NCBI GenBank assembly: GCA_025060415.1
Contig: JANXBT010000002.1
Location: forward strand, 372,001 to 436,000
Direction of reading: 5' to 3'
DNA: 64,000 nt
Source: Candidatus Bipolaricaulota bacterium
GTDB lineage: Bacteria > Bipolaricaulota > Bipolaricaulia > Bipolaricaulales > Bipolaricaulaceae
The notes under the pieces were generated by a model. That model was not told the DNA's origin, did not search any database, and worked only from the letters and a program-made list of their open reading frames with translations. Both the position numbers and the translations under genes were made by a program. Numbering within the stretch: the first letter of the stretch is position 1; each line of letters begins with the position of its first letter. This document shows positions 1-64,000 of this stretch, piece by piece.

Positions 1-3000
1 AAGATCTCCAAGGGCACGATGTCGTTGAGGAGGAAGTTGGACTCCCCGGGGTCGAGGATGCGCACGTTGTTGAGGATCTGGCGAAGCACGATCTCGAAGT
101 GCTTGTCGTTGATGTCCACGCCCTGGGTCTTGTAGACGCGCTGGAGCTCCTCCAGGAGGTACTCGAAGGCCTTGCGCACGCCGGCCACTTCCATGAGGTA
201 CTGGGGCGGCACGACGCCCTTGGAGATGGGGTCGCCCCGTTCCACCTTGTCGCCCTCCCGCACGATGGCGGCCTCCGTGCACTCCACCCGCGCCCGGAAC
301 CGGAAGCGCACGGTGCAGAGGTCCCCCTCCCGCTGGACCTCCTCCACCACCACCGTCTCGGAGAGGGGGGGCAGGCCCAGGCGCAGGATCTCCTGGCCCT
401 CCCGCACGGGCGCGCCGTGCTCCACCCGGGGCTCCAGGCCCGGGGGCACGGGGAGGATCACGCCCCGGCTCCCCGCGGCCCGGATGGCCAGGGAGCGGTC
501 CGCCAGGAGCACGGTCCCCGCCGTCTCCGCGGTGAGGGCCAGCGGCCGCGAGCGGGTGGTGAGCTTCCGCCCCTCCTCCACCTCCTCCCCGTTCTGCACC
601 AGGACCTGGGCCCCGTAGGGCACCTCGTAGGAGTAGGTGCGGCCGTCCCGGCCGTGGAGGAGGAGGTACCGGTGCTTCTTGTCCTCGCGGAGCTCCACCC
701 GGCCCGCCGCCTCCGCCACCACCGCCTCCACGTGGAACTCCTCCGTGAGCCGGGCGCCCTCCTCCACCTCCTGGCGGTGGCGCACCACGGGCCGCACGCC
801 CTCCGGGAGGAGGTAGACGCGGTCCACGTCCTCGTCGAGGAGGGCGAGGTAGCGGCGGCCGTCCTCGGTGAAGAAGAAGGCCCGGCCCTCCACGGGGCTC
901 TTGAGGGAGAAGAGGCGGGAGGTGTCCACCTCCTCGCCCTCGGCCACCGGGAGGAGGGCGGCGGGGAGGACCACCGTGCGCGGATCGGACTCGATCTCCA
1001 CGAGGTCGTGGCCGGTGCGGGTGGTCTCCACCTTCAGGACCCGGCCGGGGATGGGCGCCACCGCCGCGTGGGGGGCCTTCGTGGTCTTGCGGGCCTCGAA
1101 CAGTTCCTCCGCCCGCGGCAGGCCCTGCGTGATGTCCACCCCGGCCACCCCGCCGGTGTGGAACGTCCGCATGGTGAGCTGGGTGCCCGGCTCGCCGATG
1201 GACTGGGCGGCGAGGATGCCCACCGCCGTCCCCGGCTCCACCAGGCGGTGGAAGGCGAAGTCCATGCCGTAGCAGAGCTGGCAGACCCCGCCGGGCGTCT
1301 GGCAGGTCACGGGCGAGCGCACGAAGAAGCGGGGCCGCACCCGGATCCGCTCCACCCCCGCGGCCCGCAGCTCCCGCACGAGCTCCGGGGTCAGGGCCTC
1401 GTTCTCCCGCACGAGCACGGCCAGGGTCTGGGGGTGGAGCACGTCCCGCACGGACTTCGCCAGGTGCGCCCGCTCCTCCACCCCGGGCGCGGTGAGGTCC
1501 AACTCCGCCTCCAGGCGGCCCACCCGCTCCGCCGTGGCCCGGTCGAGCATCACCCCCGCGGGCACGAGGACCTCGCCCGTGACGGGGTGGTAGATGGGCT
1601 CGGCCGTGACCCGCCCGTAGATCCGCTCGGGGATGTCCTCCATGATCTCGCCCTTGGGCGCAAAGTAAAGGGGGTCGATCTCGATGCCCTGGCGGGTCCC
1701 GCAGTCGTATTCCTTGACGATCACGTCCACGCAGGCGTCCACGAGGCGGCGGGTGAGGTAGCCCGCGGTGGCCGTGCGCAGGGCCGTGTCCGCGGTGCCC
1801 TTGCGCGCGCCGTGGGTGGAGATGAAGTACTCGAAGATGGAGAGGCCCTCCCGGAAGTTGGAGATCACCGGCCACTCGATGACCCGCCCCTGGGGGTCGG
1901 CCATGGGGCCGCGCATCCCCGAAAGCTGCTTCACCTGGCCGGAGGAACCGCGGGCCCCGGAGGCCACGATCCCGTACACCGGGTTGAACGGGTTCCGCGC
2001 CAGGTTCTGCATGGTGGCCTTCTCCACCCGGTCCACGGTCTCCCGCCACACCCGGGTCACCGCCTGGTACCGCTGCTCCGCGGTGCACAGCCCCCGCAGG
2101 TACATGCGCTGGATGCGGTCCACCTTCTCCTGGGCCTCCTGCACGATCTCCCACTTCTCCGGGGGGATCTCGCAGTCGGGGATGGAGATGGTGAGCCCCG
2201 AGAGGGTGGCGAAGCGGAAGCCGATCTCCTTGAGCTGGTCCAGGACCTCCGCGGTCTTCTCCCAGCCGTGGCGAAGGTAGCACTCGCCGATGAGGCGGCG
2301 CACGCGGCGGGAGTCGAAGAGGGCCCGGTAGTCCCGGAGGTCCGGGGGGAGGACGCTGTTCAGGAGCGCCCGGCCCAGCGTGGTCTCCACAAGCTTCCCG
2401 TCGATGCGGATCTTCACCGGCGCGTGCAGGTCCAGATGCCCAAGCTCCCAGGCCTTCAGGGCCTCCTCGAGGGAGCGGAAGGCCTTGCCCCTCCCCTTCC
2501 CCTGGGGGTTCTCCAGGGTGAGGTAGTAGAAGCCGTAGACCTGGTCCTGGGTGGGGATGGCCAGGGGCCGGCCGTGGGCCGGGGAGAGGATGTTCTTCGC
2601 GGAGAGCATGATCTCCTTGGCCTCCCACACCGCCTCCTTGGAGAGGGGGAGGTGCACGGCCATCTGGTCCCCGTCGAAGTCGGCGTTGTAGGGCGGGCAC
2701 ACGTGGGGGTGGATCTGGATGGCGTCCCCGTCCACGAGGATGGGCTCGAAGGCCTGGATGGAGAGGCGGTGCAGGGTGGGGGCGCGGTTCAGGAGCACGG
2801 GGTATTCCTTGACCAGCTGCTCCAGCACGTCCCACACCTCGGGGAGCTCCCCGGCCAGGGCCCGGTTCTTCACCTCGTCGTAGTCCGCGTAGGGGAGGCC
2901 CTCCACCTTGGCGAGGATGAAGGGCTTGAAGAGCTCCAGGGCCATCTTCTTGGGGATGCCGCACTGGTGGAGCTTGAGCTTGGGGTTGACCACGATGACG

Positions 3001-4460
3001 GCGCGGCCGGAGTAGTCCACGCGGCGGCCCAGGAGGTGCCGGCGCAGCCGCCCCTGCTTCCCCTGGATGCGCTCCGAAAGGCTCTTCAGGGGCCGGCCAT
3101 CCCGCCCCTTGATGGGGTTGTCCTTCTTCTCGTTGTGGATGAGGGCGTCCACCGCCTCCTGCAGCATCCGCCGCTCGTTGCGCAGGATGATCTCGGGCGC
3201 GCCCATCTCCATGAGCTTTTTGAGGCGGTTGTTGCGGTTGATGATGCGGCGGTAGAGGTCGTTGAGGTCGGTGGTGGCGAACTTCCCTCCCTCCAGCTGG
3301 ATCATGGGGCGCAGGGCTGGGGGGAGCACGGGGATGACCTCGAGCACCATGTCCTGGGGGCGGTTCCCGGAGCGGCGGAGCTGCTCCACCACCTCCAGGC
3401 GGTGGAGGATGCGGCGGCGGTCGGTCTGGCCCACGGTGCGGTCCAACTCCTCCCAGAGCTCCTCCGCGAGCCGATCGAGGTCCAACGCCGCGAGGAGCTT
3501 TTTGATGCCCTCCGCGCCCGTGGCCGCCTCAAACCCCCCGGGATAGGCCCGCTCGTAGGCCCGCACCTCCAGGGTGGAGAGCATCTGCCCCACCCGCAGG
3601 GGCACGTTCTCCCCCACCCGCACCACAAGGTGGGTGAGGTTGTCCACCACCTCCGTCACGGGGTGCCCCTCCACGCCCTCGTAGCGGGCCCGGAACATTT
3701 CGAACATCGTCTGGGAACAGATTTCCTTCGCGGGCCGCTCGCAGAGGAGCTCCCCCTCGGCCACCTCATCCCCGTCCTCCACGAAGAGCTCGGCGTCCAG
3801 GGTGACGGGGTACTCGTGGTGGCCCACCACGAGCACGCGGAAGGATTCCCCGTTTTGGAGGCGGCGGTCCTCGAAGCGCACGCGGCCCGCCTCCTCCGCG
3901 ACGATGCGGGGGCTGGCCGTAAGAAGGTAGGCCCGCTCCGCCTGGAACGTGAACACCCCCTGCAGGATGCGCAGCTCTGTGCCGTACAGGGTCTCCCCGG
4001 GGCGGACCTTCGGGGAGGCGGATTGGGTCACCACGTACAGCTCCTCCCGGGCCGTCTCCGTCTCGTAGTAGGCGATGCGCCGGAGGTCCCGGCGCTTGAT
4101 GCCCAACAGGCGGGAGAGGGGGCTGGCCACGCCCTTGAGGTACCAGAAGTGCACCACCGGGCTGGCCAGGCGGATGTGCCCCATGTTCACCCGGCGCACC
4201 GAGGAGTCGGTGACGAGGACCCCGCATTTATCGCAGGTGATGCCCTCGTAGCGCTTGCCCCGGTACTTGCCGCAGGCGCACTCGTAGTCGTTCTCGGGGC
4301 CGAAGATCTCCTCCGCGTAAAGGCCCCCGCGCTCGGGCTTGTGGGTGCGGTAGTTGATGGTCTCGGAGTTCGTCACCTCCCCCTTGGACCAGGAGAGGAT
4401 CTCCTCGGGGGAGGCCAGGCCGATCCTGATCTTCGCAATATCGTCCCCGGAAATCGGCAC
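1..4460 (-). CDS. rpoC: DNA-directed RNA polymerase subunit beta' (3' end outside window)
   Basis: Largest catalytic subunit of RNA polymerase. The GTG start at 4460 follows a GAGGTGGTGA ribosome-binding site; an in-frame stop lies just upstream. The N-terminus carries the zinc site C61, C63, C76, C79, followed by the clamp region. The catalytic Mg-binding motif NADFDGD is at residues 592-598 (about 2667-2687). The reading frame runs off the left edge after about 1,486 residues, so the protein is long, in the range of the roughly 1,500-residue thermophile versions. It is the last visible gene of the hpf / PP-loop / zinc-ribbon run, 11 bp after the zinc-ribbon stop. rpoB, the usual upstream neighbour, is absent from this side. 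Identification is certain; the true length is unknown. Confidence 0.98.
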
Positions 4461-4471
4461 CGCTCACCACC

Positions 4472-4684
4472 TCAGCTCTTTTCGCTCGTCTTCCCGCCCT
4501 CGGACTTGCGGCGGTAGTCCGTGGTGTAGAAGCCGCTGCCCTTGTAGATCACCCCGAAACGGGAAAGGAGCCGGGTGACCGCGTCGGCGCCGCAGCCCGG
4601 GCAGCGCACCCGCGGGTCCCCGTTCCTCACCAACTCCCGAAACTCCGTCCCGCAGCGGTCGCAGCGGAAACGGTAGATGGGCAT
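4472..4684 (-). CDS. FmdB-family zinc-ribbon protein
   Basis: Small 70-residue protein that starts MPIYRFRCDRCGTEF and has a second CPGC pair at about residues 28-31, the four-cysteine zinc ribbon of the FmdB/CxxC_CXXC_SSSS family. The C-terminal half has the family's typical GVIYKGSGFYTTDYR stretch followed by a charged tail. I chose the ATG at 4684 because AGGAGGTGGGTG lies immediately upstream; a longer frame to 4729 has no such signal. The family was named for a putative regulator of formamidase, but its function is unproven in most bacteria. Its position 11 bp before rpoC, where rpoB would normally be, is the notable point. Confidence 0.9.
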   Translation of the reverse strand: MPIYRFRCDRCGTEFRELVRNGDPRVRCPGCGADAVTRLLSRFGVIYKGSGFYTTDYRRKSEGGKTSEKS

Positions 4685-4744
4685 CACCCACCTCCTTTTG
4701 CCGAACCCCGCAGGGAGTGGAGCGTACAAGAGGAACCGAAAAAG

Positions 4745-5722
4745 TTAGTTTACCCAGGAAAGCCCTTCGCGCAAGGGCTTGGGGAGGACCCGCAGGCGCC
4801 CGGTCTCCTCGGCCGCCTCGGCGCGAAAGCACACGGTCCAGGCCCGGTCGGCGTCGAACCCCCCTAGGGCCAGGAGCTTCCGGGCCGCCAGCGCCAGCAC
4901 CCGCTCGCGGGCCTGCGGGGGGAGCTTGGCCCACGGGCCGCGCAAAAGCCCAAGCGGCGAGCCCGGAAGAGACACGTACAGCCGCACATCCTCGGGGAGG
5001 AACAGCTCCTGGAGCCGGACCTGCTCCGCCGGCGTGGTGGCCACCGCAAGCACGGCCCCATAGGGGAGCCGGAAGAGGTGGGGGAACTCCAGAAGCCGCA
5101 CGAAGTTCGCCGTGAACAGGCTGTGGTGGTCCTGCCCGAACTCCTGGACGCGTTGGGCGAAAACGGGGTCCGCAAGAAGGCAGAAGCGCCCGGAAACCCG
5201 CGGGGAGAGCCCCAGACCCTGGGCGAGCGGGACCAGCTTGGAGCGCAGGGACCCGTCGGCGGAGAGGTCCAGCAGGGCCTCCCGGTCCACCGCCCCCTCG
5301 ACCTCGGCCAGGGTGGGGGAGAGGAGCTTGGCGGAGAGGGGGCGCAGCACGCGTCCCGCCAGCCCCACGCTTGCATCCAAGCCTTCCAGGGCCTCCGGGG
5401 AGAGGCCGCCCCGGCCCACCACCTCGCCGGTGACCACGAGGTCGAACCCGCGGCGGCGGAGGAGCCTGGCCGCCTTCTCCAGGAGCAGCCCGCGGCAAGC
5501 CCCGCAGGGGAAGGGCCCGCGGCCCCGGCCCGGCAGGCGCAGGAACTCCCGCTTCACCGTGATCGTGCGCAGGGGGAACCCCAGGGCGCGGGCCACCCGC
5601 GCCACACGCTCCTCGTCCCGAAAAAACGGGGAATGGAAGAAGACGAGGTGGAGGTCCCGCAGACCCGCCCGTTGGGCGAGGCGTACGGCCAGCGCGGAGG
5701 CCAGGCTGCCGGAAAAGAGCAC
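4745..5722 (-). CDS. PP-loop ATPase, tRNA-thiolation-like (MnmA/ThiI-type N-terminal fold)
   Basis: 325-residue protein beginning with an ATP pyrophosphatase-like loop. The first strand reads LFSGSLASALAVRLAQ, where the usual SGGxDS loop is changed to SGSLAS. A PCGACRGLLLEKA segment near residue 75 and an RPLSAKLLSPTLAEVEG segment near residue 128 match COG0482-like tRNA 2-thiouridylase relatives, whose role is ATP-dependent activation of tRNA for sulfur transfer. The degenerate loop makes activity uncertain. The GTG start at 5722 is the only start after an in-frame stop; AGGAGGTGAG lies about 13 bp upstream, right after the hpf stop. It sits between hpf and the zinc-ribbon gene in one run. 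Family assignment is fairly secure, substrate is not. Confidence 0.7.
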   Translation of the reverse strand: MLFSGSLASALAVRLAQRAGLRDLHLVFFHSPFFRDEERVARVARALGFPLRTITVKREFLRLPGRGRGPFPCGACRGLLLEKAARLLRRRGFDLVVTGEVVGRGGLSPEALEGLDASVGLAGRVLRPLSAKLLSPTLAEVEGAVDREALLDLSADGSLRSKLVPLAQGLGLSPRVSGRFCLLADPVFAQRVQEFGQDHHSLFTANFVRLLEFPHLFRLPYGAVLAVATTPAEQVRLQELFLPEDVRLYVSLPGSPLGLLRGPWAKLPPQARERVLALAARKLLALGGFDADRAWTVCFRAEAAEETGRLRVLPKPLREGLSWVN

Positions 5723-5744
5723 AAGCCCCCGCGTACCTCACCTC

Positions 5745-6257
5745 CTAGGGCCGCGGCCGGATGAGGCCGTACCGCCCGTCCTTCTTCTTGAACAGCACCG
5801 CCGGGGCCTCCTCTCCGGCCTCGAAGAAGACGAGGAAGTCCCGCCCGCTCGCCTCCAGGTGCTCGACCGCCTCCTCCAGGGTGAGGGGCTTGCGCACGTA
5901 GTCCTCCACCTCCTCCACCTTGGGCTTGGCCGCGCCCCGGCCCGGCGGGGCCTCCTCCCCGGACTTCCGCACCACGCGCAGCTTCTCCTTGAACTCCACG
6001 AGCTGCCGCTGCATCTTGTCCACCGCTTGGTCCACCGAGGCCAGGATGTCCGGGCTCTCCCCCAGCGCCTTCACCACCTTCTTGTTCACGAGGTGGGCGA
6101 TGATCTGGGTGCGGTGGGTGGGACCCTCCGCCTCCAGGACCACGTCCATGCGGCTGATGCGGTCGAAGTAGCGGGAGAGCACGCCCACCTTCTTCTCCAC
6201 GTACTCGCGCACCGCGGAAGAGGGGATGGAATGGCGCTCCACGATGTGCAGCTCCAT
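5745..6257 (-). CDS. hpf: ribosome hibernation promoting factor, long form
   Basis: Binds the 30S decoding region and, in the long form, dimerises 70S ribosomes into inactive 100S particles. Residues 1 to about 100 form the S30AE/YfiA domain (MELHIVERHSIPSS start, basic helices). A variable linker follows, and residues from about 118 to 170 are the C-terminal dimerisation domain (KPLTLEEAVEHLE, DFLVFFEAG, KKDGRYGLIRP). At 170 residues it is typical of the long class. The start is supported by GGGAGG upstream of ATG. A near-consensus promoter lies directly upstream (6276-6303). It heads the run toward rpoC, linking translation hibernation with transcription genes. Confidence 0.97.
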   Translation of the reverse strand: MELHIVERHSIPSSAVREYVEKKVGVLSRYFDRISRMDVVLEAEGPTHRTQIIAHLVNKKVVKALGESPDILASVDQAVDKMQRQLVEFKEKLRVVRKSGEEAPPGRGAAKPKVEEVEDYVRKPLTLEEAVEHLEASGRDFLVFFEAGEEAPAVLFKKKDGRYGLIRPRP

Positions 6258-6275
6258 TTATGCCTCCCTTTTTTC

Positions 6276-6303
6276 ATTATACGCGGTTCGCTCCTTTGGT
6301 CAA
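6276..6303 (-). promoter_or_regulatory. SigA-type promoter of hpf
   Basis: On the minus strand TTGACC and TATAAT are separated by 16 bp, the closest match to consensus in the window. The stop codon TAA of the upstream CCA-adding enzyme gene is contained within the -10 box. Transcription would start about 15 bp before the hpf ribosome-binding site. Confidence 0.75.
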
Positions 6304-7740
6304 GGAGTTTAAATTTTCTTCGTGGATCAGCCGGCGGGCCTCCGCCAGCGCCTCCTCCCGCGTTACGATCTCCCCCGCGAGGATCCGCTCGTGCACCTCC
6401 TCCAGGATCCGGCCGAGGCGCGGCCCGGGCCGCTCGCCCAGGGCCAGCAGATCGTGCCCGGAGAGGAGCTCCCGCGCCCGCTTCAGCCCCTGCACCCGCC
6501 GCAGGTGCACCAGGAGGCGCACGGTTTGGGCCAGGACCGGGAGCCAGGCCGCGCTCCGGTGGGCCGTGGCCTCCGCGTCGCAGATCACCAGCCGCAGGAG
6601 GTCCGCAAACAGGGGGAACCTCCGGGGAACCGCGGCGAGCGGGGCCCCCTCGTCCTCCCCCGTGCACAGGAGCCGCACCTGCTTCCCCAGCCCCATTTCG
6701 GGCAGACGGGCCACCCGCATGTGCTCGGCCACGAGGAACCGCACGCGCTCGATCTCCCGCCGGGAGAAGCGCAGGCGCGCCAGGATCCCCTCGGCCATGC
6801 CCGCCCCGATCTGGCAGTGGCCGGCCATGTTCTCCCCGCCCGAGCGGGCCAAGGCCCGGGGCTTCCCCACGTCGTGGAGGAGGAGGGCCATCTTCAGGAG
6901 GGGGTCGTCCCAGATCCCGTCCGCCTGGGCCAGGGCGAGGAGGGTGTGGGCGAACACGTCGCCCTCGGGATGGTAGGCGGGGTCCTGGGGCACCCCTTGG
7001 AGCGCCGCCACCTCGGGGAGGAGGTGGACCAAAAGCCCCAGCTCCCCAAGGAGGCGCAGGCCCTCCGCGGACCGGGGCGTGGAAAGGATGCGCATCAGCT
7101 CCTCCCGGATCCGCTCCCAGGAGATGCCCAAGATCTTGGGGGCGTGGGCGCGGATGGCCGCCGCCGTCCCCTCCTCGAGGCGAAACCCCAGCTGGCACGC
7201 GAACCGCACCGCCCGCAGCATGCGCAGGTAGTCCTCGCCCAGGCGCGCGTGGGGATCCCCAATGGTGCGGATCAGCCCCGCCCGGAGGTCGGCGACCCCG
7301 CCCACGAGGTCCAGGACCTCCCCGTCCTTGGTGGCCGCCAGCCCGTTCACCGTGAAATCGCGGCGGCGCAGGTCCTCCTCCAGGGAGGCCCACTGGACGC
7401 GCCGGGGCCGGCGGCCGTCCGCGTACTCCCCCTCCGCCCGAAACGTGGCCACCTCGTATTGCCGGCCGTCCGGCCCCACCACGACCACCACCCCAAACGC
7501 CTCGCCCACCGTCAGGACCTTGTAGTGGCGGGAGAAGAGGCGGCGCACCTCTTCGGGCGGGGCGGAGGTGGCGAGGTCCAGGTCCTTGGGATGGAACTCC
7601 TGGCCCGCGAACTGGGCCAGGAGGGCGTCGCGCACGACCCCGCCCACGAGGACCGCCAGGTGCCCGGCGGCCTCCAGCTCCGCCACGATCCTTTGGGCCA
7701 CGGGGTGCTCGGCCCAGATTCGCTCGATGGGGATGCGCAC
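6277..7740 (-). CDS. cca: CCA-adding tRNA nucleotidyltransferase / poly(A) polymerase family with HD domain
   Basis: Adds or repairs the 3' CCA of tRNA. Class II nucleotidyltransferase head: VGGVVRDAL at residues 32-40, catalytic DLDLAT at 53-58, and the RRDFTVNGLA motif at 126-135 that forms the nucleotide template. An HD phosphohydrolase motif (LLLHDVGKP) lies near residue 290. The 487-residue length fits bacterial enzymes with a C-terminal HD region. In organisms with two such paralogs one adds CC and one adds A; a second copy cannot be judged from this window. The start at 7740 is divergent from frr, leaving a 63-bp intergenic region. Confidence 0.93.
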   Translation of the reverse strand: MRIPIERIWAEHPVAQRIVAELEAAGHLAVLVGGVVRDALLAQFAGQEFHPKDLDLATSAPPEEVRRLFSRHYKVLTVGEAFGVVVVVGPDGRQYEVATFRAEGEYADGRRPRRVQWASLEEDLRRRDFTVNGLAATKDGEVLDLVGGVADLRAGLIRTIGDPHARLGEDYLRMLRAVRFACQLGFRLEEGTAAAIRAHAPKILGISWERIREELMRILSTPRSAEGLRLLGELGLLVHLLPEVAALQGVPQDPAYHPEGDVFAHTLLALAQADGIWDDPLLKMALLLHDVGKPRALARSGGENMAGHCQIGAGMAEGILARLRFSRREIERVRFLVAEHMRVARLPEMGLGKQVRLLCTGEDEGAPLAAVPRRFPLFADLLRLVICDAEATAHRSAAWLPVLAQTVRLLVHLRRVQGLKRARELLSGHDLLALGERPGPRLGRILEEVHERILAGEIVTREEALAEARRLIHEENLNSLTKGANRV

Positions 7741-7758
7741 GGGGGATTATCCCTCGGT

Positions 7759-7787
7759 TTGCGGGGAAAACCCAGCAGGGCTAGGAT
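7759..7787 (+). promoter_or_regulatory. putative promoter of frr-atp transcription unit
   Basis: TTGCGG and TAGGAT are separated by 17 bp, in the short gap between the divergent cca and frr genes. The predicted transcription start would fall almost at the AAAGGAGGG ribosome-binding site of frr, so the leader would be very short. Confidence 0.45.
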
Positions 7788-7803
7788 TGTAAAGGAGGGC
7801 GAA

Positions 7804-8361
7804 ATGGAGCACGCCGCAGTCCAAGAGGCCCGCGAGCGGATGGGGAAGACCCTGGAGGTCCTGCGCCAGGAGCTGGGCAAGGTCCACACCGGCCGGGCCA
7901 ACCCCGCCCTGCTGGAGGACCTGCGCGTGGACTACTACGGGGTGCCCACGCCCCTCAAGCACCTGGCCAACATCGTCGCGCCCGACCCGGACCTCCTCGT
8001 GGTGCGGCCGTTCGACAAGTCCCAGATCGGGGCCATCGAGAAGGCCATTCGCGCCGCGGACCTGGGCCTCAACCCCCAGAACGACGGCCAGCTCATCCGC
8101 ATCCGGGTCCCCCGCCTCTCCGAGGAGCGCCGCAACGAGCTGGCCAAGCTGGTGGCCAAAAAGGCGGAGGAAGCGAAGATCGCCCTGCGCAACATCCGGC
8201 GGGAGCTGCGGGAGCGCCTCGAGCAGGAGAAGAAGGACGGGAAGCTCTCCGAGGACGATTTCTTCCGCCTGCAAAAGGAGCTGGACCAGATCACCGCGGA
8301 CTTCACCAAGAGGGTGGAGGAGCTCGCGGAAAAGAAGGCGGAAGAGATGCGGACCCTCTAG
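7804..8361 (+). CDS. frr: ribosome recycling factor
   Basis: With EF-G, splits the post-termination ribosome. The 185-residue protein matches the family length. Diagnostic segments are KVHTGRANPALLEDLRVDYYG near residue 25, the NDGQLIRIRVPRLSEERR motif near residue 95, and the long C-terminal three-helix bundle. ATG at 7804 is preceded by AAAGGAGGG. The atpI start follows the stop after only 3 bp, so frr is probably cotranscribed with the ATP synthase genes, which is not its usual setting (commonly tsf-pyrH-frr). Confidence 0.97.
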   Translation: MEHAAVQEARERMGKTLEVLRQELGKVHTGRANPALLEDLRVDYYGVPTPLKHLANIVAPDPDLLVVRPFDKSQIGAIEKAIRAADLGLNPQNDGQLIRIRVPRLSEERRNELAKLVAKKAEEAKIALRNIRRELRERLEQEKKDGKLSEDDFFRLQKELDQITADFTKRVEELAEKKAEEMRTL

Positions 8362-8364
8362 GCC

Positions 8365-8697
8365 ATGCCGGGGCTCAAGCCCGCCCTGCTCCTTGGGGCC
8401 GGGGCAATGGTGGTCCTCTCCTTCCTGCGCCCGCCGTGGGCCCTGGGGGTGTTGGTGGGGTTGGGCGCGGTGGGGCTGGCGCGCCTCCTCCATGCCCGGC
8501 TCCTGGGGCTGGCCCTGGCGGAGGGGAAGAGGGCGGCGTTCGTGGCGGCCGGTTTGGGGAGGTTCGGGCTCCTTGCGGGGGTGGCCGTGTTGGGGGTCCG
8601 GTGGGGCGCCGACCCCCTGGGGGTGGCCCTGGGGCTCGCCCTCTTCCCCCTTGGGCTTTGGCTGGAGCTAGGGCTCTATGTCCTCCGAAATCGGTAG
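8365..8697 (+). CDS. atpI: AtpI-like small membrane protein of the ATP synthase operon
   Basis: 110-residue, highly hydrophobic protein with about four predicted membrane segments. It occupies the first position of the F-ATPase operon, where AtpI (subunit I) is normally found. AtpI is a non-structural factor that assists c-ring assembly or Mg/Na handling. Primary sequence is too simple for a firm family call; the call rests on position, size and topology. It overlaps the start of atpB by 20 bp, which suggests translational coupling. Confidence 0.7.
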   Translation: MPGLKPALLLGAGAMVVLSFLRPPWALGVLVGLGAVGLARLLHARLLGLALAEGKRAAFVAAGLGRFGLLAGVAVLGVRWGADPLGVALGLALFPLGLWLELGLYVLRNR

Positions 8698-9571
8698 GGA
8701 CCTGGTTTGGCGGGTTCCGGTCGGGCCGTGGGCCATCGCCCTCAACCCCCTCACCCTGGCCGCGGCCCTGGGCGTGGCGCTGGGGCTCGTGCTTTTGGGC
8801 CTGTGGCTGCGCCGGGGGATCCCCGCGGACCCCGAGGCCCCGCCCTCCCGCCGCCTCGTGCTCCTCACCGCGTTCCTGGAATTCGTCGAGCGCCAGATCC
8901 TCGGGGCCATGGAGGAGGGGATCAAGCGCGCGCTTTTGCCCTTTGTGGCCACGCTTTTCCTCTTCGTTTTGGCCAGCAACCTCGCGCCGCTCCTGCCCCT
9001 CCCCGGCCTCGTCGCCCCCACCCGCGACCTCAACGTGACCCTGGGCCTGGCCCTCCTCGTCTACGCCCTCTGCCACCTCTACGGGATCCGGGTCAAGGGC
9101 CTTTGGCGCCACGGGAAGAGCTACCTCGAGCCCCTCCCCGTCATGCTCCCCATGAACCTGGTGGGCGACCTGGGGCGCACCCTCTCCCACGCCTTCCGCC
9201 TCTTTGGGAACATCCTGGGCGGCTCCATCATGCTCGCGGTGATCTTCCCGGTGCTGGTGGACTTGGTCCTCCGCTTTCGCTGGATCCTGGGGGTCTTGCT
9301 TCTGCTTGTGGGGGCCCTGGCGTTGCGGGCCCTGGCCCGGCGGGGGAAGGCCAGGGCCTTCCGCGTGCTGGGCCTCCTTTGGCTCGGCGCCTTGGCCCTC
9401 TTCGTCGTCCACATCTGGGTCCCGCTCGTTTGGGCGGCGCCCGCCGCGTTCCTTGTGGGCACGGGCGCCGGGGTGATCCTCAACTTCTTCTTCGGGGTCT
9501 TCTCCGGGACGATCCAGGCGTTGGTGTTCACGCTCCTTGCGGCCGCGTACATCCAGATGGCCGTGGAGTGA
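8678..9571 (+). CDS. atpB: F-type ATP synthase subunit a
   Basis: Stator membrane subunit that forms the ion half-channels against the c ring. The conserved helix contains the essential arginine R174 in HAFRLFGNILGG, and the C-terminal helix FGVFSGTIQALVFTLLAAAY closes the channel. At 297 residues it is longer than many homologs. After R174 there is extra sequence including a basic loop ARRGKARAF and additional hydrophobic stretches (about residues 200-250). It overlaps atpI and is followed 14 bp later by atpE with a strong AAGGAGGGGAGG ribosome-binding site, fitting the high c-subunit demand. Confidence 0.95.
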   Translation: MSSEIGRDLVWRVPVGPWAIALNPLTLAAALGVALGLVLLGLWLRRGIPADPEAPPSRRLVLLTAFLEFVERQILGAMEEGIKRALLPFVATLFLFVLASNLAPLLPLPGLVAPTRDLNVTLGLALLVYALCHLYGIRVKGLWRHGKSYLEPLPVMLPMNLVGDLGRTLSHAFRLFGNILGGSIMLAVIFPVLVDLVLRFRWILGVLLLLVGALALRALARRGKARAFRVLGLLWLGALALFVVHIWVPLVWAAPAAFLVGTGAGVILNFFFGVFSGTIQALVFTLLAAAYIQMAVE

Positions 9572-9585
9572 AAAGGAGGGGAGGA

Positions 9586-9834
9586 ATGCAGATCACGGGC
9601 GCGGAGTTCGTGCAGGCCATGAAGTACTTGGCGGCGGGGATTTGCATGGGGATCGGGGCCATCGGTCCGGCCCTGGGCGAGGGCCGCATCGGCGCCTCCG
9701 CCCTAGAGGGCATGGCCCGCCAACCGGAGATGGCCAACACCCTCCTCCGCAACATGATCATCGCCGACGCCATCGCCGAGACCACCGGCATCTACTCCCT
9801 CATCGTGGCCATCATGATCCTGTTCGTGGTGTGA
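9586..9834 (+). CDS. atpE: F-type ATP synthase subunit c with two-carboxylate (Na+-type) ion site
   Basis: 82-residue hairpin protein of the rotor ring. Helix 1 has GIGAIGPALGEG with P28 and E32; the polar loop is ARQPE; helix 2 has ADAIAETTGIYSL with E65, T66 and T67. E65 is the universal ion-binding carboxylate. E32 and T66 stand where Na+-type rings have Q32/E32 and S66/T66. The combination E32 plus E65 is the two-carboxylate site described for the Fusobacterium nucleatum Na+ ring. Na+ coupling here is therefore inferred from residues, not shown. ATG at 9586 follows AAGGAGGGGAGGA. Confidence 0.96.
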   Translation: MQITGAEFVQAMKYLAAGICMGIGAIGPALGEGRIGASALEGMARQPEMANTLLRNMIIADAIAETTGIYSLIVAIMILFVV

Positions 9835-9835
9835 T

Positions 9836-10351
9836 ATGGCGCTCGGCTGGGAAACGATCATCAGGAGCCTGAACTGGACCCTCATCTTCAACGTCGTCTC
9901 CTTCCTCCTTCTGGTGTTCGTGCTGCGGCGGATCCTTTTCCGGCCGGCCCTGCGCTGGCTGGAGGCCCGCCGGGCCGCGGAGGAGGCCCGCCTGAGCCGG
10001 GCCAAGGCCCTGGAGGCCCAGGCCGAGGAGCTGCGCCGGCGGGCGGAGGCGGAGCTGGCCCAGGCCAACCGGCTGGCCCGGGAGCTCGTGGCCCGCGCGG
10101 AGGCCGAGGCGCGGGCGATCGTGCGCCGGGCTCGCGAGGAAGCCCGGGAGGAGGCCCGCCGCATCCTGCAGGAGGCCGAGCGCGCCGCGGCCCGGGCCCA
10201 GGAGGAGGCCTTAGCCGAGCTGCGCCGGGCTTACGCGGAGCTCGTGGTCCTGGCCGCGGCCCAGGTCCTCGGCCGCGAGGTCCGCCCCGAGGACCACGAC
10301 CGCCTCCTGCAGGAGTTCCTCGCGCGGCTGGGGCCGGGCGCCCTCTCCTGA
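9836..10351 (+). CDS. atpF: F-type ATP synthase subunit b
   Basis: Peripheral stalk subunit of 171 residues. One N-terminal membrane helix (about residues 14-33, IFNVVSFLLLVFVLRRILF) is followed by a long charged coiled coil dominated by Ala, Glu and Arg. Its C-terminus would bind subunit delta. Only one b-type gene is present, so the stalk is probably a homodimer. It begins 1 bp after atpE and ends 3 bp before atpH. Confidence 0.93.
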   Translation: MALGWETIIRSLNWTLIFNVVSFLLLVFVLRRILFRPALRWLEARRAAEEARLSRAKALEAQAEELRRRAEAELAQANRLARELVARAEAEARAIVRRAREEAREEARRILQEAERAAARAQEEALAELRRAYAELVVLAAAQVLGREVRPEDHDRLLQEFLARLGPGALS

Positions 10352-10354
10352 GCC

Positions 10355-10888
10355 ATGCGGGAGGAGCCCCTGGCCGAGCGCTACGCCAAGGCCCTGTTGG
10401 CCGCAAGCCAGGAGGGCGGGGCCGCGGACCGCGTGGCCCAGGACCTCCTCTTCCTCCGCCGCCTCCAGGCGGAAGTCCCGGAGCTTCTCTCCTTCCTGGC
10501 CCACCCCCGCGTGGACCCCGCCGCCAAGGAGCGCCTCCTCCTCGCCCTGGACGCCGCCCTCCACCCCTACACCCTGAACCTCCTCCGGCTCCTGGTGCGG
10601 AGGGGGCGGGCGGGCCTCCTCCCCGCCCTCGTCCCCGCGTACTTCGCGGCCTGGGAGGGGCAGGGCGGCCCGGTCCACGTGGTGGTCCGCACCGCGCAGC
10701 CCCTCCCCCCCGAGGACCAGGCTAAACTTCGGGCCCGGCTCAAGGAGGCCCTCGGCCGCGAAGTGGCCCTGGAGGAGGAGGTGGCGCCCGAGCTGTTGGC
10801 GGGGGTGGAGCTCGTGATCGGCGGCAAGCGGTGGGACGCGTCGGTGCGGGGGCGGCTGGGCCGCCTGCGTCGGGCCCTGGGAGGTTGA
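10355..10888 (+). CDS. atpH: F-type ATP synthase subunit delta
   Basis: 177-residue OSCP/delta protein linking the top of F1 to the b stalk. N-terminal helical domain ([16 protein letters not shown]), then [16 protein letters not shown], and a C-terminal [19 protein letters not shown] that matches the family end motif. Length is normal. Intergenic gaps of 3 bp before and 1 bp after place it firmly in the operon. Confidence 0.93.
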
Positions 10889-10889
10889 C

Positions 10890-12395
10890 ATGCCCCGGTA
10901 CGACGAGATCGCGGCCGTCCTCAAAAGGCAGATCCAAAGCCTCGGGGCGGACCTAGAGATGGAGGAGGTGGGGGTGGTGGTGGAGGTGGGCGACGGCATC
11001 GCCCGCGTGTGGGGCCTGCGCTCCGCCATGGCCTCCGAGCTCCTCCTCTTCCCCGGCGACGTGTACGGTTTGGTCCTGGACCTCACCGAGGACTCGGTGG
11101 GCGTGGCCATCCTCGGCCCGGACGAGCACATCAAGGAGGGCGACGAAGTGCGCCGCACCGGGAGGGTCCTGGAGACCCCGGTGGGCCGGGGGTTTTTGGG
11201 CCGGGTGGTGGACCCCCTGGGCCGGCCCCTGGACGGCGGCCCCCCCATCGAGCCCGAGGGCTACCGCAAAACCGACGCCAAAGCCCCCGGCGTGATCATG
11301 CGCCAGCCCGTGAACACCCCCCTCCAGACCGGGATCAAGTGCATCGACGCCCTCACCCCCATCGGCCGGGGCCAGCGCGAGCTCATCATCGGCGACCGCC
11401 GCACCGGGAAGACCGCGATCGCCATCGACACCATCATCAACCAAAAGGGCCAGGGCGTGTACTGCATCTATGTGGCCATCGGCCAGAAGTCCTCCACCAT
11501 CGCAAAGGTGGTGGACGCCCTGCGGCGCCACGGGGCCATGGAGTACACGATCGTGGTGGCCGCCTCCGCCGAGGATCCCGCCCCGCTCCAGTACATCGCG
11601 CCCTACGCGGGCTGCGCCATGGGCGAGTACTTCCGGGACCGGGGTGAGGACGCCCTCATCGTCTACGACGATCTTTCCAAGCACGCGGTGGCCTACCGCC
11701 AGATCTCCCTGCTTTTGCGGCGGCCGCCGGGCCGCGAGGCCTACCCCGGCGACATCTTCTACCTCCACTCCCGCCTCCTGGAGCGGGCCGCGCGCCTGGC
11801 CGACGAGTACGGCGGCGGCTCCCTCACCGCCCTCCCCATCGTGGAGACCAAGGCCGGGGACATCACCGCCTACATCCCCACGAACCTCATCTCCATCACC
11901 GACGGCCAGATCTATCTCGAGGCTGACCTCTTCAACAAGGGGCAGCGGCCGGCCATGAACGTGGGGCTCTCGGTGTCCCGCGTGGGCGGCGCCGCCCAGA
12001 TCCCCGCCATGAAGGAGGTGGCCGGCCAGCTCCGCCTGGAGCTCGCCCAGTACCGGGACCTCGCGGCGTTCGCGGAGTTCGCCCAGGAACTGGACGAAGC
12101 CTCGCAGGCCCAGCTCGCCCGCGGCGCCCGCGTCATGGAGATCCTAAAACAGGACCAGTACGCGCCCATGCCCGTGGAGGAGCAGGTGGCCTCCCTCTAC
12201 GCCGCGGTGACCGGGCACCTGGACGACATCCCCGTGGAGGCCGTGCGCGCCTTTGAGAAGGGCTTTCTTGCCTACCTGCGCGAGCACCATGGCGAGGTCC
12301 TGGCCGAGCTCCGCCGGGAAAAGCGGCTTACGGAGCGGGTGCGCGCGGGGCTTGAGCAAGCCCTTTCTGAGTTCAAAAGGACTTTCCGCGCCTGA
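10890..12395 (+). CDS. atpA: F-type ATP synthase subunit alpha
   Basis: Non-catalytic nucleotide-binding subunit of F1, 501 residues, typical length. N-terminal beta barrel with [11 protein letters not shown], then Walker [10 protein letters not shown] near residues 168-176, the conserved [15 protein letters not shown] segment, and the C-terminal helical domain. The residues look intact throughout. It starts 1 bp after the atpH stop and ends 3 bp before atpG. Confidence 0.98.
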
Positions 12396-12398
12396 CCC

Positions 12399-15329
<2,931 letters not shown>

Positions 15330-15333
<4 letters not shown>

Positions 15334-16484
15334 TTGATCCCCATTTTCTTCGTAGCGATCTTTTCGGGGAGCATATAGCGGATGGAATCCTCCGCGGTCA
15401 CGCCCCGGAGGGCCGCAAGGATGCAAACCAGTGCGTGGCCGATGGCCAAATGCGCGGTTTGGATGCGGGTGCTCGAGGGGCCCTCGGGCTTGGCGTTGCT
15501 TTTGATCACCACCTGCGCATATTTGCCCAAAGGCGTATCCAGGTTCTCCGTGATAGCCACGGTGAGGGCGCCCTTCTCCCGGGCCAGCCGCACCGCCTCG
15601 TAGACAAAACCCGTCCCGCCCGAGGCGGAAATTCCTATAAGCACGTCCTTCTCCGTAACCTGATCAGCGATGAATCGGGCCAAACCACCTTCCTCTTCGC
15701 CCGTCCCCTTGGCAAAGGAGACGGGAAGGGCTTGAGCCATGTTGTTGGTGAGGCAAAGGCAAGGGACCCCAGTCTCGTAGCACTGGCCGGCGATCTCCTC
15801 GGCCACCAAGGCCGAGGCCCCCGCGCCCGTGGTCACGATCCGACCCCCGTTCCTCACGCGTTCTTGGATCAACGCCAGCGCCCGAAGAAAACCCTCCTTG
15901 GCTGTGACCAGGGAGGAAAGAATCCCTTCAGCTTCTAAGCGCAGCGCTTTTTCGAACATCTCTTCCGGGGTGGCGCAACCGGTAAAGTCGTAGCCCACCA
16001 TGAACGGCCGGTTCACGTCGATCACTTGGCCCACGGAGTCGATGAGCACGCGCCCATTCCACTCGTGCTCCTCGAACTCCAGGGTCGTGCCTGGAAGGTC
16101 CCCAATTCGCAGGCTTTTTCCCGTGAGTTTGGCAATGAGGCTGGTTTTCCCGGAGTTGAAGATCCCGAGGATCACAATGCGGGAGCCTTCTGGGAAACGC
16201 CGTTCGATTTCGGCCGCCACCCAGGGCACGTTCTCCCCGGTGAGGAGGGACATCACGGGGAACTCCTGGCCAAGCTCCCTCTGCACCGTATGCACCCTGG
16301 CTTGGTCCACAAGATCCAGTTTGTTCCCCACGATCAACAGGGGAAGGTGCGCTCGCTCTACGGCCTCCAAGAACAGCTGCAGGGTGGGGACCTGGGGATC
16401 GTACAAGTTCACAAGGAGCACGGCTCCTGTGGCCCGGCACATTTCGAAGGGCGTGACCATCTTCTTAGTGACTCGCGTGCTCAT
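15330..16484 (-). CDS. circularly permuted GTPase fused to MurQ-like SIS domain
   Basis: 384-residue two-domain protein. Residues 1 to about 165 are a GTPase whose motifs occur in permuted order: G4 NKLD at 54-57, G5-like SLLTGENV at 79-86, G1 GIFNSGKTS at 107-115, G2 PGTT at 131-134, and G3-like DSVGQ at 149-153, as in YlqF/YqeH/RsgA. Residues from about 175 on form a SIS sugar-phosphate domain with TTGAGASALVAEEIAG, GISASGGTGFVYEAV and EGPSSTRIQTAHLAIGHAL; the last matches the MurQ/glucokinase-regulator pattern. No membrane segments. A role in sensing or handling a phospho-amino-sugar under GTP control is plausible but unproven. Strong ribosome-binding site GGGGGTGAG; own promoter upstream; overlaps the HAD gene by 4 bp. 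Confidence 0.85.
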
Positions 16485-16508
16485 TTCTCACCCCCAAGCA
16501 ACAAAGGG

Positions 16509-16538
16509 AGCATACGCCCTCGCCTCAAACCAGCCCAA
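16509..16538 (-). promoter_or_regulatory. putative promoter of GTPase-SIS / HAD operon
   Basis: Minus-strand TTGGGC and TATGCT are 18 bp apart, in the 104-bp gap between the adenosine-kinase-family gene and the GTPase-SIS gene. This suggests the two-gene unit is transcribed separately from its upstream neighbour. Confidence 0.4.
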
Positions 16539-16588
16539 GGGCAAATATCCTAAAGCCTTGAGACCTCGGCCGCGAAGCTTTTCAGGAT

Positions 16589-17074
16589 CTAGCCGAGTTT
16601 GTACCCGATCTTGCGCAGGAACTCCTTGCGCTCGGCCTGCTCCTTTTCGCCCTCGACCCCCTTGGTTTTCACCCCGTCGATGACCCCAAGGATCCCCCGC
16701 CCTTGCTCGGTCTCGGCCACGATCACCTCCACGGGGTTGGCCGTGGCGCAGAAGATACGGCACACCTCGGGAACCATTTTGATCGCGTTGAGGACATTGA
16801 TGGGATACATCCCCCGCATGAGGATGAGGAAGATATGGCCGCACCCAAGGTTCAGGGCGTTGTGCTTCGCGAGCTCGACGAGCTCGGGATCCGTCCCGGA
16901 CCAGCGCACCAGGGCGGGGCCCGAGGCTTCACAGAACGCCAAGCCGAACTTCGCGCCCGGCACAGCGTTGACCATGGCCTCGTGCAGGTCCTCCACGGTC
17001 TTGATGAAATGGGCCTGCCCAAGGATCAGGTTCACCTCCGCCGGCTTTTCGATCTTCACCACCTTGAGCTCCAT
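16589..17074 (-). CDS. adenosine-specific kinase family protein (COG1839/DUF355)
   Basis: 161-residue protein matching the adenosine-specific kinase family known mainly from archaea and some thermophilic bacteria. Conserved stretches include [70 protein letters not shown] and [10 protein letters not shown]. The structure is a compact alpha/beta trimer in studied members; kinase activity rests on limited data, so substrate is uncertain. It lies upstream of the GTPase-SIS/HAD pair in the same direction with a 104-bp gap. Confidence 0.88.
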
Positions 17075-17093
17075 GGTCCCCCCTTTCCTCCGC

Positions 17094-17944
17094 TCAGCGC
17101 AGGTGATAGAGCAAGGCGGCTAGGGCAGCAAACACGCCCTCTAGGGCCATAAGCATAAGGGTCAAGCTGCGCTCGGGGAGGCCGCCGAGGAGTTTGAGCA
17201 AGGCCTGTCCCAACCCCACTGGGCCGTGCTCCGGGCAACGCAGTTTTCCCTCGGCCCCGAGGGCTCCGGCCCAACCCCGCGCGGGAAAGCGGTGTACGGC
17301 CTTGATCACGAGATCCAAAGCGCAGGGGGCAATGAAAACGACCCCGCAAACTCGTGGTTGCCCGCGACGCGGCTCGCCGCCAGGAGGGCGCCCACGGAGA
17401 GGGTGCCCCACGTCTCCCACGAAGATCCGCGCTGGGTAGCGCCGCACCCAGGCCGGCAAAGAGGATGGCCAAGGCGGTCGCAGACCCCACCTTCCAGGCC
17501 ACCGAGACGCGCCCAGCCATGGCCATAACCCCCCATCCCCCGCTCGGCACCATGGAAGCCCGCCAGCATGTTGACGGCGTTGGCCGCGCCCGTCACCCCT
17601 AAAGGTACAAGGAAAAGGGGATAGAAAATCCCGGGGTTGATCGGTCCCACAGAGGGCACGATAAGCCTCGCTTGCCTGGCGCGAACAGCCGCCCAGGGCA
17701 AGGCCGCGGGCACGGGAAGAAAGGCCTTCACTCCTTGACGCAAGTCCAAAAGGTCGTCGAGGATCCCCACGAGCCCGGTGAGGAGCACCGTCGCCAGGAC
17801 CGCAAGCAGGGCCACGCCGCCCATCTCCGGGACCTTAGGCTGGCCTGCCTTATGCGGGTCCTTCCCCATGATCCCTGCGCGCCGCGGTTTAGGAATGAGC
17901 GGCCCGGTGGCCAAAACGGAAACGCCGAGGAAAAACCATACGCC
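17094..17944 (-). pseudogene. broken GT4-family GlcNAc-1-phosphate transferase (archaeal GPT/MraY-like)
   Basis: No single frame is open, but pieces of one polyprenyl-phosphate GlcNAc-1-phosphate transferase lie in order across frames. A stop precedes the first helix (VWFFLGVSVLATGPLIPKP, about 17930). Then come AGIMGKDPHKAGQPKVPEMGG, GLVGILDDLLDLRQ and LGVTGAANAVNMLAGFHGAE in one frame, VAWKVGSATALAILFAGLG in the next (about 17470-17530), and RIFVGDVG (about 17420), ALDLVIKAVHRFPARGW and GGLPERSLTLMLMALEGVF in a third. The VPEMGG and NMLAGF motifs resemble archaeal and eukaryotic dolichol-linked enzymes. At least three frameshifts plus the early stop are needed. All domains remain, so the decay looks recent, unless the assembly has errors here. 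Confidence 0.8.
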
Positions 17945-18231
17945 TTACATGGCATCCAACCCTAGGCTACGCAGAAGGGAGACACAACGCCCCCGAAAAA
18001 CACGCGCCCAGGGTTGCCTGAGGCCTGGCCGTGACGATAGGGGGTAGCTCCGCAAGCCTAGGAGGTTTGATCCTCTAGGACTCCCGTCCGGCTGGGGCCG
18101 CACACCAGAGGCTCCCGACGACAGTGGAGAAGGCGTCATGGAGTGCGCCAAGACAGCCCAACTCCTGAGGGCGAAGTACCCCAAACGCTCGCTTCGTCCC
18201 TCTAAGGGGCTTCGACGCCGATCCCGGGGGA
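17945..18231. other. intergenic stretch between two glycan pseudogenes
   Basis: About 290 bp without a supportable gene. Short reading frames are present but none resembles a known family or has a ribosome-binding site. It contains a small imperfect hairpin around CCTAGGA...TCCTCTAGG near 18060-18085. I see no tRNA or insertion-sequence ends. Confidence 0.5.
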
Positions 18232-18602
18232 GGGGATTTTGGAGTGGCTCAGCGTGTCTCTGACGTGCGCCCCGGCTTGCTCAGGCAAGCGTTTTCGTGC
18301 GGCCCTCTTACTCCCGCGAGGGCGTTCCCCGAAGCATTCAAGAAGCCATGGCCATGGCCATGGCCATGACCCGGCCGGTAATCACCACGGATGCCCCCGG
18401 CTGCCGGGAGACGGTGATCCCAGGAGTGAACGGCTTTCTTGTTCCGCCGCGGGACGTGGAAGCCCTGGCTTCCGCCATGGAAAAGTTCATTCGCGAGCCA
18501 GAGCTCATCGAAAGGATGGGGAGGGAATCCCGGCGCTCGGCCGAGGAGCGCTCCGACGTCCGTAGGATCAGCCAAATCCTTCTTCGCGAAATGGGGCCTT
18601 GA
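18232..18602 (+). pseudogene. C-terminal remnant of a GT4-type glycosyltransferase (WbpH/CapM-like)
   Basis: The frame from about 18279 encodes VFVRPSYSREGVPRSIQEAM, ITTDAPGCRETVIPG, NGFLVPPRDVEALASAM and a closing helix. This is the UDP-sugar-binding C-terminal domain of family 4 glycosyltransferases used in O-antigen or capsule synthesis. An upstream in-frame TGA and a frameshift near 18270 separate it from a few more matching residues (QRVSDVRP, then LAQASVFV). The N-terminal acceptor domain, about 250 residues, is missing. The helix before RPVITTD contains four GCCATG units (18345-18368), giving EAMAMAMAMTRP where relatives have EAMAMARP. Non-functional remnant beside another broken glycan gene. 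Confidence 0.75.
18345..18368 (+). repeat. hexanucleotide microsatellite (GCCATG)4
   Basis: Four perfect tandem GCCATG units lie inside the glycosyltransferase remnant. They keep the frame and add Met-Ala pairs to a conserved helix, so this looks like slippage expansion after or during loss of function. Confidence 0.85.
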
Positions 18603-18770
18603 GGCAAGGGACCCGCAGGCCCAGAGAACGAGCAAGAAAAGCAGGGCCTGCGGTAGGGGCAGGGTGAGAAAGCCCAAAGGGAGTCGTCGAGAGCGCCTCC
18701 CTTCGAGGGCCGCGGGGAAGGAGGTCCGACTCGATGCCCCCCTTTTCGGACCGATGGGGAGGGTTTCGGT

Positions 18771-19289
18771 CTAGAGTTCGAAACCGAGCTTCAGGGCGGC
18801 GAGGTTTTCTTGCGCGGCGCGGCCGCGGCCTGCGGCCCGCACCAGCGGATCGAGCGGAAAAAGCCCGAGCTTGGCCAGGAACCCCAGAGCTGCCACGGGC
18901 GCAAGCCGCCCGGGATCGCCCGGCCGGCCCGCCGAAGCCCTTTGCACGAACGGACGGGCCTCCACGCGAAAGCCCGGGGGCACAGAATTTTTCGCGAGCG
19001 CGGCGTCCAACACCACCAAACCGCCCCGCTCCACCCAACCCATGGCCTCCGGGAACGCGCGCGGATGGAGGATCACCGCCACCTGGGCCTCTCGAAAGTA
19101 GGGGGAGAGGATGGGCTCCTCCGAGACGACGAGCTCGGAGTGAACGGGGGTCCCCATGACCTCCGCGCCGTAGGCGTAACGCAAGGCCACTTCTTTCCCT
19201 TCCTCGGCTAAGGCTTGGGCCAAGAGCCTTCCCGCGAAAACGATGCCCTGCCCGCCGATCCCGGAGATCCTGAGCCTAAGCTCCGCCAT
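18771..19289 (-). CDS. korC: 2-oxoacid:ferredoxin oxidoreductase gamma subunit
   Basis: 172-residue subunit of the CoA-dependent oxidoreductase that decarboxylates 2-oxoacids to acyl-CoA and reduces ferredoxin. The N-terminus RISGIGGQGIVFAGRLLAQAL is the family hallmark, followed by YGAEVMGTPVHSELVVSE. ATG at 19289 lies inside the 3' end of korB (14-bp overlap), indicating coupling. The C-terminal half is Arg/Gly/Pro-rich and less conserved. Typical size is 175-190 residues. Last gene of the operon. Confidence 0.93.
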   Translation of the reverse strand: MAELRLRISGIGGQGIVFAGRLLAQALAEEGKEVALRYAYGAEVMGTPVHSELVVSEEPILSPYFREAQVAVILHPRAFPEAMGWVERGGLVVLDAALAKNSVPPGFRVEARPFVQRASAGRPGDPGRLAPVAALGFLAKLGLFPLDPLVRAAGRGRAAQENLAALKLGFEL

Positions 19290-20067
19290 GGTTTTGCTCC
19301 TTGAGGGTCCGCAGGAGGCCGGGGCGGTGGCGCACCACATATTCGCCCACGGCGATCTCCTCGGGCCCGGCCTCCCCCACGGGCTTGCTTTGGGCCCGGA
19401 GCCACTTCATGGCCTCCACGGGGGCCATGGCCAACCTTCCGCCCACGCGGGCCGGGCACTGGCTCACCACCTCCACGAACCGGAATCCCTCCAGGGTCAG
19501 GGCCCGGGCGAGGGCCTTTTCCAGTTGCGGCAGATGCGCGGTGGTCCAGCGGGCCACGTAGTTGGCGCCCGCCGCGGCCACCACCTGGGCCACGTCCATG
19601 GGGTACTCCGGGTTCCCATAGGGCGTGGTGGAAGTGGGGAGGCCGTGGGGCGTGGTGGGACCCACCTGGCCCCCGGTCATGGCGTACACGAGGTTGTTGA
19701 CCATCACCACAAGGAGGTCGGCGTTGCGGCGGGCCGCGTGGAGGAGGTGGTTCCCCCCGATGCCGGCGATGTCGCCATCCCCGCCCACCACGATCACGCA
19801 AAGCTCCGGACGGCGCAGCTTAACGCCCAGGGCCGTGGGGATGGCCCGGCCGTGGGCCACATGGAGGCTATCGGCCAAAAAGTGGGGGCTGGGGATCCAG
19901 GCCGCGCAGCCGATCCCCGCCACGAACACGGTTTGCCTCAACGCAATCCCCGCTTGGGCGAGGGCCCGCAGGAGGGCCCCGGCCACGAGCCCATTCCCGC
20001 ACCCAGGGCAGAACACGGTGGGAAGCGCCTCGGGCCGCAAAAAGGCGTGCAGAGCGTGTCCCTTCAT
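19276..20067 (-). CDS. korB: 2-oxoacid:ferredoxin oxidoreductase beta subunit (thiamine diphosphate-binding)
   Basis: 263-residue catalytic subunit. CPGCGNGLVAGALL near residue 20 and GDGDIAGIGGNHLLHAARRN (GDG...NN thiamine diphosphate motif) near residue 90 are clear, followed by VVMVNNLVYAMTGGQ. The GIGCAAWIP stretch matches the OGOR class rather than pyruvate-specific POR. ATG at 20067 overlaps the korA stop (ATGA). No ferredoxin-like delta gene is adjacent, so electrons must pass to a free ferredoxin. 2-Oxoglutarate is the likeliest substrate, but branched-chain oxoacids cannot be excluded. Confidence 0.95.
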   Translation of the reverse strand: MKGHALHAFLRPEALPTVFCPGCGNGLVAGALLRALAQAGIALRQTVFVAGIGCAAWIPSPHFLADSLHVAHGRAIPTALGVKLRRPELCVIVVGGDGDIAGIGGNHLLHAARRNADLLVVMVNNLVYAMTGGQVGPTTPHGLPTSTTPYGNPEYPMDVAQVVAAAGANYVARWTTAHLPQLEKALARALTLEGFRFVEVVSQCPARVGGRLAMAPVEAMKWLRAQSKPVGEAGPEEIAVGEYVVRHRPGLLRTLKEQNHGGA

Positions 20068-21203
20068 CGCAGGATCTCCAAAATCCTCGCCGCGAGCTCC
20101 TCGGGGAAGATAGGGATCCCCCCGCCGACCTTGGGGAAGCGGAGGACGGGGCAACGGCCGGCGGCGATCCTCTCCACGTCCCACACGAGCTGGCCGAGGC
20201 TCAGCTCCGGCACGAGGACCGCGCGGGCCCGCTCCGCAAGGGCCCGGATGGGCTCCTCGGGTAGGGGCCAGAGGGTCTTGAGGACGACCACGCCCACCCG
20301 CACCCGGCCGGCGAGGATTTTCCGGGCCGCCAGGGCGCTGCGGGCCACCGAACCGTAGGCCACGACCCCCACCTCCGCCTCCTCCACGCCCACCGCCTCG
20401 TAGCGGAACAGCTCCTCCCGATTGAGCCAAATCTTCTGCCAAAGGCGCTCCACAAGCGCGCGGTGCACCTCAGGGTCGGAGGTCTGGCGCAGGCCCCAGG
20501 GGTCGTGGGTGGAGGCGGTCACGAGGAGGGCGTGGCCCTCGCCCAGGCGGGGCATGGCCGGGGGCAGGCGCGGATCCGGGGAGCCGAAGGGCGGCTCGTG
20601 GTCCCTGGGGCGCCGGCGTTCGGCGCGCTCCACCTCGCCCGGCACCCGCACGGTCTCCCAGGTGTGGGCCAAAAGCTCGTCGGAAAGGAGGACCACGGGG
20701 GTGCGCAGCCGTTCCGCAGTGTTCACGGCGAACACCGTGAGCTCGAAGCAATCCTGGACGGAGGAGGGGGCGAAGACCGGGAGGGCTTGGTCGCCGTGGC
20801 GTCCCCAGCGGGCCTGGAGGAGGTCGCCCTGGGCGGCCTTGGAGGCCTGGCCCGTGCCCGGGCCCACCCGCATCACGTCCACCACCAAAAGGGGCGTCTC
20901 CGTCATCACCGCGATCCCTAAGCCCTCCTGCATGAGGGAGAAGCCCGGGCCGCTGGTGGCCGTCATGGCCTTGGCATCGGCCCAGGAGGCCCCGATGAGC
21001 ATGAAGATCGCGGCGATCTCGTCCTCGGCCTGCAGGAAGACCCCGCCCCGCTTGGGGAGCTCGCGGGCCATGTGCTCCATGATCTCCGAGGAGGGGGTGA
21101 TGGGATAGCCCGCGTAGAAGTCCACGCCCGCGGCGAGGGCGCCCTCGGCCACGGCGATGTTGCCCGACCAGAGCCGGCGCTCAGGGCTCATCGAAGAGGC
21201 CAA
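20064..21203 (-). CDS. korA: 2-oxoacid:ferredoxin oxidoreductase alpha subunit
   Basis: 379-residue subunit with the pyrimidine-binding domain first (GYPITPSSEIMEHMARELP near residue 32, QAEDEIAAIFMLIGASWA, TATSGPGFSLMQEGLG) and the transketolase C-terminal domain after (GVVAYGSVARSALAA, LWPLPEEPIRAL, ELSLGQLVWDVERIA). Matches KorA. The start may be 21203 or the Met at 21191; neither has a strong ribosome-binding site because the gene overlaps the end of the upstream nuclease gene by 23 bp. Operon order pus10, nuclease, korA, korB, korC. Confidence 0.95.
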   Translation of the reverse strand: MASSMSPERRLWSGNIAVAEGALAAGVDFYAGYPITPSSEIMEHMARELPKRGGVFLQAEDEIAAIFMLIGASWADAKAMTATSGPGFSLMQEGLGIAVMTETPLLVVDVMRVGPGTGQASKAAQGDLLQARWGRHGDQALPVFAPSSVQDCFELTVFAVNTAERLRTPVVLLSDELLAHTWETVRVPGEVERAERRRPRDHEPPFGSPDPRLPPAMPRLGEGHALLVTASTHDPWGLRQTSDPEVHRALVERLWQKIWLNREELFRYEAVGVEEAEVGVVAYGSVARSALAARKILAGRVRVGVVVLKTLWPLPEEPIRALAERARAVLVPELSLGQLVWDVERIAAGRCPVLRFPKVGGGIPIFPEELAARILEILR

Positions 21204-21918
21204 GCCCGCGGGCGGCGCGCCCCTCGGGCAGGAGCGGGGGCTCGGCGGGGGCCTCCCCGGCGGCCGGGCGGGGGAGCGCGGCCACGTCCTCCCGACAGAA
21301 GTCCACGAACGGGCAGTACTTGCACTGGTCGAATTCCCAATCGGATTTGTCGGGAAGAGGCGGGAGCTCCCCCCGCACGAAGATGAGCTCGCGCAGGGCC
21401 TCGAACTCGGAAAGCACGCGCCGCACCGCCCCCCGGTCCAACTCCACCAGGAACTCCCGCAGCTCCTGGGTAGCCTTGTTCTCGGCCAGGAGGATCCCCT
21501 GGGGGATCTGAAAGTAGTGGAGGTAGAGCTGGAGCTGGAGGTAGTGGTCGCGCCGGGGCGCGATGGCCATCTGGTCGAAGTTGTAGGGGTGGACGGTCTT
21601 GATCTCCACCACGTAGTTCTTGCCGCCCAGGGAAATGATGGCGTCGGCCCGGCCGTGGAAGAGGGCGCCTTCAGGAATAGGGACCTCCGCAGCCACCACC
21701 AACCCTAGAGCGTAGAGGGCCTGGACGATGCGGCGGTGGGCGTCCTCGCCCACCGCGAGTTTCCGTGCGGTTTGGCCATCCAGGGGCGGCCGGGGAAAGC
21801 CCTTCACCGTGTAGAAGATCTGGCGCGGGCACTTCCCCACCTCGGAGACGTAAAAGTAATCGCGCTCGCGGTGGGGCTCCTCACGCTGGAAGTACTCCTC
21901 CAAAAGCTCGATGAGCAT
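21181..21918 (-). CDS. Cas4/RecB-like PD-(D/E)XK nuclease with Fe-S cysteines
   Basis: 245-residue single-domain nuclease. One cysteine near the N-terminus (VSEVGKC, C30) and three near the C-terminus (C199, C202, C208 in CKYCPFVDFC) form the four-cysteine Fe-S pattern of Cas4 and AddB. Nuclease residues are H61, D92 in GRAD, E105-x-K107 in VVEIKT, and Q129 in QLQLYLHYFQ. Cas4 trims DNA ends during CRISPR adaptation, but no CRISPR array or cas gene is seen here, so this is better read as a stand-alone Cas4-like repair nuclease. It lies 11 bp after pus10 and overlaps korA. The tail after residue 215 is Pro/Ala-rich. Confidence 0.88.
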   Translation of the reverse strand: MLIELLEEYFQREEPHRERDYFYVSEVGKCPRQIFYTVKGFPRPPLDGQTARKLAVGEDAHRRIVQALYALGLVVAAEVPIPEGALFHGRADAIISLGGKNYVVEIKTVHPYNFDQMAIAPRRDHYLQLQLYLHYFQIPQGILLAENKATQELREFLVELDRGAVRRVLSEFEALRELIFVRGELPPLPDKSDWEFDQCKYCPFVDFCREDVAALPRPAAGEAPAEPPLLPEGRAARGLGLFDEP

Positions 21919-21929
21919 CGTCAAGGAGT

Positions 21930-23177
21930 CTACTCCTCCGCTTCGGGCCCCACAACGCCCGCGTCGTCGAGGATATCCAGGACATCGAGTTCCGTGACCG
22001 TGGCCGCGGTGCCCAGGAGGGCGGCGAGGCTGGGCTCGGTGCCGCCCCGGTCGCCGGACACAAGCTCCTTCACGTAGAGGCCAGCTTCGCAGGTGATCTC
22101 GAGCTCGGCCTCGGTGGGGGAGAGGAGGCGGCCCTGGGCGGCGAGGACGCGGCGGCGCCGGACCAGGTCGGCCCGACGGTGCCGCACCCGCTCCGGCGTG
22201 CGCTGGCGGATCTCGCCCACCAGCCCTGCCACGGCCCGCTGAAAGGCCTCCTCCGCGACCGGCGCCGAAAAGGAGACCTTGGCCAGATAGCGCTTCGCGA
22301 ACTTCCCGGACTTCACCCGCTCCTCGAGCTCCGGGGTGGCGGGCCGAAGGTCCAAGAGCTCCACGGCGCCGAAGGTGCGGCGGCGCACCTCCTCGGCGAC
22401 CCAGGCCAAGTCGACGCGGCGGCGGCGGGGCCCCTCCACGGTGAGGAGGAAGGGCCGGCCCCGCCCCAGCATGCGGGCATCGGCGTCCTCTCGGCCCGCC
22501 CCGTGCAGATGGCCGCCCACCCCGCCCGTGGCCTCCAGAAACACCGGGAGAACGAGCTCCTCCACGGAGGCCGCGGCGAGCTTCCCCGTGCCCCCGCACG
22601 CCCCGCAGCCCCGCCCCCGGCAATGGGGACAGGTCCAGGCCGTCTGGGCGATCCCCCGCACGAGCTTCCGGTAGCGGCCGTAGAACACCGCGGGGTTCAC
22701 CTGAAGCTCGACCGCGTCCTTTTCCATGTCCACGAGGAACTGGACGTCGGGGCGGCCGTAGTCCACCTGGGCCGTGCGGCCCTCCCGCCGCAGGAGCTCC
22801 GCGAAGGCCTGGCCCAGGGCGCGGTTGAGGTGGCGGCGCACGGGCTCGGCCCAGGGCGAGGGGAACCGCTCGGCGAGGAACTCCTCGGTGGCCTCCAGGC
22901 GCGGGGAGAGGTGCACGCCGAAGAGGAAGGTGTGGAACTCGTAGGGGCGGGCGAGCTCCCAGGCCTTCTGGGCCCAGGCGGAGATGCGGGCGAAGGCGCC
23001 GCCGCACACCCAGCATTCCTCTGGGGGGACGGGGCCGAAGGCGAGGGCGGCGCGGAGGAGGGCGCCCCGTTCGGGGTTCGTGAGCCCCCCGGGGAGGAGG
23101 GCGAAGCGCCGGCCCAAACAGGGGTCGCAGATGGGGCCGGCCGCCAGAAGCTTTTCCGCCAGGGAAAGCGGATCCAC
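21930..23177 (-). CDS. pus10: tRNA pseudouridine synthase Pus10-type (position 54/55)
   Basis: About 415 residues, typical of archaeal Pus10, which converts U54 and U55 of tRNA to pseudouridine. The N-terminal zinc site uses C17, C20, C55 and C58 (CDPC, CWVC). A middle domain follows, then CPHCRGRGCGACGGTGK, and the catalytic motif GAGREDADARMLGRGRPF containing the active-site Asp. The C-terminal EAGLYVKELVSGDRG matches the family. The frame is open to 23258, but that would run into tRNA-Pro and its promoter, so GTG at 23177 is preferred; no strong ribosome-binding site supports it. Bacteria normally use TruB for U55; Pus10 is essentially archaeal/eukaryotic, so this is a candidate transfer or a rare bacterial branch. 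Confidence 0.92.
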   Translation of the reverse strand: MDPLSLAEKLLAAGPICDPCLGRRFALLPGGLTNPERGALLRAALAFGPVPPEECWVCGGAFARISAWAQKAWELARPYEFHTFLFGVHLSPRLEATEEFLAERFPSPWAEPVRRHLNRALGQAFAELLRREGRTAQVDYGRPDVQFLVDMEKDAVELQVNPAVFYGRYRKLVRGIAQTAWTCPHCRGRGCGACGGTGKLAAASVEELVLPVFLEATGGVGGHLHGAGREDADARMLGRGRPFLLTVEGPRRRRVDLAWVAEEVRRRTFGAVELLDLRPATPELEERVKSGKFAKRYLAKVSFSAPVAEEAFQRAVAGLVGEIRQRTPERVRHRRADLVRRRRVLAAQGRLLSPTEAELEITCEAGLYVKELVSGDRGGTEPSLAALLGTAATVTELDVLDILDDAGVVGPEAEE

Positions 23178-23192
23178 GCCGGAATTTTCCGC

Positions 23193-23221
23193 TTGGCGCG
23201 GCGTTTGGGCAAAGCTATACT
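23193..23221 (+). promoter_or_regulatory. promoter of tRNA-Pro
   Basis: TTGGCG and TATACT are separated by 17 bp, ending 9 bp before the tRNA 5' end, the expected spacing for a tRNA promoter. Confidence 0.7.
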
Positions 23222-23230
23222 CCAACGGGC

Positions 23231-23307
<77 letters not shown>

Positions 23308-23331
23308 CATCGTTCTGGGGAAGGAGCGGGA

Positions 23332-24777
23332 ATGGAAAAGCTTGTGGGCTTGGCGCTGAGCGTGCTTAGGGACCTGGGCGCGGAGTTCGGGGAAGTGCGG
23401 GTGGAGCGCAGGGTCGACGAGAGCCTCCGCACCAAGAACCTCGAGGTGGAGGTCCTCTCCCGCAGGGAGTCCGCGGGGATTGGGATCCGCGTGCTGTACA
23501 AGGGCGCGTGGGGCTTCGCCGCCACCGGCGACCTCTCCGAGGGCGGGGTGCGCCGGGCGGCGGAGCAGGCTCTGGCCATCGCCCGGGCCTCCGCAAGCCT
23601 CCTCCGGGAGCCGGTGCGGCTGGCCCCGGAGCCCGCGCACCGCGGGACCTACGTGACCCCGGTGAAGAAGGATCCCTTGGCCGTTCCCATCCAGGACAAG
23701 CTGGCCCTCCTCTTTGCGGCCGCGGAGCGGATCCTCAGGGTCCCCGGGGTCCTCATGGCCAAGGGGAGCCTGGCGGCCTGGCGCATCGAGAAGTGGTTCG
23801 GCAACACGGAAGGCAGCGAAATCCACCAGGTGATCACCAGCTGCGGGGCGGGGATCGAGGCCTACGCGGCCAAGCCCGGGGAGATGCAAAAAAGGAGCTT
23901 CCCCAACTCCTTCGGCGGGGATTTCGCCAACGCCGGCTACGAGTTCATCGAGTCCCTGGGCCTTGTGGAGAACGCCGAGCGCATCGGGGAGGAGGCCGTG
24001 GCCCTGCTTTCCGCGCCGGTCTGCCCCACCGGCGTGTTCGACGTGATCATCGATGGCTCCCAGATGGCCCTCCAGGTGCACGAGTCCCTGGGGCACCCGG
24101 CGGAGCTGGACCGGGTGCTGGGGACGGAGCTCTCCTACGCGGGCGGGAGCTTCCTCACCCTGGAGAAGCGCGGGAACTTCCGGTACGGCTCGGAGATCGT
24201 GAACATCGTGGCCGATGCCACCGCGCCCGGAGGCCTGGGCACCTTCGGCTACGACGACGAGGGCGTGGAAGCCCAGCGCGTGGATCTGGTGCGGGAGGGG
24301 GTCTTCGTGGGCTACCTCACCTCCCGGGAGACCGCGGGGAAGCTGGGCCTGCCGCGGAGCAGCGGCGCGGCCCGGGCCTCAAGCTGGGCGCGCATCCCCC
24401 TAGTGCGCATGACCAACATCAACCTCCTCCCCGGGAAAGGGCGGCTCGCCGACCTCCTTGCGGACACGGAGCACGGGATCTACTTTGAGACCAACAAATC
24501 CTGGTCCATCGACGATCGGCGCGTGAACTTCCAATTCGGCACGGAGATCGCCTGGGAGATCCGGAACGGGAAAAAGGTGCGGATGCTCAAGAACGCCCTC
24601 TATACCGGGATCACCCCGCAGTTTTGGGGGTCCTGTGTGGCCATTGCGGGGCCGGAGGAGTGGCGGCTTTGGGGGCTGCCCAACTGCGGGAAGGGCGAGC
24701 CGGGCCAGGTGATGCAGGTGGGCCACGGCGCGGCGCCCGCCAAGTTCACGAACGTCCAGGTGAGGGGGGCGGCATGA
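23332..24777 (+). CDS. tldD: TldD/PmbA-family metalloprotease, TldD type
   Basis: 481-residue protein. The zinc motif HESLGHPAELDR (HExxxH) is near residue 250, which marks the catalytic TldD rather than the TldE/PmbA partner. The C-terminal barrel includes RMTNINLLPGKG and FETNKSWSIDDRRVNFQFG. TldD/TldE process small peptides such as microcins and CcdA. A TldE gene is not adjacent here. ATG at 23332 follows GGAGCGGGA, 25 bp after tRNA-Pro. The stop overlaps the next gene by 4 bp. Confidence 0.95.
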   Translation: MEKLVGLALSVLRDLGAEFGEVRVERRVDESLRTKNLEVEVLSRRESAGIGIRVLYKGAWGFAATGDLSEGGVRRAAEQALAIARASASLLREPVRLAPEPAHRGTYVTPVKKDPLAVPIQDKLALLFAAAERILRVPGVLMAKGSLAAWRIEKWFGNTEGSEIHQVITSCGAGIEAYAAKPGEMQKRSFPNSFGGDFANAGYEFIESLGLVENAERIGEEAVALLSAPVCPTGVFDVIIDGSQMALQVHESLGHPAELDRVLGTELSYAGGSFLTLEKRGNFRYGSEIVNIVADATAPGGLGTFGYDDEGVEAQRVDLVREGVFVGYLTSRETAGKLGLPRSSGAARASSWARIPLVRMTNINLLPGKGRLADLLADTEHGIYFETNKSWSIDDRRVNFQFGTEIAWEIRNGKKVRMLKNALYTGITPQFWGSCVAIAGPEEWRLWGLPNCGKGEPGQVMQVGHGAAPAKFTNVQVRGAA

Positions 24778-25073
24778 TCCTCGTGGAGTTCTCCATCACG
24801 CCCATCGGTGCGGGCGAATCCGTATCGGAGTACGTGGCGGAGTGCCTGCGGATCGTGCGGCAAAGCGGCCTCCCCCACGAGCTCACGGCCATGGGCACGA
24901 TCCTGGAGGGCGAGTGGGACGAGGTGATGAGCGTGATCAAGGCCTGCCACATGGCCGTGCGCCGCAAATGCCGGCGGGTCTCCACCCTCATCAAGATCGA
25001 CGACCGGGAGGCCCCGCCGGGCCGGATCCGGGCCAAGGTGGAGTCCGTCCTCAAAAAGCTAGAACAGGCCTAG
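24774..25073 (+). CDS. MTH1187-family thiamine-binding protein
   Basis: 99-residue protein of the MTH1187/YkoF-like fold. MILVEFSITPIGAGESVSEYV start, middle HELTAMGTILEGEWDEVMSVI, and end VSTLIKIDDREAPP are the family's conserved blocks. Members form tetramers and bind thiamine-like ligands; cellular role is unclear. ATG overlaps the tldD stop. Its 3' end overlaps the convergent cdsA by 15 bp. Confidence 0.9.
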   Translation: MILVEFSITPIGAGESVSEYVAECLRIVRQSGLPHELTAMGTILEGEWDEVMSVIKACHMAVRRKCRRVSTLIKIDDREAPPGRIRAKVESVLKKLEQA

Positions 25074-25880
25074 GATGTAGTGGGCGAAAAAGTAGTAGAT
25101 CGGGGCGGAGGCGAGGATCCCGTCGATGCGGTCCAGGATCCCGCCGTGGCCGGGGAAGAAGCGGCCGGTGTCCTTGACCCCGGCGGCCCGCTTCACCAAG
25201 GATTCAAAGAGGTCGCCCAGCTGGGCGAAGGCGCCCACCCCAAAGCCCAGGATCAGGGCCGCCGGCCAGAACTGACCTAGATCGGCCAGGAAGCGGGGGA
25301 GGAACAAGCCCGCCGCTCCCGCAAGGAGGAGCCCCCCGGCCACCCCCTCCCAGGTCTTGGCCAGCGACACCCGGGGCAGGAGGCGGTGCCGCCCCAAAAG
25401 GCTCCCCACGAAGTAGGCCCCGCTGTCGTAGCCCCACACGATGAGGAGAAAATGGAGGACGTGCCAGAACCCGCCCCGGCGGTGGAAGAGGAGGACGAAC
25501 CCGAGCATGGCGGGGATGTAAAGGAGCCCGAAGATCCCGGCCACGGAGGCGAGGAAGCCCTCTTGGGTCCCCCGCCGGGAGAAGCTGTAGATCACGAGGA
25601 AATAGGCGAAGGCGAAGGCGAGGATGAAGGCGAATTCCCCCTCCTTGGGGAGGAGGAGGAAGAGGAAGGCGGGGATGGCGAAGAGAAAAGCCTCCTTGGG
25701 GAGGGTCACGCCCAGGCGGGCCACGAGGCCCACGTACTCCCAGCCCGCGCCCACCCCCACCCCGGAAAGGAGCAGGGCCACAAGCCAATCCTGATCGAAG
25801 CGGTCCGCAAGCCAAAAGATGGCCAGCACCGAGGGGATGGCCAAGGACGCGGTGAGAAGCCGAAGGCGTAGGTCTTTCAA
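25059..25880 (-). CDS. cdsA: phosphatidate cytidylyltransferase (CDP-diglyceride synthase)
   Basis: Makes CDP-diacylglycerol from phosphatidate and CTP, the entry to phospholipid synthesis. 273 residues with about seven to eight membrane segments. The signature is clear: SLAKTWEGVAGG near residue 172 and GDLFESLVKRAAGVKDTG...PGHGGILDRID near residues 222-253. Its start overlaps the uppS stop by 4 bp. The uppS-cdsA pair is a standard bacterial arrangement and indicates ester-linked bacterial-type phospholipids. Confidence 0.96.
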   Translation of the reverse strand: MKDLRLRLLTASLAIPSVLAIFWLADRFDQDWLVALLLSGVGVGAGWEYVGLVARLGVTLPKEAFLFAIPAFLFLLLPKEGEFAFILAFAFAYFLVIYSFSRRGTQEGFLASVAGIFGLLYIPAMLGFVLLFHRRGGFWHVLHFLLIVWGYDSGAYFVGSLLGRHRLLPRVSLAKTWEGVAGGLLLAGAAGLFLPRFLADLGQFWPAALILGFGVGAFAQLGDLFESLVKRAAGVKDTGRFFPGHGGILDRIDGILASAPIYYFFAHYILGLF

Positions 25881-26620
25881 GCCCCCACCTTTCCGAAGTT
25901 CCGGGTACGGCTTTGGAAGTCCTTCAGGGCCAAGAGGAGCTCCTCCTCCGTGAAGTCGGGCCAGAGGGTGGGGGTGAAGTAGAACTCGGTGTAGGCGGCC
26001 TCAAAGAGGAAGAAATTGGAGAGGCGCTGATGGCCCCCGGTGCGGATGAGGAGGTCCGGATCGGGGAGGGCCCCGCCGGGGAGGAGCGCCCGGAACCGCT
26101 CCAGGGTGAGCTCCTCGGGCGCGAGCTTCCCCGCCTGGGCCAGGGCCATGGCGCGGCGGGCGGCGGTGAGCACGTCCCATCGCCCCCCAAAATTCAAGGC
26201 TACCGTGAACACCAGGTTCCGCCCGCCCCGGCTCGCCTCCACCGCCGCCCGCAAGGCCTCTTGGAGGCTGGGCGGGAAGGGGGCGAGATCCCCAAGGATC
26301 CGGAGCTCCACGCCGCTTTGGCGCAGCTCCTCCAGGCGGGTGCGGGCGAACTCCTCCAGGAGGGCAAAAAGGAAATCCAACTCGCTTTTGGGCCGGTCCC
26401 AGTTCTCCGTGGAGAAGGCGAAGACCGTGAGGTAGGGGAAGAGCCTCTCTTGGGCCACGAAGCGGACGATGCGCTCCGCGGTGGCACTGCCCTGGCGGTG
26501 GCCCTCGCTGCGGGGCAGGCCCCGGGCCTTGGCCCAACGGCCGTTCCCGTCCATGATGATGGCCACGTGCTGGGGCAAGGGCTTGGCCCGCACCTCCTCA
26601 AGGAGCTGCCGCAAAGGCAC
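25877..26620 (-). CDS. uppS: undecaprenyl diphosphate synthase
   Basis: cis-Prenyltransferase building C55 undecaprenyl diphosphate, the lipid carrier for peptidoglycan. 247 residues. HVAIIMDGNGRWAKARGLPR holds catalytic D24; VFAFSTENWDRPKSELDFL and LIRTGGHQRLSNFFLF are the other conserved regions. The last one has GGHQRLSNF where most have GGExRLSNF, a Glu to His change worth noting. The GTG start at 26620 overlaps the folC 3' end by 23 bp; an internal start is possible. Confidence 0.95.
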   Translation of the reverse strand: MPLRQLLEEVRAKPLPQHVAIIMDGNGRWAKARGLPRSEGHRQGSATAERIVRFVAQERLFPYLTVFAFSTENWDRPKSELDFLFALLEEFARTRLEELRQSGVELRILGDLAPFPPSLQEALRAAVEASRGGRNLVFTVALNFGGRWDVLTAARRAMALAQAGKLAPEELTLERFRALLPGGALPDPDLLIRTGGHQRLSNFFLFEAAYTEFYFTPTLWPDFTEEELLLALKDFQSRTRNFGKVGA

Positions 26621-27758
26621 GGCGCACCTCCCTGAGGACGGGGAACGGGGCTACGACGAGCAACAGATCCTCTTCGCCCAGGCGGGAAGCGAGGCGTTGG
26701 GCGGCGCCGGGGAGCTCCGCAGGGGCCACCTCCCGGGCCCAGGCGAACGCGGGCCGCAGGGTCGCCAGCATGGCCTGGGCCAGTGTGGCCGAGGGATGAG
26801 CAAGGAGCAAGTGCCGCCGTCCCGCGAGGTACGGAAGGCGTTCCAGAGCGCGGTGCAGGGCTTGGGCCGCGGCCGCGCTGGGGGCGGCGTCGAGGATCAC
26901 CCAGGGCGCCCGGTGCACCAGCTCGAACCGGCCGGGGAGGGACACCTGGGCCAGCCCCTCCTGCACCGCCCGGCGGGACAGGCCCAGCCCGCCCAGGAGC
27001 TCGGCGCAGGCGGCCAGGGCCACGGCGAGGTTGGGGGCCTGGTACGCGCCCAAAAAGGGCGTCTCGAAGGGCCCCAAGGAGAAGGGGTCGGAGCGGGAGC
27101 GCCACACGGCCCGCTCCCAGCGCAGCTCCAGGAGCTCCACGTCCTCGGGGTCCACCAGGCTCAGGGCGGCGCCCGTGGCCCGGCACGCCTCGGCCAGGGC
27201 CACCAGGGCCTCGTCGGCGGCGGTGGTGAGGAGGGGCACGCCGGGCTGGGCCAGGCCCCGCACCTCCCACTCCGCGTTCTCGGGCGGCGCCACGTGGGTG
27301 AGGAGGGAGAGCTGGGGCCGCACGCAGTTCGTGGGGTCCCAGGGGCCACCCAGGGAGCGCTCCAGGAGCACGAGCGCCGCGCCGGCGGCGGCGAAGTGCG
27401 CCAGGGCCGCGGCGAACACGGCCTCCTGCGGGGTGGGGCGGCCCACGTCCGCGAAGCCCGCCCAGGGCCGCACCGCCCGCGCCACCAGGGCCTCGAGGCG
27501 CTCCCGGGCCACGGGCTCGCCCGCCAGCCGCGCGGCCTCCCACGGTCGCTCCGGGTCGGAGGACGTCAAGGCGCCCGCGGGCACGCCCGCCGCGCGCAGA
27601 ACGCTCTCCAGGAGGGCGATGACGGAGGTCTTCCCGTGGGCGCCGGCCACGTGGACGGCGGTCAGCCCCGCCTCCGGGTGGCCCAGGCGCTCCAGGAGGC
27701 GCCGCACCCGCGCCAGGCCGGGCAAGGCCTCCGGGGAAAGCTCCGCCCAGATGCTCAC
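26598..27758 (-). CDS. folC: folylpolyglutamate synthase / dihydrofolate synthase (Mur-ligase family)
   Basis: 386 residues, somewhat shorter than the common 420-430. ATP-dependent ligase adding glutamate to folates (and possibly to dihydropteroate). VAGAHGKTSVIALLESVL P-loop lies near residue 45, LLERSLGGPWDPTNCV corresponds to the LEVGLGGRLDATN motif but with changes, and LLTHVAPPENAEW follows. The C-terminal domain carries PGRFELVHRAPWVILDAAPS, where most enzymes have DGAHNP, so one conserved His/Asn is missing. Family is clear, specificity is less so. GTG start overlaps the valS stop (GTGA). Confidence 0.82.
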   Translation of the reverse strand: MSIWAELSPEALPGLARVRRLLERLGHPEAGLTAVHVAGAHGKTSVIALLESVLRAAGVPAGALTSSDPERPWEAARLAGEPVARERLEALVARAVRPWAGFADVGRPTPQEAVFAAALAHFAAAGAALVLLERSLGGPWDPTNCVRPQLSLLTHVAPPENAEWEVRGLAQPGVPLLTTAADEALVALAEACRATGAALSLVDPEDVELLELRWERAVWRSRSDPFSLGPFETPFLGAYQAPNLAVALAACAELLGGLGLSRRAVQEGLAQVSLPGRFELVHRAPWVILDAAPSAAAAQALHRALERLPYLAGRRHLLLAHPSATLAQAMLATLRPAFAWAREVAPAELPGAAQRLASRLGEEDLLLVVAPFPVLREVRRAFAAAP

Positions 27759-30379
27759 CGGCCCGCCTCCAGCAGGCGGAGGAGGCGCGCCTGGCGGGCC
27801 CGGAGCTCCTGGGCGCGCCGTTCCGCCTCGGCCACGACCTCCTCGGGCGCCCGCTCCCGGAAATCGCTGCGGCTCAGGCGCTCTTCCAGCGCCGAAAGCT
27901 CGGCCTCCACCTTGGCCAGGGACCGCCGGAGCCGCGCCTCCACCGCGGCCCAGTCCACGGCGCCCGGCAAGGGGAGGAAGAAGGGGAGGTCGCCGGCCAG
28001 GCCGCGGGCGGCGGCGGGCGGGGGGGTGGCCCCGGGCGCGAGCCGGGCCCGCACCCGGGCCAGCCGGGCCAGGGCCCCGCCCAGCTCCCCAAGGAGCCGC
28101 TCGGCCTGGGCCCCCCCGGTCACCACCAGCTCGAGCTCCTGCCCCGGCTCCAGCCCCAGCTCGCTGCGCAGGGCCCGGACCTCCCGCACCAGCTCCTGGA
28201 ACGCCGCGAGAACCTGCTCGGCTTCGGGATCGTGCCAGCGCGGGTCGGGCCGGGGGAAGGCGCTCCGGGAGACCTCCAGGCCCAGATGGCCGCCGATCTC
28301 CTCGGTGATGTAGGGGAGGAAGGGGTGGAGGAGGCGCACGCTGGCCTCCAGGAGGTGGCGGAGGACGAGCTGGGCCGTGCGCCGGGCCTCGGGGTCCTCC
28401 CCGTACAGGCGCACCTTGGCGAGCTCCAGGTACCAGTCGCACACCTCGCCCCACACGAAGTGGTAGAGGGTTTCCGCGGCGAGGTGGAACAGGTAGCGCT
28501 CGAGGTAATCGCGGACCGCGGCGGTCACGGCCTGGAGCCGAGAGAGGATCCAGCGGTCCTCCCAGGCCAGGGCGCGGCCCGGCAGGGCGAGGCCCGCGGG
28601 GAGGTCCGCGGTGTTCGCGAGCACGAAACGGGCCATGTTCCAGATCTTGTTCAGGAAATCGCGGGACTCCTCAAGCAGCGCGCGGGAAAACCGGGCGGAG
28701 CGGCCCTTCCCGGAGATGTGGACCATGGTGAAGCGCAGGGCGTCCGCGCCGTGGCTCTGGATGAGCTCCATGGGGTCGATCACGTTGCCCCGGGTCTTGC
28801 TCATCTTCTGGCCCCGCTCGTCCACGATGAGGGGGGTGATGAGCACCGTCCGGAACGGGACCTCGCCCAAGAAGTGCAGGCCCATCATGACCATGCGCGC
28901 CACCCAGAAGAAGAGGATGTCGAACCCGGTGATGAGGAGGTCCGTGGGGTAGAAGGTGCGCAGGTCCGGGGTGCGTTCGGGCCAGCCCATGACGGAGAAC
29001 GGCCACAGGGCCGAGGAGAACCAGGTGTCCAGGACGTCCTCGTCCTGGCGGAGCTCCACGTCCTTGCCGTAGCGCTCGCGCGCGAGCCGCCGCGCCTCCT
29101 CCTCGTCCAGGGCCACGAAGATTTCCCCCTCCGGGCCGTACCAGGCGGGGATGCGGTGCCCCCACCACAGCTGCCGGGAGATGCACCAGTCGCGGATGTT
29201 CTCCAGCCAGTCGAAGTAGACCTTGGTCCAGCGCTCCGGGACGAACCGGATTTTGCCCTCTTGCACGACGCGGAGGGCCGGCTCCGCCAGGGGCTTGGTG
29301 CGCACGAACCACTGCACGGAGAGGCGGGGCTCCACGGGGGTGCGGCAGCGCTGGCAGTGCCCCACGGCGTGCCGGTAGGGAACGACCTTCTCTAGGAGCC
29401 CTTCCGCCGCGAGGCGCGCCACCAGGGCCTCCCGGGCCCGGAACCGGTCCAGCCCGGCGAAGGGCCCGCCGTTCGCGTTGAGGGTGCCGTCCGGGTTCAG
29501 CACGTTCACCGCGGGGAGCCCCAGGCGCTGGCCGATCTGGAAGTCCACGGGATCGTGGGCCGGGGTGATCTTGAGGACGCCGGTGCCGAACTCCGGGTCC
29601 ACCTCCTCCGCGGCCACGATGGGCAGCCGCCGGCCCAGGACGGGAAGGAGGGCGGTTTTCCCGATGAGGTGCCGGTGGCGCTCGTCGCGGGGGTTCACGG
29701 CCAGGGCCGTGTCCCCCAGCATCGTCTCCGGCCGGGTGGTGGCCACCGTGACGTACCCCCCCTCCTCCAGGGGGTAGCGCACGAAGTACAGGTTCCCCTG
29801 GACCTCCTCGTGCTCGACCTCGAGGTCAGAGAGGGCCGTCTCGCAGCGCGGGCACCAGTGGATGAGGTACTCGCCCCGGTAGATCAGGCCCTCCCGGTAG
29901 AGCTGGACGAAGGCGGTGCGCACGGCGTGGGACAGCCCGGGGTCGAGGGTGAAGCGCAGGCGCGACCAGTCGCAGGAGCAGCCCAGGGCCTTGAGCTGGG
30001 CCACGATCTCGTTCCCGTACTTTTCCTTCCACTGCCACACCCGCGCCAGGAAGGCCTCCCGCCCCAGGTCCTTGCGGGTCTTCCCCTCCTTGAGGAGCTC
30101 CATTTCCACCACGGTCTGGGTGGCGATGCCCGCGTGGTCCGTTCCGGGGAACCAGCAGGCCTCGTAGCCGTCCATGCGCTTGAAGCGGATGACCACGTCC
30201 TGGAGGGTGTTGTTGAGGGCGTGGCCCATGTGGAGCCGGCCGGTGATGTTGGGGGGTGGGATCACGATGGCAAAGGGCTTCTTGCCGCTGGCGGGGTTGC
30301 ACACCCAGCCCTTGGCCTCCCAGCGGGCCAGGATCCGGGGCTCGACCTCGGTGGGGTTGTAGCGGGGCGGCAGGTCCAT
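27755..30379 (-). CDS. valS: valyl-tRNA synthetase
   Basis: 874-residue class I synthetase. HIGH motif is PNITGRLHMGHALN near residue 42, the CP1 editing domain follows, KMSKTRGNVIDP is near residue 524, and the C-terminal coiled coil (EAELSALEERLSRSDF onward) that grips tRNA-Val closes the protein. Domain order and length are complete. It starts 1 bp after the ndk stop and is followed by folC with overlapping codons, all in one operon. Confidence 0.98.
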   Translation of the reverse strand: MDLPPRYNPTEVEPRILARWEAKGWVCNPASGKKPFAIVIPPPNITGRLHMGHALNNTLQDVVIRFKRMDGYEACWFPGTDHAGIATQTVVEMELLKEGKTRKDLGREAFLARVWQWKEKYGNEIVAQLKALGCSCDWSRLRFTLDPGLSHAVRTAFVQLYREGLIYRGEYLIHWCPRCETALSDLEVEHEEVQGNLYFVRYPLEEGGYVTVATTRPETMLGDTALAVNPRDERHRHLIGKTALLPVLGRRLPIVAAEEVDPEFGTGVLKITPAHDPVDFQIGQRLGLPAVNVLNPDGTLNANGGPFAGLDRFRAREALVARLAAEGLLEKVVPYRHAVGHCQRCRTPVEPRLSVQWFVRTKPLAEPALRVVQEGKIRFVPERWTKVYFDWLENIRDWCISRQLWWGHRIPAWYGPEGEIFVALDEEEARRLARERYGKDVELRQDEDVLDTWFSSALWPFSVMGWPERTPDLRTFYPTDLLITGFDILFFWVARMVMMGLHFLGEVPFRTVLITPLIVDERGQKMSKTRGNVIDPMELIQSHGADALRFTMVHISGKGRSARFSRALLEESRDFLNKIWNMARFVLANTADLPAGLALPGRALAWEDRWILSRLQAVTAAVRDYLERYLFHLAAETLYHFVWGEVCDWYLELAKVRLYGEDPEARRTAQLVLRHLLEASVRLLHPFLPYITEEIGGHLGLEVSRSAFPRPDPRWHDPEAEQVLAAFQELVREVRALRSELGLEPGQELELVVTGGAQAERLLGELGGALARLARVRARLAPGATPPPAAARGLAGDLPFFLPLPGAVDWAAVEARLRRSLAKVEAELSALEERLSRSDFRERAPEEVVAEAERRAQELRARQARLLRLLEAGR

Positions 30380-30380
30380 C

Positions 30381-30830
30381 CTAGCCTCCCAGCCAAGCGG
30401 CGTCCGCCGCGGCGTAGCTCACGAGCTCCTCCTCCCGGAAGAAGAGGGCGATCTCCCGGGCCGCGGAGGCGGGGGAGTCCGAGCCGTGGATGAGGTTCAT
30501 GGTCACGGAGAGCCCGAAGTCCCCGCGGATCGTGCCGGGCTCGGCCTCCAGGGGATTCGTCTTCCCCATCATCTTCCGCACCACCTCCACCGCCCGCGGC
30601 CCCTCCACCACCAGGGCCACCACGGGGGCGGAGGTGATGAAGGAAACCAGCTCCGAGAAGAAGGGCTTTTCCCGGTGCTCCGCGTAGTGCCTCTCCGCGA
30701 GCTCCCGGGAGACCCGGATCATCTTGAGCCCCACGATCTTGAGCCCTTTGTCCTCCAGGCGGGCGATGATGCGGCCCACCAGCCGGCGTTGGACCGCGTC
30801 GGGCTTGAGCAGGACCAGCGTACGCTCCAT
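30381..30830 (-). CDS. ndk: nucleoside diphosphate kinase
   Basis: 149 residues, standard length. Transfers the gamma phosphate between nucleotides through the phosphohistidine H115 in [34 protein letters not shown] and ETIRGDFG-like [10 protein letters not shown] confirm the family. First gene of the ndk-valS-folC-uppS-cdsA operon; ribosome-binding site GAAGGAGG sits 6 bp upstream. Confidence 0.97.
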
Positions 30831-30891
30831 GCTGCCTCCTTCGCGTGGGATCCATCCGCAAGTTTACCGGAAAGGCCCCACCCCGCCGAAG

Positions 30892-30920
30892 TTGGCCCCG
30901 GCCGCCCCTTGCGGTAGGCT
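30892..30920 (+). promoter_or_regulatory. putative promoter of metK
   Basis: TTGGCC and TAGGCT are 17 bp apart, ending 24 bp before the metK GTG start and followed by the CAAGGAGGGG ribosome-binding site. No S-box riboswitch-like leader fits in this short space. Confidence 0.5.
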
Positions 30921-30944
30921 TGAGCCAAGTCCAAGGAGGGGGAA

Positions 30945-32138
30945 GTGGTCCGCAAACTCATCACCGCGGAATCCGTGACCGAAGGCCATCCGGACAAGCT
31001 CGCCGACCGCATTTCCGATGCCGTCCTGGACGCGGTCCTGGCCCAGGACCCCTACGGGCGCGTGGCCTGCGAAACCTTCGTCATGCAGGGCCTGATCGTG
31101 GTGGGCGGGGAGGTCACCACCACCGCCTGCTTCGACCCGGGCCGCATCGCCCGCCGGGTCCTGGCCGACGTGGGGTACGTCAAGCCCGAGTACGGGATCG
31201 CCCCCGACGCCTGCGCCGTGGCCAACCTCATCCGGCAGCAGTCGCCCGACATCGCCCAGGCCGTGCTCCGCTCCCAGGAGGCCAAGGCCGGCTCCACCGA
31301 CCCCAGGGACGTCCTGGGGGCCGGAGACCAGGGGATCATGTTCGGCTACGCCACCACCGAGACGCCGGAGCGCATGCCCCTTCCGATCGTCCTGGCCCAC
31401 AAGCTGGCCAAACGCCTGGCCCAGGTGCGCAAGGACGGCAGCCTCCCTTATCTACGGCCGGACGGGAAGACCCAGGTCACCGTGGAGTACGAGGATGGGA
31501 GGCCCATCCGGGTGCACACCGTGCTCCTGGCCGCCCAGCACGCCGAGGACGTGGACCTCGAGCAGCTCCGGGAGGACCTGAAAAAGTACGTGGTGGAGCC
31601 CGTCCTGGACGGATGGATGGACGAGGAGACCCGGGTGTTCGTGAACACCTCGGGCCGGTTCGTGATCGGCGGGCCGGCCTCGGACACGGGCATGACCGGC
31701 CGGAAGATCATCGCCGACACCTACGGCGGCTACGGCTCCCACGGGGGCGGGGCCTTCTCCGGGAAGGACCCCACCAAGGTGGACCGCTCCGCCTCCTACT
31801 ACGCCCGGTACGTGGCGGTGAACCTGGTGGCCGCGGGGCTGGCGGAGGAGTGCGAAATCCAGGTGGCCTACGCCATCGGCCGGGCCCGGCCGCTGGCCCT
31901 CAACGTGGAGACCTTCGGCACGGAGAAGGTGCCCCTCGCGGCCCTGCGGAGGGCGGTGGAGGAGCTGTTCGACTTCCGGCCGGCGGCGATCATCGAGGAG
32001 CTGGACCTACGCCGGCCCATCTACGAGCCCTTCTCCTGCTACGGCCACTTCGGCCGGCTGGACCTGGACCCGCCCTGGGAAAGGCCGGCCAAGGTGGAGC
32101 CGCTCCTGCGGGCCGTGGGGGCGCGGGTGCGGGGATGA
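30945..32138 (+). CDS. metK: S-adenosylmethionine synthetase
   Basis: Makes SAM from methionine and ATP. 397 residues with all conserved blocks: ESVTEGHPDKLADRISDA near residue 8, GAGDQGIMFGYA near residue 124, and GGGAFSGKDPTKVDRSASY near residue 267. GTG start at 30945 with AAGGAGGGG upstream. Convergent with the flavodoxin gene, 2 bp between stops. Confidence 0.98.
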   Translation: MVRKLITAESVTEGHPDKLADRISDAVLDAVLAQDPYGRVACETFVMQGLIVVGGEVTTTACFDPGRIARRVLADVGYVKPEYGIAPDACAVANLIRQQSPDIAQAVLRSQEAKAGSTDPRDVLGAGDQGIMFGYATTETPERMPLPIVLAHKLAKRLAQVRKDGSLPYLRPDGKTQVTVEYEDGRPIRVHTVLLAAQHAEDVDLEQLREDLKKYVVEPVLDGWMDEETRVFVNTSGRFVIGGPASDTGMTGRKIIADTYGGYGSHGGGAFSGKDPTKVDRSASYYARYVAVNLVAAGLAEECEIQVAYAIGRARPLALNVETFGTEKVPLAALRRAVEELFDFRPAAIIEELDLRRPIYEPFSCYGHFGRLDLDPPWERPAKVEPLLRAVGARVRG

Positions 32139-32140
32139 CC

Positions 32141-32575
32141 TCAGCCCACGACCTTTCTGGCGAACTCCTGAGCCACCTTGAGGTCCTCTGGGGAGGGCCG
32201 GCCCCGGCCCACCAGCCCCAACAGGAACCAGTCCCGCCCGGGACAAGCGAACCGGTCCACCACCCGGGCGCCCTTTTCCTGGAGGATTTTGGCCAGAACC
32301 TCGATCTGGCTGGGTCTGCCCCCGTAGGTGCCGAACACCGCGGCCCTGACGCCCTGGGGCAGGGCCCAGGCCAAGAGGGCCCGGCGCAGGGCCCGCGAGG
32401 GACGCCACCCGTACACCCCGTCCCCAACGAAAATCACATCGCCCGGCTCCACCTTGGGCAGGGGCTCTCGCCGCACATCCACGAGGGTCCCACCCACGGC
32501 CTCGGCCAGGGCCCGAGCCACCTTCCGCGTGTTCCCCGTAAGCGAGGCGTACACGACGTAGACCTTGCCCGCCAT
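32141..32575 (-). CDS. flavodoxin-like protein
   Basis: 144 residues. N-terminal VYVVYASLTGNTRKVARALAE contains the FMN phosphate-binding loop; FVGDGVYGWRPSRALRRAL and AAVFGTYGG follow the flavodoxin strand pattern. Could serve as an alternative electron carrier for the ferredoxin-linked enzymes. It is divergent from endoQ with only 17 bp between starts, and convergent with metK. Confidence 0.85.
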   Translation of the reverse strand: MAGKVYVVYASLTGNTRKVARALAEAVGGTLVDVRREPLPKVEPGDVIFVGDGVYGWRPSRALRRALLAWALPQGVRAAVFGTYGGRPSQIEVLAKILQEKGARVVDRFACPGRDWFLLGLVGRGRPSPEDLKVAQEFARKVVG

Positions 32576-32592
32576 AGCGGAACAATTGTACC

Positions 32593-33816
32593 ATGCGGGT
32601 GATCGCCGATCTCCATCTGCATTCCCGCTATTCCCGGGCCACGAGCGCCGATATGAGCCTCCCCGGCCTGGCCCGCTGGGCCAAGCTCAAGGGGATCACC
32701 CTCTTGGGGACGGGGGACTTCACCCACCCCGGCTGGTATAAGGAGCTGGTGGGCGCGCTGCGCCCCGCGGGCGAGGGGATCTACGCCTACGAGGGCGCGC
32801 ATTTCGTGTTCACGGCGGAGGTGGCCGCGGTGTGGAACCACGGGGGGCGCTTGCGCCGCGTGCATTTTCTTCTCCTTGCCCCCAGCGCGGAGGACGCCGC
32901 CCGGATCAGCCGGGAGCTCGCGGCCTTCGGGAACCTCGCCGCCGACGGCCGCCCCACCCTGGGGGTCAGCGGGGAAAAGCTCGTGGAGGCCGTGCGCGCG
33001 GCCAGCCCCGCGGCCGTGCTCATCCCCGCCCACGCCTGGACACCCTGGTGGTCGATCTTCGGCTCCAACTCGGGGTTCGACTCCCTGGAGGAGGCCTTAG
33101 GCCGGGCCCGACCCGAGGTGTTCGCCCTGGAAACCGGGCTCTCCTCCGATCCCCCCATGAACTGGCGCCTTTCTGCCCTCGACACGGTGGCCCTCGTGTC
33201 CTTTTCCGACGCCCACTCGCCCACCCGCCTGGGCCGCGAGGCCTGCGTGTTCGAGCTCCCGGAGCTTTCCTATTCGGGCCTGGTGGAGGCCCTGCGCGCC
33301 CGCGACCCCACCCGGTTCCTCTTCACCGTGGAGTTCTTCCCTGAGGAGGGGAAGTACCACTACGATGGGCACCGGGCCTGCCAGGTGGTCTTCTCCCCGG
33401 AGGAGACGCGGCGGCACGGAGGAAAGTGTCCGGTGTGCGGCAAGCCCCTCACGGTGGGGGTGATGCACCGAGTGGAGGAGCTGGCGGACCGGCCGCCGGG
33501 GGTCAAGCCGCCGGGGGCCATCCCCTACCGCTCCCTCGTCCCCCTGCAGGAGATCATCGCCCAGGTGTTGGGGCAGGACCCGGAAACGCGGGGGGTGCTC
33601 GCCCAATACCTGAAGGTGGTGCAGCGGTTCGGCGCGGAGTTCTCCGTGCTTTTGGACGTCCCGGCCGCGGAGGTGGAGCGGGAGTTCCCCAAATTGGGGA
33701 GGGCCCTGGAGAAGGTGCGGCGGGGCGAGCTGCGCATCCGCCCCGGCTACGATGGGGTGTACGGCGAGATCAAAATTAACTTAGGGGACACAAATCTTGA
33801 ACTTCCTTTATTCTAA
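32593..33816 (+). CDS. endonuclease Q-like PHP-domain nuclease
   Basis: 407-residue protein matching EndoQ, which nicks DNA 5' of deaminated bases (hypoxanthine, uracil, xanthine). N-terminal PHP fold: DLHLHSRYSRATS at residues 5-17, GTGDFTHPGW near residue 38, PAHAWTPWWSIFGSNSG near residue 143, and FSDAHSP. Zinc-finger pairs in the second half: a Cys in HRACQVVFSPEE and CPVCGKPLTVGVMHRVEEL. The last residues are NLELPLF, resembling a sliding-clamp-binding hexapeptide. The last ~15 codons are A/T-rich, marking the border of the next island. EndoQ is known from Thermococcales, some methanogens and a few bacteria. Confidence 0.87.
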   Translation: MRVIADLHLHSRYSRATSADMSLPGLARWAKLKGITLLGTGDFTHPGWYKELVGALRPAGEGIYAYEGAHFVFTAEVAAVWNHGGRLRRVHFLLLAPSAEDAARISRELAAFGNLAADGRPTLGVSGEKLVEAVRAASPAAVLIPAHAWTPWWSIFGSNSGFDSLEEALGRARPEVFALETGLSSDPPMNWRLSALDTVALVSFSDAHSPTRLGREACVFELPELSYSGLVEALRARDPTRFLFTVEFFPEEGKYHYDGHRACQVVFSPEETRRHGGKCPVCGKPLTVGVMHRVEELADRPPGVKPPGAIPYRSLVPLQEIIAQVLGQDPETRGVLAQYLKVVQRFGAEFSVLLDVPAAEVEREFPKLGRALEKVRRGELRIRPGYDGVYGEIKINLGDTNLELPLF

Positions 33817-34146
33817 GGTGTGACATAAATCAATTGGGACTGTCGTTGTTGAACCAATTACGACTCAGCCCCGCTTTAAGGCTATGGAAAGAACATTGAA
33901 GAGGGCTGGCAAACGCATCGACTAAGCATGTGCGAAGGCTAAGATGGGGTTGCTGAGCGGGTGACACGTTTCCTCTTTTCCTCTGTTTTCTCGAAAACAA
34001 CCTTTTATAGTATAGTCCAAGGGTCTGCTTTGACTCGATTTGACAGGTTGATGCCCCTGTGCTACGCTATTGCTGTGGTTTCATTTTGCTGTGGTGACTA
34101 AAGGATTGCGGTAGTCACTACAGTGAAGCAGGGGGGGGGACCAAGT
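33817..34146. other. A/T-richer intergenic region upstream of the SPFH remnant
   Basis: 330 bp without a gene. It contains a good promoter (34040-34068), two copies of GCTGTGGT at about 34071-34096, a 7-bp inverted repeat GTGACTA/TAGTCAC (34094-34100 and 34112-34118), and a run of nine Gs just before the SPFH reading frame. I found no tRNA, integrase or att-like duplication. Confidence 0.55.
34040..34068 (+). promoter_or_regulatory. consensus-like promoter upstream of SPFH remnant
   Basis: TTGACA and TACGCT are separated by exactly 17 bp. It faces the broken SPFH gene that starts about 80 bp downstream, so the promoter may still be active. Confidence 0.6.
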
Positions 34147-34573
34147 ATGGACTTCGGTATTGGGAGTGGTCGGTGTTCTGTGTGTTGGCTTCGTGGTTTA
34201 TGTGGTTTTAGGGCTCAGGAAAGTGCCCCAATCATATGCCCTTGCCGTTGAGCGATTGGGAAAATATAAGTAAGAGAACAATTTACGCGGGAATTCATAT
34301 TGTACGGTCTGTTTTCGAAAAGGAAAGGATGCTTGTTGCACGTTCTGTGGAGACGCAACCTGCAGAAGCGGTAGTTCGAGCAGACTCGTAATGGTTTGGG
34401 CGACGGTTGACATACGCGTACTCGATGTGTCAACAGCGGAGTTTGAGGCCTTTGAGGTGGAAGTTAGTCCTACTGGCATCGAGATCTTGTTCTTCCAGTT
34501 TGTTGCTAGCGCCCGCGACATCGCCCGTGCTGTAGCTCATGAAATTGTAGCCCTAGTACCCCCAAAAATGTAA
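34147..34573 (+). pseudogene. frameshifted stomatin/SPFH-family membrane protein
   Basis: Three overlapping frames read as one protein. Frame 2 gives VVGVLCVGFVVYVVLGLRKV (membrane helix) then PQSYALAVERLGKYK, the start of the Band 7 domain. A tandem TAAG duplication at 34266-34273 shifts to frame 0: RTIYAGIHIVRSVFEKERML then VARSVETQPAEAVVRADS, ending at TAA 34389. A missing G there shifts back to frame 2: VMVWATVDIRVLDVSTAEFE up to VPPKM and stop at 34573. SPFH proteins scaffold membrane microdomains. The C-terminal coiled coil of normal stomatins is missing or atypical. The true start near ATG 34147 would also need one frame correction. Either a recent pseudogene or assembly errors. Confidence 0.72.
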
Positions 34574-34705
34574 AAAGAAATGACTAGGAGCGGCGCAACA
34601 AAATGGCTTCCCAAGACGATCCGGTTGTCTTGCATGGCTGCATAGGGGGTCTTGCTTGTACAGAATCCCGAGCGAGGCCAGGGGTTCAGAAGAGGGGGTG
34701 ATGCT

Positions 34706-36628
34706 ATGTTTATTGTTGTCATATTATTTTTTGCTTGCCAATCAGGATGTTATACTGCTTACTGTTGGGGACCGAAAACCCACTACCAGCTTGTAGAGAA
34801 TGCGCTCACGAATATCCTAGGTAGTAGCCTTGCTGAAGAGATAGCGCAGAATACAGAGGAACCAGACTGTTGCCATCCTGAGGGATGCCTCAGCGTAGCA
34901 GGAAAGTTATGGGGGTGCGATTGCAATCAGCTAAAGAATGACCCAGATCGGGATAAGCTCTGCTCGTATGATCACGGGTTAACGGAATTGATGACAGAGG
35001 AAGAAAAGGAAAGATTTGGTGCAGGTGGAGTAGAAAGGGCTGTAGTATTTTTCGTTCAAAAAGCCTGCGAAGCTAAAACGCGTAATGATCCAAGATGGAA
35101 AAAGTATCTCGGCTGGGCTTGTCATTTTTTAGCCGATGCCTTGTGTCCACCCCATTGCTCCGAGTCAGATTGGTGGGAACAGCGGGATTGGGAGGCATCT
35201 TTCTTAATAGGATTGCCTGCCTTATTTTTTGAGCCAAGGCGTTCCCTTGTTTTTGAAGCATATTTTGATTTATTAGGAGGCGAATATATTAAAAACGCGA
35301 AGGGTCAAGACTCCCCAGCATTTAAGACGCTCTTCGATATAAATAAATGGGTGATTGACGAAGCAAGACGGGTAAAGGATGAATATAAACCCGCTACCCG
35401 TAGATTTTCCTTTGATGTTCCATATCTAAGGAGAGAACACCTTGTAGACATCTGTAAGAAAATCGGGTTTGGAATAAGGGGAATATATCAATATGTTCTG
35501 AACTCGGGCTGCTCGCTTCCTACAACGGACGATCTGCATGTGCCCCCGCTTTCGACGGGCTACTCCGCCACCATACTGGTGATGGACGTTTCAGGTAGCA
35601 TGGCATCGCGCTGGCGGGGAGGTGTCAAGATAGAATCCGCTAAAAAAGCGGCTCTGCAATTCATCGAACAAGTGGCTAATGAACCGCGACCGTCTGGGAC
35701 CGTACATATGATCGGTGTTGTTACCTTCAGTGACAATGCTCGCCTGGCCTGCCCTCTCACTCCCAATTATGCCGAAGCTAAGAAGACCATTATAGGTTTA
35801 GGGACGCTAAACATGACGAACATGGGCGCAGGTCTAGATGAGGCTCTTAAAGAACTAGCCAAGGTACCCTCGGGAAGGCGTTTTATCATACTCCTTAGTG
35901 ACGGGATGACAAACACAGGAAAATCACGGGATCAAATTTTAGCCACGTCAGTATCTGAAGCTCGCGCCAAAGGGATTTGCATTTATACGGTAGGGTTTGG
36001 CGACCCAGGAGACATTGACGAGGATTTTCTGAAGAAGGTGGCGCTTCACTCCGGCTGCGGAACGTATAACTACGCTTCGAGCGGACTAGAACTCTTTGGT
36101 ACATATATCAAGGTCAGACACGCTATGCTCGGAAGTAACCGCATTGTAGACTTTGCCTCGGGTTCTTCTCCCGTTCGCATGCTGGCAGGGCAAACCGCAA
36201 CTCTGGGCGCTTTCCAGCTTACAGCGCCTGCACAGGAGCTTCACTTTACACTCGCTTGGTCTGAACCAGGCCGGATGCAGGCCATTCTAGTGGACCCCAA
36301 TGGAAAGAGGGTAGGCACGGGTTATCCAGGAGTTCAGATGTACTCAGGCACCGGTTTTGTACACCTCACTGTGTTCCAACCTAAACCAGGCATATGGAGA
36401 GCTTCCGCGGCCGCGAACACTTCTTTCGTTCAGGGAGTCCAATATTACGGGGTTGTGTCTGCGCGCACCGGTGGCATCGTTATCCCGTACAAACTTCCCA
36501 CCCCCTGTTTCGACGTGTTAGGCACAGAAATCTGTGTTCCGTTCCCGGACTTGCCAACGGTCCTTATCGTCGTCGGATCCATAGCTATCCTCGCTTGGGT
36601 CGTGTACACGCGGCTGACAGCCCCATGA
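34706..36628 (+). CDS. exported S1/P1-nuclease- or PLC-like zinc domain fused to VWA domain, C-terminal anchor
   Basis: 640 residues. A signal peptide (MFIVVILFFACQSG, ending around C20) would leave W21 as the mature N-terminus. W21-x4-H26, H90 and H140-x3-D144-x5-H150 reproduce zinc-ligand spacing of P1 nuclease (W1, H6, H60, H116, D120, H126) and of phospholipase C. The last His-x3-Asp/Glu pair is not obvious. Residues from about 285 form a von Willebrand A domain with MIDAS DVSGSMAS (D294), NMTNMG and LLSDGMTN. A beta-rich region (about 500-600) and one C-terminal helix (TVLIVVGSIAILAWVVY) follow. Start chosen at 34706 from GAGGGGGTG. Probably faces outward, tethered to the membrane. Cys-rich N-terminal half suggests disulfides. 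Codon use is unlike the core genes. Confidence 0.72.
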   Translation: MFIVVILFFACQSGCYTAYCWGPKTHYQLVENALTNILGSSLAEEIAQNTEEPDCCHPEGCLSVAGKLWGCDCNQLKNDPDRDKLCSYDHGLTELMTEEEKERFGAGGVERAVVFFVQKACEAKTRNDPRWKKYLGWACHFLADALCPPHCSESDWWEQRDWEASFLIGLPALFFEPRRSLVFEAYFDLLGGEYIKNAKGQDSPAFKTLFDINKWVIDEARRVKDEYKPATRRFSFDVPYLRREHLVDICKKIGFGIRGIYQYVLNSGCSLPTTDDLHVPPLSTGYSATILVMDVSGSMASRWRGGVKIESAKKAALQFIEQVANEPRPSGTVHMIGVVTFSDNARLACPLTPNYAEAKKTIIGLGTLNMTNMGAGLDEALKELAKVPSGRRFIILLSDGMTNTGKSRDQILATSVSEARAKGICIYTVGFGDPGDIDEDFLKKVALHSGCGTYNYASSGLELFGTYIKVRHAMLGSNRIVDFASGSSPVRMLAGQTATLGAFQLTAPAQELHFTLAWSEPGRMQAILVDPNGKRVGTGYPGVQMYSGTGFVHLTVFQPKPGIWRASAAANTSFVQGVQYYGVVSARTGGIVIPYKLPTPCFDVLGTEICVPFPDLPTVLIVVGSIAILAWVVYTRLTAP

Positions 36629-36723
36629 AGGCAAGCCAAATGACCTAAGTGCGCGCCACATGCCGGACACGCGGCTCGACGGCGCGCTGCGCGGTTGAAA
36701 CCCCACTTTGGCCAAGTCGATGA

Positions 36724-37218
36724 TCACTGGGTGGGTACGGTAAGCGGGATTTGCAAGACCGCATCGTAGTGGCTAAAGAAGACCGCGATGTGTTGAGTCG
36801 CTAGAGTGTTGATACTCGGCTCTTGTAGTTCGCGGAGGAGGCAGGCATCGGTATGGCTAGTAAAGGGACGCAAGATTTCGGTGGCCAGTTGGGTTAATGG
36901 GGGCAAAGTAAGGGAAACGCTTGTCGTAGCATCCGTGTGGCTAATAAAAATCTTCGTCAACGAAGTTGAGGATGTCGTCAGGTTGGGCTCGGTAAGGGTT
37001 AAGATGTTTTGTCCGTCAACGTGACTTACAAAAGTAGCTGAAAGGGTACCCGCCTTTGTAACGATGGCTGGAGCAACCAGTTCCTGGGAGGTGTACACAT
37101 CCCAGCCCTCGACTTCCAAGCTTGCAGGAACGGGTTTCGGTCCAGGCCATAGAATCCAAAGAAGCACCACTGCCGCCGCAACACCAAGGAGTATGAGCAA
37201 AGTATGATCCATAGCCAT
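36724..37218 (-). CDS. membrane-anchored protein of four 28-residue repeats (FxSHxDA)
   Basis: 164 residues. One N-terminal membrane helix (LLILLGVAAAVVLLWILW, residues 7-24), a short Pro-rich linker, then four repeats. The motif F-x-S-H-x-D recurs with S/H at 65/66, 93/94, 121/122 and 149/150: an exact 28-residue period; Asp at 68, 96, 124 and 152 is invariant. Each unit continues with alternating hydrophobic residues, suggesting beta strands. Invariant His and Asp could bind metal. I do not recognise the family. Its start lies 3 bp after the stop of the upstream secreted-protein gene, so they form an operon. The start may be Met1 or Met3. Confidence 0.7.
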   Translation of the reverse strand: MAMDHTLLILLGVAAAVVLLWILWPGPKPVPASLEVEGWDVYTSQELVAPAIVTKAGTLSATFVSHVDGQNILTLTEPNLTTSSTSLTKIFISHTDATTSVSLTLPPLTQLATEILRPFTSHTDACLLRELQEPSINTLATQHIAVFFSHYDAVLQIPLTVPTQ

Positions 37219-37221
37219 CCC

Positions 37222-38037
37222 CTACGGGCTTTGGTAGATTACTACTAGCGCCAGCCCTGCTGAGCCACAATCCCCGCCTTGCTGACTATATACGAGTTCT
37301 AGCTCGTGAAGGACTCCAACGCGCAATAAGTCAACGGGTAAGTCTTTAACCTCATAGGCCGGGGGAAACCTCTCGTCACCGCTGAGCTTACTGATCAAAG
37401 AACCGTTAAGCGTCAGATTTGATACGAAACTCTGCCAAACATGAGGGCATTCCAAGTTGCATCCATAATGATAATAGGAGACATGATGGATTTTGTAATT
37501 AGACGGAAACTTTAAGTACATTACTTTCGTGTCCGCTGCCGGGAAAACTCGCAAAAGAATCAGCATATTATTAGCTTTAGGATATCGAAAGTCGTAGAAT
37601 GTTGGTTTCGGAAGCGTGAACTGAAGAGCAGCTGCTACTTTCTCAATTGCGGCCTCCAGTGTAGTACTGATTCTTGGTTGAGGATTATGTACATCGCCCA
37701 ACCACCTGATGATCGAAGCCGTGGGCTCTGAAGGCAGGAAGAACGCGACGATCCAACCTTGTACGTCGATGTAGACGTGAGGATAGGTCTTTTGAACGAA
37801 ATCGGAAATTTCTACCGTGCCCAGGATATGGCTGCCACTGACATCCTTAATGCGGTGGAAAATCTTTGTAAGCGCGTCATCAATGCGTATGGTGCGGTCG
37901 AGCTTCACCCACGCGCTGATACCCGCGGCGTCCTTTGGGAAAGCCAAAGCTCCTTCAGGCGCGACAAGCGGCGTTTGGGCTACCGCAAGACTAACCGTTA
38001 ACCCCACCAAGCTGGCCAACAGCGAAATTCTGCGCAT
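37222..38037 (-). CDS. secreted protein of unknown function
   Basis: 271 residues. ATG at 38037 follows AAAAGGAGGGTGG. Signal peptide MRRISLLASLVGLTVSLAVAQ. The mature part begins with PEGALAFPKDAAGISAWVKL and includes YPHVYIDVQGWIVAFFLP, an aromatic beta-strand segment, then IRWLGDVHN. Four to five cysteines cluster in the last third (YGCNLECPH, GGDCGS). No known catalytic motif. Same operon as the 28-residue repeat protein, so both may act together at the cell surface. A TATAAT box lies about 90 bp upstream. Family not recognised. Confidence 0.65.
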   Translation of the reverse strand: MRRISLLASLVGLTVSLAVAQTPLVAPEGALAFPKDAAGISAWVKLDRTIRIDDALTKIFHRIKDVSGSHILGTVEISDFVQKTYPHVYIDVQGWIVAFFLPSEPTASIIRWLGDVHNPQPRISTTLEAAIEKVAAALQFTLPKPTFYDFRYPKANNMLILLRVFPAADTKVMYLKFPSNYKIHHVSYYHYGCNLECPHVWQSFVSNLTLNGSLISKLSGDERFPPAYEVKDLPVDLLRVGVLHELELVYSQQGGDCGSAGLALVVIYQSP

Positions 38038-38128
38038 AACCACCCTCCTTTTAAACACGATTACTAACGCGAATGAGATGCGCCCTATGGTTCAAACAAT
38101 GAAATTTCACCATGCTCGCTTAAAACGC

Positions 38129-38134
38129 ATTATA
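38129..38134 (-). promoter_or_regulatory. possible -10 box (TATAAT) for the secreted-protein operon
   Basis: Perfect minus-strand TATAAT preceded by TTG, about 90 bp before the start at 38037. No good -35 is seen at the right distance because a GC-rich inverted repeat occupies that place. Confidence 0.35.
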
Positions 38135-38141
38135 CAAGAAA

Positions 38142-38203
38142 GGCCGCGGCGCCAGACCTCCGGGTAGCCTTTTTGCCGTTTTTGTCTTTCCGGCGCCGCG
38201 GCC
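38142..38203. repeat. 12-bp perfect inverted repeat, 38-nt loop
   Basis: GGCCGCGGCGCC at 38142-38153 pairs with GGCGCCGCGGCC at 38192-38203; each arm also contains the palindrome GGCGCC. The loop contains three T-runs. It lies between two genes read leftward. It could act as a terminator or processing hairpin, though no T-run follows the stem on the minus strand. Confidence 0.6.
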
Positions 38204-38209
38204 AACCTG

Positions 38210-38668
38210 CTATAGCCATAAACTAAAGCCTACAAGCGGTACAGGGTAAACCCACCAAGGACGGTAACCCCACCAAGGGAGGTAGTAGCCAGCAAGATAG
38301 GTGAAGAACCCTGCAAACACCGCAGCCCCTCCCGCACTCAAGCAAAAGAGTTTGTCTGCATTTATGAGGAGAGGGTACGTGATTCCGAACTCAATGTAGG
38401 GAACGATAACAGCGATCGTGCCCCAGCCCCAGAAAAAGTTGAGTTTCTCTGGTTGTAGCCCTTCCTTAGCGGTGTAGTTCCTTGAGCTTACGCCTAGTCC
38501 AAAGTTGAACCCCCAGGCTCCGCGGATGAAGCCCTCCTGGTCGTAACGGACCCAGCCGATGGTAGGGAAATCAAGACCGATGACCATAGTAAGCTTGGGC
38601 ATCTCCTCAGCAAAGCCCGCTGCGGTTATCCCCACAACCAGCGCCAAAGGAACAGCGAAACGCCTCAT
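38210..38668 (-). CDS. small exported protein, unknown
   Basis: 152 residues. Signal peptide MRRFAVPLALVVGITAAGFAEE. The rest is rich in aromatic and Gly residues with alternating hydrophobic pattern (LTMVIGLDFPTIGWVRYD, WGFNFGLGVSS, WGTIAVIVPYIEFGITYP), ending in a Trp/Tyr/Pro segment (YLPWWGYRPWWVYPVPL) and a C-terminal Leu. This resembles a small beta barrel or outer-surface protein, but no family is recognised. It follows the 166-residue protein gene by 13 bp and shares its general style. Ribosome-binding site GAGGGTG. Confidence 0.6.
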   Translation of the reverse strand: MRRFAVPLALVVGITAAGFAEEMPKLTMVIGLDFPTIGWVRYDQEGFIRGAWGFNFGLGVSSRNYTAKEGLQPEKLNFFWGWGTIAVIVPYIEFGITYPLLINADKLFCLSAGGAAVFAGFFTYLAGYYLPWWGYRPWWVYPVPLVGFSLWL

Positions 38669-38681
38669 ATGGGTTGCACCC

Positions 38682-39182
38682 TCAAAACGACGGCAGGTAA
38701 TAACTCAAAGAAACAGTGAACCACGTTCCCCGCACCCAACAGTAGTACCAAGGGCAATACCAACAGTCCCGGCAGCAAAGGCAGTAAGTGAAGGCCATCC
38801 CTCCGGTGAAACCGAAGACCAGGTTTTCCAAACCTGGGGGGCACCATTCTACACCCATCCCGGCCCAGCCTGTCCACCACCAAGTGCCGCGGATAGGGAG
38901 GGCTGCGCCCACGGCGATGTACGGCCGAAAGGTGCAGAAATCGCGGAGTGTCTGAAGGGCGGCGAAGTAGAACCAGTCGAACTGGAAGGGGTTAGCAAGG
39001 CCGACTTCGAAGGCCGAGCGCGAGCTAAGCCAAAACCGAGCGGTCAGGAGAGGGGCACTCTGGCTTAGGGAAATCCCGAGGGACACAGACCCGCTGCCGG
39101 GACAACACAGCTCTTGGGCCCTGAAGCTTTGCCCCAGGGCCAGCACTACTACAGCGAGGAGCCCGGCTTTCCAAACCCTCAT
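38682..39182 (-). CDS. small exported Cys/Trp/Tyr-rich protein, unknown
   Basis: 166 residues. Signal peptide MRVWKAGLLAVVVLALGQSF. The mature protein has beta-barrel-like alternation (SGSVSLGISLSQSAPLLTARFW, AFEVGLANPFQFDWFY) and an unusual segment TYCLCCRDCWYCPWYYCWVR with six cysteines and five aromatic residues. It ends with LSYYLPSF, a terminal aromatic residue typical of outer-membrane barrels. ATG overlaps the ribbon-helix-helix stop by 4 bp. Function unknown. Confidence 0.6.
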   Translation of the reverse strand: MRVWKAGLLAVVVLALGQSFRAQELCCPGSGSVSLGISLSQSAPLLTARFWLSSRSAFEVGLANPFQFDWFYFAALQTLRDFCTFRPYIAVGAALPIRGTWWWTGWAGMGVEWCPPGLENLVFGFTGGMAFTYCLCCRDCWYCPWYYCWVRGTWFTVSLSYYLPSF

Positions 39183-39391
39183 CTAGTCCTCCTTATTTTT
39201 CCCTTACTTTTTGTCCGCATTTTCAGCAACTCCTGCACCTCCTTAGCAGCTTTCTCTTTAAAGTAGAAATCCAAGGCCTCCGCTATAAGTCGAGAGTACC
39301 CCCGATGGCCACGTTTGGCCGCGAGAGTCCGCAACAGCACCTGTTGTTCCCTGGGAAGGGTGATAGTAGTGCGCACGCCCTCTCTGCGCAT
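39179..39391 (-). CDS. ribbon-helix-helix (CopG/MetJ-like) DNA-binding protein
   Basis: 70 residues. MRREGVRTTITLPREQQVLL gives the ribbon strand, followed by two helices (LRTLAAKRG, SRLIAEALDFYFKEKAA) and a basic tail. This is the fold of small dimeric repressors, often antitoxins. No toxin gene follows; instead the next gene encodes an exported protein. It may therefore regulate the island's exported genes. ATG at 39391 has AAGGAGGTGG upstream, better than the earlier in-frame Met. Confidence 0.78.
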   Translation of the reverse strand: MRREGVRTTITLPREQQVLLRTLAAKRGHRGYSRLIAEALDFYFKEKAAKEVQELLKMRTKSKGKIRRTR

Positions 39392-39415
39392 ATCCACCTC
39401 CTTGGGGACGGTGAG

Positions 39416-39467
39416 GGAGGGCAAGGACTTTTTTGCGGGATGGGGAAGAATAAAGCCCTTGCCCTCC
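39416..39467. repeat. 11-bp perfect inverted repeat, 30-nt loop
   Basis: GGAGGGCAAGG at 39416-39426 pairs with CCTTGCCCTCC at 39457-39467; the loop includes TTTTTT. It lies between the FG-GAP gene end (39495) and the ribbon-helix-helix start (39391). It could attenuate readthrough or be an operator for the regulator. There is no T-run after the stem. Confidence 0.55.
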
Positions 39468-39494
39468 CCTTGTTCCCCTACCCTCCCCTAGGTC

Positions 39495-40679
39495 CTACGG
39501 ACAAGACGGCACTGGTGCACCAGGCTCGCAGCAGGGCGCTTTCTTGGTGCAGTCGTCCGTAGCGCACATGGGGTTGTAGATCACTTGAAGGGCAGGCCCA
39601 GTGCCGGCGGGCCCGCCGCCGAACAAGGCCACAGCGAGGTCTAGGATGCCGTTGCGATCGAAGTCCCCCACGGCAAGGGAAATGGGGTTCTTGCCTATTT
39701 TGATCTGAAGGTCTACCCCGAACTTCCCGCCCAGGTTGGCCAGAACCGTCACCCGGTCCGCCCCGTATTCCGCAACCGCGAGGTCTATTTTTGTGTCACG
39801 GTTAAAGTCGCCGGCCACGATGGCCACTGGCTCACCATCAAGCTTTATGCGCTGAGCAATCGAAAACTTCCAACACCCGTCGTTGTGCACGTAAGTAAGA
39901 GCGGAGAAGGCGGGGTCCACTGTGGCCAGGTCCACCTTCCCGTCGTCATCGAAATCGGCCACGACAACGGCCCGTAACATGTGCCCCAAAACAATGTTTG
40001 TCCTATGTTTAAATTTTCCTAGGCACTCGTTTTCAAAGAAGATAAGGCTATTGTTAGAAGCAATCACGATGTCTACATCGCCGTCGCGGTCAAAGTCGCC
40101 GCTTGTGATAAACGCCACATGGCAAATCTGCGCGTAGGGCGTAAGGTCAAGGGGGTCAATCTTTGCGGTGGGGAAGATGACCTTGAGGCCCAGGGAATCT
40201 AGGACTGCCAGGTCCAGGATCCCGTCGCCGTTGAAGTCCGCAAGAGCGATGTGAGTAGCGGTCACGGTGGTAAGAGTGGTGAGCTTAAGGGAGACAGGAT
40301 CAGCCACCTTAAAGGAGGTCCAAGCCGGGGTGTACTGAGTGGCCGTAAAGATGCGGATTTCGTAGGCATCCCTAGGGCGGTCGAACACCAAGCCCCAGGC
40401 CAAGGCCACAGGAGCGTCCGCTAGAGTGAAGACCTTGGGCGCGGGCCAAGACACAGGACAAGGCGCGGGACAGACCTTGCTCCCCGGGTTCAAGAGTACA
40501 GGAATGGCGTTGCAGGAATGACAAGCTAGAGCGATGTCCTCCCAACCGTCGGCGTTGAAATCTCCGGCAATCACGTACGTGGGGCGGATGCACTCCAACA
40601 CCACGTTTTGGACAAGCGGCATCCGAGCCAGACCCCAAAAGCTTAGGATCCCCACAACAACCAAAGAAAGACGCTTCAC
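39495..40679 (-). CDS. secreted FG-GAP/VCBS repeat protein, short paralog
   Basis: 394 residues. GTG start at 40679 follows GGGAGGTGG. Signal peptide VKRLSLVVVGILSFWGLA. Six FG-GAP-type Ca-binding loops of the form DFNxDGxxDLAxA: GDFNADGWEDIALAC, ADFNGDGILDLAVLD, GDFDRDGDVDIVIAS, ADFDDDGKVDLATVD, GDFNRDTKIDLAVAE and GDFDRNGILDLAVAL, consistent with a beta propeller. The C-terminus is Cys/Pro-rich (CATDDCTKKAPCCEPG). Clear paralog of the 713-residue gene two genes upstream; both share the DAPVALA and QVIYNP segments. Probably a cell-surface or secreted adhesive scaffold; partner unknown. Confidence 0.85.
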   Translation of the reverse strand: MKRLSLVVVGILSFWGLARMPLVQNVVLECIRPTYVIAGDFNADGWEDIALACHSCNAIPVLLNPGSKVCPAPCPVSWPAPKVFTLADAPVALAWGLVFDRPRDAYEIRIFTATQYTPAWTSFKVADPVSLKLTTLTTVTATHIALADFNGDGILDLAVLDSLGLKVIFPTAKIDPLDLTPYAQICHVAFITSGDFDRDGDVDIVIASNNSLIFFENECLGKFKHRTNIVLGHMLRAVVVADFDDDGKVDLATVDPAFSALTYVHNDGCWKFSIAQRIKLDGEPVAIVAGDFNRDTKIDLAVAEYGADRVTVLANLGGKFGVDLQIKIGKNPISLAVGDFDRNGILDLAVALFGGGPAGTGPALQVIYNPMCATDDCTKKAPCCEPGAPVPSCP

Positions 40680-40696
40680 GAAAACCACCTCCCTTT

Positions 40697-41215
40697 CTAG
40701 CGAAGCACCAACCACATTAACAAGGCTCCCATAAGGAGCCCGATCACGAGCCAAGGAAGGCAGGAGGGACAGGCTTCGCAGGGCACATAGATCCCACGAA
40801 TGAGGAGCTGCTCACAGCAAGGGCCCAGCTCAATCCGCAGGATCCCGGAGTCCGGAAGATCGGAGATCTCCATCCACCACTCACCCTTAGCGGGAACGAT
40901 CACAGTGGAGACAAGCTGGCAATCGAGGAGGACACGGATCTTTCCCGCGGGTTCAGGGGACTCGAACACGAAGAGGAGCGTTTTGTGAGGGATAAGTCTT
41001 AAGGTGAGCTCATAGGCTGGGGCTGGGGGAACCTGAGCCGCGCTAAGAAGAAGCCCGCGTTCCGTGAGACCTGCGTGGCCCACTACGCAACCCGCACCCC
41101 ACCCGAGTTCACACCAGCCCTCCAGGCCTGGCCTCCCCGTTCCAGTGCGTACAGTAACTGCAGCCACCGGAAGGGCCCAAAGCACCACAAACAGAGCTAG
41201 CCCTATCCCCCTCAT
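40697..41215 (-). CDS. exported protein with C-terminal membrane anchor, unknown
   Basis: 172 residues. Signal peptide MRGIGLALFVVLWALPVAA, an extracellular domain of about 120 residues with Cys pairs (CELGWGAGC, PCCEQLL, PCEACPSC) and carbohydrate-binding-like beta strands (YELTLRLIPHKTLLFVFES, GEWWMEISDLPDSGILRIEL), then one membrane helix and a terminal Arg (WLVIGLLMGALLMWLVLR). Overall layout resembles surface-anchored proteins. It overlaps the large FG-GAP gene by 4 bp and lies 17 bp before the short one, so it is probably part of the same surface assembly. Confidence 0.65.
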   Translation of the reverse strand: MRGIGLALFVVLWALPVAAVTVRTGTGRPGLEGWCELGWGAGCVVGHAGLTERGLLLSAAQVPPAPAYELTLRLIPHKTLLFVFESPEPAGKIRVLLDCQLVSTVIVPAKGEWWMEISDLPDSGILRIELGPCCEQLLIRGIYVPCEACPSCLPWLVIGLLMGALLMWLVLR

Positions 41216-43353
41216 GGGGTCTCCTTACGCACCCGCCATAGTCGCACCCGGCCACCCTGCTCCAGCCCAAGGAGGTCGAGAACCCCGTCTCCATTGAGGT
41301 CATAGGCGCACAGGGAAAGAAGAGGGGCGTGATGAGGAACCTGGACGATAGCAATGACGGTCTCCCCGCGCCGAAAAAGAAGCTCGCCAGGGTTATTGGA
41401 ATAATGCACCAAAAGCACGTCTCCCTGGGGCATCTCAAGAAAGGCGTAAAGTTCAGAAGGTCTGGGTATAAGTTTGGTCAAGCTTTCCGGCACTTTACCC
41501 CACTCCAAAAACGCACCCTGTGGGGCCAAGTTCCATACCACAGGTCCACCCTCACGGAGCCATACGATTTCATAGGCCTTAGACCCGTCAAGTTGTAGAG
41601 TTAGCACGTCCTGTACCCCGCGAGGCAAACCACTGAAAATAGGTTTGGAGACCAAAAAGTCTTTACCAAAAAGGAGGAAGGCCATATCCCGCGTGCTCCA
41701 GCTCACAGCGAGGACATCTCCAAACCCGTTCCCGTCGAGGTCAGCCACGAGAAGACGGTCTGGCTTGAACCCGAGGTAGAAGTCGCCCCTGGGCAGTACG
41801 CCCCCTTCACTCCCTTGATAGAAAAGAAGGCTTACCCCGTCGGCGAGGACAAGGTCAAACTTTCCATCTCCGTTGAGGTCGCCAGCAGCAACGAGTTGGG
41901 CACTTGTACGCCCCAGGGTCAAAGACGGAAACTCCTCAACCTGCAGGGAAGCAGCAACGGAACCATCTTTGGGACCATCTTTTAGCCGACCCTCCCCCTT
42001 TTCAGGAGCGGGTGAAAGGGGAGGGTTTGGCACAGAAGCTGAGTTGGATTCGGCCTTCAGCGCTTGCCCAGGGGTCCGTCCCAGACAGTTCCTACAGAGG
42101 GCAGGATTGTAAATAACTTGGACCTTGTTTTCGGTAAACAAGGCCACCGCCAGGTCCGTCATCCCGTCTCGGTCGAAGTCCTCTGTAGCTAGGGCCACAG
42201 GCATCTGCCCCACTTTGAAGGTTTGGACGATCCGGAAGAACTGGACATCAATCCTCTCTGGCGGGGTCGGACCCTGGGCACACGGATCGGGGCGTTCCGT
42301 CTTCCCTAGCTCGGAGAGCTCATTAATAAGGAGGGTCACCCGGTTCGCATCTTTTTCGGCCACAACGAGATCCGGCAAACCGTTGCGGTCGAAGTCAGCC
42401 GCCACCACGGCCCAAGGGCCGCCGTCAAACTTAAGCCTCTGTCCCCGCTCGAACCGCCAACAGCCCCGGTTCATCACCACCGTGAGGGCCCCGAACTCGG
42501 GGTCCACCACAGCCAGGTCCCCATACCCGTCCCGGTTGAAATCCGCGAGGGTGAAGGCTTTGAGCTTTGTGCCCAGCTTGATTTCCGCCTTCTGGACGAA
42601 CTTAAGCTTGCCTTCGCCTGTCTCGTTTCGGAAGAACAGAAGGAGCCCATCCATGGAAACCACGAGATCCAAGAGACCATCACGGTCGAAGTCGCTCGCC
42701 CCAAGGAAATAAAGATCTCGTCCAGCAAACTCAAGAAGATAAGCTGGAGGTTTCCCTGCGCACCCTTGTGCGGGAACGGCAGGAATGAGCTTGGCTCGCT
42801 CGCCCAAATAAAAGCCAACCTTCATGGAGATCCCGTCCAGGACAGCCACATCCGTCGTGCCGTCGTTGTCGAAATCCCCGAGGACGAGATGGGTGAGGGT
42901 AGTAAAGGGGAGAACCTCCACTTTGACGGGACCGCCCGAGACCAGTTTCAAAAACGGAGCCTTGGCCTCCACAGGCGTGAACCGCACGAGGCCCGGTTGG
43001 TACTGCGTGACGGCCACAAGGTTGGGAAAGACCGAGGTATAGGGAAGACAGGCGGGCGCTGCTGCACATGCGGGATCCATAAAGGAGCCCACGGCCAAGG
43101 CTACGGGCGCGTCCTCCAGTATCCACTGCACCTTATCCTTGAAACTCGCCAAGGGGGCTTTAGTGTTTTCAAAGAGCACTACGGCGTTAGAGGAGTGACA
43201 GGCGACCGCGAGATCCGGGAACCCATCGCGGTTGAAGTCCGCAGCGACGAGAGAGACGGGTTGAATCGCCCCAAGGTCCAGGGAGAGGAGGGCCTGCCCC
43301 CAAGCCCCAGCCGCCCCGATTCCGAGGGCCAGGAGTATGACACTTGTCCGCAT
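41212..43353 (-). CDS. secreted FG-GAP/VCBS repeat protein, long paralog
   Basis: 713 residues. Signal peptide MRTSVILLALGIGAAGAWGQ. Nine FG-GAP loops are visible, among them ADFNRDGFPDLAVAC, GDFDNDGTTDVAVLD, SDFDRDGLLDLVVSM, ADFNRDGYGDLAVVD, ADFDRNGLPDLVVAE, EDFDRDGMTDLAVAL, GDLNGDGKFDLVLAD, ADLDGNGFGDVLAVS and YDLNGDGVLDLLGLE. The first six align with the short paralog; a Pro/Ser-rich linker (about residues 430-465) separates a second group of three loops. This suggests two propellers. No catalytic domain or cell-wall signal is seen. First gene of an operon with its own promoter (43378-43405). Confidence 0.87.
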   Translation of the reverse strand: MRTSVILLALGIGAAGAWGQALLSLDLGAIQPVSLVAADFNRDGFPDLAVACHSSNAVVLFENTKAPLASFKDKVQWILEDAPVALAVGSFMDPACAAAPACLPYTSVFPNLVAVTQYQPGLVRFTPVEAKAPFLKLVSGGPVKVEVLPFTTLTHLVLGDFDNDGTTDVAVLDGISMKVGFYLGERAKLIPAVPAQGCAGKPPAYLLEFAGRDLYFLGASDFDRDGLLDLVVSMDGLLLFFRNETGEGKLKFVQKAEIKLGTKLKAFTLADFNRDGYGDLAVVDPEFGALTVVMNRGCWRFERGQRLKFDGGPWAVVAADFDRNGLPDLVVAEKDANRVTLLINELSELGKTERPDPCAQGPTPPERIDVQFFRIVQTFKVGQMPVALATEDFDRDGMTDLAVALFTENKVQVIYNPALCRNCLGRTPGQALKAESNSASVPNPPLSPAPEKGEGRLKDGPKDGSVAASLQVEEFPSLTLGRTSAQLVAAGDLNGDGKFDLVLADGVSLLFYQGSEGGVLPRGDFYLGFKPDRLLVADLDGNGFGDVLAVSWSTRDMAFLLFGKDFLVSKPIFSGLPRGVQDVLTLQLDGSKAYEIVWLREGGPVVWNLAPQGAFLEWGKVPESLTKLIPRPSELYAFLEMPQGDVLLVHYSNNPGELLFRRGETVIAIVQVPHHAPLLSLCAYDLNGDGVLDLLGLEQGGRVRLWRVRKETP

Positions 43354-43377
43354 GGCACCTCCCGTGTGTCTCGATTT

Positions 43378-43405
43378 ATGGTAGGCATGAAGGTGCCTAA
43401 GTCAA
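43378..43405 (-). promoter_or_regulatory. putative promoter of the FG-GAP operon
   Basis: Minus-strand TTGACT and TACCAT are 16 bp apart, about 25 bp before the GGGAGGTGCC ATG of the long FG-GAP gene. Confidence 0.5.
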
Positions 43406-43444
43406 GTATTGCATATTACATCGCAATTGTAATTTTCGTTACAC

Positions 43445-43472
43445 TTGTACGCTTAAATGCTTTATATATATC
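43445..43472 (+). promoter_or_regulatory. possible promoter of the CoA-transferase gene
   Basis: TTGTAC and TATATC are 16 bp apart within an A/T-rich stretch; alternative TATATA registers overlap. Divergent from the FG-GAP promoter. Confidence 0.35.
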
Positions 43473-43503
43473 CATCGCTTCGAGAAAGAAAGGTTCGCGA
43501 TCT

Positions 43504-44634
43504 ATGAAGCCGCTGGAAGGGATCCGGGTTTTGGATCTTTCGCGGATCCTGGCCGGGCCGCTGTGCACGATGTGGCTGGCCGACCTCGGCGCGGAGGTGA
43601 TCAAGGTGGAGCGGCCCGACGGGGGCGACGAGACCCGCCGCTGGGGCCCGCCCTTCGTGGCCGGGGAATCCGCCTACTTCCTGGCCGTCAACCGCGGGAA
43701 GTACGGGATCGCCCTGGACCTCACCACCCCTACGGGCCAAGAGATCCTGAGAAAACTCGTGGAAAAGAGCGACGTGGTCGTGCACAACTTCCTGCCCGCC
43801 ACGGCGGAAAAGCTCGGGGTCACCTACGAGGCCGTGCGCCGGCTCAACCCCCGCGCGGTCTACCTGTCCATCCTGGGCTTCCCGCCCGGCCCGTACCGGG
43901 AGGAGCCCGGCTTTGACGCCCTCATCCAGGCCCTGGGCGGGCTCATGGCCATCACCGGCGAGGACGCGCGGCCCGCCAAGGTGGGCGTGGCCATCGTGGA
44001 CGTCCTCACCGCCTGGGCCGGCCTGTGCGGGGTCTTGGGCGCCCTCCTCCTGCGGGAAAAAACCGGGGAGGGAATGGCCGTGGAGGCCACCCTCATCGAG
44101 AACTCCGCCGCGGCCCTGGTGAACGTGGCCCAAGCCTTCCTCCTCACGAAAAAGGAGCCGAAACGCCTGGGCACCGCCCACCCCCAGATCGTGCCCTACC
44201 AGGCCTTCCCCGCTGCAGATGGCCTGCTCATGGTGGCCGTGGGGACGGACGCCCAGTTCCGCGCCCTGTGCGCCGTCTTGGGCCGGCCGGAGCTCGCCGA
44301 CGACCCCCGCTTCGCCACCAACCCCGCCCGGGTCCAGAACCGCGAGCTCCTCCTCCCCCTCCTGGAGGAGATCCTGCTGCAGAGGCCCCGTGCCTTTTGG
44401 ATCCAGGAGCTCAAGCGGGCGGGGGTGCCCGCAGGCCCCGTGAACTCCCTTTCCGACCTCTTCGGCGATCCGGGGCTGGTGGGAAGGATCCTTCTGGAGG
44501 TGGAGCACCCCAGCGTGGGCCGCTACCCCACCTTGGTGTGCCCGGTGTCCCTGGCCTGGCCGGGAAGCCCCCTGCCGCCGCCGCGGCTGGGCGAACACAC
44601 GGAGCTCGTGCTCCGCCGCCTGGGCCTGGCCTAG
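43504..44634 (+). CDS. CaiB/BaiF family III CoA-transferase
   Basis: 376 residues. Transfers CoA between carboxylic acids. N-terminal GIRVLDLSRILAGPLCTMWLADLGAEVIKVE is the family hallmark, followed by YFLAVNRGKYGIALDL. The catalytic Asp is probably in VAIVDVLTAWAGL near residue 165. The C-terminal part contains TLIENSAAALVN and PAGPVNSLSDLFGDP. Substrate cannot be read from sequence; succinyl-CoA-dependent activation of an aromatic or hydroxy acid would be typical. GC-rich codon use is back to core style here. Ends 6 bp before the convergent peptidase gene. Confidence 0.92.
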   Translation: MKPLEGIRVLDLSRILAGPLCTMWLADLGAEVIKVERPDGGDETRRWGPPFVAGESAYFLAVNRGKYGIALDLTTPTGQEILRKLVEKSDVVVHNFLPATAEKLGVTYEAVRRLNPRAVYLSILGFPPGPYREEPGFDALIQALGGLMAITGEDARPAKVGVAIVDVLTAWAGLCGVLGALLLREKTGEGMAVEATLIENSAAALVNVAQAFLLTKKEPKRLGTAHPQIVPYQAFPAADGLLMVAVGTDAQFRALCAVLGRPELADDPRFATNPARVQNRELLLPLLEEILLQRPRAFWIQELKRAGVPAGPVNSLSDLFGDPGLVGRILLEVEHPSVGRYPTLVCPVSLAWPGSPLPPPRLGEHTELVLRRLGLA

Positions 44635-44640
44635 CCCCCC

Positions 44641-45993
44641 TCACGGGACGGTCTGGCGCGCGGGGATCCCGGCGATCAGGGTGCGCACGCCCTCAAGGAA
44701 CCGCCGCGCGTACTCCTCCCAAGCCCCTTGCTCCCGCAGCTTAGAGAGCTCCGCCCAGACCTGACTGGCCAGGGCCCGCTTCCCTTCCGCCCCGTATAGA
44801 TCCTGCGCGAGATAGCCGAACAGGCGCGCCCGCCGCGCAAGCTTTTCCCAAAGCTCCGGCGTGGGCGGCGGAAGGGGGCCCTCCAGGAGATCCCAGAACG
44901 CTTGGATCTCCCTCCTTCCCGCAAGGATGTCCAACGCCAGGTCCCCCGCCTTGGGGAAGAGGGGTAGGACCAGGCGCGCGCAGGTCAAAAGCTCCTGCTG
45001 GGCGACCGCATAGAGGCGCCGCGCTTCGGGGGAGAGCTCCCCGGCGAGCCACGCCCGCCATTCCTCTTCCCAGCGGGCGAGGTGCTCCTCCCAAGCCGCA
45101 AGCCAGGCCGGAAGCCGGTTTAGGAGGCTAGCCCAACTGTACTTGCGGCTCAAGAAGTCCACCAGGCTGGCCCCTACGTCGTAGAGCACCGTGGACCTTG
45201 GGGGGAGGTCGCGCAGGCCGCCCTCGCGCGCCCAGGCCGCCGCCAGGAAGTAGACCTGAAAAGGCGGGATATGGGGCGGGACCACGGACCCACGTCGGGT
45301 GTACTCCGCGAGCCCCTCGATGAGGAGGAGGGGCAAGGTGTGGAAGTCCAGGCCCTGCTCTTCCGCCCAAACCAGGGTGGCCCAGTGCGCCATCTCGTGG
45401 GAAAGCGCGAGCAGGAAGTAGTCCCGCGGCGAAAGCGGGGGAAGCCCCTCCCGCGGCACGAGGAGGATCGGGCCCGGCACGCTCTGAATAAGCTGCCAAA
45501 TCCAGGGATCGGCCAAAGCTAAAGGCTTCCGCCACCTCTCCCCTGGGGGGATGAAGACCCCGCTTACGCCATACACCCCTAGGCTTTCCTCGAGCGCCTC
45601 GTCCGAGGGGAACACCACAAGCGTCAGCGGCTGGAGTTCGCGGTCCCGGAAGCGGAGGGGTGGGATGGCCCAGAAGGTCTCGGGTTTAGGTCCGGGCACG
45701 ACCAGGCCCTGGGCGGGGAAGCCTTCGCCGGGGAGAGCCCGCGCCTCCTGTGCGGTTTGGGCGCGCACCTCTTGGGGGGTGCCCCAACCCGCCGGACTGG
45801 GGACGGGCGTAAGCCCCCAAAACGAAAACACCCGCTCGACCCAGTTCTGGGCCAGGGTGAGGTAGGTTTGCGCCTAGGGCGGGACCTCGCCCACCCAAAA
45901 GACCACGCCGTACCGCCAGGGCATGGGGGTGAGGGAGGGGGCGGCCGCCCCCACCAGGCCGAGCGCAAGCACCAAAACCCCAAGGAGCTTCAT
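44641..45993 (-). pseudogene. exported gluzincin metallopeptidase interrupted by in-frame TAG
   Basis: One continuous frame of 450 codons encodes a signal peptide (MKLLGVLVLALGLVGAAAPS), a short strand YGVVFWVGEVPP, then TAG at 45874-45876 (codon 40). It resumes in the same frame with AQTYLTLAQNWVERVFSFWG and a full peptidase domain. Zinc motif SHEMAHW (HExxH) with the third ligand in IEGLAEY is gluzincin, peptidase-MA-like. The rest is helical. The remaining ORF could start at GTG 45831, but that protein would lack its export signal. Ribosome-binding site GGGGGTGG precedes the full-length ATG. A nonsense mutation, readthrough or a sequencing error are the options; TAG is used as a normal stop elsewhere in the window. 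Confidence 0.65.
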
Positions 45994-46045
45994 GGCTCCA
46001 CCCCCTGCCCTTTTAAGGCAGCCCGAAAAAGGGGGCCGTGGGGCC

Positions 46046-46921
46046 TCAGGCCCAAACGACCAGGGCTCCCGGCAGGAGTTCGACTTCCAGGGTGGCCACG
46101 CGCTCGGGGAGGAGCTCGCCGTCGAGGTGCACGAAGAGGGGGCGCTCCGCACGCACGGAGGCCCGGGCGGTGCGGAGGAGCCGGGCCCGGGCCAGGCGGA
46201 GGTAGCTTCCGTCCCGGGTCTTGGGCAGGACGGCGAGGCGCACCAGGCGCGGGTAGTGGCCGAGGAGGGCGAGGTCGAGGAGGCCGTCGTCGGGCCGGGC
46301 CTGGGGGGCGAGGCAGAAGCCGCCGCCGGCCCACGGCCCGTTCATAGCCGCCACAGCCAAAAGCTCCCCACAAAACCGCTCCGCCCCCGCCCTCACCTCC
46401 ACCCCAAACGGCCGGAACCGCAAAACCTCGAACGCCGTGGCCAAAAGGTACCCCAGCTCGCCCCGCAGGAACCGATGCCGGCGGTAGTGGTGGGCGATCT
46501 GGCCATCGATCCCCATCCCGAGGGCGTTCAGGTAGTAGCGGCCGTTGGCCTCGCCCACGTCCACCCGCCGCTTTCGCCCGCGGGCCAGGACCTCCACGGC
46601 CTTTTCCAGGGCCATGGGGAGCCCCAACGCGCGGGCGAAATCGTTCCCGGAACCCAAGGGGAGGACGGCCAGGGCGGTCTTTGTGCCCACGAGGGCCTGG
46701 GCCACCTCGTTCACGGTACCGTCGCCGCCCGCGGCCACCACCACCTCCGCCCCCTGCCCGCAGAGGGCGCAGGCCAGCTCCGTGGCCTGCCCCGGGCCTT
46801 CGGTGCGCAGGATCTCCGCCCGCAGCCCCAGCGCGGCGAACGCGCGCTGAACCTCCTCCACGCGTTCGCCCGCCAAACCGCGCCCCGCAGCAGGGTTCAA
46901 AATGACCGGGATCGTCCGCAT
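46046..46921 (-). CDS. YegS/DgkB-type lipid kinase (diacylglycerol kinase catalytic domain), copy 1
   Basis: 291 residues. Phosphorylates diacylglycerol or a related lipid alcohol. NPAAGRGLAGERVEEV near the start, the nucleotide loop AAGGDGTVNEVAQAL near residue 62, PLGSGNDFARALGLP near residue 86, then ALGMGIDGQIAHHYRR. The C-terminal GGGFCLAPQARPDDGLLDL corresponds to the substrate side, and VHLDGELLPE is a conserved late motif. Tandem paralog of the following gene. Both would return diacylglycerol to phosphatidate, feeding cdsA. Confidence 0.92.
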   Translation of the reverse strand: MRTIPVILNPAAGRGLAGERVEEVQRAFAALGLRAEILRTEGPGQATELACALCGQGAEVVVAAGGDGTVNEVAQALVGTKTALAVLPLGSGNDFARALGLPMALEKAVEVLARGRKRRVDVGEANGRYYLNALGMGIDGQIAHHYRRHRFLRGELGYLLATAFEVLRFRPFGVEVRAGAERFCGELLAVAAMNGPWAGGGFCLAPQARPDDGLLDLALLGHYPRLVRLAVLPKTRDGSYLRLARARLLRTARASVRAERPLFVHLDGELLPERVATLEVELLPGALVVWA

Positions 46922-46949
46922 AAAGGACGCGATCCTAACTCAGAAAGGG

Positions 46950-47822
46950 CTAGAGCACCACCCTCAGGGCGGCGGGATGCACGCGGATCGCAAGCTTGTC
47001 CGTGCGGGGGAGGAGTTCGCCGTCCACGTAGACCGGCAGGGGCCGGCTCGTCTCCACCTCCACCCAGCGCACCAGGGCGGCGCGTACCCCCTTTAAGCCC
47101 AGGTGCTTTCCCCGCCGCACCTTCACGAGGATGGGCACGCGCACGATGCGCGGGTAATGGCGGATGGCGATGAGGTTGAGCGCTCCGTCGGTGAGGCGGG
47201 CCCCGGGCGCGAGGTGGAAGCCCCCGGCGGTGTGGGAACCGTTCATCACGGAGATCATGAGCCCCTGGAATTCCCAGGAGCCCGCGTCGCTCCGCAGGCG
47301 CGCGAGGAAGGGGCGGAAGCGGGCCACCTCGTACAGGGCCGCCCAAAGGTAACCCAGCTCCCCTCGCAGGAACTTCCAGCGCACGAAGTCCTCAGCGATC
47401 TGGCCGTCGATGCCCATCCCCAAGGAGTTCAGGTAGAAGCGGCCGTTGGCCTCGCCCACGTCCACGGGCTTGGGCTCCCCACGGGCCAGACGCCGCAAGG
47501 CGTCGTCCAGGTCCACGAAGCCCACGAGGGAGCGGAGGAAATCGTTTCCGGAGCCCAAGGGGATGACGCCGAGGGCGGCGTTCGTCCCCACCAGGGCTTG
47601 AGCCACCTCGTTCAGGGTGCCGTCGCCGCCCGCGGCGGCCACCAGGGGCGCGCCCCCGCGCACCAGCTCCCGTGCCATCTCCGTGGCCTCGCCGGCGCGC
47701 GTGGTCCGCAGCAGCACGAGGCGGAGGCCGAGCCCCCGCGCCTTGCCTTCGAGCTCGGCGGCGCGGGCGGCAGCCCGCCCCCGGTCCGCCGTGGGATTAA
47801 AAATGACCGGAAGCTCGCGCAT
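46950..47822 (-). CDS. YegS/DgkB-type lipid kinase, copy 2
   Basis: 290 residues, same family and layout as the downstream copy: VIFNPTADRGRAAARAAEL, AAAGGDGTLNEVAQALVG, PLGSGNDFLRSLVG, SLGMGIDGQIAEDFVRWKF, AGGFHLAPGARLTDGALNL, VYVDGELLPRTDK. The two are clearly related over their whole length but diverged, so the duplication is not recent. Gap between them is 28 bp, so they are probably cotranscribed. Confidence 0.92.
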   Translation of the reverse strand: MRELPVIFNPTADRGRAAARAAELEGKARGLGLRLVLLRTTRAGEATEMARELVRGGAPLVAAAGGDGTLNEVAQALVGTNAALGVIPLGSGNDFLRSLVGFVDLDDALRRLARGEPKPVDVGEANGRFYLNSLGMGIDGQIAEDFVRWKFLRGELGYLWAALYEVARFRPFLARLRSDAGSWEFQGLMISVMNGSHTAGGFHLAPGARLTDGALNLIAIRHYPRIVRVPILVKVRRGKHLGLKGVRAALVRWVEVETSRPLPVYVDGELLPRTDKLAIRVHPAALRVVL

Positions 47823-47929
47823 AACCTCATTTTACCCAGGGCGTAGGGCGCGGCCCTCCGGAAACCTCGGCCGGCGGGGAAGGGGCGGGGCCTGGCCCCC
47901 GGCCTCCCCCGCGCGGCTACAATCCTCCC

Positions 47930-48740
47930 GTGCCCGTGCGGCCCTACCTCCAGGCCCGGGTGGAGGACCACTACCGCGCGGTGCGCGTGCTTCCGGCGGC
48001 TTGGGCCGCGGAAGAGGGCGATCGGATCGCGGGGAAAGCCGTTCTGGTCAAGCCTAACTGCGTTTCCGCCCGGCGGGAGGCGGCCAGCGCCTAGGTCCGC
48101 GCCGCCCTGGAGGTCCTCGCTCAGCTCCGCCCCAAACGGCTTTTGCTCGGCGAGGGCTCCGGCGAGGACACCCCGCACCTCGGGTGCCTCTCCTGGGCTG
48201 AGACGTTCGGGGCCGAGGTCCTGGACCTCAACGCGGACGAACGCGTGCGGCGGGAGATCCACGATGCCCAGAGACACCCGATCCCGGTGCGGGTTGCCAG
48301 GACGGCCCTGGAAATCTTCCGCGTCCCTTCGGCCCTCCCGAAGACCCACGACTACGTGATCGTGACCCTGGGGATCAGAGACCTCGTGAGGGGGGCCATC
48401 CCCAAACCCGACAGGCCCGAGGTCCACCAGGAGCATCCGGCCATGAATCGGAACCTCGCCCTTCTCGCGCGGGAGCTTGCGCCCCAGCTCGCGTGATCGA
48501 CGGCTTTGTGGGGATGGAGGGGACGGAGCCTGTGGGTGGGGATCCCGTTCCCCACCGGTTCGTTTTTGTGGGGAGCGACCCGGCGGAGGTGGACGCGGCC
48601 GCGGCCACCCTCATGGGCTTCCCGCCCGAAGGCGCCCGTTGGGGCTCGGGCGCGCTGTCCCCCACGGCCTGGGAGGTGGTGGGCGATCCCCCGGCGGAGG
48701 CGGTGCGCCCGTACCGGTCCCATCCCACCGACGCGGAGCC
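47930..48740 (+). pseudogene. decayed DUF362-family protein gene
   Basis: The frame from GTG 47930 reads VPVRPYLQARVEDHYRAVRV and AGKAVLVKPNCVSAR, is stopped by TAG at 48092, continues in the same frame with VRAALEVLAQLRPKRLLLGE to a TGA at 48494, and is completed in the next frame by VIDGFVGMEGTEPVGGDP and GSDPAEVDAAAATLMGFPP. This is the DUF362 fold, often linked to Fe-S or F420 proteins. One nonsense codon, loss of a few residues around it (relatives have a THP-type segment) and one frameshift indicate a dead gene. The end is approximate. Confidence 0.72.
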
Positions 48741-48767
48741 GAGGCGCGGGCGGCTTGGCGGAGTCGC

Positions 48768-49094
48768 ATGGGCTGGGAAAATAGGAGGGTGTTGGAGCGG
48801 TTTGGGGAGCCCGGGATCCTGCGGCGCGCCGAGGTCGACCCCCTCCTGCGCGAGGTCTTGGAGGGAGCCCTGTCCGAGATCCACCGGCTCCTTTTGGCCC
48901 ATGGGCGCCCCTTTCGGCTCCGGGCCCTGCTCACCCGGGACGGGGAGTACCTCCTGCGCCTGGAGGTGGCCTACGCGGACCGGGAGGAGCGGGACCGTCT
49001 TTGGGACGCGGCGGCGCAGGCCCTGGAGCGGGCCCGCGCCGGCCGGCCCGTGCACATCCTCTGCGGCATCGCCCGCCTGAACCCCGAGGGCTAG
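48768..49094 (+). CDS. conserved-looking hypothetical protein
   Basis: 108 residues beginning MGWENRRVLERFGEPGILRR. It has mixed helices and strands (LLREVLEGALSEIHRLLLAHG, EYLLRLEVAYADREERDRLW, RPVHILCGIARLN), hydrophilic and probably cytosolic. It follows the DUF362 remnant and ends 2 bp before malQ, hinting at cotranscription with malQ. I do not recognise a family; coding is supported by regular codon bias and position. Confidence 0.55.
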   Translation: MGWENRRVLERFGEPGILRRAEVDPLLREVLEGALSEIHRLLLAHGRPFRLRALLTRDGEYLLRLEVAYADREERDRLWDAAAQALERARAGRPVHILCGIARLNPEG

Positions 49095-49096
49095 CC

Positions 49097-50599
49097 ATGG
49101 AGCTTCCCCGCGCGTTCGGCGTCCTCCTCCACCCCACGAGCTTGCCGGGGCCCTGGGGCTGCGGGGTCCTGGGCCGGGAAGCCTGGGAATTCCTGGACTG
49201 GCTGGCCGCGGCCGGAGCGACGTTCTGGCAAGTGCTCCCCTTGGGCCCCACGGGCTTTGGGGACTCCCCTTACCAGAGCTTCTCGGCCTTCGCCGGCAAC
49301 CCCTACCTCATCGACCCCGAGGACCTCGTGCGCCGGGGCTGGCTTCCGCCCGAGCCGCCGCCTCCCGCCCCCCCGGACCGCGTGGACTACGGGCTCCTGT
49401 ACCGCTGGAAATGGGGCCTCCTGCGCCGGGCCTTCGCGGGCTTCCTGGCGCGCGCGGATCCCCAGGAAAAGCGGGACTTCGCGCGCTTTTGGGAGGAGGA
49501 GAAGGACTGGCTTTGGGACTACGCCCTTTTCATGGCCCTGAAGGAGCGGTTCGGCGGCCGGCCCTGGAACGAATGGCCCCGGGACCTCCGCCGCCGCGAC
49601 CCCCCGGCCTTGGCCGCGCTCCTTGAGGCGGAGGACGCGCGCTTCCACGGCTGGACGCAATGGGTCTTCTTCCGGCAGTGGGGCGCGCTCCGGGAGCACG
49701 CCCGGCGGCAGGGCCTGCGGGTGATCGGCGACATCCCCATTTTCGTGGCCTACGATTCCGCGGATGTGTGGGTTCATCCGGAGCTCTTCGAGCTCGACGG
49801 GGAGGGGAGGCCCCGGGTGGTGGCGGGCGTCCCGCCGGACTACTTCAGCCCCACCGGCCAGCGCTGGGGCAACCCCCTCTACCGCTGGTCCGCCCACAAG
49901 GCCGAGGGCTTCCGCTGGTGGATCGCCCGCGTCCGCCAGACCCTGCGCCTGTGCGACCTTCTGAGGATCGACCACTTCCGGGGGTTTGCCGCGTACTGGG
50001 AGATCCCCGCGGAGGAGCCCACGGCCGTGGGCGGCCGCTGGGTCCCCGCCCCCGGGGAAAAGCTCTTCCGGCGGATGCAGGCCGAACTGGGGACGCTCCC
50101 CATCCTCGCCGAGGACCTGGGCGTCATCACCCCCGACGTGGAGGAGCTGCGCGACAAGTTCGGCTTCCCGGGGATGAGGGTCCTGCAGTTCGCCTTCGAC
50201 GGGAAGCCCGACAACCCCCACCTCCCAGAGAACTTCCCGGCCCACGGCCGGGTGGTGGTGTACACGGGCACCCACGACAACGACACGGCCCGGGGCTGGT
50301 ACGGGGGCCTTGGGGGGGAGGAGCGGGCGCGCGTGCAGGCCTATCTGGCCCGGCACGGCCTCGCCGCGGCGGAGGAGGAGGTGCCCTGGGCCCTCATCGC
50401 CCTGGCCTTCCGGAGCCGGGCCCGTCTCGCGGTGGTGCCCATGCAGGACCTGCTGGGCCTGGGGAGCGAGGCGCGCATGAACTACCCTAGCCGTCCCGCG
50501 GGGAACTGGGCCTGGCGCCTGGGCGCCCTCCCCGACCCGGGGCTGGCCCAGCGGCTGCGGGCCTTGGCCGAGGAAACCCAACGGGCCCCGCGCCTTTGA
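49097..50599 (+). CDS. malQ: 4-alpha-glucanotransferase (amylomaltase, GH77)
   Basis: 500 residues. Transfers alpha-1,4-glucan segments, used in maltodextrin or glycogen metabolism. GVLLHPTSLPGPWGCGVLG start, PLGPTGFGDSPYQSFSAFAGNP, GDIPIFVAYDSADVW, nucleophile region LLRIDHFRGFAAYWEIP (Asp near residue 290), ILAEDLGVITPDVEELR with the acid Glu, and YTGTHDNDTARGWY. Length and all catalytic regions match thermophilic amylomaltases. Confidence 0.97.
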   Translation: MELPRAFGVLLHPTSLPGPWGCGVLGREAWEFLDWLAAAGATFWQVLPLGPTGFGDSPYQSFSAFAGNPYLIDPEDLVRRGWLPPEPPPPAPPDRVDYGLLYRWKWGLLRRAFAGFLARADPQEKRDFARFWEEEKDWLWDYALFMALKERFGGRPWNEWPRDLRRRDPPALAALLEAEDARFHGWTQWVFFRQWGALREHARRQGLRVIGDIPIFVAYDSADVWVHPELFELDGEGRPRVVAGVPPDYFSPTGQRWGNPLYRWSAHKAEGFRWWIARVRQTLRLCDLLRIDHFRGFAAYWEIPAEEPTAVGGRWVPAPGEKLFRRMQAELGTLPILAEDLGVITPDVEELRDKFGFPGMRVLQFAFDGKPDNPHLPENFPAHGRVVVYTGTHDNDTARGWYGGLGGEERARVQAYLARHGLAAAEEEVPWALIALAFRSRARLAVVPMQDLLGLGSEARMNYPSRPAGNWAWRLGALPDPGLAQRLRALAEETQRAPRL

Positions 50600-50604
50600 T
50601 CATG

Positions 50605-50633
50605 TTGCCCCGAAGGCCTCTTAGGTCTATACT
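50605..50633 (+). promoter_or_regulatory. promoter upstream of 20-residue ORF
   Basis: TTGCCC and TATACT are separated by 17 bp, just after the malQ stop, and point to the small ORF at 50675. Confidence 0.6.
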
Positions 50634-50674
50634 GGCCATCCAGTCGCCGGAATGGGGCGACAAGGAGGGAGCGG

Positions 50675-50737
50675 ATGTTGTTTAAGGAGAAGAAGCCGGA
50701 AACGCCCAAGCAGCCCAAAAAACCCTGCGGGAAGTGA
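50675..50737 (+). CDS. 20-residue Lys/Pro-rich microprotein with one Cys
   Basis: A short frame with a strong AAGGAGGGA ribosome-binding site 4 bp before ATG and a good promoter 42 bp upstream. The peptide starts MLFKEKKPET, contains KQPKKPCGK at the end, and has seven lysines, four prolines and a single Cys. No signal peptide or membrane helix. It could be a genuine microprotein or a leader peptide for the downstream anchored Ig-like protein. Too short for family assignment. Confidence 0.5.
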   Translation: MLFKEKKPETPKQPKKPCGK

Positions 50738-50819
50738 GCGCCGCGGTTCGCGAAAAACCTTGCGGGGGACGAGTTTCTGCTATGCTTAGACCCCGCGCGC
50801 AACGTGCAAGGAGGTGCGT

Positions 50820-51875
50820 GTGAGTAAGAAGACGAAGATCGGCATTGGTGTTGCAGTGGTGGCGGTCATCGGGATCGTGGTGGGGATCCTGGTGACCCGT
50901 CCTAAGGGCGATTTCACCCTCCCCGCCACCCTCACCGTGAACGTGCCCCTGGCCCGCACGGGCACGGCGGAGGTGACCCTCACCCCGCCCAAGGACAAGA
51001 CCCTGCCGGCCGGCGACATCACCTTCTCCATCAAGGAAACCACCCTCCCGGCGGGGCTGAAGGTCGCCTTCAACCCGGCCAAGATCACGGTCAAGGCGGG
51101 GGATGAGCAGAAGAAGACGCAGAAGACCACGCTGAGCGTGGAGGCCGGGACGGCGGCTAAGACCGGCACCTACACCCTGACCGTGGTGGCCAAGGGCGGC
51201 GGGGTGACCCGGGAGAGCAAGCTCACCATCAACGTGGTGGCGGCTCCCGACTACGCCCTGGAGGTCTCCCCCACCGCGGTCACCGTGCGCCAGGGCGCGT
51301 CCGCCACGGTCACCGTGACCGTGAAGCCCAACGACACGATGCGGACCATCACCAAGGAGACGGTGGACCTCACGGTGACGGGGGCGCCCACGGGCGTGCG
51401 GGTCACCGTGGATCCCACGAAGGTCCCGGTGGATAAGCCCACGGCCACGGTGAAGATCGACGTGCCGGCCACGGGCGTGGACGCCAGGGACTACACCCTT
51501 ACCATCACGGGCAAGGCCTCGGGCATTGCCGACAAGACCGCGTCCCTGCGGCTCACCGTGCAGTTGGTGGACTTCAGCCTGAAGGCGGAGCCCGCGGAGG
51601 TCACGGTGGCCCCGGGCGCCACGGCTAGGGTTACCATCGCCATCACCCGCACCAACCATACCGACGCCGTGCGCTTCACGGCCAGGGGCCTGCCGGCCGG
51701 CGTGACGGCCACGTTCGACCCCGCGTCCGCCACGGGCGCCTCCACCACCCTGACCCTGACCGTGCCGGCGGAGGCCACCCCGGGCACGGCCACCATCACC
51801 GTGGAGGGCACGGACGGCGTGCGCACGAAGACCGCCACCTTCCGGCTCACCATCACCCCGCCTCCGGCGGGCTGA
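50820..51875 (+). CDS. membrane-anchored protein with three Ig-like domains
   Basis: 351 residues. An N-terminal signal anchor (IGIGVAVVAVIGIVVGILV) is followed by three repeats of about 100 residues, each starting with a similar strand: DFTLPATLTVNVPLARTG, DYALEVSPTAVTVRQG and DFSLKAEPAEVTVAPG. Very rich in Thr, Val and Ala, typical of bacterial Ig-like or NPCBM-associated folds on the cell surface. GTG at 50820 has AAGGAGG 5 bp upstream; 50814 is an alternative start. A strong terminator follows. Likely an extracytoplasmic scaffold; ligand unknown. Confidence 0.75.
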   Translation: MSKKTKIGIGVAVVAVIGIVVGILVTRPKGDFTLPATLTVNVPLARTGTAEVTLTPPKDKTLPAGDITFSIKETTLPAGLKVAFNPAKITVKAGDEQKKTQKTTLSVEAGTAAKTGTYTLTVVAKGGGVTRESKLTINVVAAPDYALEVSPTAVTVRQGASATVTVTVKPNDTMRTITKETVDLTVTGAPTGVRVTVDPTKVPVDKPTATVKIDVPATGVDARDYTLTITGKASGIADKTASLRLTVQLVDFSLKAEPAEVTVAPGATARVTIAITRTNHTDAVRFTARGLPAGVTATFDPASATGASTTLTLTVPAEATPGTATITVEGTDGVRTKTATFRLTITPPPAG

Positions 51876-51899
51876 TCCCAACCCCTCCGCGAACGGGAA

Positions 51900-51930
51900 G
51901 GGGGCGGCCAGGCCGCCCCCTTTTTCTTTT
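51900..51930 (+). terminator. intrinsic terminator
   Basis: GGGGGCGGCC and GGCCGCCCCC form a 9-10 bp GC stem with a tiny loop, followed by TTTTTCTTTT. It ends the Ig-like gene transcript and insulates mutS. Confidence 0.9.
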
Positions 51931-51976
51931 CCCTAAGGACGCCCCGTCCGGCCGCTCCCGCGTTAGACTCCCCGCG

Positions 51977-54460
51977 ATGGAAGGGGAGCTCACGCCCATG
52001 ATGCGGCAGTACCGGGACATGAAGGCCCGGTACCCCGAGGCCATCCTCTTCTTTCAGCTCGGGGATTTCTACGAGACGTTCTTTGAGGACGCGGAGCTCG
52101 TTTCCCGGGAGCTGGAGATCACCCTGACGAGCCGGGACGGGGTGCCCATGGCGGGGGTGCCCGTGCGGCGGGCCGAGTTCTACGTGCAAAAGCTCCTGAA
52201 GCGGGGCTACAAGGTGGCCCTGTGCCCGCAGCTGGAGCCGCCCGGAAAAGGGAGAAGGCTTCTGAAACGGGCGGTGGTGCGGGTCCTCACCCCCGGCACG
52301 GTCATCGAGGAGGGGGCCCTGGAGGCCGATCGGGATGTGCTCCTGGCCGCCGTGTGGCCGGAGGCCGGGCGAGCGGGGATGGCCTGGGCGGAGGCCGCCT
52401 CCGGCGCGTTCTTCGCCGAAGAGCTCCCCTGGGATGAGCTCCCCAACCTCGCCGCCCGCCTTTCGGTGGCCGAATGGCTCCTGCCCGAGGGGGTGGAGCT
52501 GCCCTGGAGGCCCGCGGCGGCCGTGACCCCCCGCCCCCCCTCCTATTTCCAAGAAAGCCCGCTGTTCGCGCGCTTCCCCGGGGCCCTGGCCGGCGCGCCG
52601 CTGGCCGCCAAGGCCGCAGGCGCCCTCCTCCGTTATCTTGGGGAGACCCTGGGGGAGTTGCCCCATCTGCGCCCGCCAACCCTGCGCAGCGAGGCCGAGA
52701 CCATGGTCCTCGACGCCTTCACCCAGCGGTCGCTGGAGCTCGTGGAGCCCCTGCGGCCCGAGGGGAAGCTCACGCTCCTTTCCGTCCTGGACCGCACGAA
52801 GACCCCTATGGGGCGGCGGCTCCTCCGCCGCTGGGTGCTGAGCCCCCTGCGGGAGCGGGCGGCCATCGAGGCCCGCCTCGATTCCGTGGAGATCCTAATT
52901 TCCACCGACCTCTGGGCCCGCTTGGAAAAGCCCCTCTCCCGCTGCCACGACCTCCCCCGCCTCCTTTCGCCCCTGGGAATGGGCCATCCCAGCCCCCTGC
53001 ACCTCTTGGCCCTGGCCCGCACCCTCGCCGCCGTGGAGGAGATCGCCCGAATCCTCGGGGAGTTGCCGGAGCCCCTTCCGGAGCCCCTCCGGCGGGTGCG
53101 GGAGGCCCTGGAGCGGGCCCCCTTGGGCCTCGTGGACCTCTTGCGCCGGGCCCTCGTGGACCACCCCCCGCCCAGCCTGGAGGAGGGCGGCGTCCTGCGG
53201 GAGGGCTTCGACGAGAGGCTCGACGCCTTGCGCGCGGAGATCCGCAAACTCCGCGAGGAGCTCGCGCTCCTGGAGGCCCGGGAGCGCGAACGCACCGGCA
53301 TCCCCAACCTGCGCATCGGGTACAACCGCGTGTTCGGCTACTTCTTCGAGGTCACGCGGGGCCAGCTTTCCCGGGTGCCCAAGGACTGGCAGCGCCGGCA
53401 GTCCCTCACGGGCGCGGAGCGCTTCACCTCGCCGGAGCTCTCCGCTTTGGCGGATCGGCTCCTCGGCGCGGAGGAGGAGGCCCTGAACCGCGAGGCCGAG
53501 CTCTTCCAGGGCCTGGTCGCGGCGGTGCAGCAGGAGCTGGGCTCCTTGGGCGTGGTGGGCGAGGCCCTGGCCGAGCTCGACGCCCTGCGCTCCCTGGCCG
53601 AGGTGGCCCACAAGAAGGGCTACACCCGGCCACGCTTCACCGAAGCCCGCCGCCTCCGCATCCGCGAGGGGCGCCATCCCGTGGTGGAGGAGACCGTGAC
53701 CTTCGTGCCCAACGACCTCGTCATGGACGAACGCACCCACCTGGCGCTGGTGACCGGCCCGAACATGGCTGGGAAGTCCGTGTTCCTGCGGCAGGTGGCG
53801 CTCATTGCTCTGCTGGCGCAGATGGGCTCCTTCGTGCCGGCCAAGGAGGCGGAGCTCCCCCTCTTCGACAAGATCTTCACCCGGGTGGGGGCCTCCGATG
53901 CCGTGGCCGAAGGGATCTCCACCTTCATGGCCGAGATGCAGGAGGCCGCGGGGATCCTCGCCGGGGCCACGGCGAACTCCCTGGTGATCCTGGACGAGCT
54001 GGGAAGGGGCACGAGCACTCACGACGGGATGGCCCTGGCCTGGGCCATCGCCAAGCACCTCGCGGAGAAGGTGCGGTGCAAGACCCTGTTCGCCACGCAC
54101 TACCGGGAGCTGGCGGACCTCGCGGAGGCGCTTCCTGGGGTGATGAACCTCCACGCCGCGGCGCGGGAGTGGAAGGGCGAGGTGGTCTTCCTCTACCGGA
54201 TCCTGCCCGGGGTGGCCGAGAAATCCTACGGGATCCAGGTGGCCAAGCTCGCCCGCCTCCCGCCCGAGGTCCTGGCCGAGGCCGAGCGCAAGCTCGCCGA
54301 GCTGGAAAAAAGGGCCGCGCTCAAACCCAAGGCTGAGCTCCTCCCCCTTTTCGGCCCGGAGGAGCACCCGGTGTTGGCGGAGCTGCGCCGCCTTATTCCA
54401 GAGAAGCTCACCCCATTGGAAGCTTTGGCGCTCCTTTTCCAGCTCAAAGAAAAGCTCTAG
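51977..54460 (+). CDS. mutS: DNA mismatch repair protein MutS
   Basis: 827 residues. Recognises mismatches and recruits repair factors. N-terminal mismatch-binding domain includes LGDFYETFFEDAELVSRELEI with the Phe-x-Glu mismatch wedge. Clamp and lever domains follow; Walker A TGPNMAGKSVFLRQ is near residue 593 and the Walker B region near VILDELGRGTST. The C-terminus has ELLPLFGPEEHPVL, in the position where MutS proteins carry a sliding-clamp-binding motif. Full MutS1 architecture. mutL is not in this window. Confidence 0.97.
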   Translation: MEGELTPMMRQYRDMKARYPEAILFFQLGDFYETFFEDAELVSRELEITLTSRDGVPMAGVPVRRAEFYVQKLLKRGYKVALCPQLEPPGKGRRLLKRAVVRVLTPGTVIEEGALEADRDVLLAAVWPEAGRAGMAWAEAASGAFFAEELPWDELPNLAARLSVAEWLLPEGVELPWRPAAAVTPRPPSYFQESPLFARFPGALAGAPLAAKAAGALLRYLGETLGELPHLRPPTLRSEAETMVLDAFTQRSLELVEPLRPEGKLTLLSVLDRTKTPMGRRLLRRWVLSPLRERAAIEARLDSVEILISTDLWARLEKPLSRCHDLPRLLSPLGMGHPSPLHLLALARTLAAVEEIARILGELPEPLPEPLRRVREALERAPLGLVDLLRRALVDHPPPSLEEGGVLREGFDERLDALRAEIRKLREELALLEARERERTGIPNLRIGYNRVFGYFFEVTRGQLSRVPKDWQRRQSLTGAERFTSPELSALADRLLGAEEEALNREAELFQGLVAAVQQELGSLGVVGEALAELDALRSLAEVAHKKGYTRPRFTEARRLRIREGRHPVVEETVTFVPNDLVMDERTHLALVTGPNMAGKSVFLRQVALIALLAQMGSFVPAKEAELPLFDKIFTRVGASDAVAEGISTFMAEMQEAAGILAGATANSLVILDELGRGTSTHDGMALAWAIAKHLAEKVRCKTLFATHYRELADLAEALPGVMNLHAAAREWKGEVVFLYRILPGVAEKSYGIQVAKLARLPPEVLAEAERKLAELEKRAALKPKAELLPLFGPEEHPVLAELRRLIPEKLTPLEALALLFQLKEKL

Positions 54461-54475
54461 GTTGGCTTTTGCACT

Positions 54476-54916
54476 TTATCCTGCTGTCTCCTCAGGACGG
54501 CGTGGAAGGAGTATCTTCTTTAGGTTCCATTCCACCCCGGCTTGGGCGAAGACCTCTTCGGCCACGAAAATTGGGGATTTTGTGCGCAAAGCCAAGGCTA
54601 TAGCGTCCGAGGGCCGAGCGTCCACCGCCTTGGGCTCCTCGCCATCCCGCGAAACGTAAACTTTCGCATAGAAAACCCCTTCCTTAATCTCCGAGATCTC
54701 CACTCGGGCAAGACGGGCGCCCAGGGCTTCAAGGAGCCCGCAGGTGAGATCGTGGCTCAAAGGCCGCGGGAAACGCCCACCCCGCCACGCTATAGCAATG
54801 GAAGTGAATTCTGGCTCAGCAATCCAAATGGGCACAGCATCAAAAGAATTTTTGTCTTTAAGCACAAACACTGGCTCGTCGTCCCCCAACAACGCCACAA
54901 GTTCCACTTCGCGCAT
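54476..54916 (-). CDS. bifunctional nuclease (BFN/DUF151) family protein
   Basis: 146 residues. MREVELVALLGDDEPVFVLK, PIWIAEPEFTSIAIA, DLTCGLLEALGARLARVEI, and ARPSDAIALALRTKSPIFVAEEV are characteristic of DUF151. The DARPSDAIALA block is the family signature. Members have reported DNase/RNase activity or stress roles in plants and bacteria; the bacterial role is uncertain. Start chosen at 54916, after GGGGGTGGGAAG, rather than upstream Met at 54988. Confidence 0.88.
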   Translation of the reverse strand: MREVELVALLGDDEPVFVLKDKNSFDAVPIWIAEPEFTSIAIAWRGGRFPRPLSHDLTCGLLEALGARLARVEISEIKEGVFYAKVYVSRDGEEPKAVDARPSDAIALALRTKSPIFVAEEVFAQAGVEWNLKKILLPRRPEETAG

Positions 54917-54950
54917 CTTCCCACCCCCATTTTTATAAAATTTGCCTCTG

Positions 54951-55616
54951 TCACCAACTGTTCTCAACTTGTAGAAGGGAAGCGGCAAAAAGGAGGTCCT
55001 CTGGATAAGTTAGCTTGAGATTTTTGAGATCACCGGGGACGGTGGCCACAGGGATCCCGCGGGAAAGGAGGGCCGCAGCGTCATCAGGAAGGTCCTCGTC
55101 GCACTCCTGCAGGGCCGAAAGGAGGAGCTCCCGCCGGAAGCCTTGAGGAGTTTGTATGGCCACAAGACCTGCGCGAGGCAACACTTCAGGCTTGAGAAAG
55201 TCGTTTTCCGCATAGCGCAGGGTGTCCACCACGGGAAGGACAGGCACGGCTGCTCCGTGTTTTTCTGCGGCCACAAGGACCCGCCGGATCAGCTCCGGGC
55301 TCACCAGGGGGCGCGCCGCGTCGTGGATGAGCACGATCTCCCCTCGGGCGGCCTCTACCCCAGCCAAGGAGGAATCGCGGCGTCGGGGGCCTCCCGTCAC
55401 CACGCGCACGGGGATTTCCAGATCCTGAAGGAGGGCGGCGGCCCGGAGCTCCGCGCCCGGCCTTACGACCGCCACGAGCTCTTCCACCGCCCCCGCCTCC
55501 TGGAACGCGCGCGCCGCGCGCACGAGCACGGGGACCCCGCCGAGCTCGAGGAAGACCTTGTCTTGGCCGAAGCGCTCGGCCTTGCCCGCCGCCAGCAGGA
55601 TCCCCGAGGCCCTCAC
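54951..55616 (-). CDS. ispD: 2-C-methyl-D-erythritol 4-phosphate cytidylyltransferase
   Basis: 221 residues. Third step of the MEP isoprenoid pathway, forming CDP-methylerythritol. GILLAAGKAERFGQDKVFLEL is the nucleotide-binding loop, VTGGPRRRDSSLAGVEAA, LIHDAARPLVSPELI, AIQTPQGFRRELLLSAL and GDLKNLKLTYPEDL are conserved. GTG at 55616 overlaps the stop of the lipoprotein gene (GTGA). Presence of MEP-type isoprenoid synthesis fits uppS. Confidence 0.96.
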   Translation of the reverse strand: MRASGILLAAGKAERFGQDKVFLELGGVPVLVRAARAFQEAGAVEELVAVVRPGAELRAAALLQDLEIPVRVVTGGPRRRDSSLAGVEAARGEIVLIHDAARPLVSPELIRRVLVAAEKHGAAVPVLPVVDTLRYAENDFLKPEVLPRAGLVAIQTPQGFRRELLLSALQECDEDLPDDAAALLSRGIPVATVPGDLKNLKLTYPEDLLFAASLLQVENSW

Positions 55617-56113
55617 GGCCGCGGCCGGTCGAAGGAGAGCTTGCGCAGCTCCGTGCCGTCGGGCCGGATGGCCCACGCCCCCCAGCTCCCGCCCCGGTTG
55701 GAGTTGAACACGATCGTCCCGTCGGCGGCCCAGAAGGGGTTCACGTCCAGGGCGGGATCGGTGGTGAGCCGCTGCACCCGGCCGGTGGCCACCTCGACCA
55801 CAAAGAGGTCCCAGTTGTCCTTCTCCTGCATGCCGATGAAGGCCAGCCGCGCCCCGTCCGGCGACCAGGTGGGGTAGACCACGTCCTGATCCATGCGCAC
55901 CAGGAGCCGCTCCTCCTGGCTTTGGAGGTCCAGGACGTAAAGGCCGTAGGTGCGGGCTCCGCCGGGGCGCGCCACGTACGCCAGGAACCGGCCGTCCGGG
56001 GACAGCACGGGCTGCCAGAAGTCCACCGGCTGCTCCCGCGCGCCAAAGAGAAGGGAGCAGCCGCCAAGGCCCAGGGCGAGGGCGCCGAGGAGCACGAGTT
56101 TGGCCGCTTTCAT
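55613..56113 (-). CDS. TolB-like beta-propeller lipoprotein
   Basis: 166 residues. Lipoprotein signal peptide with lipobox LGGC (MKAAKLVLLGALALGLGGCS). Repeated PD40/WD40-like strands follow: PVLSPDGRFLAYVARPGG, YVLDLQSQEERLLVR, PTWSPDGARLAFIGMQE, LFVVEVATGRVQRLTTDP and ADGTIVFNSNRGG. The propeller is short, about three to four blades, so it is probably partial or oligomeric. Located at the outer leaflet of the inner membrane or outer membrane. Divergent from prmC with a 55-bp gap. Confidence 0.82.
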   Translation of the reverse strand: MKAAKLVLLGALALGLGGCSLLFGAREQPVDFWQPVLSPDGRFLAYVARPGGARTYGLYVLDLQSQEERLLVRMDQDVVYPTWSPDGARLAFIGMQEKDNWDLFVVEVATGRVQRLTTDPALDVNPFWAADGTIVFNSNRGGSWGAWAIRPDGTELRKLSFDRPRP

Positions 56114-56168
56114 GTGGCGTCGAACCCCCTCCGTTTCGGTAGAATCGGACGCATTGTACGGGCCGGGC

Positions 56169-56999
56169 ATGCGGGCCACCAAGACGGAGGAGCTTTTGCG
56201 GTGGGGCGCGGCGCGCCTGCGGGGGCTGGCCGACCCCGGGCGGGAAGCGCGCCGGGCTCTGGCCCTGGCCTGCGGCGCGGACGGCCTCCTCCCCGAGCGG
56301 CTCCGCCCCTATGAGGTCCAGCGGTTCCGGCGCCTGGTGGAGGCGCGGGCCCGCGGCCTCCCCTGGCCCGCCCTGGAGGGCAGCACCGCCTTCCTGGACT
56401 TCGAGGTCCTGGTCCCGCCGGGCGTGTTCGTCCCCCGGCCGGAGACGGAGGAGCTGGCCGAGCTGGCCCTGCGGATCTGGCGGGATCTGCCCGGCTCCCC
56501 CCGGGCCCTGGACTGGGGCACGGGGACCGGGGTCCTGGCCCTGGCCTTGGCCCGGGCCCGGCCCACGGCCGAGGTGTGGGCCCTGGACGTCAGCGCCCGC
56601 GCCGTGGCCGCCGCCCGCCGCAACGCCCAACGGCTGGGCCTCCGCCTCCACCTCCTCCGCTCCCACGGCTTCGCCCGCGTTACGGGGAAATTCCAGCTCC
56701 TCGTGGCCAACCCGCCCTACATCCCCACCGCCCAGCTCGCCCGTTTGCCCCGGGACGTGCGGGCGGTGGACCCCCGCCGGGCCCTGGACGGGGGGCCGGA
56801 CGGCCTCCGCTGGATCCGCGCGCTCCTTTGGGAGGGCCCGGACTTCCTCACCCCCGGCGGGTTCCTCCTCCTGGAGATCGGCCACGATCAAGGGGAGGCC
56901 GTGCTTCGGCTGGCCCGCGCCGCGGGCGCCTGGAAGGAGGCCTGCGTCCTCCGCGACCTCGCGGGCCGACCCCGCTTCTTCTGGGGGCAACGGTGCTAG
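56169..56999 (+). CDS. prmC: peptide chain release factor glutamine methyltransferase
   Basis: 276 residues. Methylates the GGQ glutamine of RF1/RF2 using SAM. N-terminal helical domain, then ALDWGTGTGVLALALAR (SAM-binding, around residue 115), VWALDVSARAVAAARRNA and NPPYIPTAQL, with the NPPY catalytic motif at about residues 180-183. Typical length. Its 3' end overlaps the next gene start by 7 bp. Confidence 0.95.
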   Translation: MRATKTEELLRWGAARLRGLADPGREARRALALACGADGLLPERLRPYEVQRFRRLVEARARGLPWPALEGSTAFLDFEVLVPPGVFVPRPETEELAELALRIWRDLPGSPRALDWGTGTGVLALALARARPTAEVWALDVSARAVAAARRNAQRLGLRLHLLRSHGFARVTGKFQLLVANPPYIPTAQLARLPRDVRAVDPRRALDGGPDGLRWIRALLWEGPDFLTPGGFLLLEIGHDQGEAVLRLARAAGAWKEACVLRDLAGRPRFFWGQRC

Positions 57000-57670
57000 C
57001 CATCCAGGTCTCCGAGCTGCGCTTCGTCACGGAGGAGGGCGTGGGCGTGTTCGACGGGCTGAGCCTGAGCGTGCCGCGGGAGGGGTTCGTGTGGGTGGTG
57101 GGCCCGCCCGGCTCCGGGAAGACCCTGCTTTTGCGCATCCTCCTGCGGGAGGTGCGGCCCCAGGGGGGGCAGATCCTCCTCCTGGGCCGGAACATCCGGC
57201 GCATCTCCGCCAAGAGCTTCCGGGCCGTGCGCCGGCGCGTGGGGTACCTCCCCGAGGAGCCGCCCCTCCTGCGGGAGCGCACCGTCCTGGGCCACCTCCT
57301 CTTCAAGCTGCGGGCCCTGGGCCTGCGCGGCGAGGAGGCCCAGGACGCCCTCCACCGCGCCCTGGACCTGGCCGAGCTCAAGGAGATTGCGGAGCGCAAG
57401 GCCGCGGAACTGAGCCCCTTAGAGCAAAAGCGGCTGGGGTTGGCCCTTGCCCTCTTCCCGAACGCCGCCCTCCTCCTGTGCGATGACCCCCTGCGCGGCC
57501 TCGACCCCCGCGATCAGGAGAGGCTCCTGGGGACGTTGGAGCGCATCCACCGGGGCGGGGTGACGCTCCTCGGCACGGCCCGGGAGGAGGCCCTGCTGCG
57601 GGCCGCCGGCTTCGCCCCCGGAGGGGCCAAGCGCGCGTTGATCTACCTGCGGGAGCCGGTGCGCCCATGA
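56993..57670 (+). CDS. FtsE-like ABC ATPase with degenerate signature and Walker B
   Basis: 225 residues. Sequence begins LAIQVSELRFVTEEGVGVFDGLSL; Walker A is GPPGSGKTLLLR near residue 40. The ABC signature is LSPLEQKRL rather than LSGGEQQR, and Walker B ends LLCDDPLRGLD, where FtsE has ADEPTGNLD, so the catalytic Glu is Asp. ATPase activity may be weak or altered. GTG start at 56993 overlaps prmC. The 3' end overlaps the FtsX-like gene by 4 bp, which together with topology supports an FtsEX assignment over a general ABC protein. Confidence 0.75.
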   Translation: MLAIQVSELRFVTEEGVGVFDGLSLSVPREGFVWVVGPPGSGKTLLLRILLREVRPQGGQILLLGRNIRRISAKSFRAVRRRVGYLPEEPPLLRERTVLGHLLFKLRALGLRGEEAQDALHRALDLAELKEIAERKAAELSPLEQKRLGLALALFPNAALLLCDDPLRGLDPRDQERLLGTLERIHRGGVTLLGTAREEALLRAAGFAPGGAKRALIYLREPVRP

Positions 57671-58449
57671 GGGGCTTTAGCTACGTGCTCTTGGACTTCC
57701 TGCGCGCCAACCTCCGCCAGGCGGGCCGCCTGGGGGGTTGGGCCCTGGCCGTGGCCCTGGCCCTCGCCGGCGCCACCGCCCTCCTCTTCCTCCCCTTGGA
57801 CGCCGGCGGGGCCTCTACGGCGGGCCAACCGCTCCTCGTGCTGACCCTGGACCCCCTGCTCTCGGAGGCGGAGGTCAACCGCCTGGCCTGGCAGATCGGG
57901 GGCTGGCCGGAGGCCCTGCGCGTGAACTTCCGGTTCGCGGGGGAGACGGACCCCGAGCCGTTGGGGGAGCGGGCCCTGGTGGTGGAGGTGCGGCCGGGGG
58001 GGCAGGAGGCCCTCCTGGCCCGGCTGGCCAAGCTCGGGGGGATCCGCAAGGTCGCGGCCCTGGAGCGGCGGGCCGCGCCCGCGCCCTTCCCCTCGGCGGC
58101 GCGCCTCGGCGCCCTGGCCGCCCTGGTCCTCGGCCTGGGCCTGAGCCTGGCCCTGGGCTACCGCGCCGCGCGCCGGGCCGCCGCCCTGTGGAGGGAGGAG
58201 CGCGAGATCCTCCGCCTGGCGGGGCTCGGCCCCCTCCACCTGCAGGGGCCGTTTTGGGCCCTGGGCGTCCTCGTCGGCCTCCTGGGGGCCGCCCTCTTCC
58301 TCCTCGCCCTTCGGCTGGGCCTGCGCTTCCTCCCCCAGGACCCGGGCTGGCGCGCCCTGGCCCGGCAGACGCCGCTTTTGACCGGGGTTTCCTTCCCGGT
58401 GGGCGCGCTCCTTGGACTTTTAGGGAGCCTCCTGCGGCCTCACTCGTAG
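57667..58449 (+). CDS. ftsX: FtsX-like membrane protein
   Basis: 260 residues with four predicted membrane helices: one near residue 30, a periplasmic loop of about 110 residues, and three in the last third, the FtsX topology. The loop carries LVLTLDPLLSEAEVNRLAWQI and FAGETDPEPLGERALVVEV. FtsEX couples ATP hydrolysis to peptidoglycan hydrolase activation at division. Sequence divergence is high, so the name rests on topology and its pairing with the FtsE-like gene. Ends with a 10-bp overlap against the convergent exporter gene. Confidence 0.72.
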   Translation: MRGFSYVLLDFLRANLRQAGRLGGWALAVALALAGATALLFLPLDAGGASTAGQPLLVLTLDPLLSEAEVNRLAWQIGGWPEALRVNFRFAGETDPEPLGERALVVEVRPGGQEALLARLAKLGGIRKVAALERRAAPAPFPSAARLGALAALVLGLGLSLALGYRAARRAAALWREEREILRLAGLGPLHLQGPFWALGVLVGLLGAALFLLALRLGLRFLPQDPGWRALARQTPLLTGVSFPVGALLGLLGSLLRPHS

Positions 58450-59621
58450 CGCAGGGCCTCCACGGGCGGGAGCTTGGCCGCCCGGATGGCTGGGAAGAGC
58501 CCGGAGAGGGCCCCCACCGCGAACGCAAAGAGCAGGGATCCGAAAACGAGGCCCGCCGTGAGGGCGGGGGCGAACGCGCCCTGGGCCTCGAACACGCGGC
58601 TCACCACGAGGGTGGCCACCCAGGCCACCCCTAAGCCCGTGAGCAGGCCCAACGCCCCCCCGGCCAGGCCCATGAGCCCGGACTCAAAAAGGAAAAGGAG
58701 GAGCACATGGGAATCCTTGGCCCCGATGGCCTTGAGGACCCCGATCTCCCGGGTGCGCTCCAACACCGCGGTGTACATGGTGTTCATCACGCCCACCCCG
58801 CCCACAAGGAGGGCGATCCCCGCAATCCCCGCCAGGAAGGCCTGCACCCCGCGGATCACCGACTGGATGTTGCGGGTGAGGTCCTCGAAGTCCGTGAGGG
58901 CGGCGTTGCGCTCGCCCACGGCGCTCAGGTGGGCGCGGATCCGCTCGCGCACGAGGGCCATGTCCGCGCGGTCCGCCAGGCGCACCACGGCGTAGTGCAC
59001 GAGCTCGGGCCCGGGGAAGAGCTGGCGCAGCTCGGACAGGGAGATGACGAGGAGGTCGAGGAGGCTTAGGCCGCCGGTGGCGAACCCCCCAGCCCGCTGG
59101 GCCTGGAGGATCCCCACCACCCGGAAGGGGCGGCCCTCGATGCGCACGGTGTCCCCCGCCTCCGCGCCCAGCACCCGGGCGGTGCGGCTCCCCAAGAGGA
59201 CCTCGCCCGGCGCCTCCAGGGCCCGCCCGCTGGCCACCGTGAGGTTCATCTCCGTCACGAACTCCGCCATGGCCGGGTCGTAGCCCAACACGGCCAGGAA
59301 CCCCTTCCCGCCGGGGCCCTCCACGTAGGCCGTCTCCGTGCGCACGGCGATGGCGCTCTTCACCCCGGGGATGGCCCGCAGGGCCTCGACGTCCAGGCGG
59401 ATGCGCTGCCCCAGGTTCAGCCCGCGCGCGGTCACCAGGATCGTGTTGTACCCCACGATCTGCTCCACCCGCCGGGCGATCGTGCGCTGGAGCCCCTGCC
59501 CCACGGAGATCAAGGCCACCACGGCCGCCGTGCCGATGAGGATGCCGATCACCGTGAGCCAGGAGCGCAGGCCCCGATGGCGGATGTTGCGCAGGCTCAG
59601 GCGCAGGATGTCCAGGAGCAT
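58440..59621 (-). CDS. MacB/LolC-type ABC transporter permease
   Basis: 393 residues. N-terminal helix ([21 protein letters not shown]), a large periplasmic MacB-PCD-like domain (about 45-270), then three helices with [27 protein letters not shown], the characteristic FtsX/MacB stretch, and PVEALRYE at the end. Exports or extracts lipid-like or peptide cargo. The start overlaps the ATPase stop by 1 bp. Together with the ATPase and the small exported protein this forms a three-gene transporter unit. Confidence 0.92.
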
Positions 59622-60301
59622 CAGGCCACCTCCACGATGCGGCCGTCCCGCAGGCGCAGCCGGGCCTGGGCCACCGCCGCCGCCTCCGGGTCGTGCGTGG
59701 CCAGGACGATCGTCCGCCCCTGCCGGTTCAGCTCGGCCAACAGGGCCAGGATCTCCCGGCCCGTGGCGGAGTCCAGGTTGCCCGTGGGCTCGTCGGCGAG
59801 AAGGAGGGCGGGGTCGGTGACGAGGGCCCGGGCCAGGGCCACCCGCTGCTGCTGGCCTCCCGAAAGCTGGTTGGGGCGGTGGCGGAGGCGGTCGCCCAGG
59901 CCCAGCCGCTCCAGGACGGCCCGGGCCCGCTGCCGCCGCTCCCGCCACGGCACGCCCAAAAACACCAGGGGCAGCTCCACGTTCTCCAAGGCGGTGAGGT
60001 TGGGCACGAGGTTGAACATCTGGAACACGAAGCCGATGCGCCTCCCCCGCAGCTCCGCCAGCCGCGCCCCGTTCAGGCGCGTGACGTCGGCGCCCTCCCA
60101 GAGGACCCTCCCCGCGGTGGGCCGGTCCAAAAGCCCAAGGAGGTGGAGGAGGGTGGACTTGCCCGAGCCCGAGGGGCCCATGAGGGCCAAGAAGTCGCCG
60201 GGCCGCACGGCCAGGTCCACCCCGCGCAGGGCGGGCACCTCCACCTCGCCCAAGCGGTAGACCTTGGTGACCCCCTGGAGCTCCACCAGGGCCGCGCTCA
60301 T
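59621..60301 (-). CDS. LolD/MacB-type ABC transporter ATPase
   Basis: 226 residues. Walker [17 protein letters not shown] near residue 41, Q-loop [18 protein letters not shown], signature [16 protein letters not shown], Walker [13 protein letters not shown], and H-loop [11 protein letters not shown] are all intact, unlike the nearby FtsE-like protein. Pairs with the downstream permease. Start overlaps the upstream gene (ATGA). Confidence 0.95.
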
Positions 60302-60855
60302 GGCCGCCGGTACTCCACGAGCACCATCTCCCAGGTGATGCGGCCCCGCTCCCGCACCCGCAGGAGGGGCAGGAGGTACACGGGATCCCGCAGGCTGAAG
60401 CCCACCTCGATCAGGGTTTCCGGGCGGTCCGCCGGCCGGAACTCCCCAAGGAGGCAGGGGATCCCCGCGATCTCGCCCCGCTCGCGCACGAAGAACTCCC
60501 CCCCGGGGAGGGCGTAGCGCTCGCCCACCGCCAGGGCCTCGCGCCTCCGGATGAGCACGGCGAGGGCGGAGAGGTCCAGGGTGGGGTTGCCCATGGCCTG
60601 GACGAGCAAGGGGGCCCCGAGGAACCCCAGCACCGCGAGCTCCGCGGCCGTCCCCTCCAGGCTCAGGGCCATGTGCACCCGGAAGCGCCCCTCGGGCAGC
60701 CCCTCCACGCTCAGGCGCAGCGCCTGGGCCGGGCCGAGCCCGGCCAAGGCCCAAACCATCTCCGTCCTCCCCAGGGGGAAGTCCCTGAGCTCGGCCTGGG
60801 CCAGGCCCAGGACGCCGAAAACCCCCAAAACCGCGAAAACAAGGACGCGCCGCAT
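60298..60855 (-). CDS. exported protein linked to the ABC exporter
   Basis: 185 residues. Signal peptide MRRVLVFAVLGVFGVLGLAQAE; the mature domain has a repeating strand pattern (RFRVHMALSLEGTAAELAVLG, TLIEVGFSLRDPVYLLPLLRV) and ends MVLVEYRRP. No lipobox. No family recognised. First gene of the exporter unit and overlapping its ATPase, so it is likely a periplasmic substrate or accessory factor, in the place MacA holds in other systems, though it does not look like MacA. Confidence 0.65.
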   Translation of the reverse strand: MRRVLVFAVLGVFGVLGLAQAELRDFPLGRTEMVWALAGLGPAQALRLSVEGLPEGRFRVHMALSLEGTAAELAVLGFLGAPLLVQAMGNPTLDLSALAVLIRRREALAVGERYALPGGEFFVRERGEIAGIPCLLGEFRPADRPETLIEVGFSLRDPVYLLPLLRVRERGRITWEMVLVEYRRP

Positions 60856-60877
60856 GCTTGCCTCCGGATCCCCTATG

Positions 60878-61909
60878 CTACTCGGATTTTTTGTCCTGCT
60901 CCATGGGGACCGCGAGGCGCCCCCAGCGTAGGAGCCCTTGGCGCATGAGGAGGTAAAGGCCGAGCCCGACCTGGAGGAACTCCACGAAGCGAAAGAGGAG
61001 GTTGTAGGCGAAGGCGCTGGGGACGGGGATGCCGAGGAGCTGGAAGGCGCCGGCGCGGCCGCCGTCGGCCAGGCCCAGCCCGCCCGGGGTCAGCCAGAGG
61101 AAGGCCCCGATGAACACGTTCAGGGTGAAGAACAGGGAGAGCTGGGGGAAGGTGAAGAGGGCCTGGCGGGCGAAGTGGAAAAAGAGCTGGGGCCGGATGT
61201 AGGTGCAGAAGACGGCGGCCAGCTGGAGGGCCAGGGCCGCCAGGGCATGCCCCGGGCACTGGGCGAAGACCTCGTGGATCTGGTCCTCCATTTCCGCGGC
61301 GCCGGCCGCGAGCCGGGCCAGGGCCCTCCGCCCGGGGAGGAGGCGGCCCAGGGCCCGCAGGGCCCGGGAGATCCAGCGCCGGTTGCGGGTGAAGGAGACC
61401 GCGCCCAGGGCGAGCAGGACGACCATGACCCCGAACCCCAGGCCCAGGGCGCCCTTGCTCGCCAGGGACATGCTGGGGGAAACGAAGGCGAAGAACCCGC
61501 CGATGGCGGCGAAGGCAAGGAGGGAAAACCCGGCCAGCAGGCGCTCCACCAGCACCGTGGCCGTGACGCGGGCCAGGCTCACCCCCGCCTCCTTGGCCAC
61601 CCAGTACACCCGCACCGGCTCGCCCCCCAAGTACGCGGAGGGGGTGAGGTAGGTGACGGCGGACGCGGCGAGCATGGGGGCCAGGACCTTCTTCCAGGGG
61701 AGAGGGATGCCCGCGCCCCTAAGGAGCAGGTACCAGCTCCAGGTCCAGACAAAAAAGGAGAGGGCCACGTTGCCCACCACGGCTAAGAACCCCCAGCCGC
61801 CCACGGCCTGCAGCTCCTGCCACACGCGCCGGGGGTCGGAGGCGTAGATGAGGCCCACGAAAAGGCCCAGCCCCACGAGGACGAGGGCCGCGGACAGGAC
61901 CCGGCGCAG
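60878..61909 (-). CDS. LPG-synthase-like (UPF0104/AglD) membrane protein
   Basis: About 332-343 residues with seven to eight membrane segments. Family marks are TYLTPSAYLGGEPVRVYWVAKEAG near residue 75 and WLTPGGLGLADGG near residue 265, as in the lysylphosphatidylglycerol synthase transmembrane/AglD group. The C-terminal aminoacyl-transferase domain of MprF is absent, so it is a stand-alone membrane module. The first canonical start is GTG at 61876, inside helix 1. The frame continues upstream to about 61909 with ILRRVLSAALVLVGLG after GGGAGG, but only ATC/CTG are available as starts. N-terminus is therefore uncertain. Confidence 0.8.
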   Translation of the reverse strand: MRRVLSAALVLVGLGLFVGLIYASDPRRVWQELQAVGGWGFLAVVGNVALSFFVWTWSWYLLLRGAGIPLPWKKVLAPMLAASAVTYLTPSAYLGGEPVRVYWVAKEAGVSLARVTATVLVERLLAGFSLLAFAAIGGFFAFVSPSMSLASKGALGLGFGVMVVLLALGAVSFTRNRRWISRALRALGRLLPGRRALARLAAGAAEMEDQIHEVFAQCPGHALAALALQLAAVFCTYIRPQLFFHFARQALFTFPQLSLFFTLNVFIGAFLWLTPGGLGLADGGRAGAFQLLGIPVPSAFAYNLLFRFVEFLQVGLGLYLLMRQGLLRWGRLAVPMEQDKKSE

Positions 61910-61914
61910 GATGC

Positions 61915-62385
61915 CTACCTCCCTTCCAGGAAGCGTTTCAGGAGGGACAGGGCGGCCTCGCTGGCGGACCAGCGCACCCCCTGCCGGGAGCCCCGGAACT
62001 CGTGGCGTTCCACCTCCACCCCGTGGGGATGGGCCAGGGCCACGTACACCAGGCCCACGGGCTTTTCCGGGGTGCCGCCGGAGGGGCCGGCGATGCCCGT
62101 GATTGCCAGGGCCAAGTCCGCCTGGAGGAGGCGGCGCACGCCCTCGGCCATGGCCCGGGCGCAGGCTGCGGACACCGCACCGTGCCGCGCCAGCACCTCC
62201 GCCGGCACGCCCAACACCCCCTCCTTCACGGCGTTGGCGTAGGCCACAACCCCGCCCCGGAAGTAGGCGGAGGACCCGGGGACCTCGGTGAGGCGCATGC
62301 CCAGAAGGCCGCCCGTGCAGGATTCGGCCACGGCCAGGGTCAGGCCCCGCTCCCGCAACAGCCGTCCGACCTCCACCTCAAGCAA
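61915..62385 (-). CDS. pncC: CinA C-terminal domain protein / nicotinamide-nucleotide amidase
   Basis: 156 residues. Deamidates NMN to NaMN in NAD salvage. [23 protein letters not shown] with catalytic Ser, [31 protein letters not shown], and [23 protein letters not shown] are conserved. Stand-alone PncC length. TTG start at 62385 overlaps the sirtuin stop; GTG at 62376 is an alternative. The pairing with Sir2, which releases nicotinamide, makes sense for NAD recycling. Confidence 0.93.
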
Positions 62386-63136
62386 GCTCCACCTCCAAGG
62401 CCCGCGCCAAAAGGCTCACCGCCTCCACCAGATCGCCCCGCAGGAGGACGTCCGCGTAGGCGTCGTAGGGGGTGGGCTCGGCGTTGGCGATGAGGAGCTG
62501 GGCTCCGCGGCTCACGGCGAAGGGCACGAGGCCCGCCACCGGCCACACCGTGAGGGAGGTGCCCAGGACGAACAGAAGGTCGGCTTCGGCCAGCTCCCGC
62601 TGGGCCACCGCGAAGTCGGGGGTCACGGGCTCCCCGAACAGCACCACGTCGGGCTTCACCAGGCCGCCGCACCCGCAGCGGGCCAGCCCGGTGCGCTCCA
62701 CCTCCGCCGCCACCCATTCCATGGGGTAGGAGGCCCGGCAGGAGAGGCAGGAGGCGGAGCGCACATGCCCGTGCACCTCCAGCACCCGCCGGGAGCCGGC
62801 CCGCTGATGGAGGCCATCGATGTTCTGGGTGATGATCCCCCGCAGGAGGCCCCGCGCCTCCAGGGCCGCCAGGAAGCGGTGCACGGGGTTGGGCTGGGCC
62901 TGGCGCATGGCCTGGAACCTCCAGAGCCAGAAGGCGTAGAAGGCCCGGGGGTCGCGTTGGAAGCCCTCGAGGGTCGAGACCTCTTCGGGGTTGTGGGTGC
63001 GCCAAAGGCCCTGGGGGCCGCGGAAGTCGGGGATGCCCGAAGGGGTGGAGACCCCAGCGCCCGTGAGGGCCCAGGCGCGGCCCGCCTCCTGCAGGAGGCG
63101 GGCCGCCAGGCGCACCGCGGAGGGCGCGATCCCCAT
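62378..63136 (-). CDS. cobB: Sir2-family NAD-dependent protein deacylase
   Basis: 252 residues. [19 protein letters not shown] near residue 23, [13 protein letters not shown] near residue 103 and the catalytic His in EVHGHV are intact. Zinc cysteines lie in SCLSCRA and [32 protein letters not shown] and [14 protein letters not shown] complete the NAD-binding fold. Class III-like bacterial size. It removes acyl groups from lysines and consumes NAD. Overlaps pncC. Confidence 0.95.
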
Positions 63137-63178
63137 ACGCTAAAGTCTCGGCTCCCTTGAGCCCCGGAGCAACCCCGG

Positions 63179-63207
63179 TTGTCCCCAAAACCGACGGGGA
63201 TTATCAT
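63179..63207 (+). promoter_or_regulatory. putative promoter of yebC
   Basis: TTGTCC and TATCAT are 17 bp apart, 14 bp before the yebC ATG. Confidence 0.5.
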
Positions 63208-63221
63208 TCGTTGGAGCAGCC

Positions 63222-63977
63222 ATGGCGGGGCATTCCAAGTGGGCCAACATCAAGTACCGCAAGGAGAAGCAAGACAAGAAGCGTTCCAACCTGTTTTCTA
63301 AACTCACCCGGGAGATCATCGTCTGCGCCCGCCAGGATCCCAACCCCGACACGAACCCCGCGCTGGCGGCGGCCATCGAGCGGGCCAAGGCCGCCAACAT
63401 GCCCAAGGAGAACATCGAGCGCGCCATCCAGCGCGCCGCGGGCGGGCTGGAGGGCACCAACCTCCAGGAGGTCATCTACGAGGGCTACGGTCCCGGCGGG
63501 GTGGCCATCCTCCTCCGGGCCTACACGGACAACCGCAACCGCACGGCCGCGGCCGTGCGCCACATCTTCGAAAAGCACGGGGGGAACCTCAGCGGCGAGG
63601 GCAGCGTGGCCTGGCAGTTCGAGCGCCGCGGCATCCTCCAGATCAAGGCCCTGCCCAAGGGCATGGACAAGGAGACCCTCATCCTCCTTGCGGCCGAGGC
63701 CGGCGCCGAGGACTTCGTGGAGGAGGACAACACCCTCACCTTCTACACCCAGCCCAAGGACCTGGCGGACGTGCGGGACGCCCTGCGGGAAAAGGGCGTG
63801 GAGATCGAGCGCGCGGTGATCGGGTTCCTGCCCAAGACCACGGTGCGGGTGGAGGGCCCGGAGGCGGAAAAGCTCCTGCGGCTCCTCGATGAGCTCGACG
63901 AGGCCGAGGAGATCCAGGAGGTCGTGGCCAACTTCGACATCCCCGACGAGATCCTGGCCAAGGTGGAAGGGGCCTAG
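63222..63977 (+). CDS. yebC: YebC/PmpR-family protein
   Basis: 251 residues, standard length. MAGHSKWANIKYRKEKQDKKR is the family start, then LAAAIERAKAANMPKENIERAI, EGYGPGGVAILL and NRTAAAVRHIFEKHGGNL. Reported as a transcription regulator in some bacteria and as a translation factor acting at polyproline stretches in others. This proline-rich proteome would suit the second role, but that is inference. Monocistronic as far as visible; ruvC, often next to it, is not within the last 23 bp. Confidence 0.96.
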   Translation: MAGHSKWANIKYRKEKQDKKRSNLFSKLTREIIVCARQDPNPDTNPALAAAIERAKAANMPKENIERAIQRAAGGLEGTNLQEVIYEGYGPGGVAILLRAYTDNRNRTAAAVRHIFEKHGGNLSGEGSVAWQFERRGILQIKALPKGMDKETLILLAAEAGAEDFVEEDNTLTFYTQPKDLADVRDALREKGVEIERAVIGFLPKTTVRVEGPEAEKLLRLLDELDEAEEIQEVVANFDIPDEILAKVEGA

Positions 63978-64000
63978 GCCTGCCAGAGCACGGCCAAAAC

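Follow-up and report, generated by a model that had tools for sequence, protein, structure and literature searches.

Known routes to the modifications at positions 54 and 55

Pseudouridine at position 55 (Psi55) is among the most conserved marks of tRNA. The isomerization of U55 is carried out by TruB, Pus4 and Cbf5 as well as by Pus10, the former three belonging to a different Pfam family from the latter. The open literature assigns Psi55 to TruB in bacteria and to Pus10 in archaea, and one review states that Pus10 does not occur in Bacteria (PMC7912444). The same review describes two archaeal arrangements. That is, Pus10 of M. jannaschii makes both Psi54 and Psi55, and Pus10 of P. furiosus makes only Psi55, with m5U54 being supplied there by a SAM-dependent enzyme (PMC7912444). 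Psi54 can be methylated to m1Psi54 by TrmY, which, according to an excerpt of PMC9508554, acts only on tRNA that has first been pseudouridylated by Pus10.

The pus10 gene described here lies in the window, by which we mean the whole stretch of 64,000 nucleotides that was analysed. The host is a member of Bipolaricaulota, a deep-branching bacterial phylum with the older name OP1; its genome, assembled in 35 contigs, amounts to 1.35 Mb and is 91% complete. We favour, with a probability of roughly 0.78, the reading that Pus10 is the T-loop pseudouridine synthase of these bacteria, and that it displaced TruB in the phylum's ancestor, a single ancient transfer being the most likely route, with vertical inheritance ever since. 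To our knowledge, the combination of Pus10 with TrmFO, as encountered in the window's genus, has not been described. No report of Pus10 in Bipolaricaulota or Acetothermia was found in the open PMC literature, an earlier mention in other papers on Pus10 evolution or loops being possible; the one article on Bipolaricaulota that touches on pseudouridine (PMC12641178, on ribosome biogenesis) does not use the word 'TruB' in its main text. What is new here is thus the bacterial host and the replacement of TruB, the Pus10 family itself being known.

A full-length Pus10 protein

The protein encoded by the window pus10 gene (Table 1) matched the model for tRNA Psi54/55 synthase Pus10 (TIGR01213) with 419.4 bits (E 1.4e-125), to be compared with a curated equivalog cut-off of 200 bits. 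The match was full-length, covering residues 7-402 of the protein and positions 3-401 of the 402-position profile. Pfam likewise identified Pus10_THUMP_arc (PF22023; 56 bits, residues 68-150) and Pus10_C (PF21238; 181 bits, residues 166-402), that is, a THUMP-containing N-terminal domain fused to the Psi-synthase domain, in agreement with the matches of the structural model to 2v9k. This model, obtained with AlphaFold2 from a 35-row alignment, had a mean pLDDT of 93.7, and its top structural match in the PDB was human PUS10 (2v9k; E 3.4e-31, TM 0.77 by query length), which was also the only PDB entry matched by sequence up to an E-value of 0.001. Identity between the human and window proteins was 21% over the structural alignment. 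Human PUS10 differs, however, in having a larger accessory domain and in working beside TRUB1, as described in passages of a review (PMC9957541).

The preliminary description had recognized Pus10 by its cysteine motifs and by an EDADARMLG active site, and both features withstood closer analysis together with the profile match. Paired cysteines are located at C17/C20, C55/C58 and 183/186/191/194, and the active site reads GREDADARMLG where most relatives have GREDIDARMLG or GREDVDARMLG. The column of the presumed catalytic aspartate, D231, is the same in every row of both the 22-row and the 35-row alignments, and Y297 and L397 are retained as well. Archaeal Pus10 (TIGR01213, COG1258; M. jannaschii, P. 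furiosus) shares the full-length match, the THUMP domain, the paired cysteines and the GRED motif with the window protein, which is 41-47% identical to 22 methanogen and haloarchaeal rows and 84% identical to Pus10 of a second genome of its own genus. By all sequence tests run, the window protein belongs to the Pus10 family, whose characteristic activity is the formation of Psi55 (and Psi54) in tRNA.

Table 1. Features of the pus10 region, in window coordinates.
Feature	Position	Strand	Remarks
2-oxoacid:ferredoxin oxidoreductase gamma-type subunit	18771..19286	minus	putative start; Pfam POR 79 bits
2-oxoacid:ferredoxin oxidoreductase TPP-binding subunit	19276..20106	minus	putative start; Pfam TPP_enzyme_C 114 bits
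2-oxoacid:ferredoxin oxidoreductase alpha-type subunit	20064..21191	minus	Pfam POR_N 211 bits; overlaps end of nuclease gene
Cas4-like PD-(D/E)XK nuclease	21181..21918	minus	starts about 11 bases past pus10 stop; Pfam PDDEXK_1 28 bits on shorter ORF 21181-21747; PADLOC Cas4 36.5 bits
pus10	21930..23177	minus	415 aa, from a GTG start codon at 23177 to a stop codon whose last base is 21930; archaeal-type tRNA pseudouridine-54/55 synthase
pus10 codon 246	22440..22442	minus	Thr in window (E246T/S/K), specific to window's genus; Glu in 137/138 other rows
pus10 codon 231 (D231)	22485..22487	minus	conserved Asp within GRED, by its position the catalytic residue; invariant alignment column
pus10 codon 201	22575..22577	minus	Ala in window (Y201A/S), specific to window's genus; Tyr in 138/138 other rows
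pus10 codon 177	22647..22649	minus	P177A, specific to window's genus; Pro in 138/138 other rows
tRNA-Pro(TGG)	23231..23307	plus	ARAGORN; divergent from pus10, 53 bases away; T-loop UUCAAAU with U54, U55
TldD/PmbA-type metallopeptidase	23332..24777	plus	downstream of tRNA gene; Pfam PmbA_TldD domains

Distribution of Pus10 and TruB

Searches covered 100 Bipolaricaulota genomes from 39 genera, 38 of the genomes being of good quality, and a second sample of 291 genomes composed of the same 100 and 191 other bacteria. Pus10 was present in 85 of the 100 Bipolaricaulota genomes (82 over the cut-off), including 35 of the 38 good genomes and 36 of the 39 genera, and it was not found in any of the 191 other bacterial genomes. 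Among 14 control genomes, the family occurred in archaea only. TruB_N gave the complementary picture: no match in any of the 100 Bipolaricaulota genomes, as opposed to matches in 178 of the 191 other bacteria and in all 14 controls. The TruB_N proteins of the four archaeal control genomes are Cbf5. The model thus reaches the archaeal enzyme too, and no Cbf5 was seen among the 100 genomes either. The complementary distributions of the two enzymes suggest that Pus10 replaces TruB phylum-wide, a reading that is well supported. The idea put forward in the preliminary description, that of an archaeal/eukaryotic-type Pus10 residing in a true bacterium, has therefore gained in breadth, as the host belongs to Bipolaricaulota and most of its relatives carry the gene as well.

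Fifteen of the 100 genomes gave no Pus10 match, three good ones (G007, G054 and G083) among them; 12 of the 15 carry TrmY, making assembly gaps the likely reason there. TruA (PF01416) failed as a positive control for the absence searches, being itself recorded in only 3 of the 100 genomes, and RluA/RsuA-type synthases (PF00849) were taken instead. The latter were detected in 96 of the 100 Bipolaricaulota genomes and in all 38 good ones, often in two or three copies per genome, with one match in the window genome. TruA itself seems to be absent phylum-wide: its three matches were weak and lay inside ORFs of about 1060 aa, compared with matches in 12 of the 14 controls. Moreover, Trm56 was not found in any of the 100 Bipolaricaulota genomes, so that only the 54/55 part of the archaeal T-loop set is common to the phylum, and the notion of a wider archaeal T-loop enzyme set was rejected.

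The occurrence of the archaeal enzyme in place of TruB throughout a bacterial phylum suggests that TruB and Pus10 are exchangeable in a bacterial cell. On the practical side, annotation pipelines in which truB belongs to the bacterial core set will assess Bipolaricaulota genomes wrongly.

Age and origin of the gene

A tree, without a root outside the archaea, was built from 82 of 145 aligned Pus10 rows (7 from the window's genus, 41 from other Bipolaricaulota and 34 from archaea). All 48 Bipolaricaulota rows fell on one side of a branch with a support of 95/94 and the 34 archaeal rows on the other side. Within the phylum, families f1, f2, f4, f6 and f9 each grouped together. Pus10 therefore appears to be old in the phylum and to have been inherited vertically.

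The preliminary description had offered two origins for the gene, namely transfer from archaea or old retention. Under the second, Pus10 would date back to the last ancestor shared by archaea and bacteria and would have been lost in all other bacteria. The grouping of the phylum's rows opposite the archaea, in keeping with its families, does speak for great age. Retention would, however, demand a loss in every other lineage, at odds with a bacterial sample in which Pus10 was found in 0 of 191 genomes and TruB in 178; furthermore, TrmY, which depends on Pus10, is likewise shared with archaea. We consider retention unlikely. One ancient transfer is favoured as the simplest reading of the 0/191 count and of the single group facing the archaea. 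Named-sequence matches to Pus10 comprised at least 80 loci, 12 of them assigned to Bipolaricaulota, Acetothermia or Bipolaricaulis and 68 to archaea; these 68 were the best of a longer list, and all belong to methanogens, their relatives or haloarchaea. A single transfer into the Bipolaricaulota ancestor from a euryarchaeal-type donor is hence the most likely origin, in a tree that is unrooted outside the archaea and whose archaeal rows are limited to the best matches listed. Of the two origins offered, transfer is the one favoured.

The occurrence of the family in archaea only among the 14 control genomes could also bring to mind an archaeal sequence misassigned to a bacterial bin, i.e. an artefact of binning or contamination. 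Against this, the window pus10 gene sits on a contig of 531,269 bases (G000:C22), the family is present in 85 of 100 genomes and its tree is congruent with the families of the phylum, the flanks of the gene are conserved within the genus, and the second genus member carries a homologue that is 84% identical. Contamination was rejected on these grounds and is, in our estimation, next to impossible. As for carriage of Pus10 by viruses, one alignment-based scan of viral contigs returned 44 pattern matches, with no relative among them.

Partner enzymes at position 54

The archaeal methyltransferase TrmY (PF04013) was present in 79 of the 100 Bipolaricaulota genomes and in 35 of the 38 good ones; the single member tested (L035) passed the NCBIfam equivalog NF002560 with 227 bits against a cut-off of 183. 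TrmY was missing from the window's genus (0 of 8 genomes), from family f2 (0 of 6) and from 7 of the remaining 86 genomes. Because TrmY requires a pseudouridine made by Pus10, its presence implies Psi54. Pus10 would isomerize U55 of tRNAs and, in most of the phylum, U54 too, and TrmY would then methylate the resulting Psi54, so that a bacterium would end up with the m1Psi54-Psi55 T-loop of archaea. Judging from this gene content, those members of the phylum that carry TrmY probably make both Psi54 and m1Psi54. The reading predicts, in other words, the m1Psi54 nucleoside in bacterial tRNA.

TrmFO is the bacterial folate/FAD-dependent enzyme that makes m5U54. Over the cut-off, it was detected in seven of the eight genomes that represent the window's genus and in none of the other 92. 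The window genome's TrmFO scored 616 bits with NF003739 (cut-off 262) and 608 bits with TIGR00137, compared with 85 bits for the MnmG model. TrmA/RlmD-type enzymes (PF05958) were over the cut-off in none of the 100 Bipolaricaulota genomes. The presence or absence of TruB, TrmFO and TrmA, which the preliminary description had proposed to check, thus sets the window's genus apart through TrmFO only. Like P. furiosus, members of this genus combine Pus10 with an m5U54 enzyme and have no TrmY; in P. furiosus, however, that enzyme is SAM-dependent, whereas here it is the folate/FAD-dependent bacterial TrmFO. Compared with archaeal Pus10, then, the window's enzyme is bacterial, is changed at P177, Y201 and E246, and has as its partner TrmFO rather than TrmY or a SAM-dependent m5U54 enzyme.

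In the lineage of the window's genus, TrmY would have been lost and TrmFO gained. TrmFO would there methylate U54, and Pus10, narrowed to Psi55 only, would complete an m5U54-Psi55 T-loop by a hybrid route. The narrowing is inferred from the fact that TrmFO and Pus10 would otherwise compete for U54. Restriction of Pus10 to U55 in this genus is a hypothesis to which we give about even odds, with a slight leaning in its favour.

An alternative would be that Psi55 comes from an RluA/RsuA-type synthase replacing TruB, Pus10 serving only U54 or some other RNA. Such synthases are indeed widespread in the phylum (96 of 100 genomes), often with two or three copies, but the window genome has a single PF00849 match, which is what we would expect for the usual 23S rRNA site. 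Pus10 has, besides, been kept in 7 of the 8 genomes of the genus, with 73 of its 77 most conserved positions unchanged, and a Pus10 acting on U54 only would have no job where U54 is claimed by TrmFO. This alternative is improbable in our judgement, and Pus10 very probably supplies Psi55 in the window bacterium, as far as gene content can tell.

The TrmFO gene of the window's genus (L033:1486-2799; G000:C22, about 159316-160629) starts within about 15 bases of a tRNA gene (G000:C22:160645-160717) that is read in the same direction. A position next to a tRNA gene is a common setting for acquired DNA.

Family f2 (G040-G045) constitutes a further combination: no TrmY (0 of 6 genomes), TrmFO or TrmA-type enzyme was found over the cut-off in these genomes, which encode five Pus10 genes plus one fragment. 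The scheme proposed here does not account for position 54 in f2, a point that counts against it. One of these f2 proteins (L062) is without the CxxC..CxxC loop.

Altered positions in Pus10 of the window's genus

Conservation was examined in an alignment of 7 rows from the window's genus, 70 rows from other Bipolaricaulota (about 60 distinct genomes, 10 genomes occurring twice) and 68 archaeal rows. Seventy-seven columns were at least 90% conserved for the same residue in both the other Bipolaricaulota and the archaea, and the window's genus keeps 73 of the 77. P177, Y201 and E246 (Table 1) are altered throughout the genus, and N265, conserved in 129 of the 138 other rows, is changed in it as well. 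When 14 clades were compared at sites 95% conserved in the rest of the alignment, with the same genomes counted twice, the window's genus had three changed sites, as against none in 11 of the other clades and one in two. Family f2 Pus10, for its part, keeps Tyr201. In the predicted model, the strand at residues 163-171 and the helix at 205-217 are joined by the cysteine-bearing loop, which has P177 and Y201 on either side of it and lies ahead of the catalytic aspartate.

The stem branch leading to the genus was long in the Pus10 tree (0.42), compared with 0.18 in a tree of RluA from the same 30 genomes, whereas the median end branch was 0.17 in Pus10 versus 0.26 in RluA. Judged by this one control gene, in which the long stem is absent, the burst of change was confined to Pus10.

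We take the thumb loop of the window Pus10 to lie in the stretch QRTPxRVxHRRADLVR. This loop and the N-terminal cysteines look intact, with P177, Y201 and E246 lying elsewhere. A review (PMC9957541) names these two elements as determining Psi54 activity, and their preservation speaks against a loss of that activity in the window's genus. Human PUS10, which is able to make Psi54, is also without Tyr at the position aligned with Y201, and this too counts against a shift in specificity.

The changes in Pus10 of the genus might accordingly reflect drift, composition or adaptation to heat instead of a change of target. In addition to the intact determinants, the long stems found elsewhere in the Pus10 tree, for instance that of f2, are consistent with such causes. 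RluA of the same genomes is nonetheless devoid of a comparable stem (0.18 vs 0.42), and the three sites are near-invariant both in archaea and among the other Bipolaricaulota, no other tested clade being changed at more than one. We regard drift, composition or heat as a real possibility, if a tentative one.

With a change of target, the observations could be joined as follows. T-loop chemistry would be archaeal phylum-wide, with m1Psi54-Psi55 formed by Pus10 and TrmY and with neither TruB nor T54. The window's genus would then have rebuilt the bacterial T54-Psi55 loop when it took in TrmFO and lost TrmY, and the U54/U55 enzyme Pus10 would have turned U55-only there via the changes at the P177-Y201 loop and E246. 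The chances that this whole sequence is right or wrong are, in our view, evenly balanced. If it is right, nature would have run once more the process by which enzymes come to share out position 54, and the enzyme swap in the genus offers a natural test of what decides whether Pus10 touches U54.

Gene neighbourhood and tRNA substrates

The preliminary description placed pus10 upstream of metabolic genes and divergent from a tRNA gene, and the annotation agrees on both points: the gene is followed on the same strand by the Cas4-like nuclease and then by the three 2-oxoacid:ferredoxin oxidoreductase subunits, and it faces away from tRNA-Pro(TGG) on the plus strand (Table 1). A Cas4-like nuclease was found near pus10 in 12 of 76 pus10 loci, all of the same family, and the POR_N subunit at six of these loci, all from the window's genus. 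An operon with functional meaning was rejected; the neighbours being conserved near pus10 only within the genus or family, we claim no functional link for them.

The presumed substrates are uniform in the window genome, in that U54 and U55 are present in all 46 distinct tRNA genes checked, 46 also being the number given by an Rfam search. For genome G005, in which 38 tRNA genes were checked compared with 45 in the Rfam search, tRNA-Gly(GCC) has the T-loop AUCGAAU, that is, A54 in place of U54, and it was the only such case among the 38.

Follow-up and report, generated by a model that had tools for sequence, protein, structure and literature searches.

A repeat protein and an adjacent secreted partner form an undescribed two-gene cell-surface module in bacteria and archaea

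We found that a short repeat gene in the window (the whole 64,000-nucleotide stretch analyzed here, from a Candidatus Bipolaricaulota bacterium) belongs to an undescribed two-gene cell-surface module that is scattered in bacteria and archaea, including methane-eating archaea. What appeared to be a one-off SHxD oddity is part of a defined gene pair and a repeat family, both absent from Pfam and NCBIfam. The repeat ORF would be the membrane-anchored half of this module, and the pair comprises the following features:

36724..37218, minus strand: repeat protein P0001, 164 aa, with a membrane anchor and five 28-residue units (ORF, G030 orthologue)
37150..37215, minus strand: N-terminal membrane anchor helix, residues 2-23 (AF2 helix and hydropathy)
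37069..37119, minus strand: degenerate first unit, residues 34-50, LEVEGWDVYTSQELVAP (D40, L47 and P50 in the 28-residue frame)
36985..37035, minus strand: unit 2 core, residues 62-78, SHVD (sequence, period test, unit alignment)
36901..36951, minus strand: unit 3 core, residues 90-106, SHTD (sequence, period test, unit alignment)
36817..36867, minus strand: unit 4 core, residues 118-134, SHTD (sequence, period test, unit alignment)
36733..36783, minus strand: unit 5 core, residues 146-162, SHYD (sequence, period test, unit alignment)
37222..38058, minus strand: partner protein P0002, 278 aa, secreted, of an undescribed family (homologues, AF2)

The period of 28 residues in the repeat protein is exact. 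Six columns are identical in its four main units (F63, S65, H66, D68, L75 and P78), whereas shuffling the protein body 5,000 times gave at most two identical columns at this period. The Ser-His pairs at 65/66, 93/94, 121/122 and 149/150 and the Asp residues at 68, 96, 124 and 152 lie precisely where the initial annotation had placed them. Its 28-residue period thus stands, but its count of four repeats becomes five. Asp, Leu and Pro recur every 28 residues, from 40/47/50 and 68/75/78 up to 152/159/162, and since this frame also takes in D40, L47 and P50, we recognize an overlooked, degenerate first unit (VEGWDVYTSQELVAP), which aligns with the first units of relatives. The G030 orthologue has a matching extra Asp at 47, followed by those at 75, 103, 131 and 159. 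With five units spaced by 28 residues, the window protein contains at least three copies of [DN]x6L at constant spacing. Membrane anchoring, likewise proposed earlier, was borne out by the N-terminal helix at residues 2-23 (hydropathy maximum, 3.08), which has a pLDDT of >90 over most of its length and is essentially the sole confidently modeled part of the protein. The repeats, modeled by AF2 as a single chain from 16 sequences only, reached a pLDDT of ∼45 and a pTM of 0.29, and low-confidence strands reappeared in each unit. The real start of the ORF is probably the second ATG (37212), because the G030 orthologue opens with MDRTLL.

A search with the repeat protein among 100 genomes of the window's class identified G030 as the sole carrier of a close homologue; weak matches in the class (E 0.01-0.6) were taken as chance, and beyond this class search the same query gave no match in the genome contig collection. 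The gene order in G030 is as in the window, with P0002 being 54% and the repeat protein 31% identical. The main units of the G030 repeat protein are spaced 28/28/28, each of the four has SHxD, and the protein aligns with that of the window without gaps over 128 residues. Over the five units, Asp and Leu are identical in all five and Ser, His and Phe in four each, the mismatch being the degenerate first unit, which is devoid of these three residues. Taken together, Ser, His, Asp and Leu agree at 18 of 20 positions and the others at 22 of 108, consistent with the earlier proposals that the core is selected, here within the window/G030 clade, and that the rest of the unit has diverged strongly.

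The partner gene lies directly upstream of the repeat gene on the same strand, and its stop precedes the repeat start by 3 bp, so that co-transcription of the two genes is likely. The link to a secreted neighbor suggested in the initial annotation is further supported by conservation of the gene pair across phyla. The AF2 model of P0002 as a single chain (pLDDT 88.6, pTM 0.85) predicts an N-terminal alpha/beta part and a C-terminal beta-sandwich. Cys, Lys, Arg, Asp and Glu are all absent from the invariant and near-invariant partner residues, which makes an enzymatic activity unlikely. In the window, the partner carries a plain signal peptide and lacks a membrane segment. Sequence searches for either family returned no credible match in Pfam, NCBIfam or PDB, in agreement with the first impression that the repeat family was unfamiliar; isolated sub-threshold Pfam or NCBIfam matches of a few members of the two families were to unrelated models.

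Several other genes were noted around the pair. A VWA-domain protein (E 2e-16) with a weak N-terminal Zn-dependent phospholipase C-like match is encoded at 34652-36628 on the plus strand, and a VWA-type protein carries the repeat cassette as a fusion in the genome G016. An FG-GAP repeat protein is encoded at 39495-40754, and the G030 pair is also flanked by similar FG-GAP-like proteins (L030:1032-2444 and 4103-5545). Upstream of the window pair, 38210-38668 and 38682-39182 are short secreted, membrane-barrel-like ORFs with no Pfam match, and a similar-looking ORF follows the pair in G058 (L027:3224-3745).

Because the repeat protein alone found just G030, we switched the query to the neighboring gene and used the P0002 alignment to scan about 85,000 species genomes, which yielded 26 loci in bacteria and archaea. 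By record names, the archaeal loci belong to ANME-1/Methanophagales, Methanosarcinales, Methanoperedens, Argoarchaeum, Alkanophaga, Archaeoglobaceae, Bathyarchaeota and Nanohalarchaeota and the bacterial ones to Chloroflexota, Omnitrophota, Proteobacteria, Nealsonbacteria and Bipolaricaulota/Acetothermia; many are MAG contigs, and some of these labels may be binning errors. A 4.2-kb contig labeled Omnitrophota (L077, JAIORP010000153.1) has its partner gene within the ANME-1 group of the tree and is probably mis-binned. No relative was found among plasmids, phages and viral contigs, and a mobile-element origin thus has no support there.

In G058, G033 and G016, P0002 homologues are followed by repeat proteins with the cores RPLVEYSNGALGLTLERP, PRILFDAAA and PRIVSEYAQ, respectively, and genes downstream at the scan loci encode units of the type PR[IV][IV]VEYADSxxxxxLxxxP. 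In nearly all cases, the protein encoded downstream of a partner homologue carries two to seven copies of a repeat of the general form hhhxYADSx5L; the family as a whole is characterized by an hhhxxx[DN]x6L cassette together with a P0002-type partner. The SHxD and EYAD unit types share operon position and align in register, and a profile of both detects the cassettes of G016 (E 9.5e-6) and G114 (E 3.2e-9), which lay outside its training; these observations argue that the two types are homologous. Archaeal and Chloroflexota cassettes reside within larger surface proteins containing FN3, PKD, CARDB, dockerin/cohesin, beta-helix or similar domains. On the Methanoperedens contig JAPMTR010000066.1, two pairs are arranged in tandem (L064:5902-9076), their repeat proteins having dockerin-like ends, and a third partner-plus-repeat pair is present (L063). 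Contig 11 of G058 carries fragments of a second partner and an RPLVEYADAGW-type unit (L042:1191-1557), apparently a degraded duplicate pair. Searches of the open-access literature with motif strings returned no paper, or unrelated ones among those listed, and no description of the repeat was found in an ANME dockerin/cohesin paper (PMC9012536) or an Acetothermia paper (PMC6092417).

By simple hydropathy, the repeat proteins of the window, G030, G058 and G033 keep a membrane helix with no obvious cleavage site, and most of those from archaea and Chloroflexota have a signal-peptide-like N-terminus with AxA-type sites. In many archaeal and Chloroflexota partners, a conserved hSLxPPxFhxxAxA motif comes after a membrane segment; in the partners of L057, L059, L065, L066 and L071-L074, this motif separates the membrane helix from the mature domain. 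In the ANME genome G339, an ORF resembling caspase/C13 peptidases (YLVGHGTKD, SCYSGSF; recognized by eye) is located just upstream of the partner (L112:1-1374).

We aligned 72 units from 20 loci, a set that was collected with the profile and is hence biased toward already known forms. Position 14 of the unit, seven residues after the Asp, is Leu in all 72. Position 7 (Asp in the window) is Asp in 46, Asn in 23, Gly in 2 and Glu in 1, and 40 units have Tyr, 15 His, 14 Asn and 3 Leu at position 5, which is His in the window; the position of the Ser is mostly Glu. Elsewhere in the family, the His position is occupied by Tyr, Asn, Leu, Gly or Asp. Judged from these alignments, the conserved features of the unit are the Asp/Asn and the Leu seven residues on, the His and Ser of SHxD being local variants.

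This pattern bears on the initial annotation's prediction of a beta stack in which a ladder of His and Asp holds a row of metal ions. Such a ladder would be in keeping with the presence of Ser-His-x-Asp in each of the eight main units of the two proteins from the window and G030, whose identity elsewhere is about 20%, and with the EHLD units of ANME-2d. However, FISNQD, FISGED or FIINED takes the place of SHxD in relatives that share the 28-residue period (Phe being kept, Ser sometimes and His never), and His and Asp are not retained together at a constant unit position across homologues. The annotation had itself named homologues lacking the His/Asp positions as evidence against the idea, and the counts above show such homologues. 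Since His is replaced, the ladder is not a family property and was rejected as the family function. We consider this reading very improbable, although for the SHxD clade alone a metal-binding ladder may still apply.

Repeat genes nearly always adjoin a partner gene. We considered 40 partner genes that are complete and have a distinct gene downstream. The downstream protein had at least two periodic units in 33 cases, compared to 24 of 1,119 other ORFs serving as background, and at least three in 25 cases, compared to one, with a slight bias in favor of the partner genes, as each of these was represented by the best among several neighboring ORFs. The single background case with at least three units was antisense on a repeat gene. 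The other seven partner genes include those of G016 and G114 (Alkanophaga, with an internal cassette in a PKD-rich protein), both caught by the repeat profile. A Nealsonbacteria locus (L081) is the sole partner locus with no repeats nearby. Sampling 295 genomes of the ANME-1 phylum gave 18 with repeats, of which 16 also encoded the partner (hypergeometric p = 3e-18; 1e-9 once the training genomes were removed); these p-values overstate independence because the genomes are related. Within the window's class, partner and repeats were each present in 5 of 100 genomes, the same five for both. The partner gene came first in every pair examined.

Four ANME genes (two in G314 and one each in G295 and G382) encode, in one polypeptide, a P0002 domain, then a single repeat-like unit (IEIDEKCDSLWSVPTEYPKGLIND or a similar sequence) and an FN3-like domain. 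These fusions provide Rosetta-stone evidence of a functional linkage and show that a single unit next to one domain is a viable arrangement. The unit spacing is nearly constant inside each protein (mean SD, 0.17 residues), but it ranges from 25 to 35 from one protein to another. Exact-28 cassettes were found in 12 of 13 pairs in one half of the P0002 tree and in 0 of 19 in the other, a split whose support is only 94/94. The L059 contig holds two pairs, one per period type, and each repeat gene adjoins the matching partner, showing that pairs stay together.

We tentatively favor, with slightly less than even confidence, the explanation that the repeat protein acts as a multivalent docking array at the cell surface, with one partner held by each unit, and we infer that the two proteins bind directly, at one unit for each copy of the partner, and serve in surface attachment. 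Each unit of roughly 28 residues would comprise a strand (hhhx[Y/H/N]x), an Asp/Asn turn, a second short strand with the invariant Leu at its end and a linker, and would dock a single copy of the partner, the product of the adjoining upstream gene (37222-38058); the window repeat protein could in this way hold up to five secreted partner copies outside the membrane. In archaea and Chloroflexota, where the partner often has an N-terminal membrane segment, the module would serve to connect variable domains for adhesion or scaffolding with a receptor bound to the membrane. Adjacency, co-occurrence, the four fusions and the tracking of period with partner clade were all counted in favor of docking, and a single unit beside one domain, the variable copy number and repeats with no independent fold in the model fit docking elements. 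Weighing against it, operonic co-inheritance without contact could alone explain the match of period and clade, the fused units are divergent and L081 has no repeats nearby.

The within-protein period is also stricter than loose docking motifs require, and together with distinct, cap-like first and last units, which counted against docking as well, it leads to the main rival, in which the units stack as a short capped beta-solenoid or hairpin stalk with Asp/Asn and Leu as internal ladders and the partner as a tip or capping protein that would contact the stalk at just one end. A solenoid would be expected to conserve an Asp/Asn at the turn and a buried Leu in fixed phase, and the low-confidence AF2 strands recur in every unit. 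We nevertheless regard a stalk as rather unlikely, given that AF2 did not fold the repeats (though with few sequences), that the period differs between proteins and that the single units of the four fusions would be unable to stack. Still less probable, in our estimation, is that the partner serves as a dedicated chaperone, transport or maturation factor that does not stay bound to the repeat protein: both parts are one polypeptide in four genes, the near-invariant partner residues are not suggestive of an enzyme and the window partner has no membrane segment, even though the partner-first gene order, the membrane segment and hSLxPPxFhxxAxA motif of archaeal and Chloroflexota partners and the peptidase-like ORF of L112 would fit such a factor.

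The proposed docking array resembles cohesin-dockerin scaffolds (cellulosomes), which have been reported in ANME archaea too (PMC9012536), only in how it would work, namely, through two extracellular partners, a repeated module and attachment to surface proteins. Some repeat proteins also carry dockerin/cohesin domains, outside the repeats (L062). However, P0001, P0002 and their family members gave no cohesin or dockerin Pfam match, the units have no Ca-binding dockerin loops and a short element is repeated here rather than a folded domain. With beta-solenoids (right-handed beta-helix, pentapeptide and hexapeptide), the units share constant-length beta-rich tandem organization and a conserved turn and aliphatic residue, but they match no Pfam repeat family, yield no confident predicted solenoid and occur singly in fusions. 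Foldseek returned no whole-domain match for the P0002 model. Two jelly-roll proteins, the STNV coat protein (2buk) and the BC2L-C lectin domain (2wq4/6zzw), as well as BcsB overlap part of it, with target-normalized TM scores of up to 0.43, 0.42 and 0.14, respectively; the overlap is only partial, at 8-14% identity and a TM score to the query of 0.30 or less.

The family occurs in uncultured anaerobes of both domains. It is possible, though on balance doubtful, that it represents an unrecognized extracellular receptor-motif pair of archaea and bacteria, one that differs from the cohesin-dockerin, S-layer-homology and donor-strand systems and anchors variable adhesive domains or several partner copies at the cell surface, including in methane-oxidizing ANME living in tight consortia. 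If docking is true, the module would offer a new means of building complexes at the surface, and ANME and other organisms might use it to attach extracellular scaffolds or adhesins.
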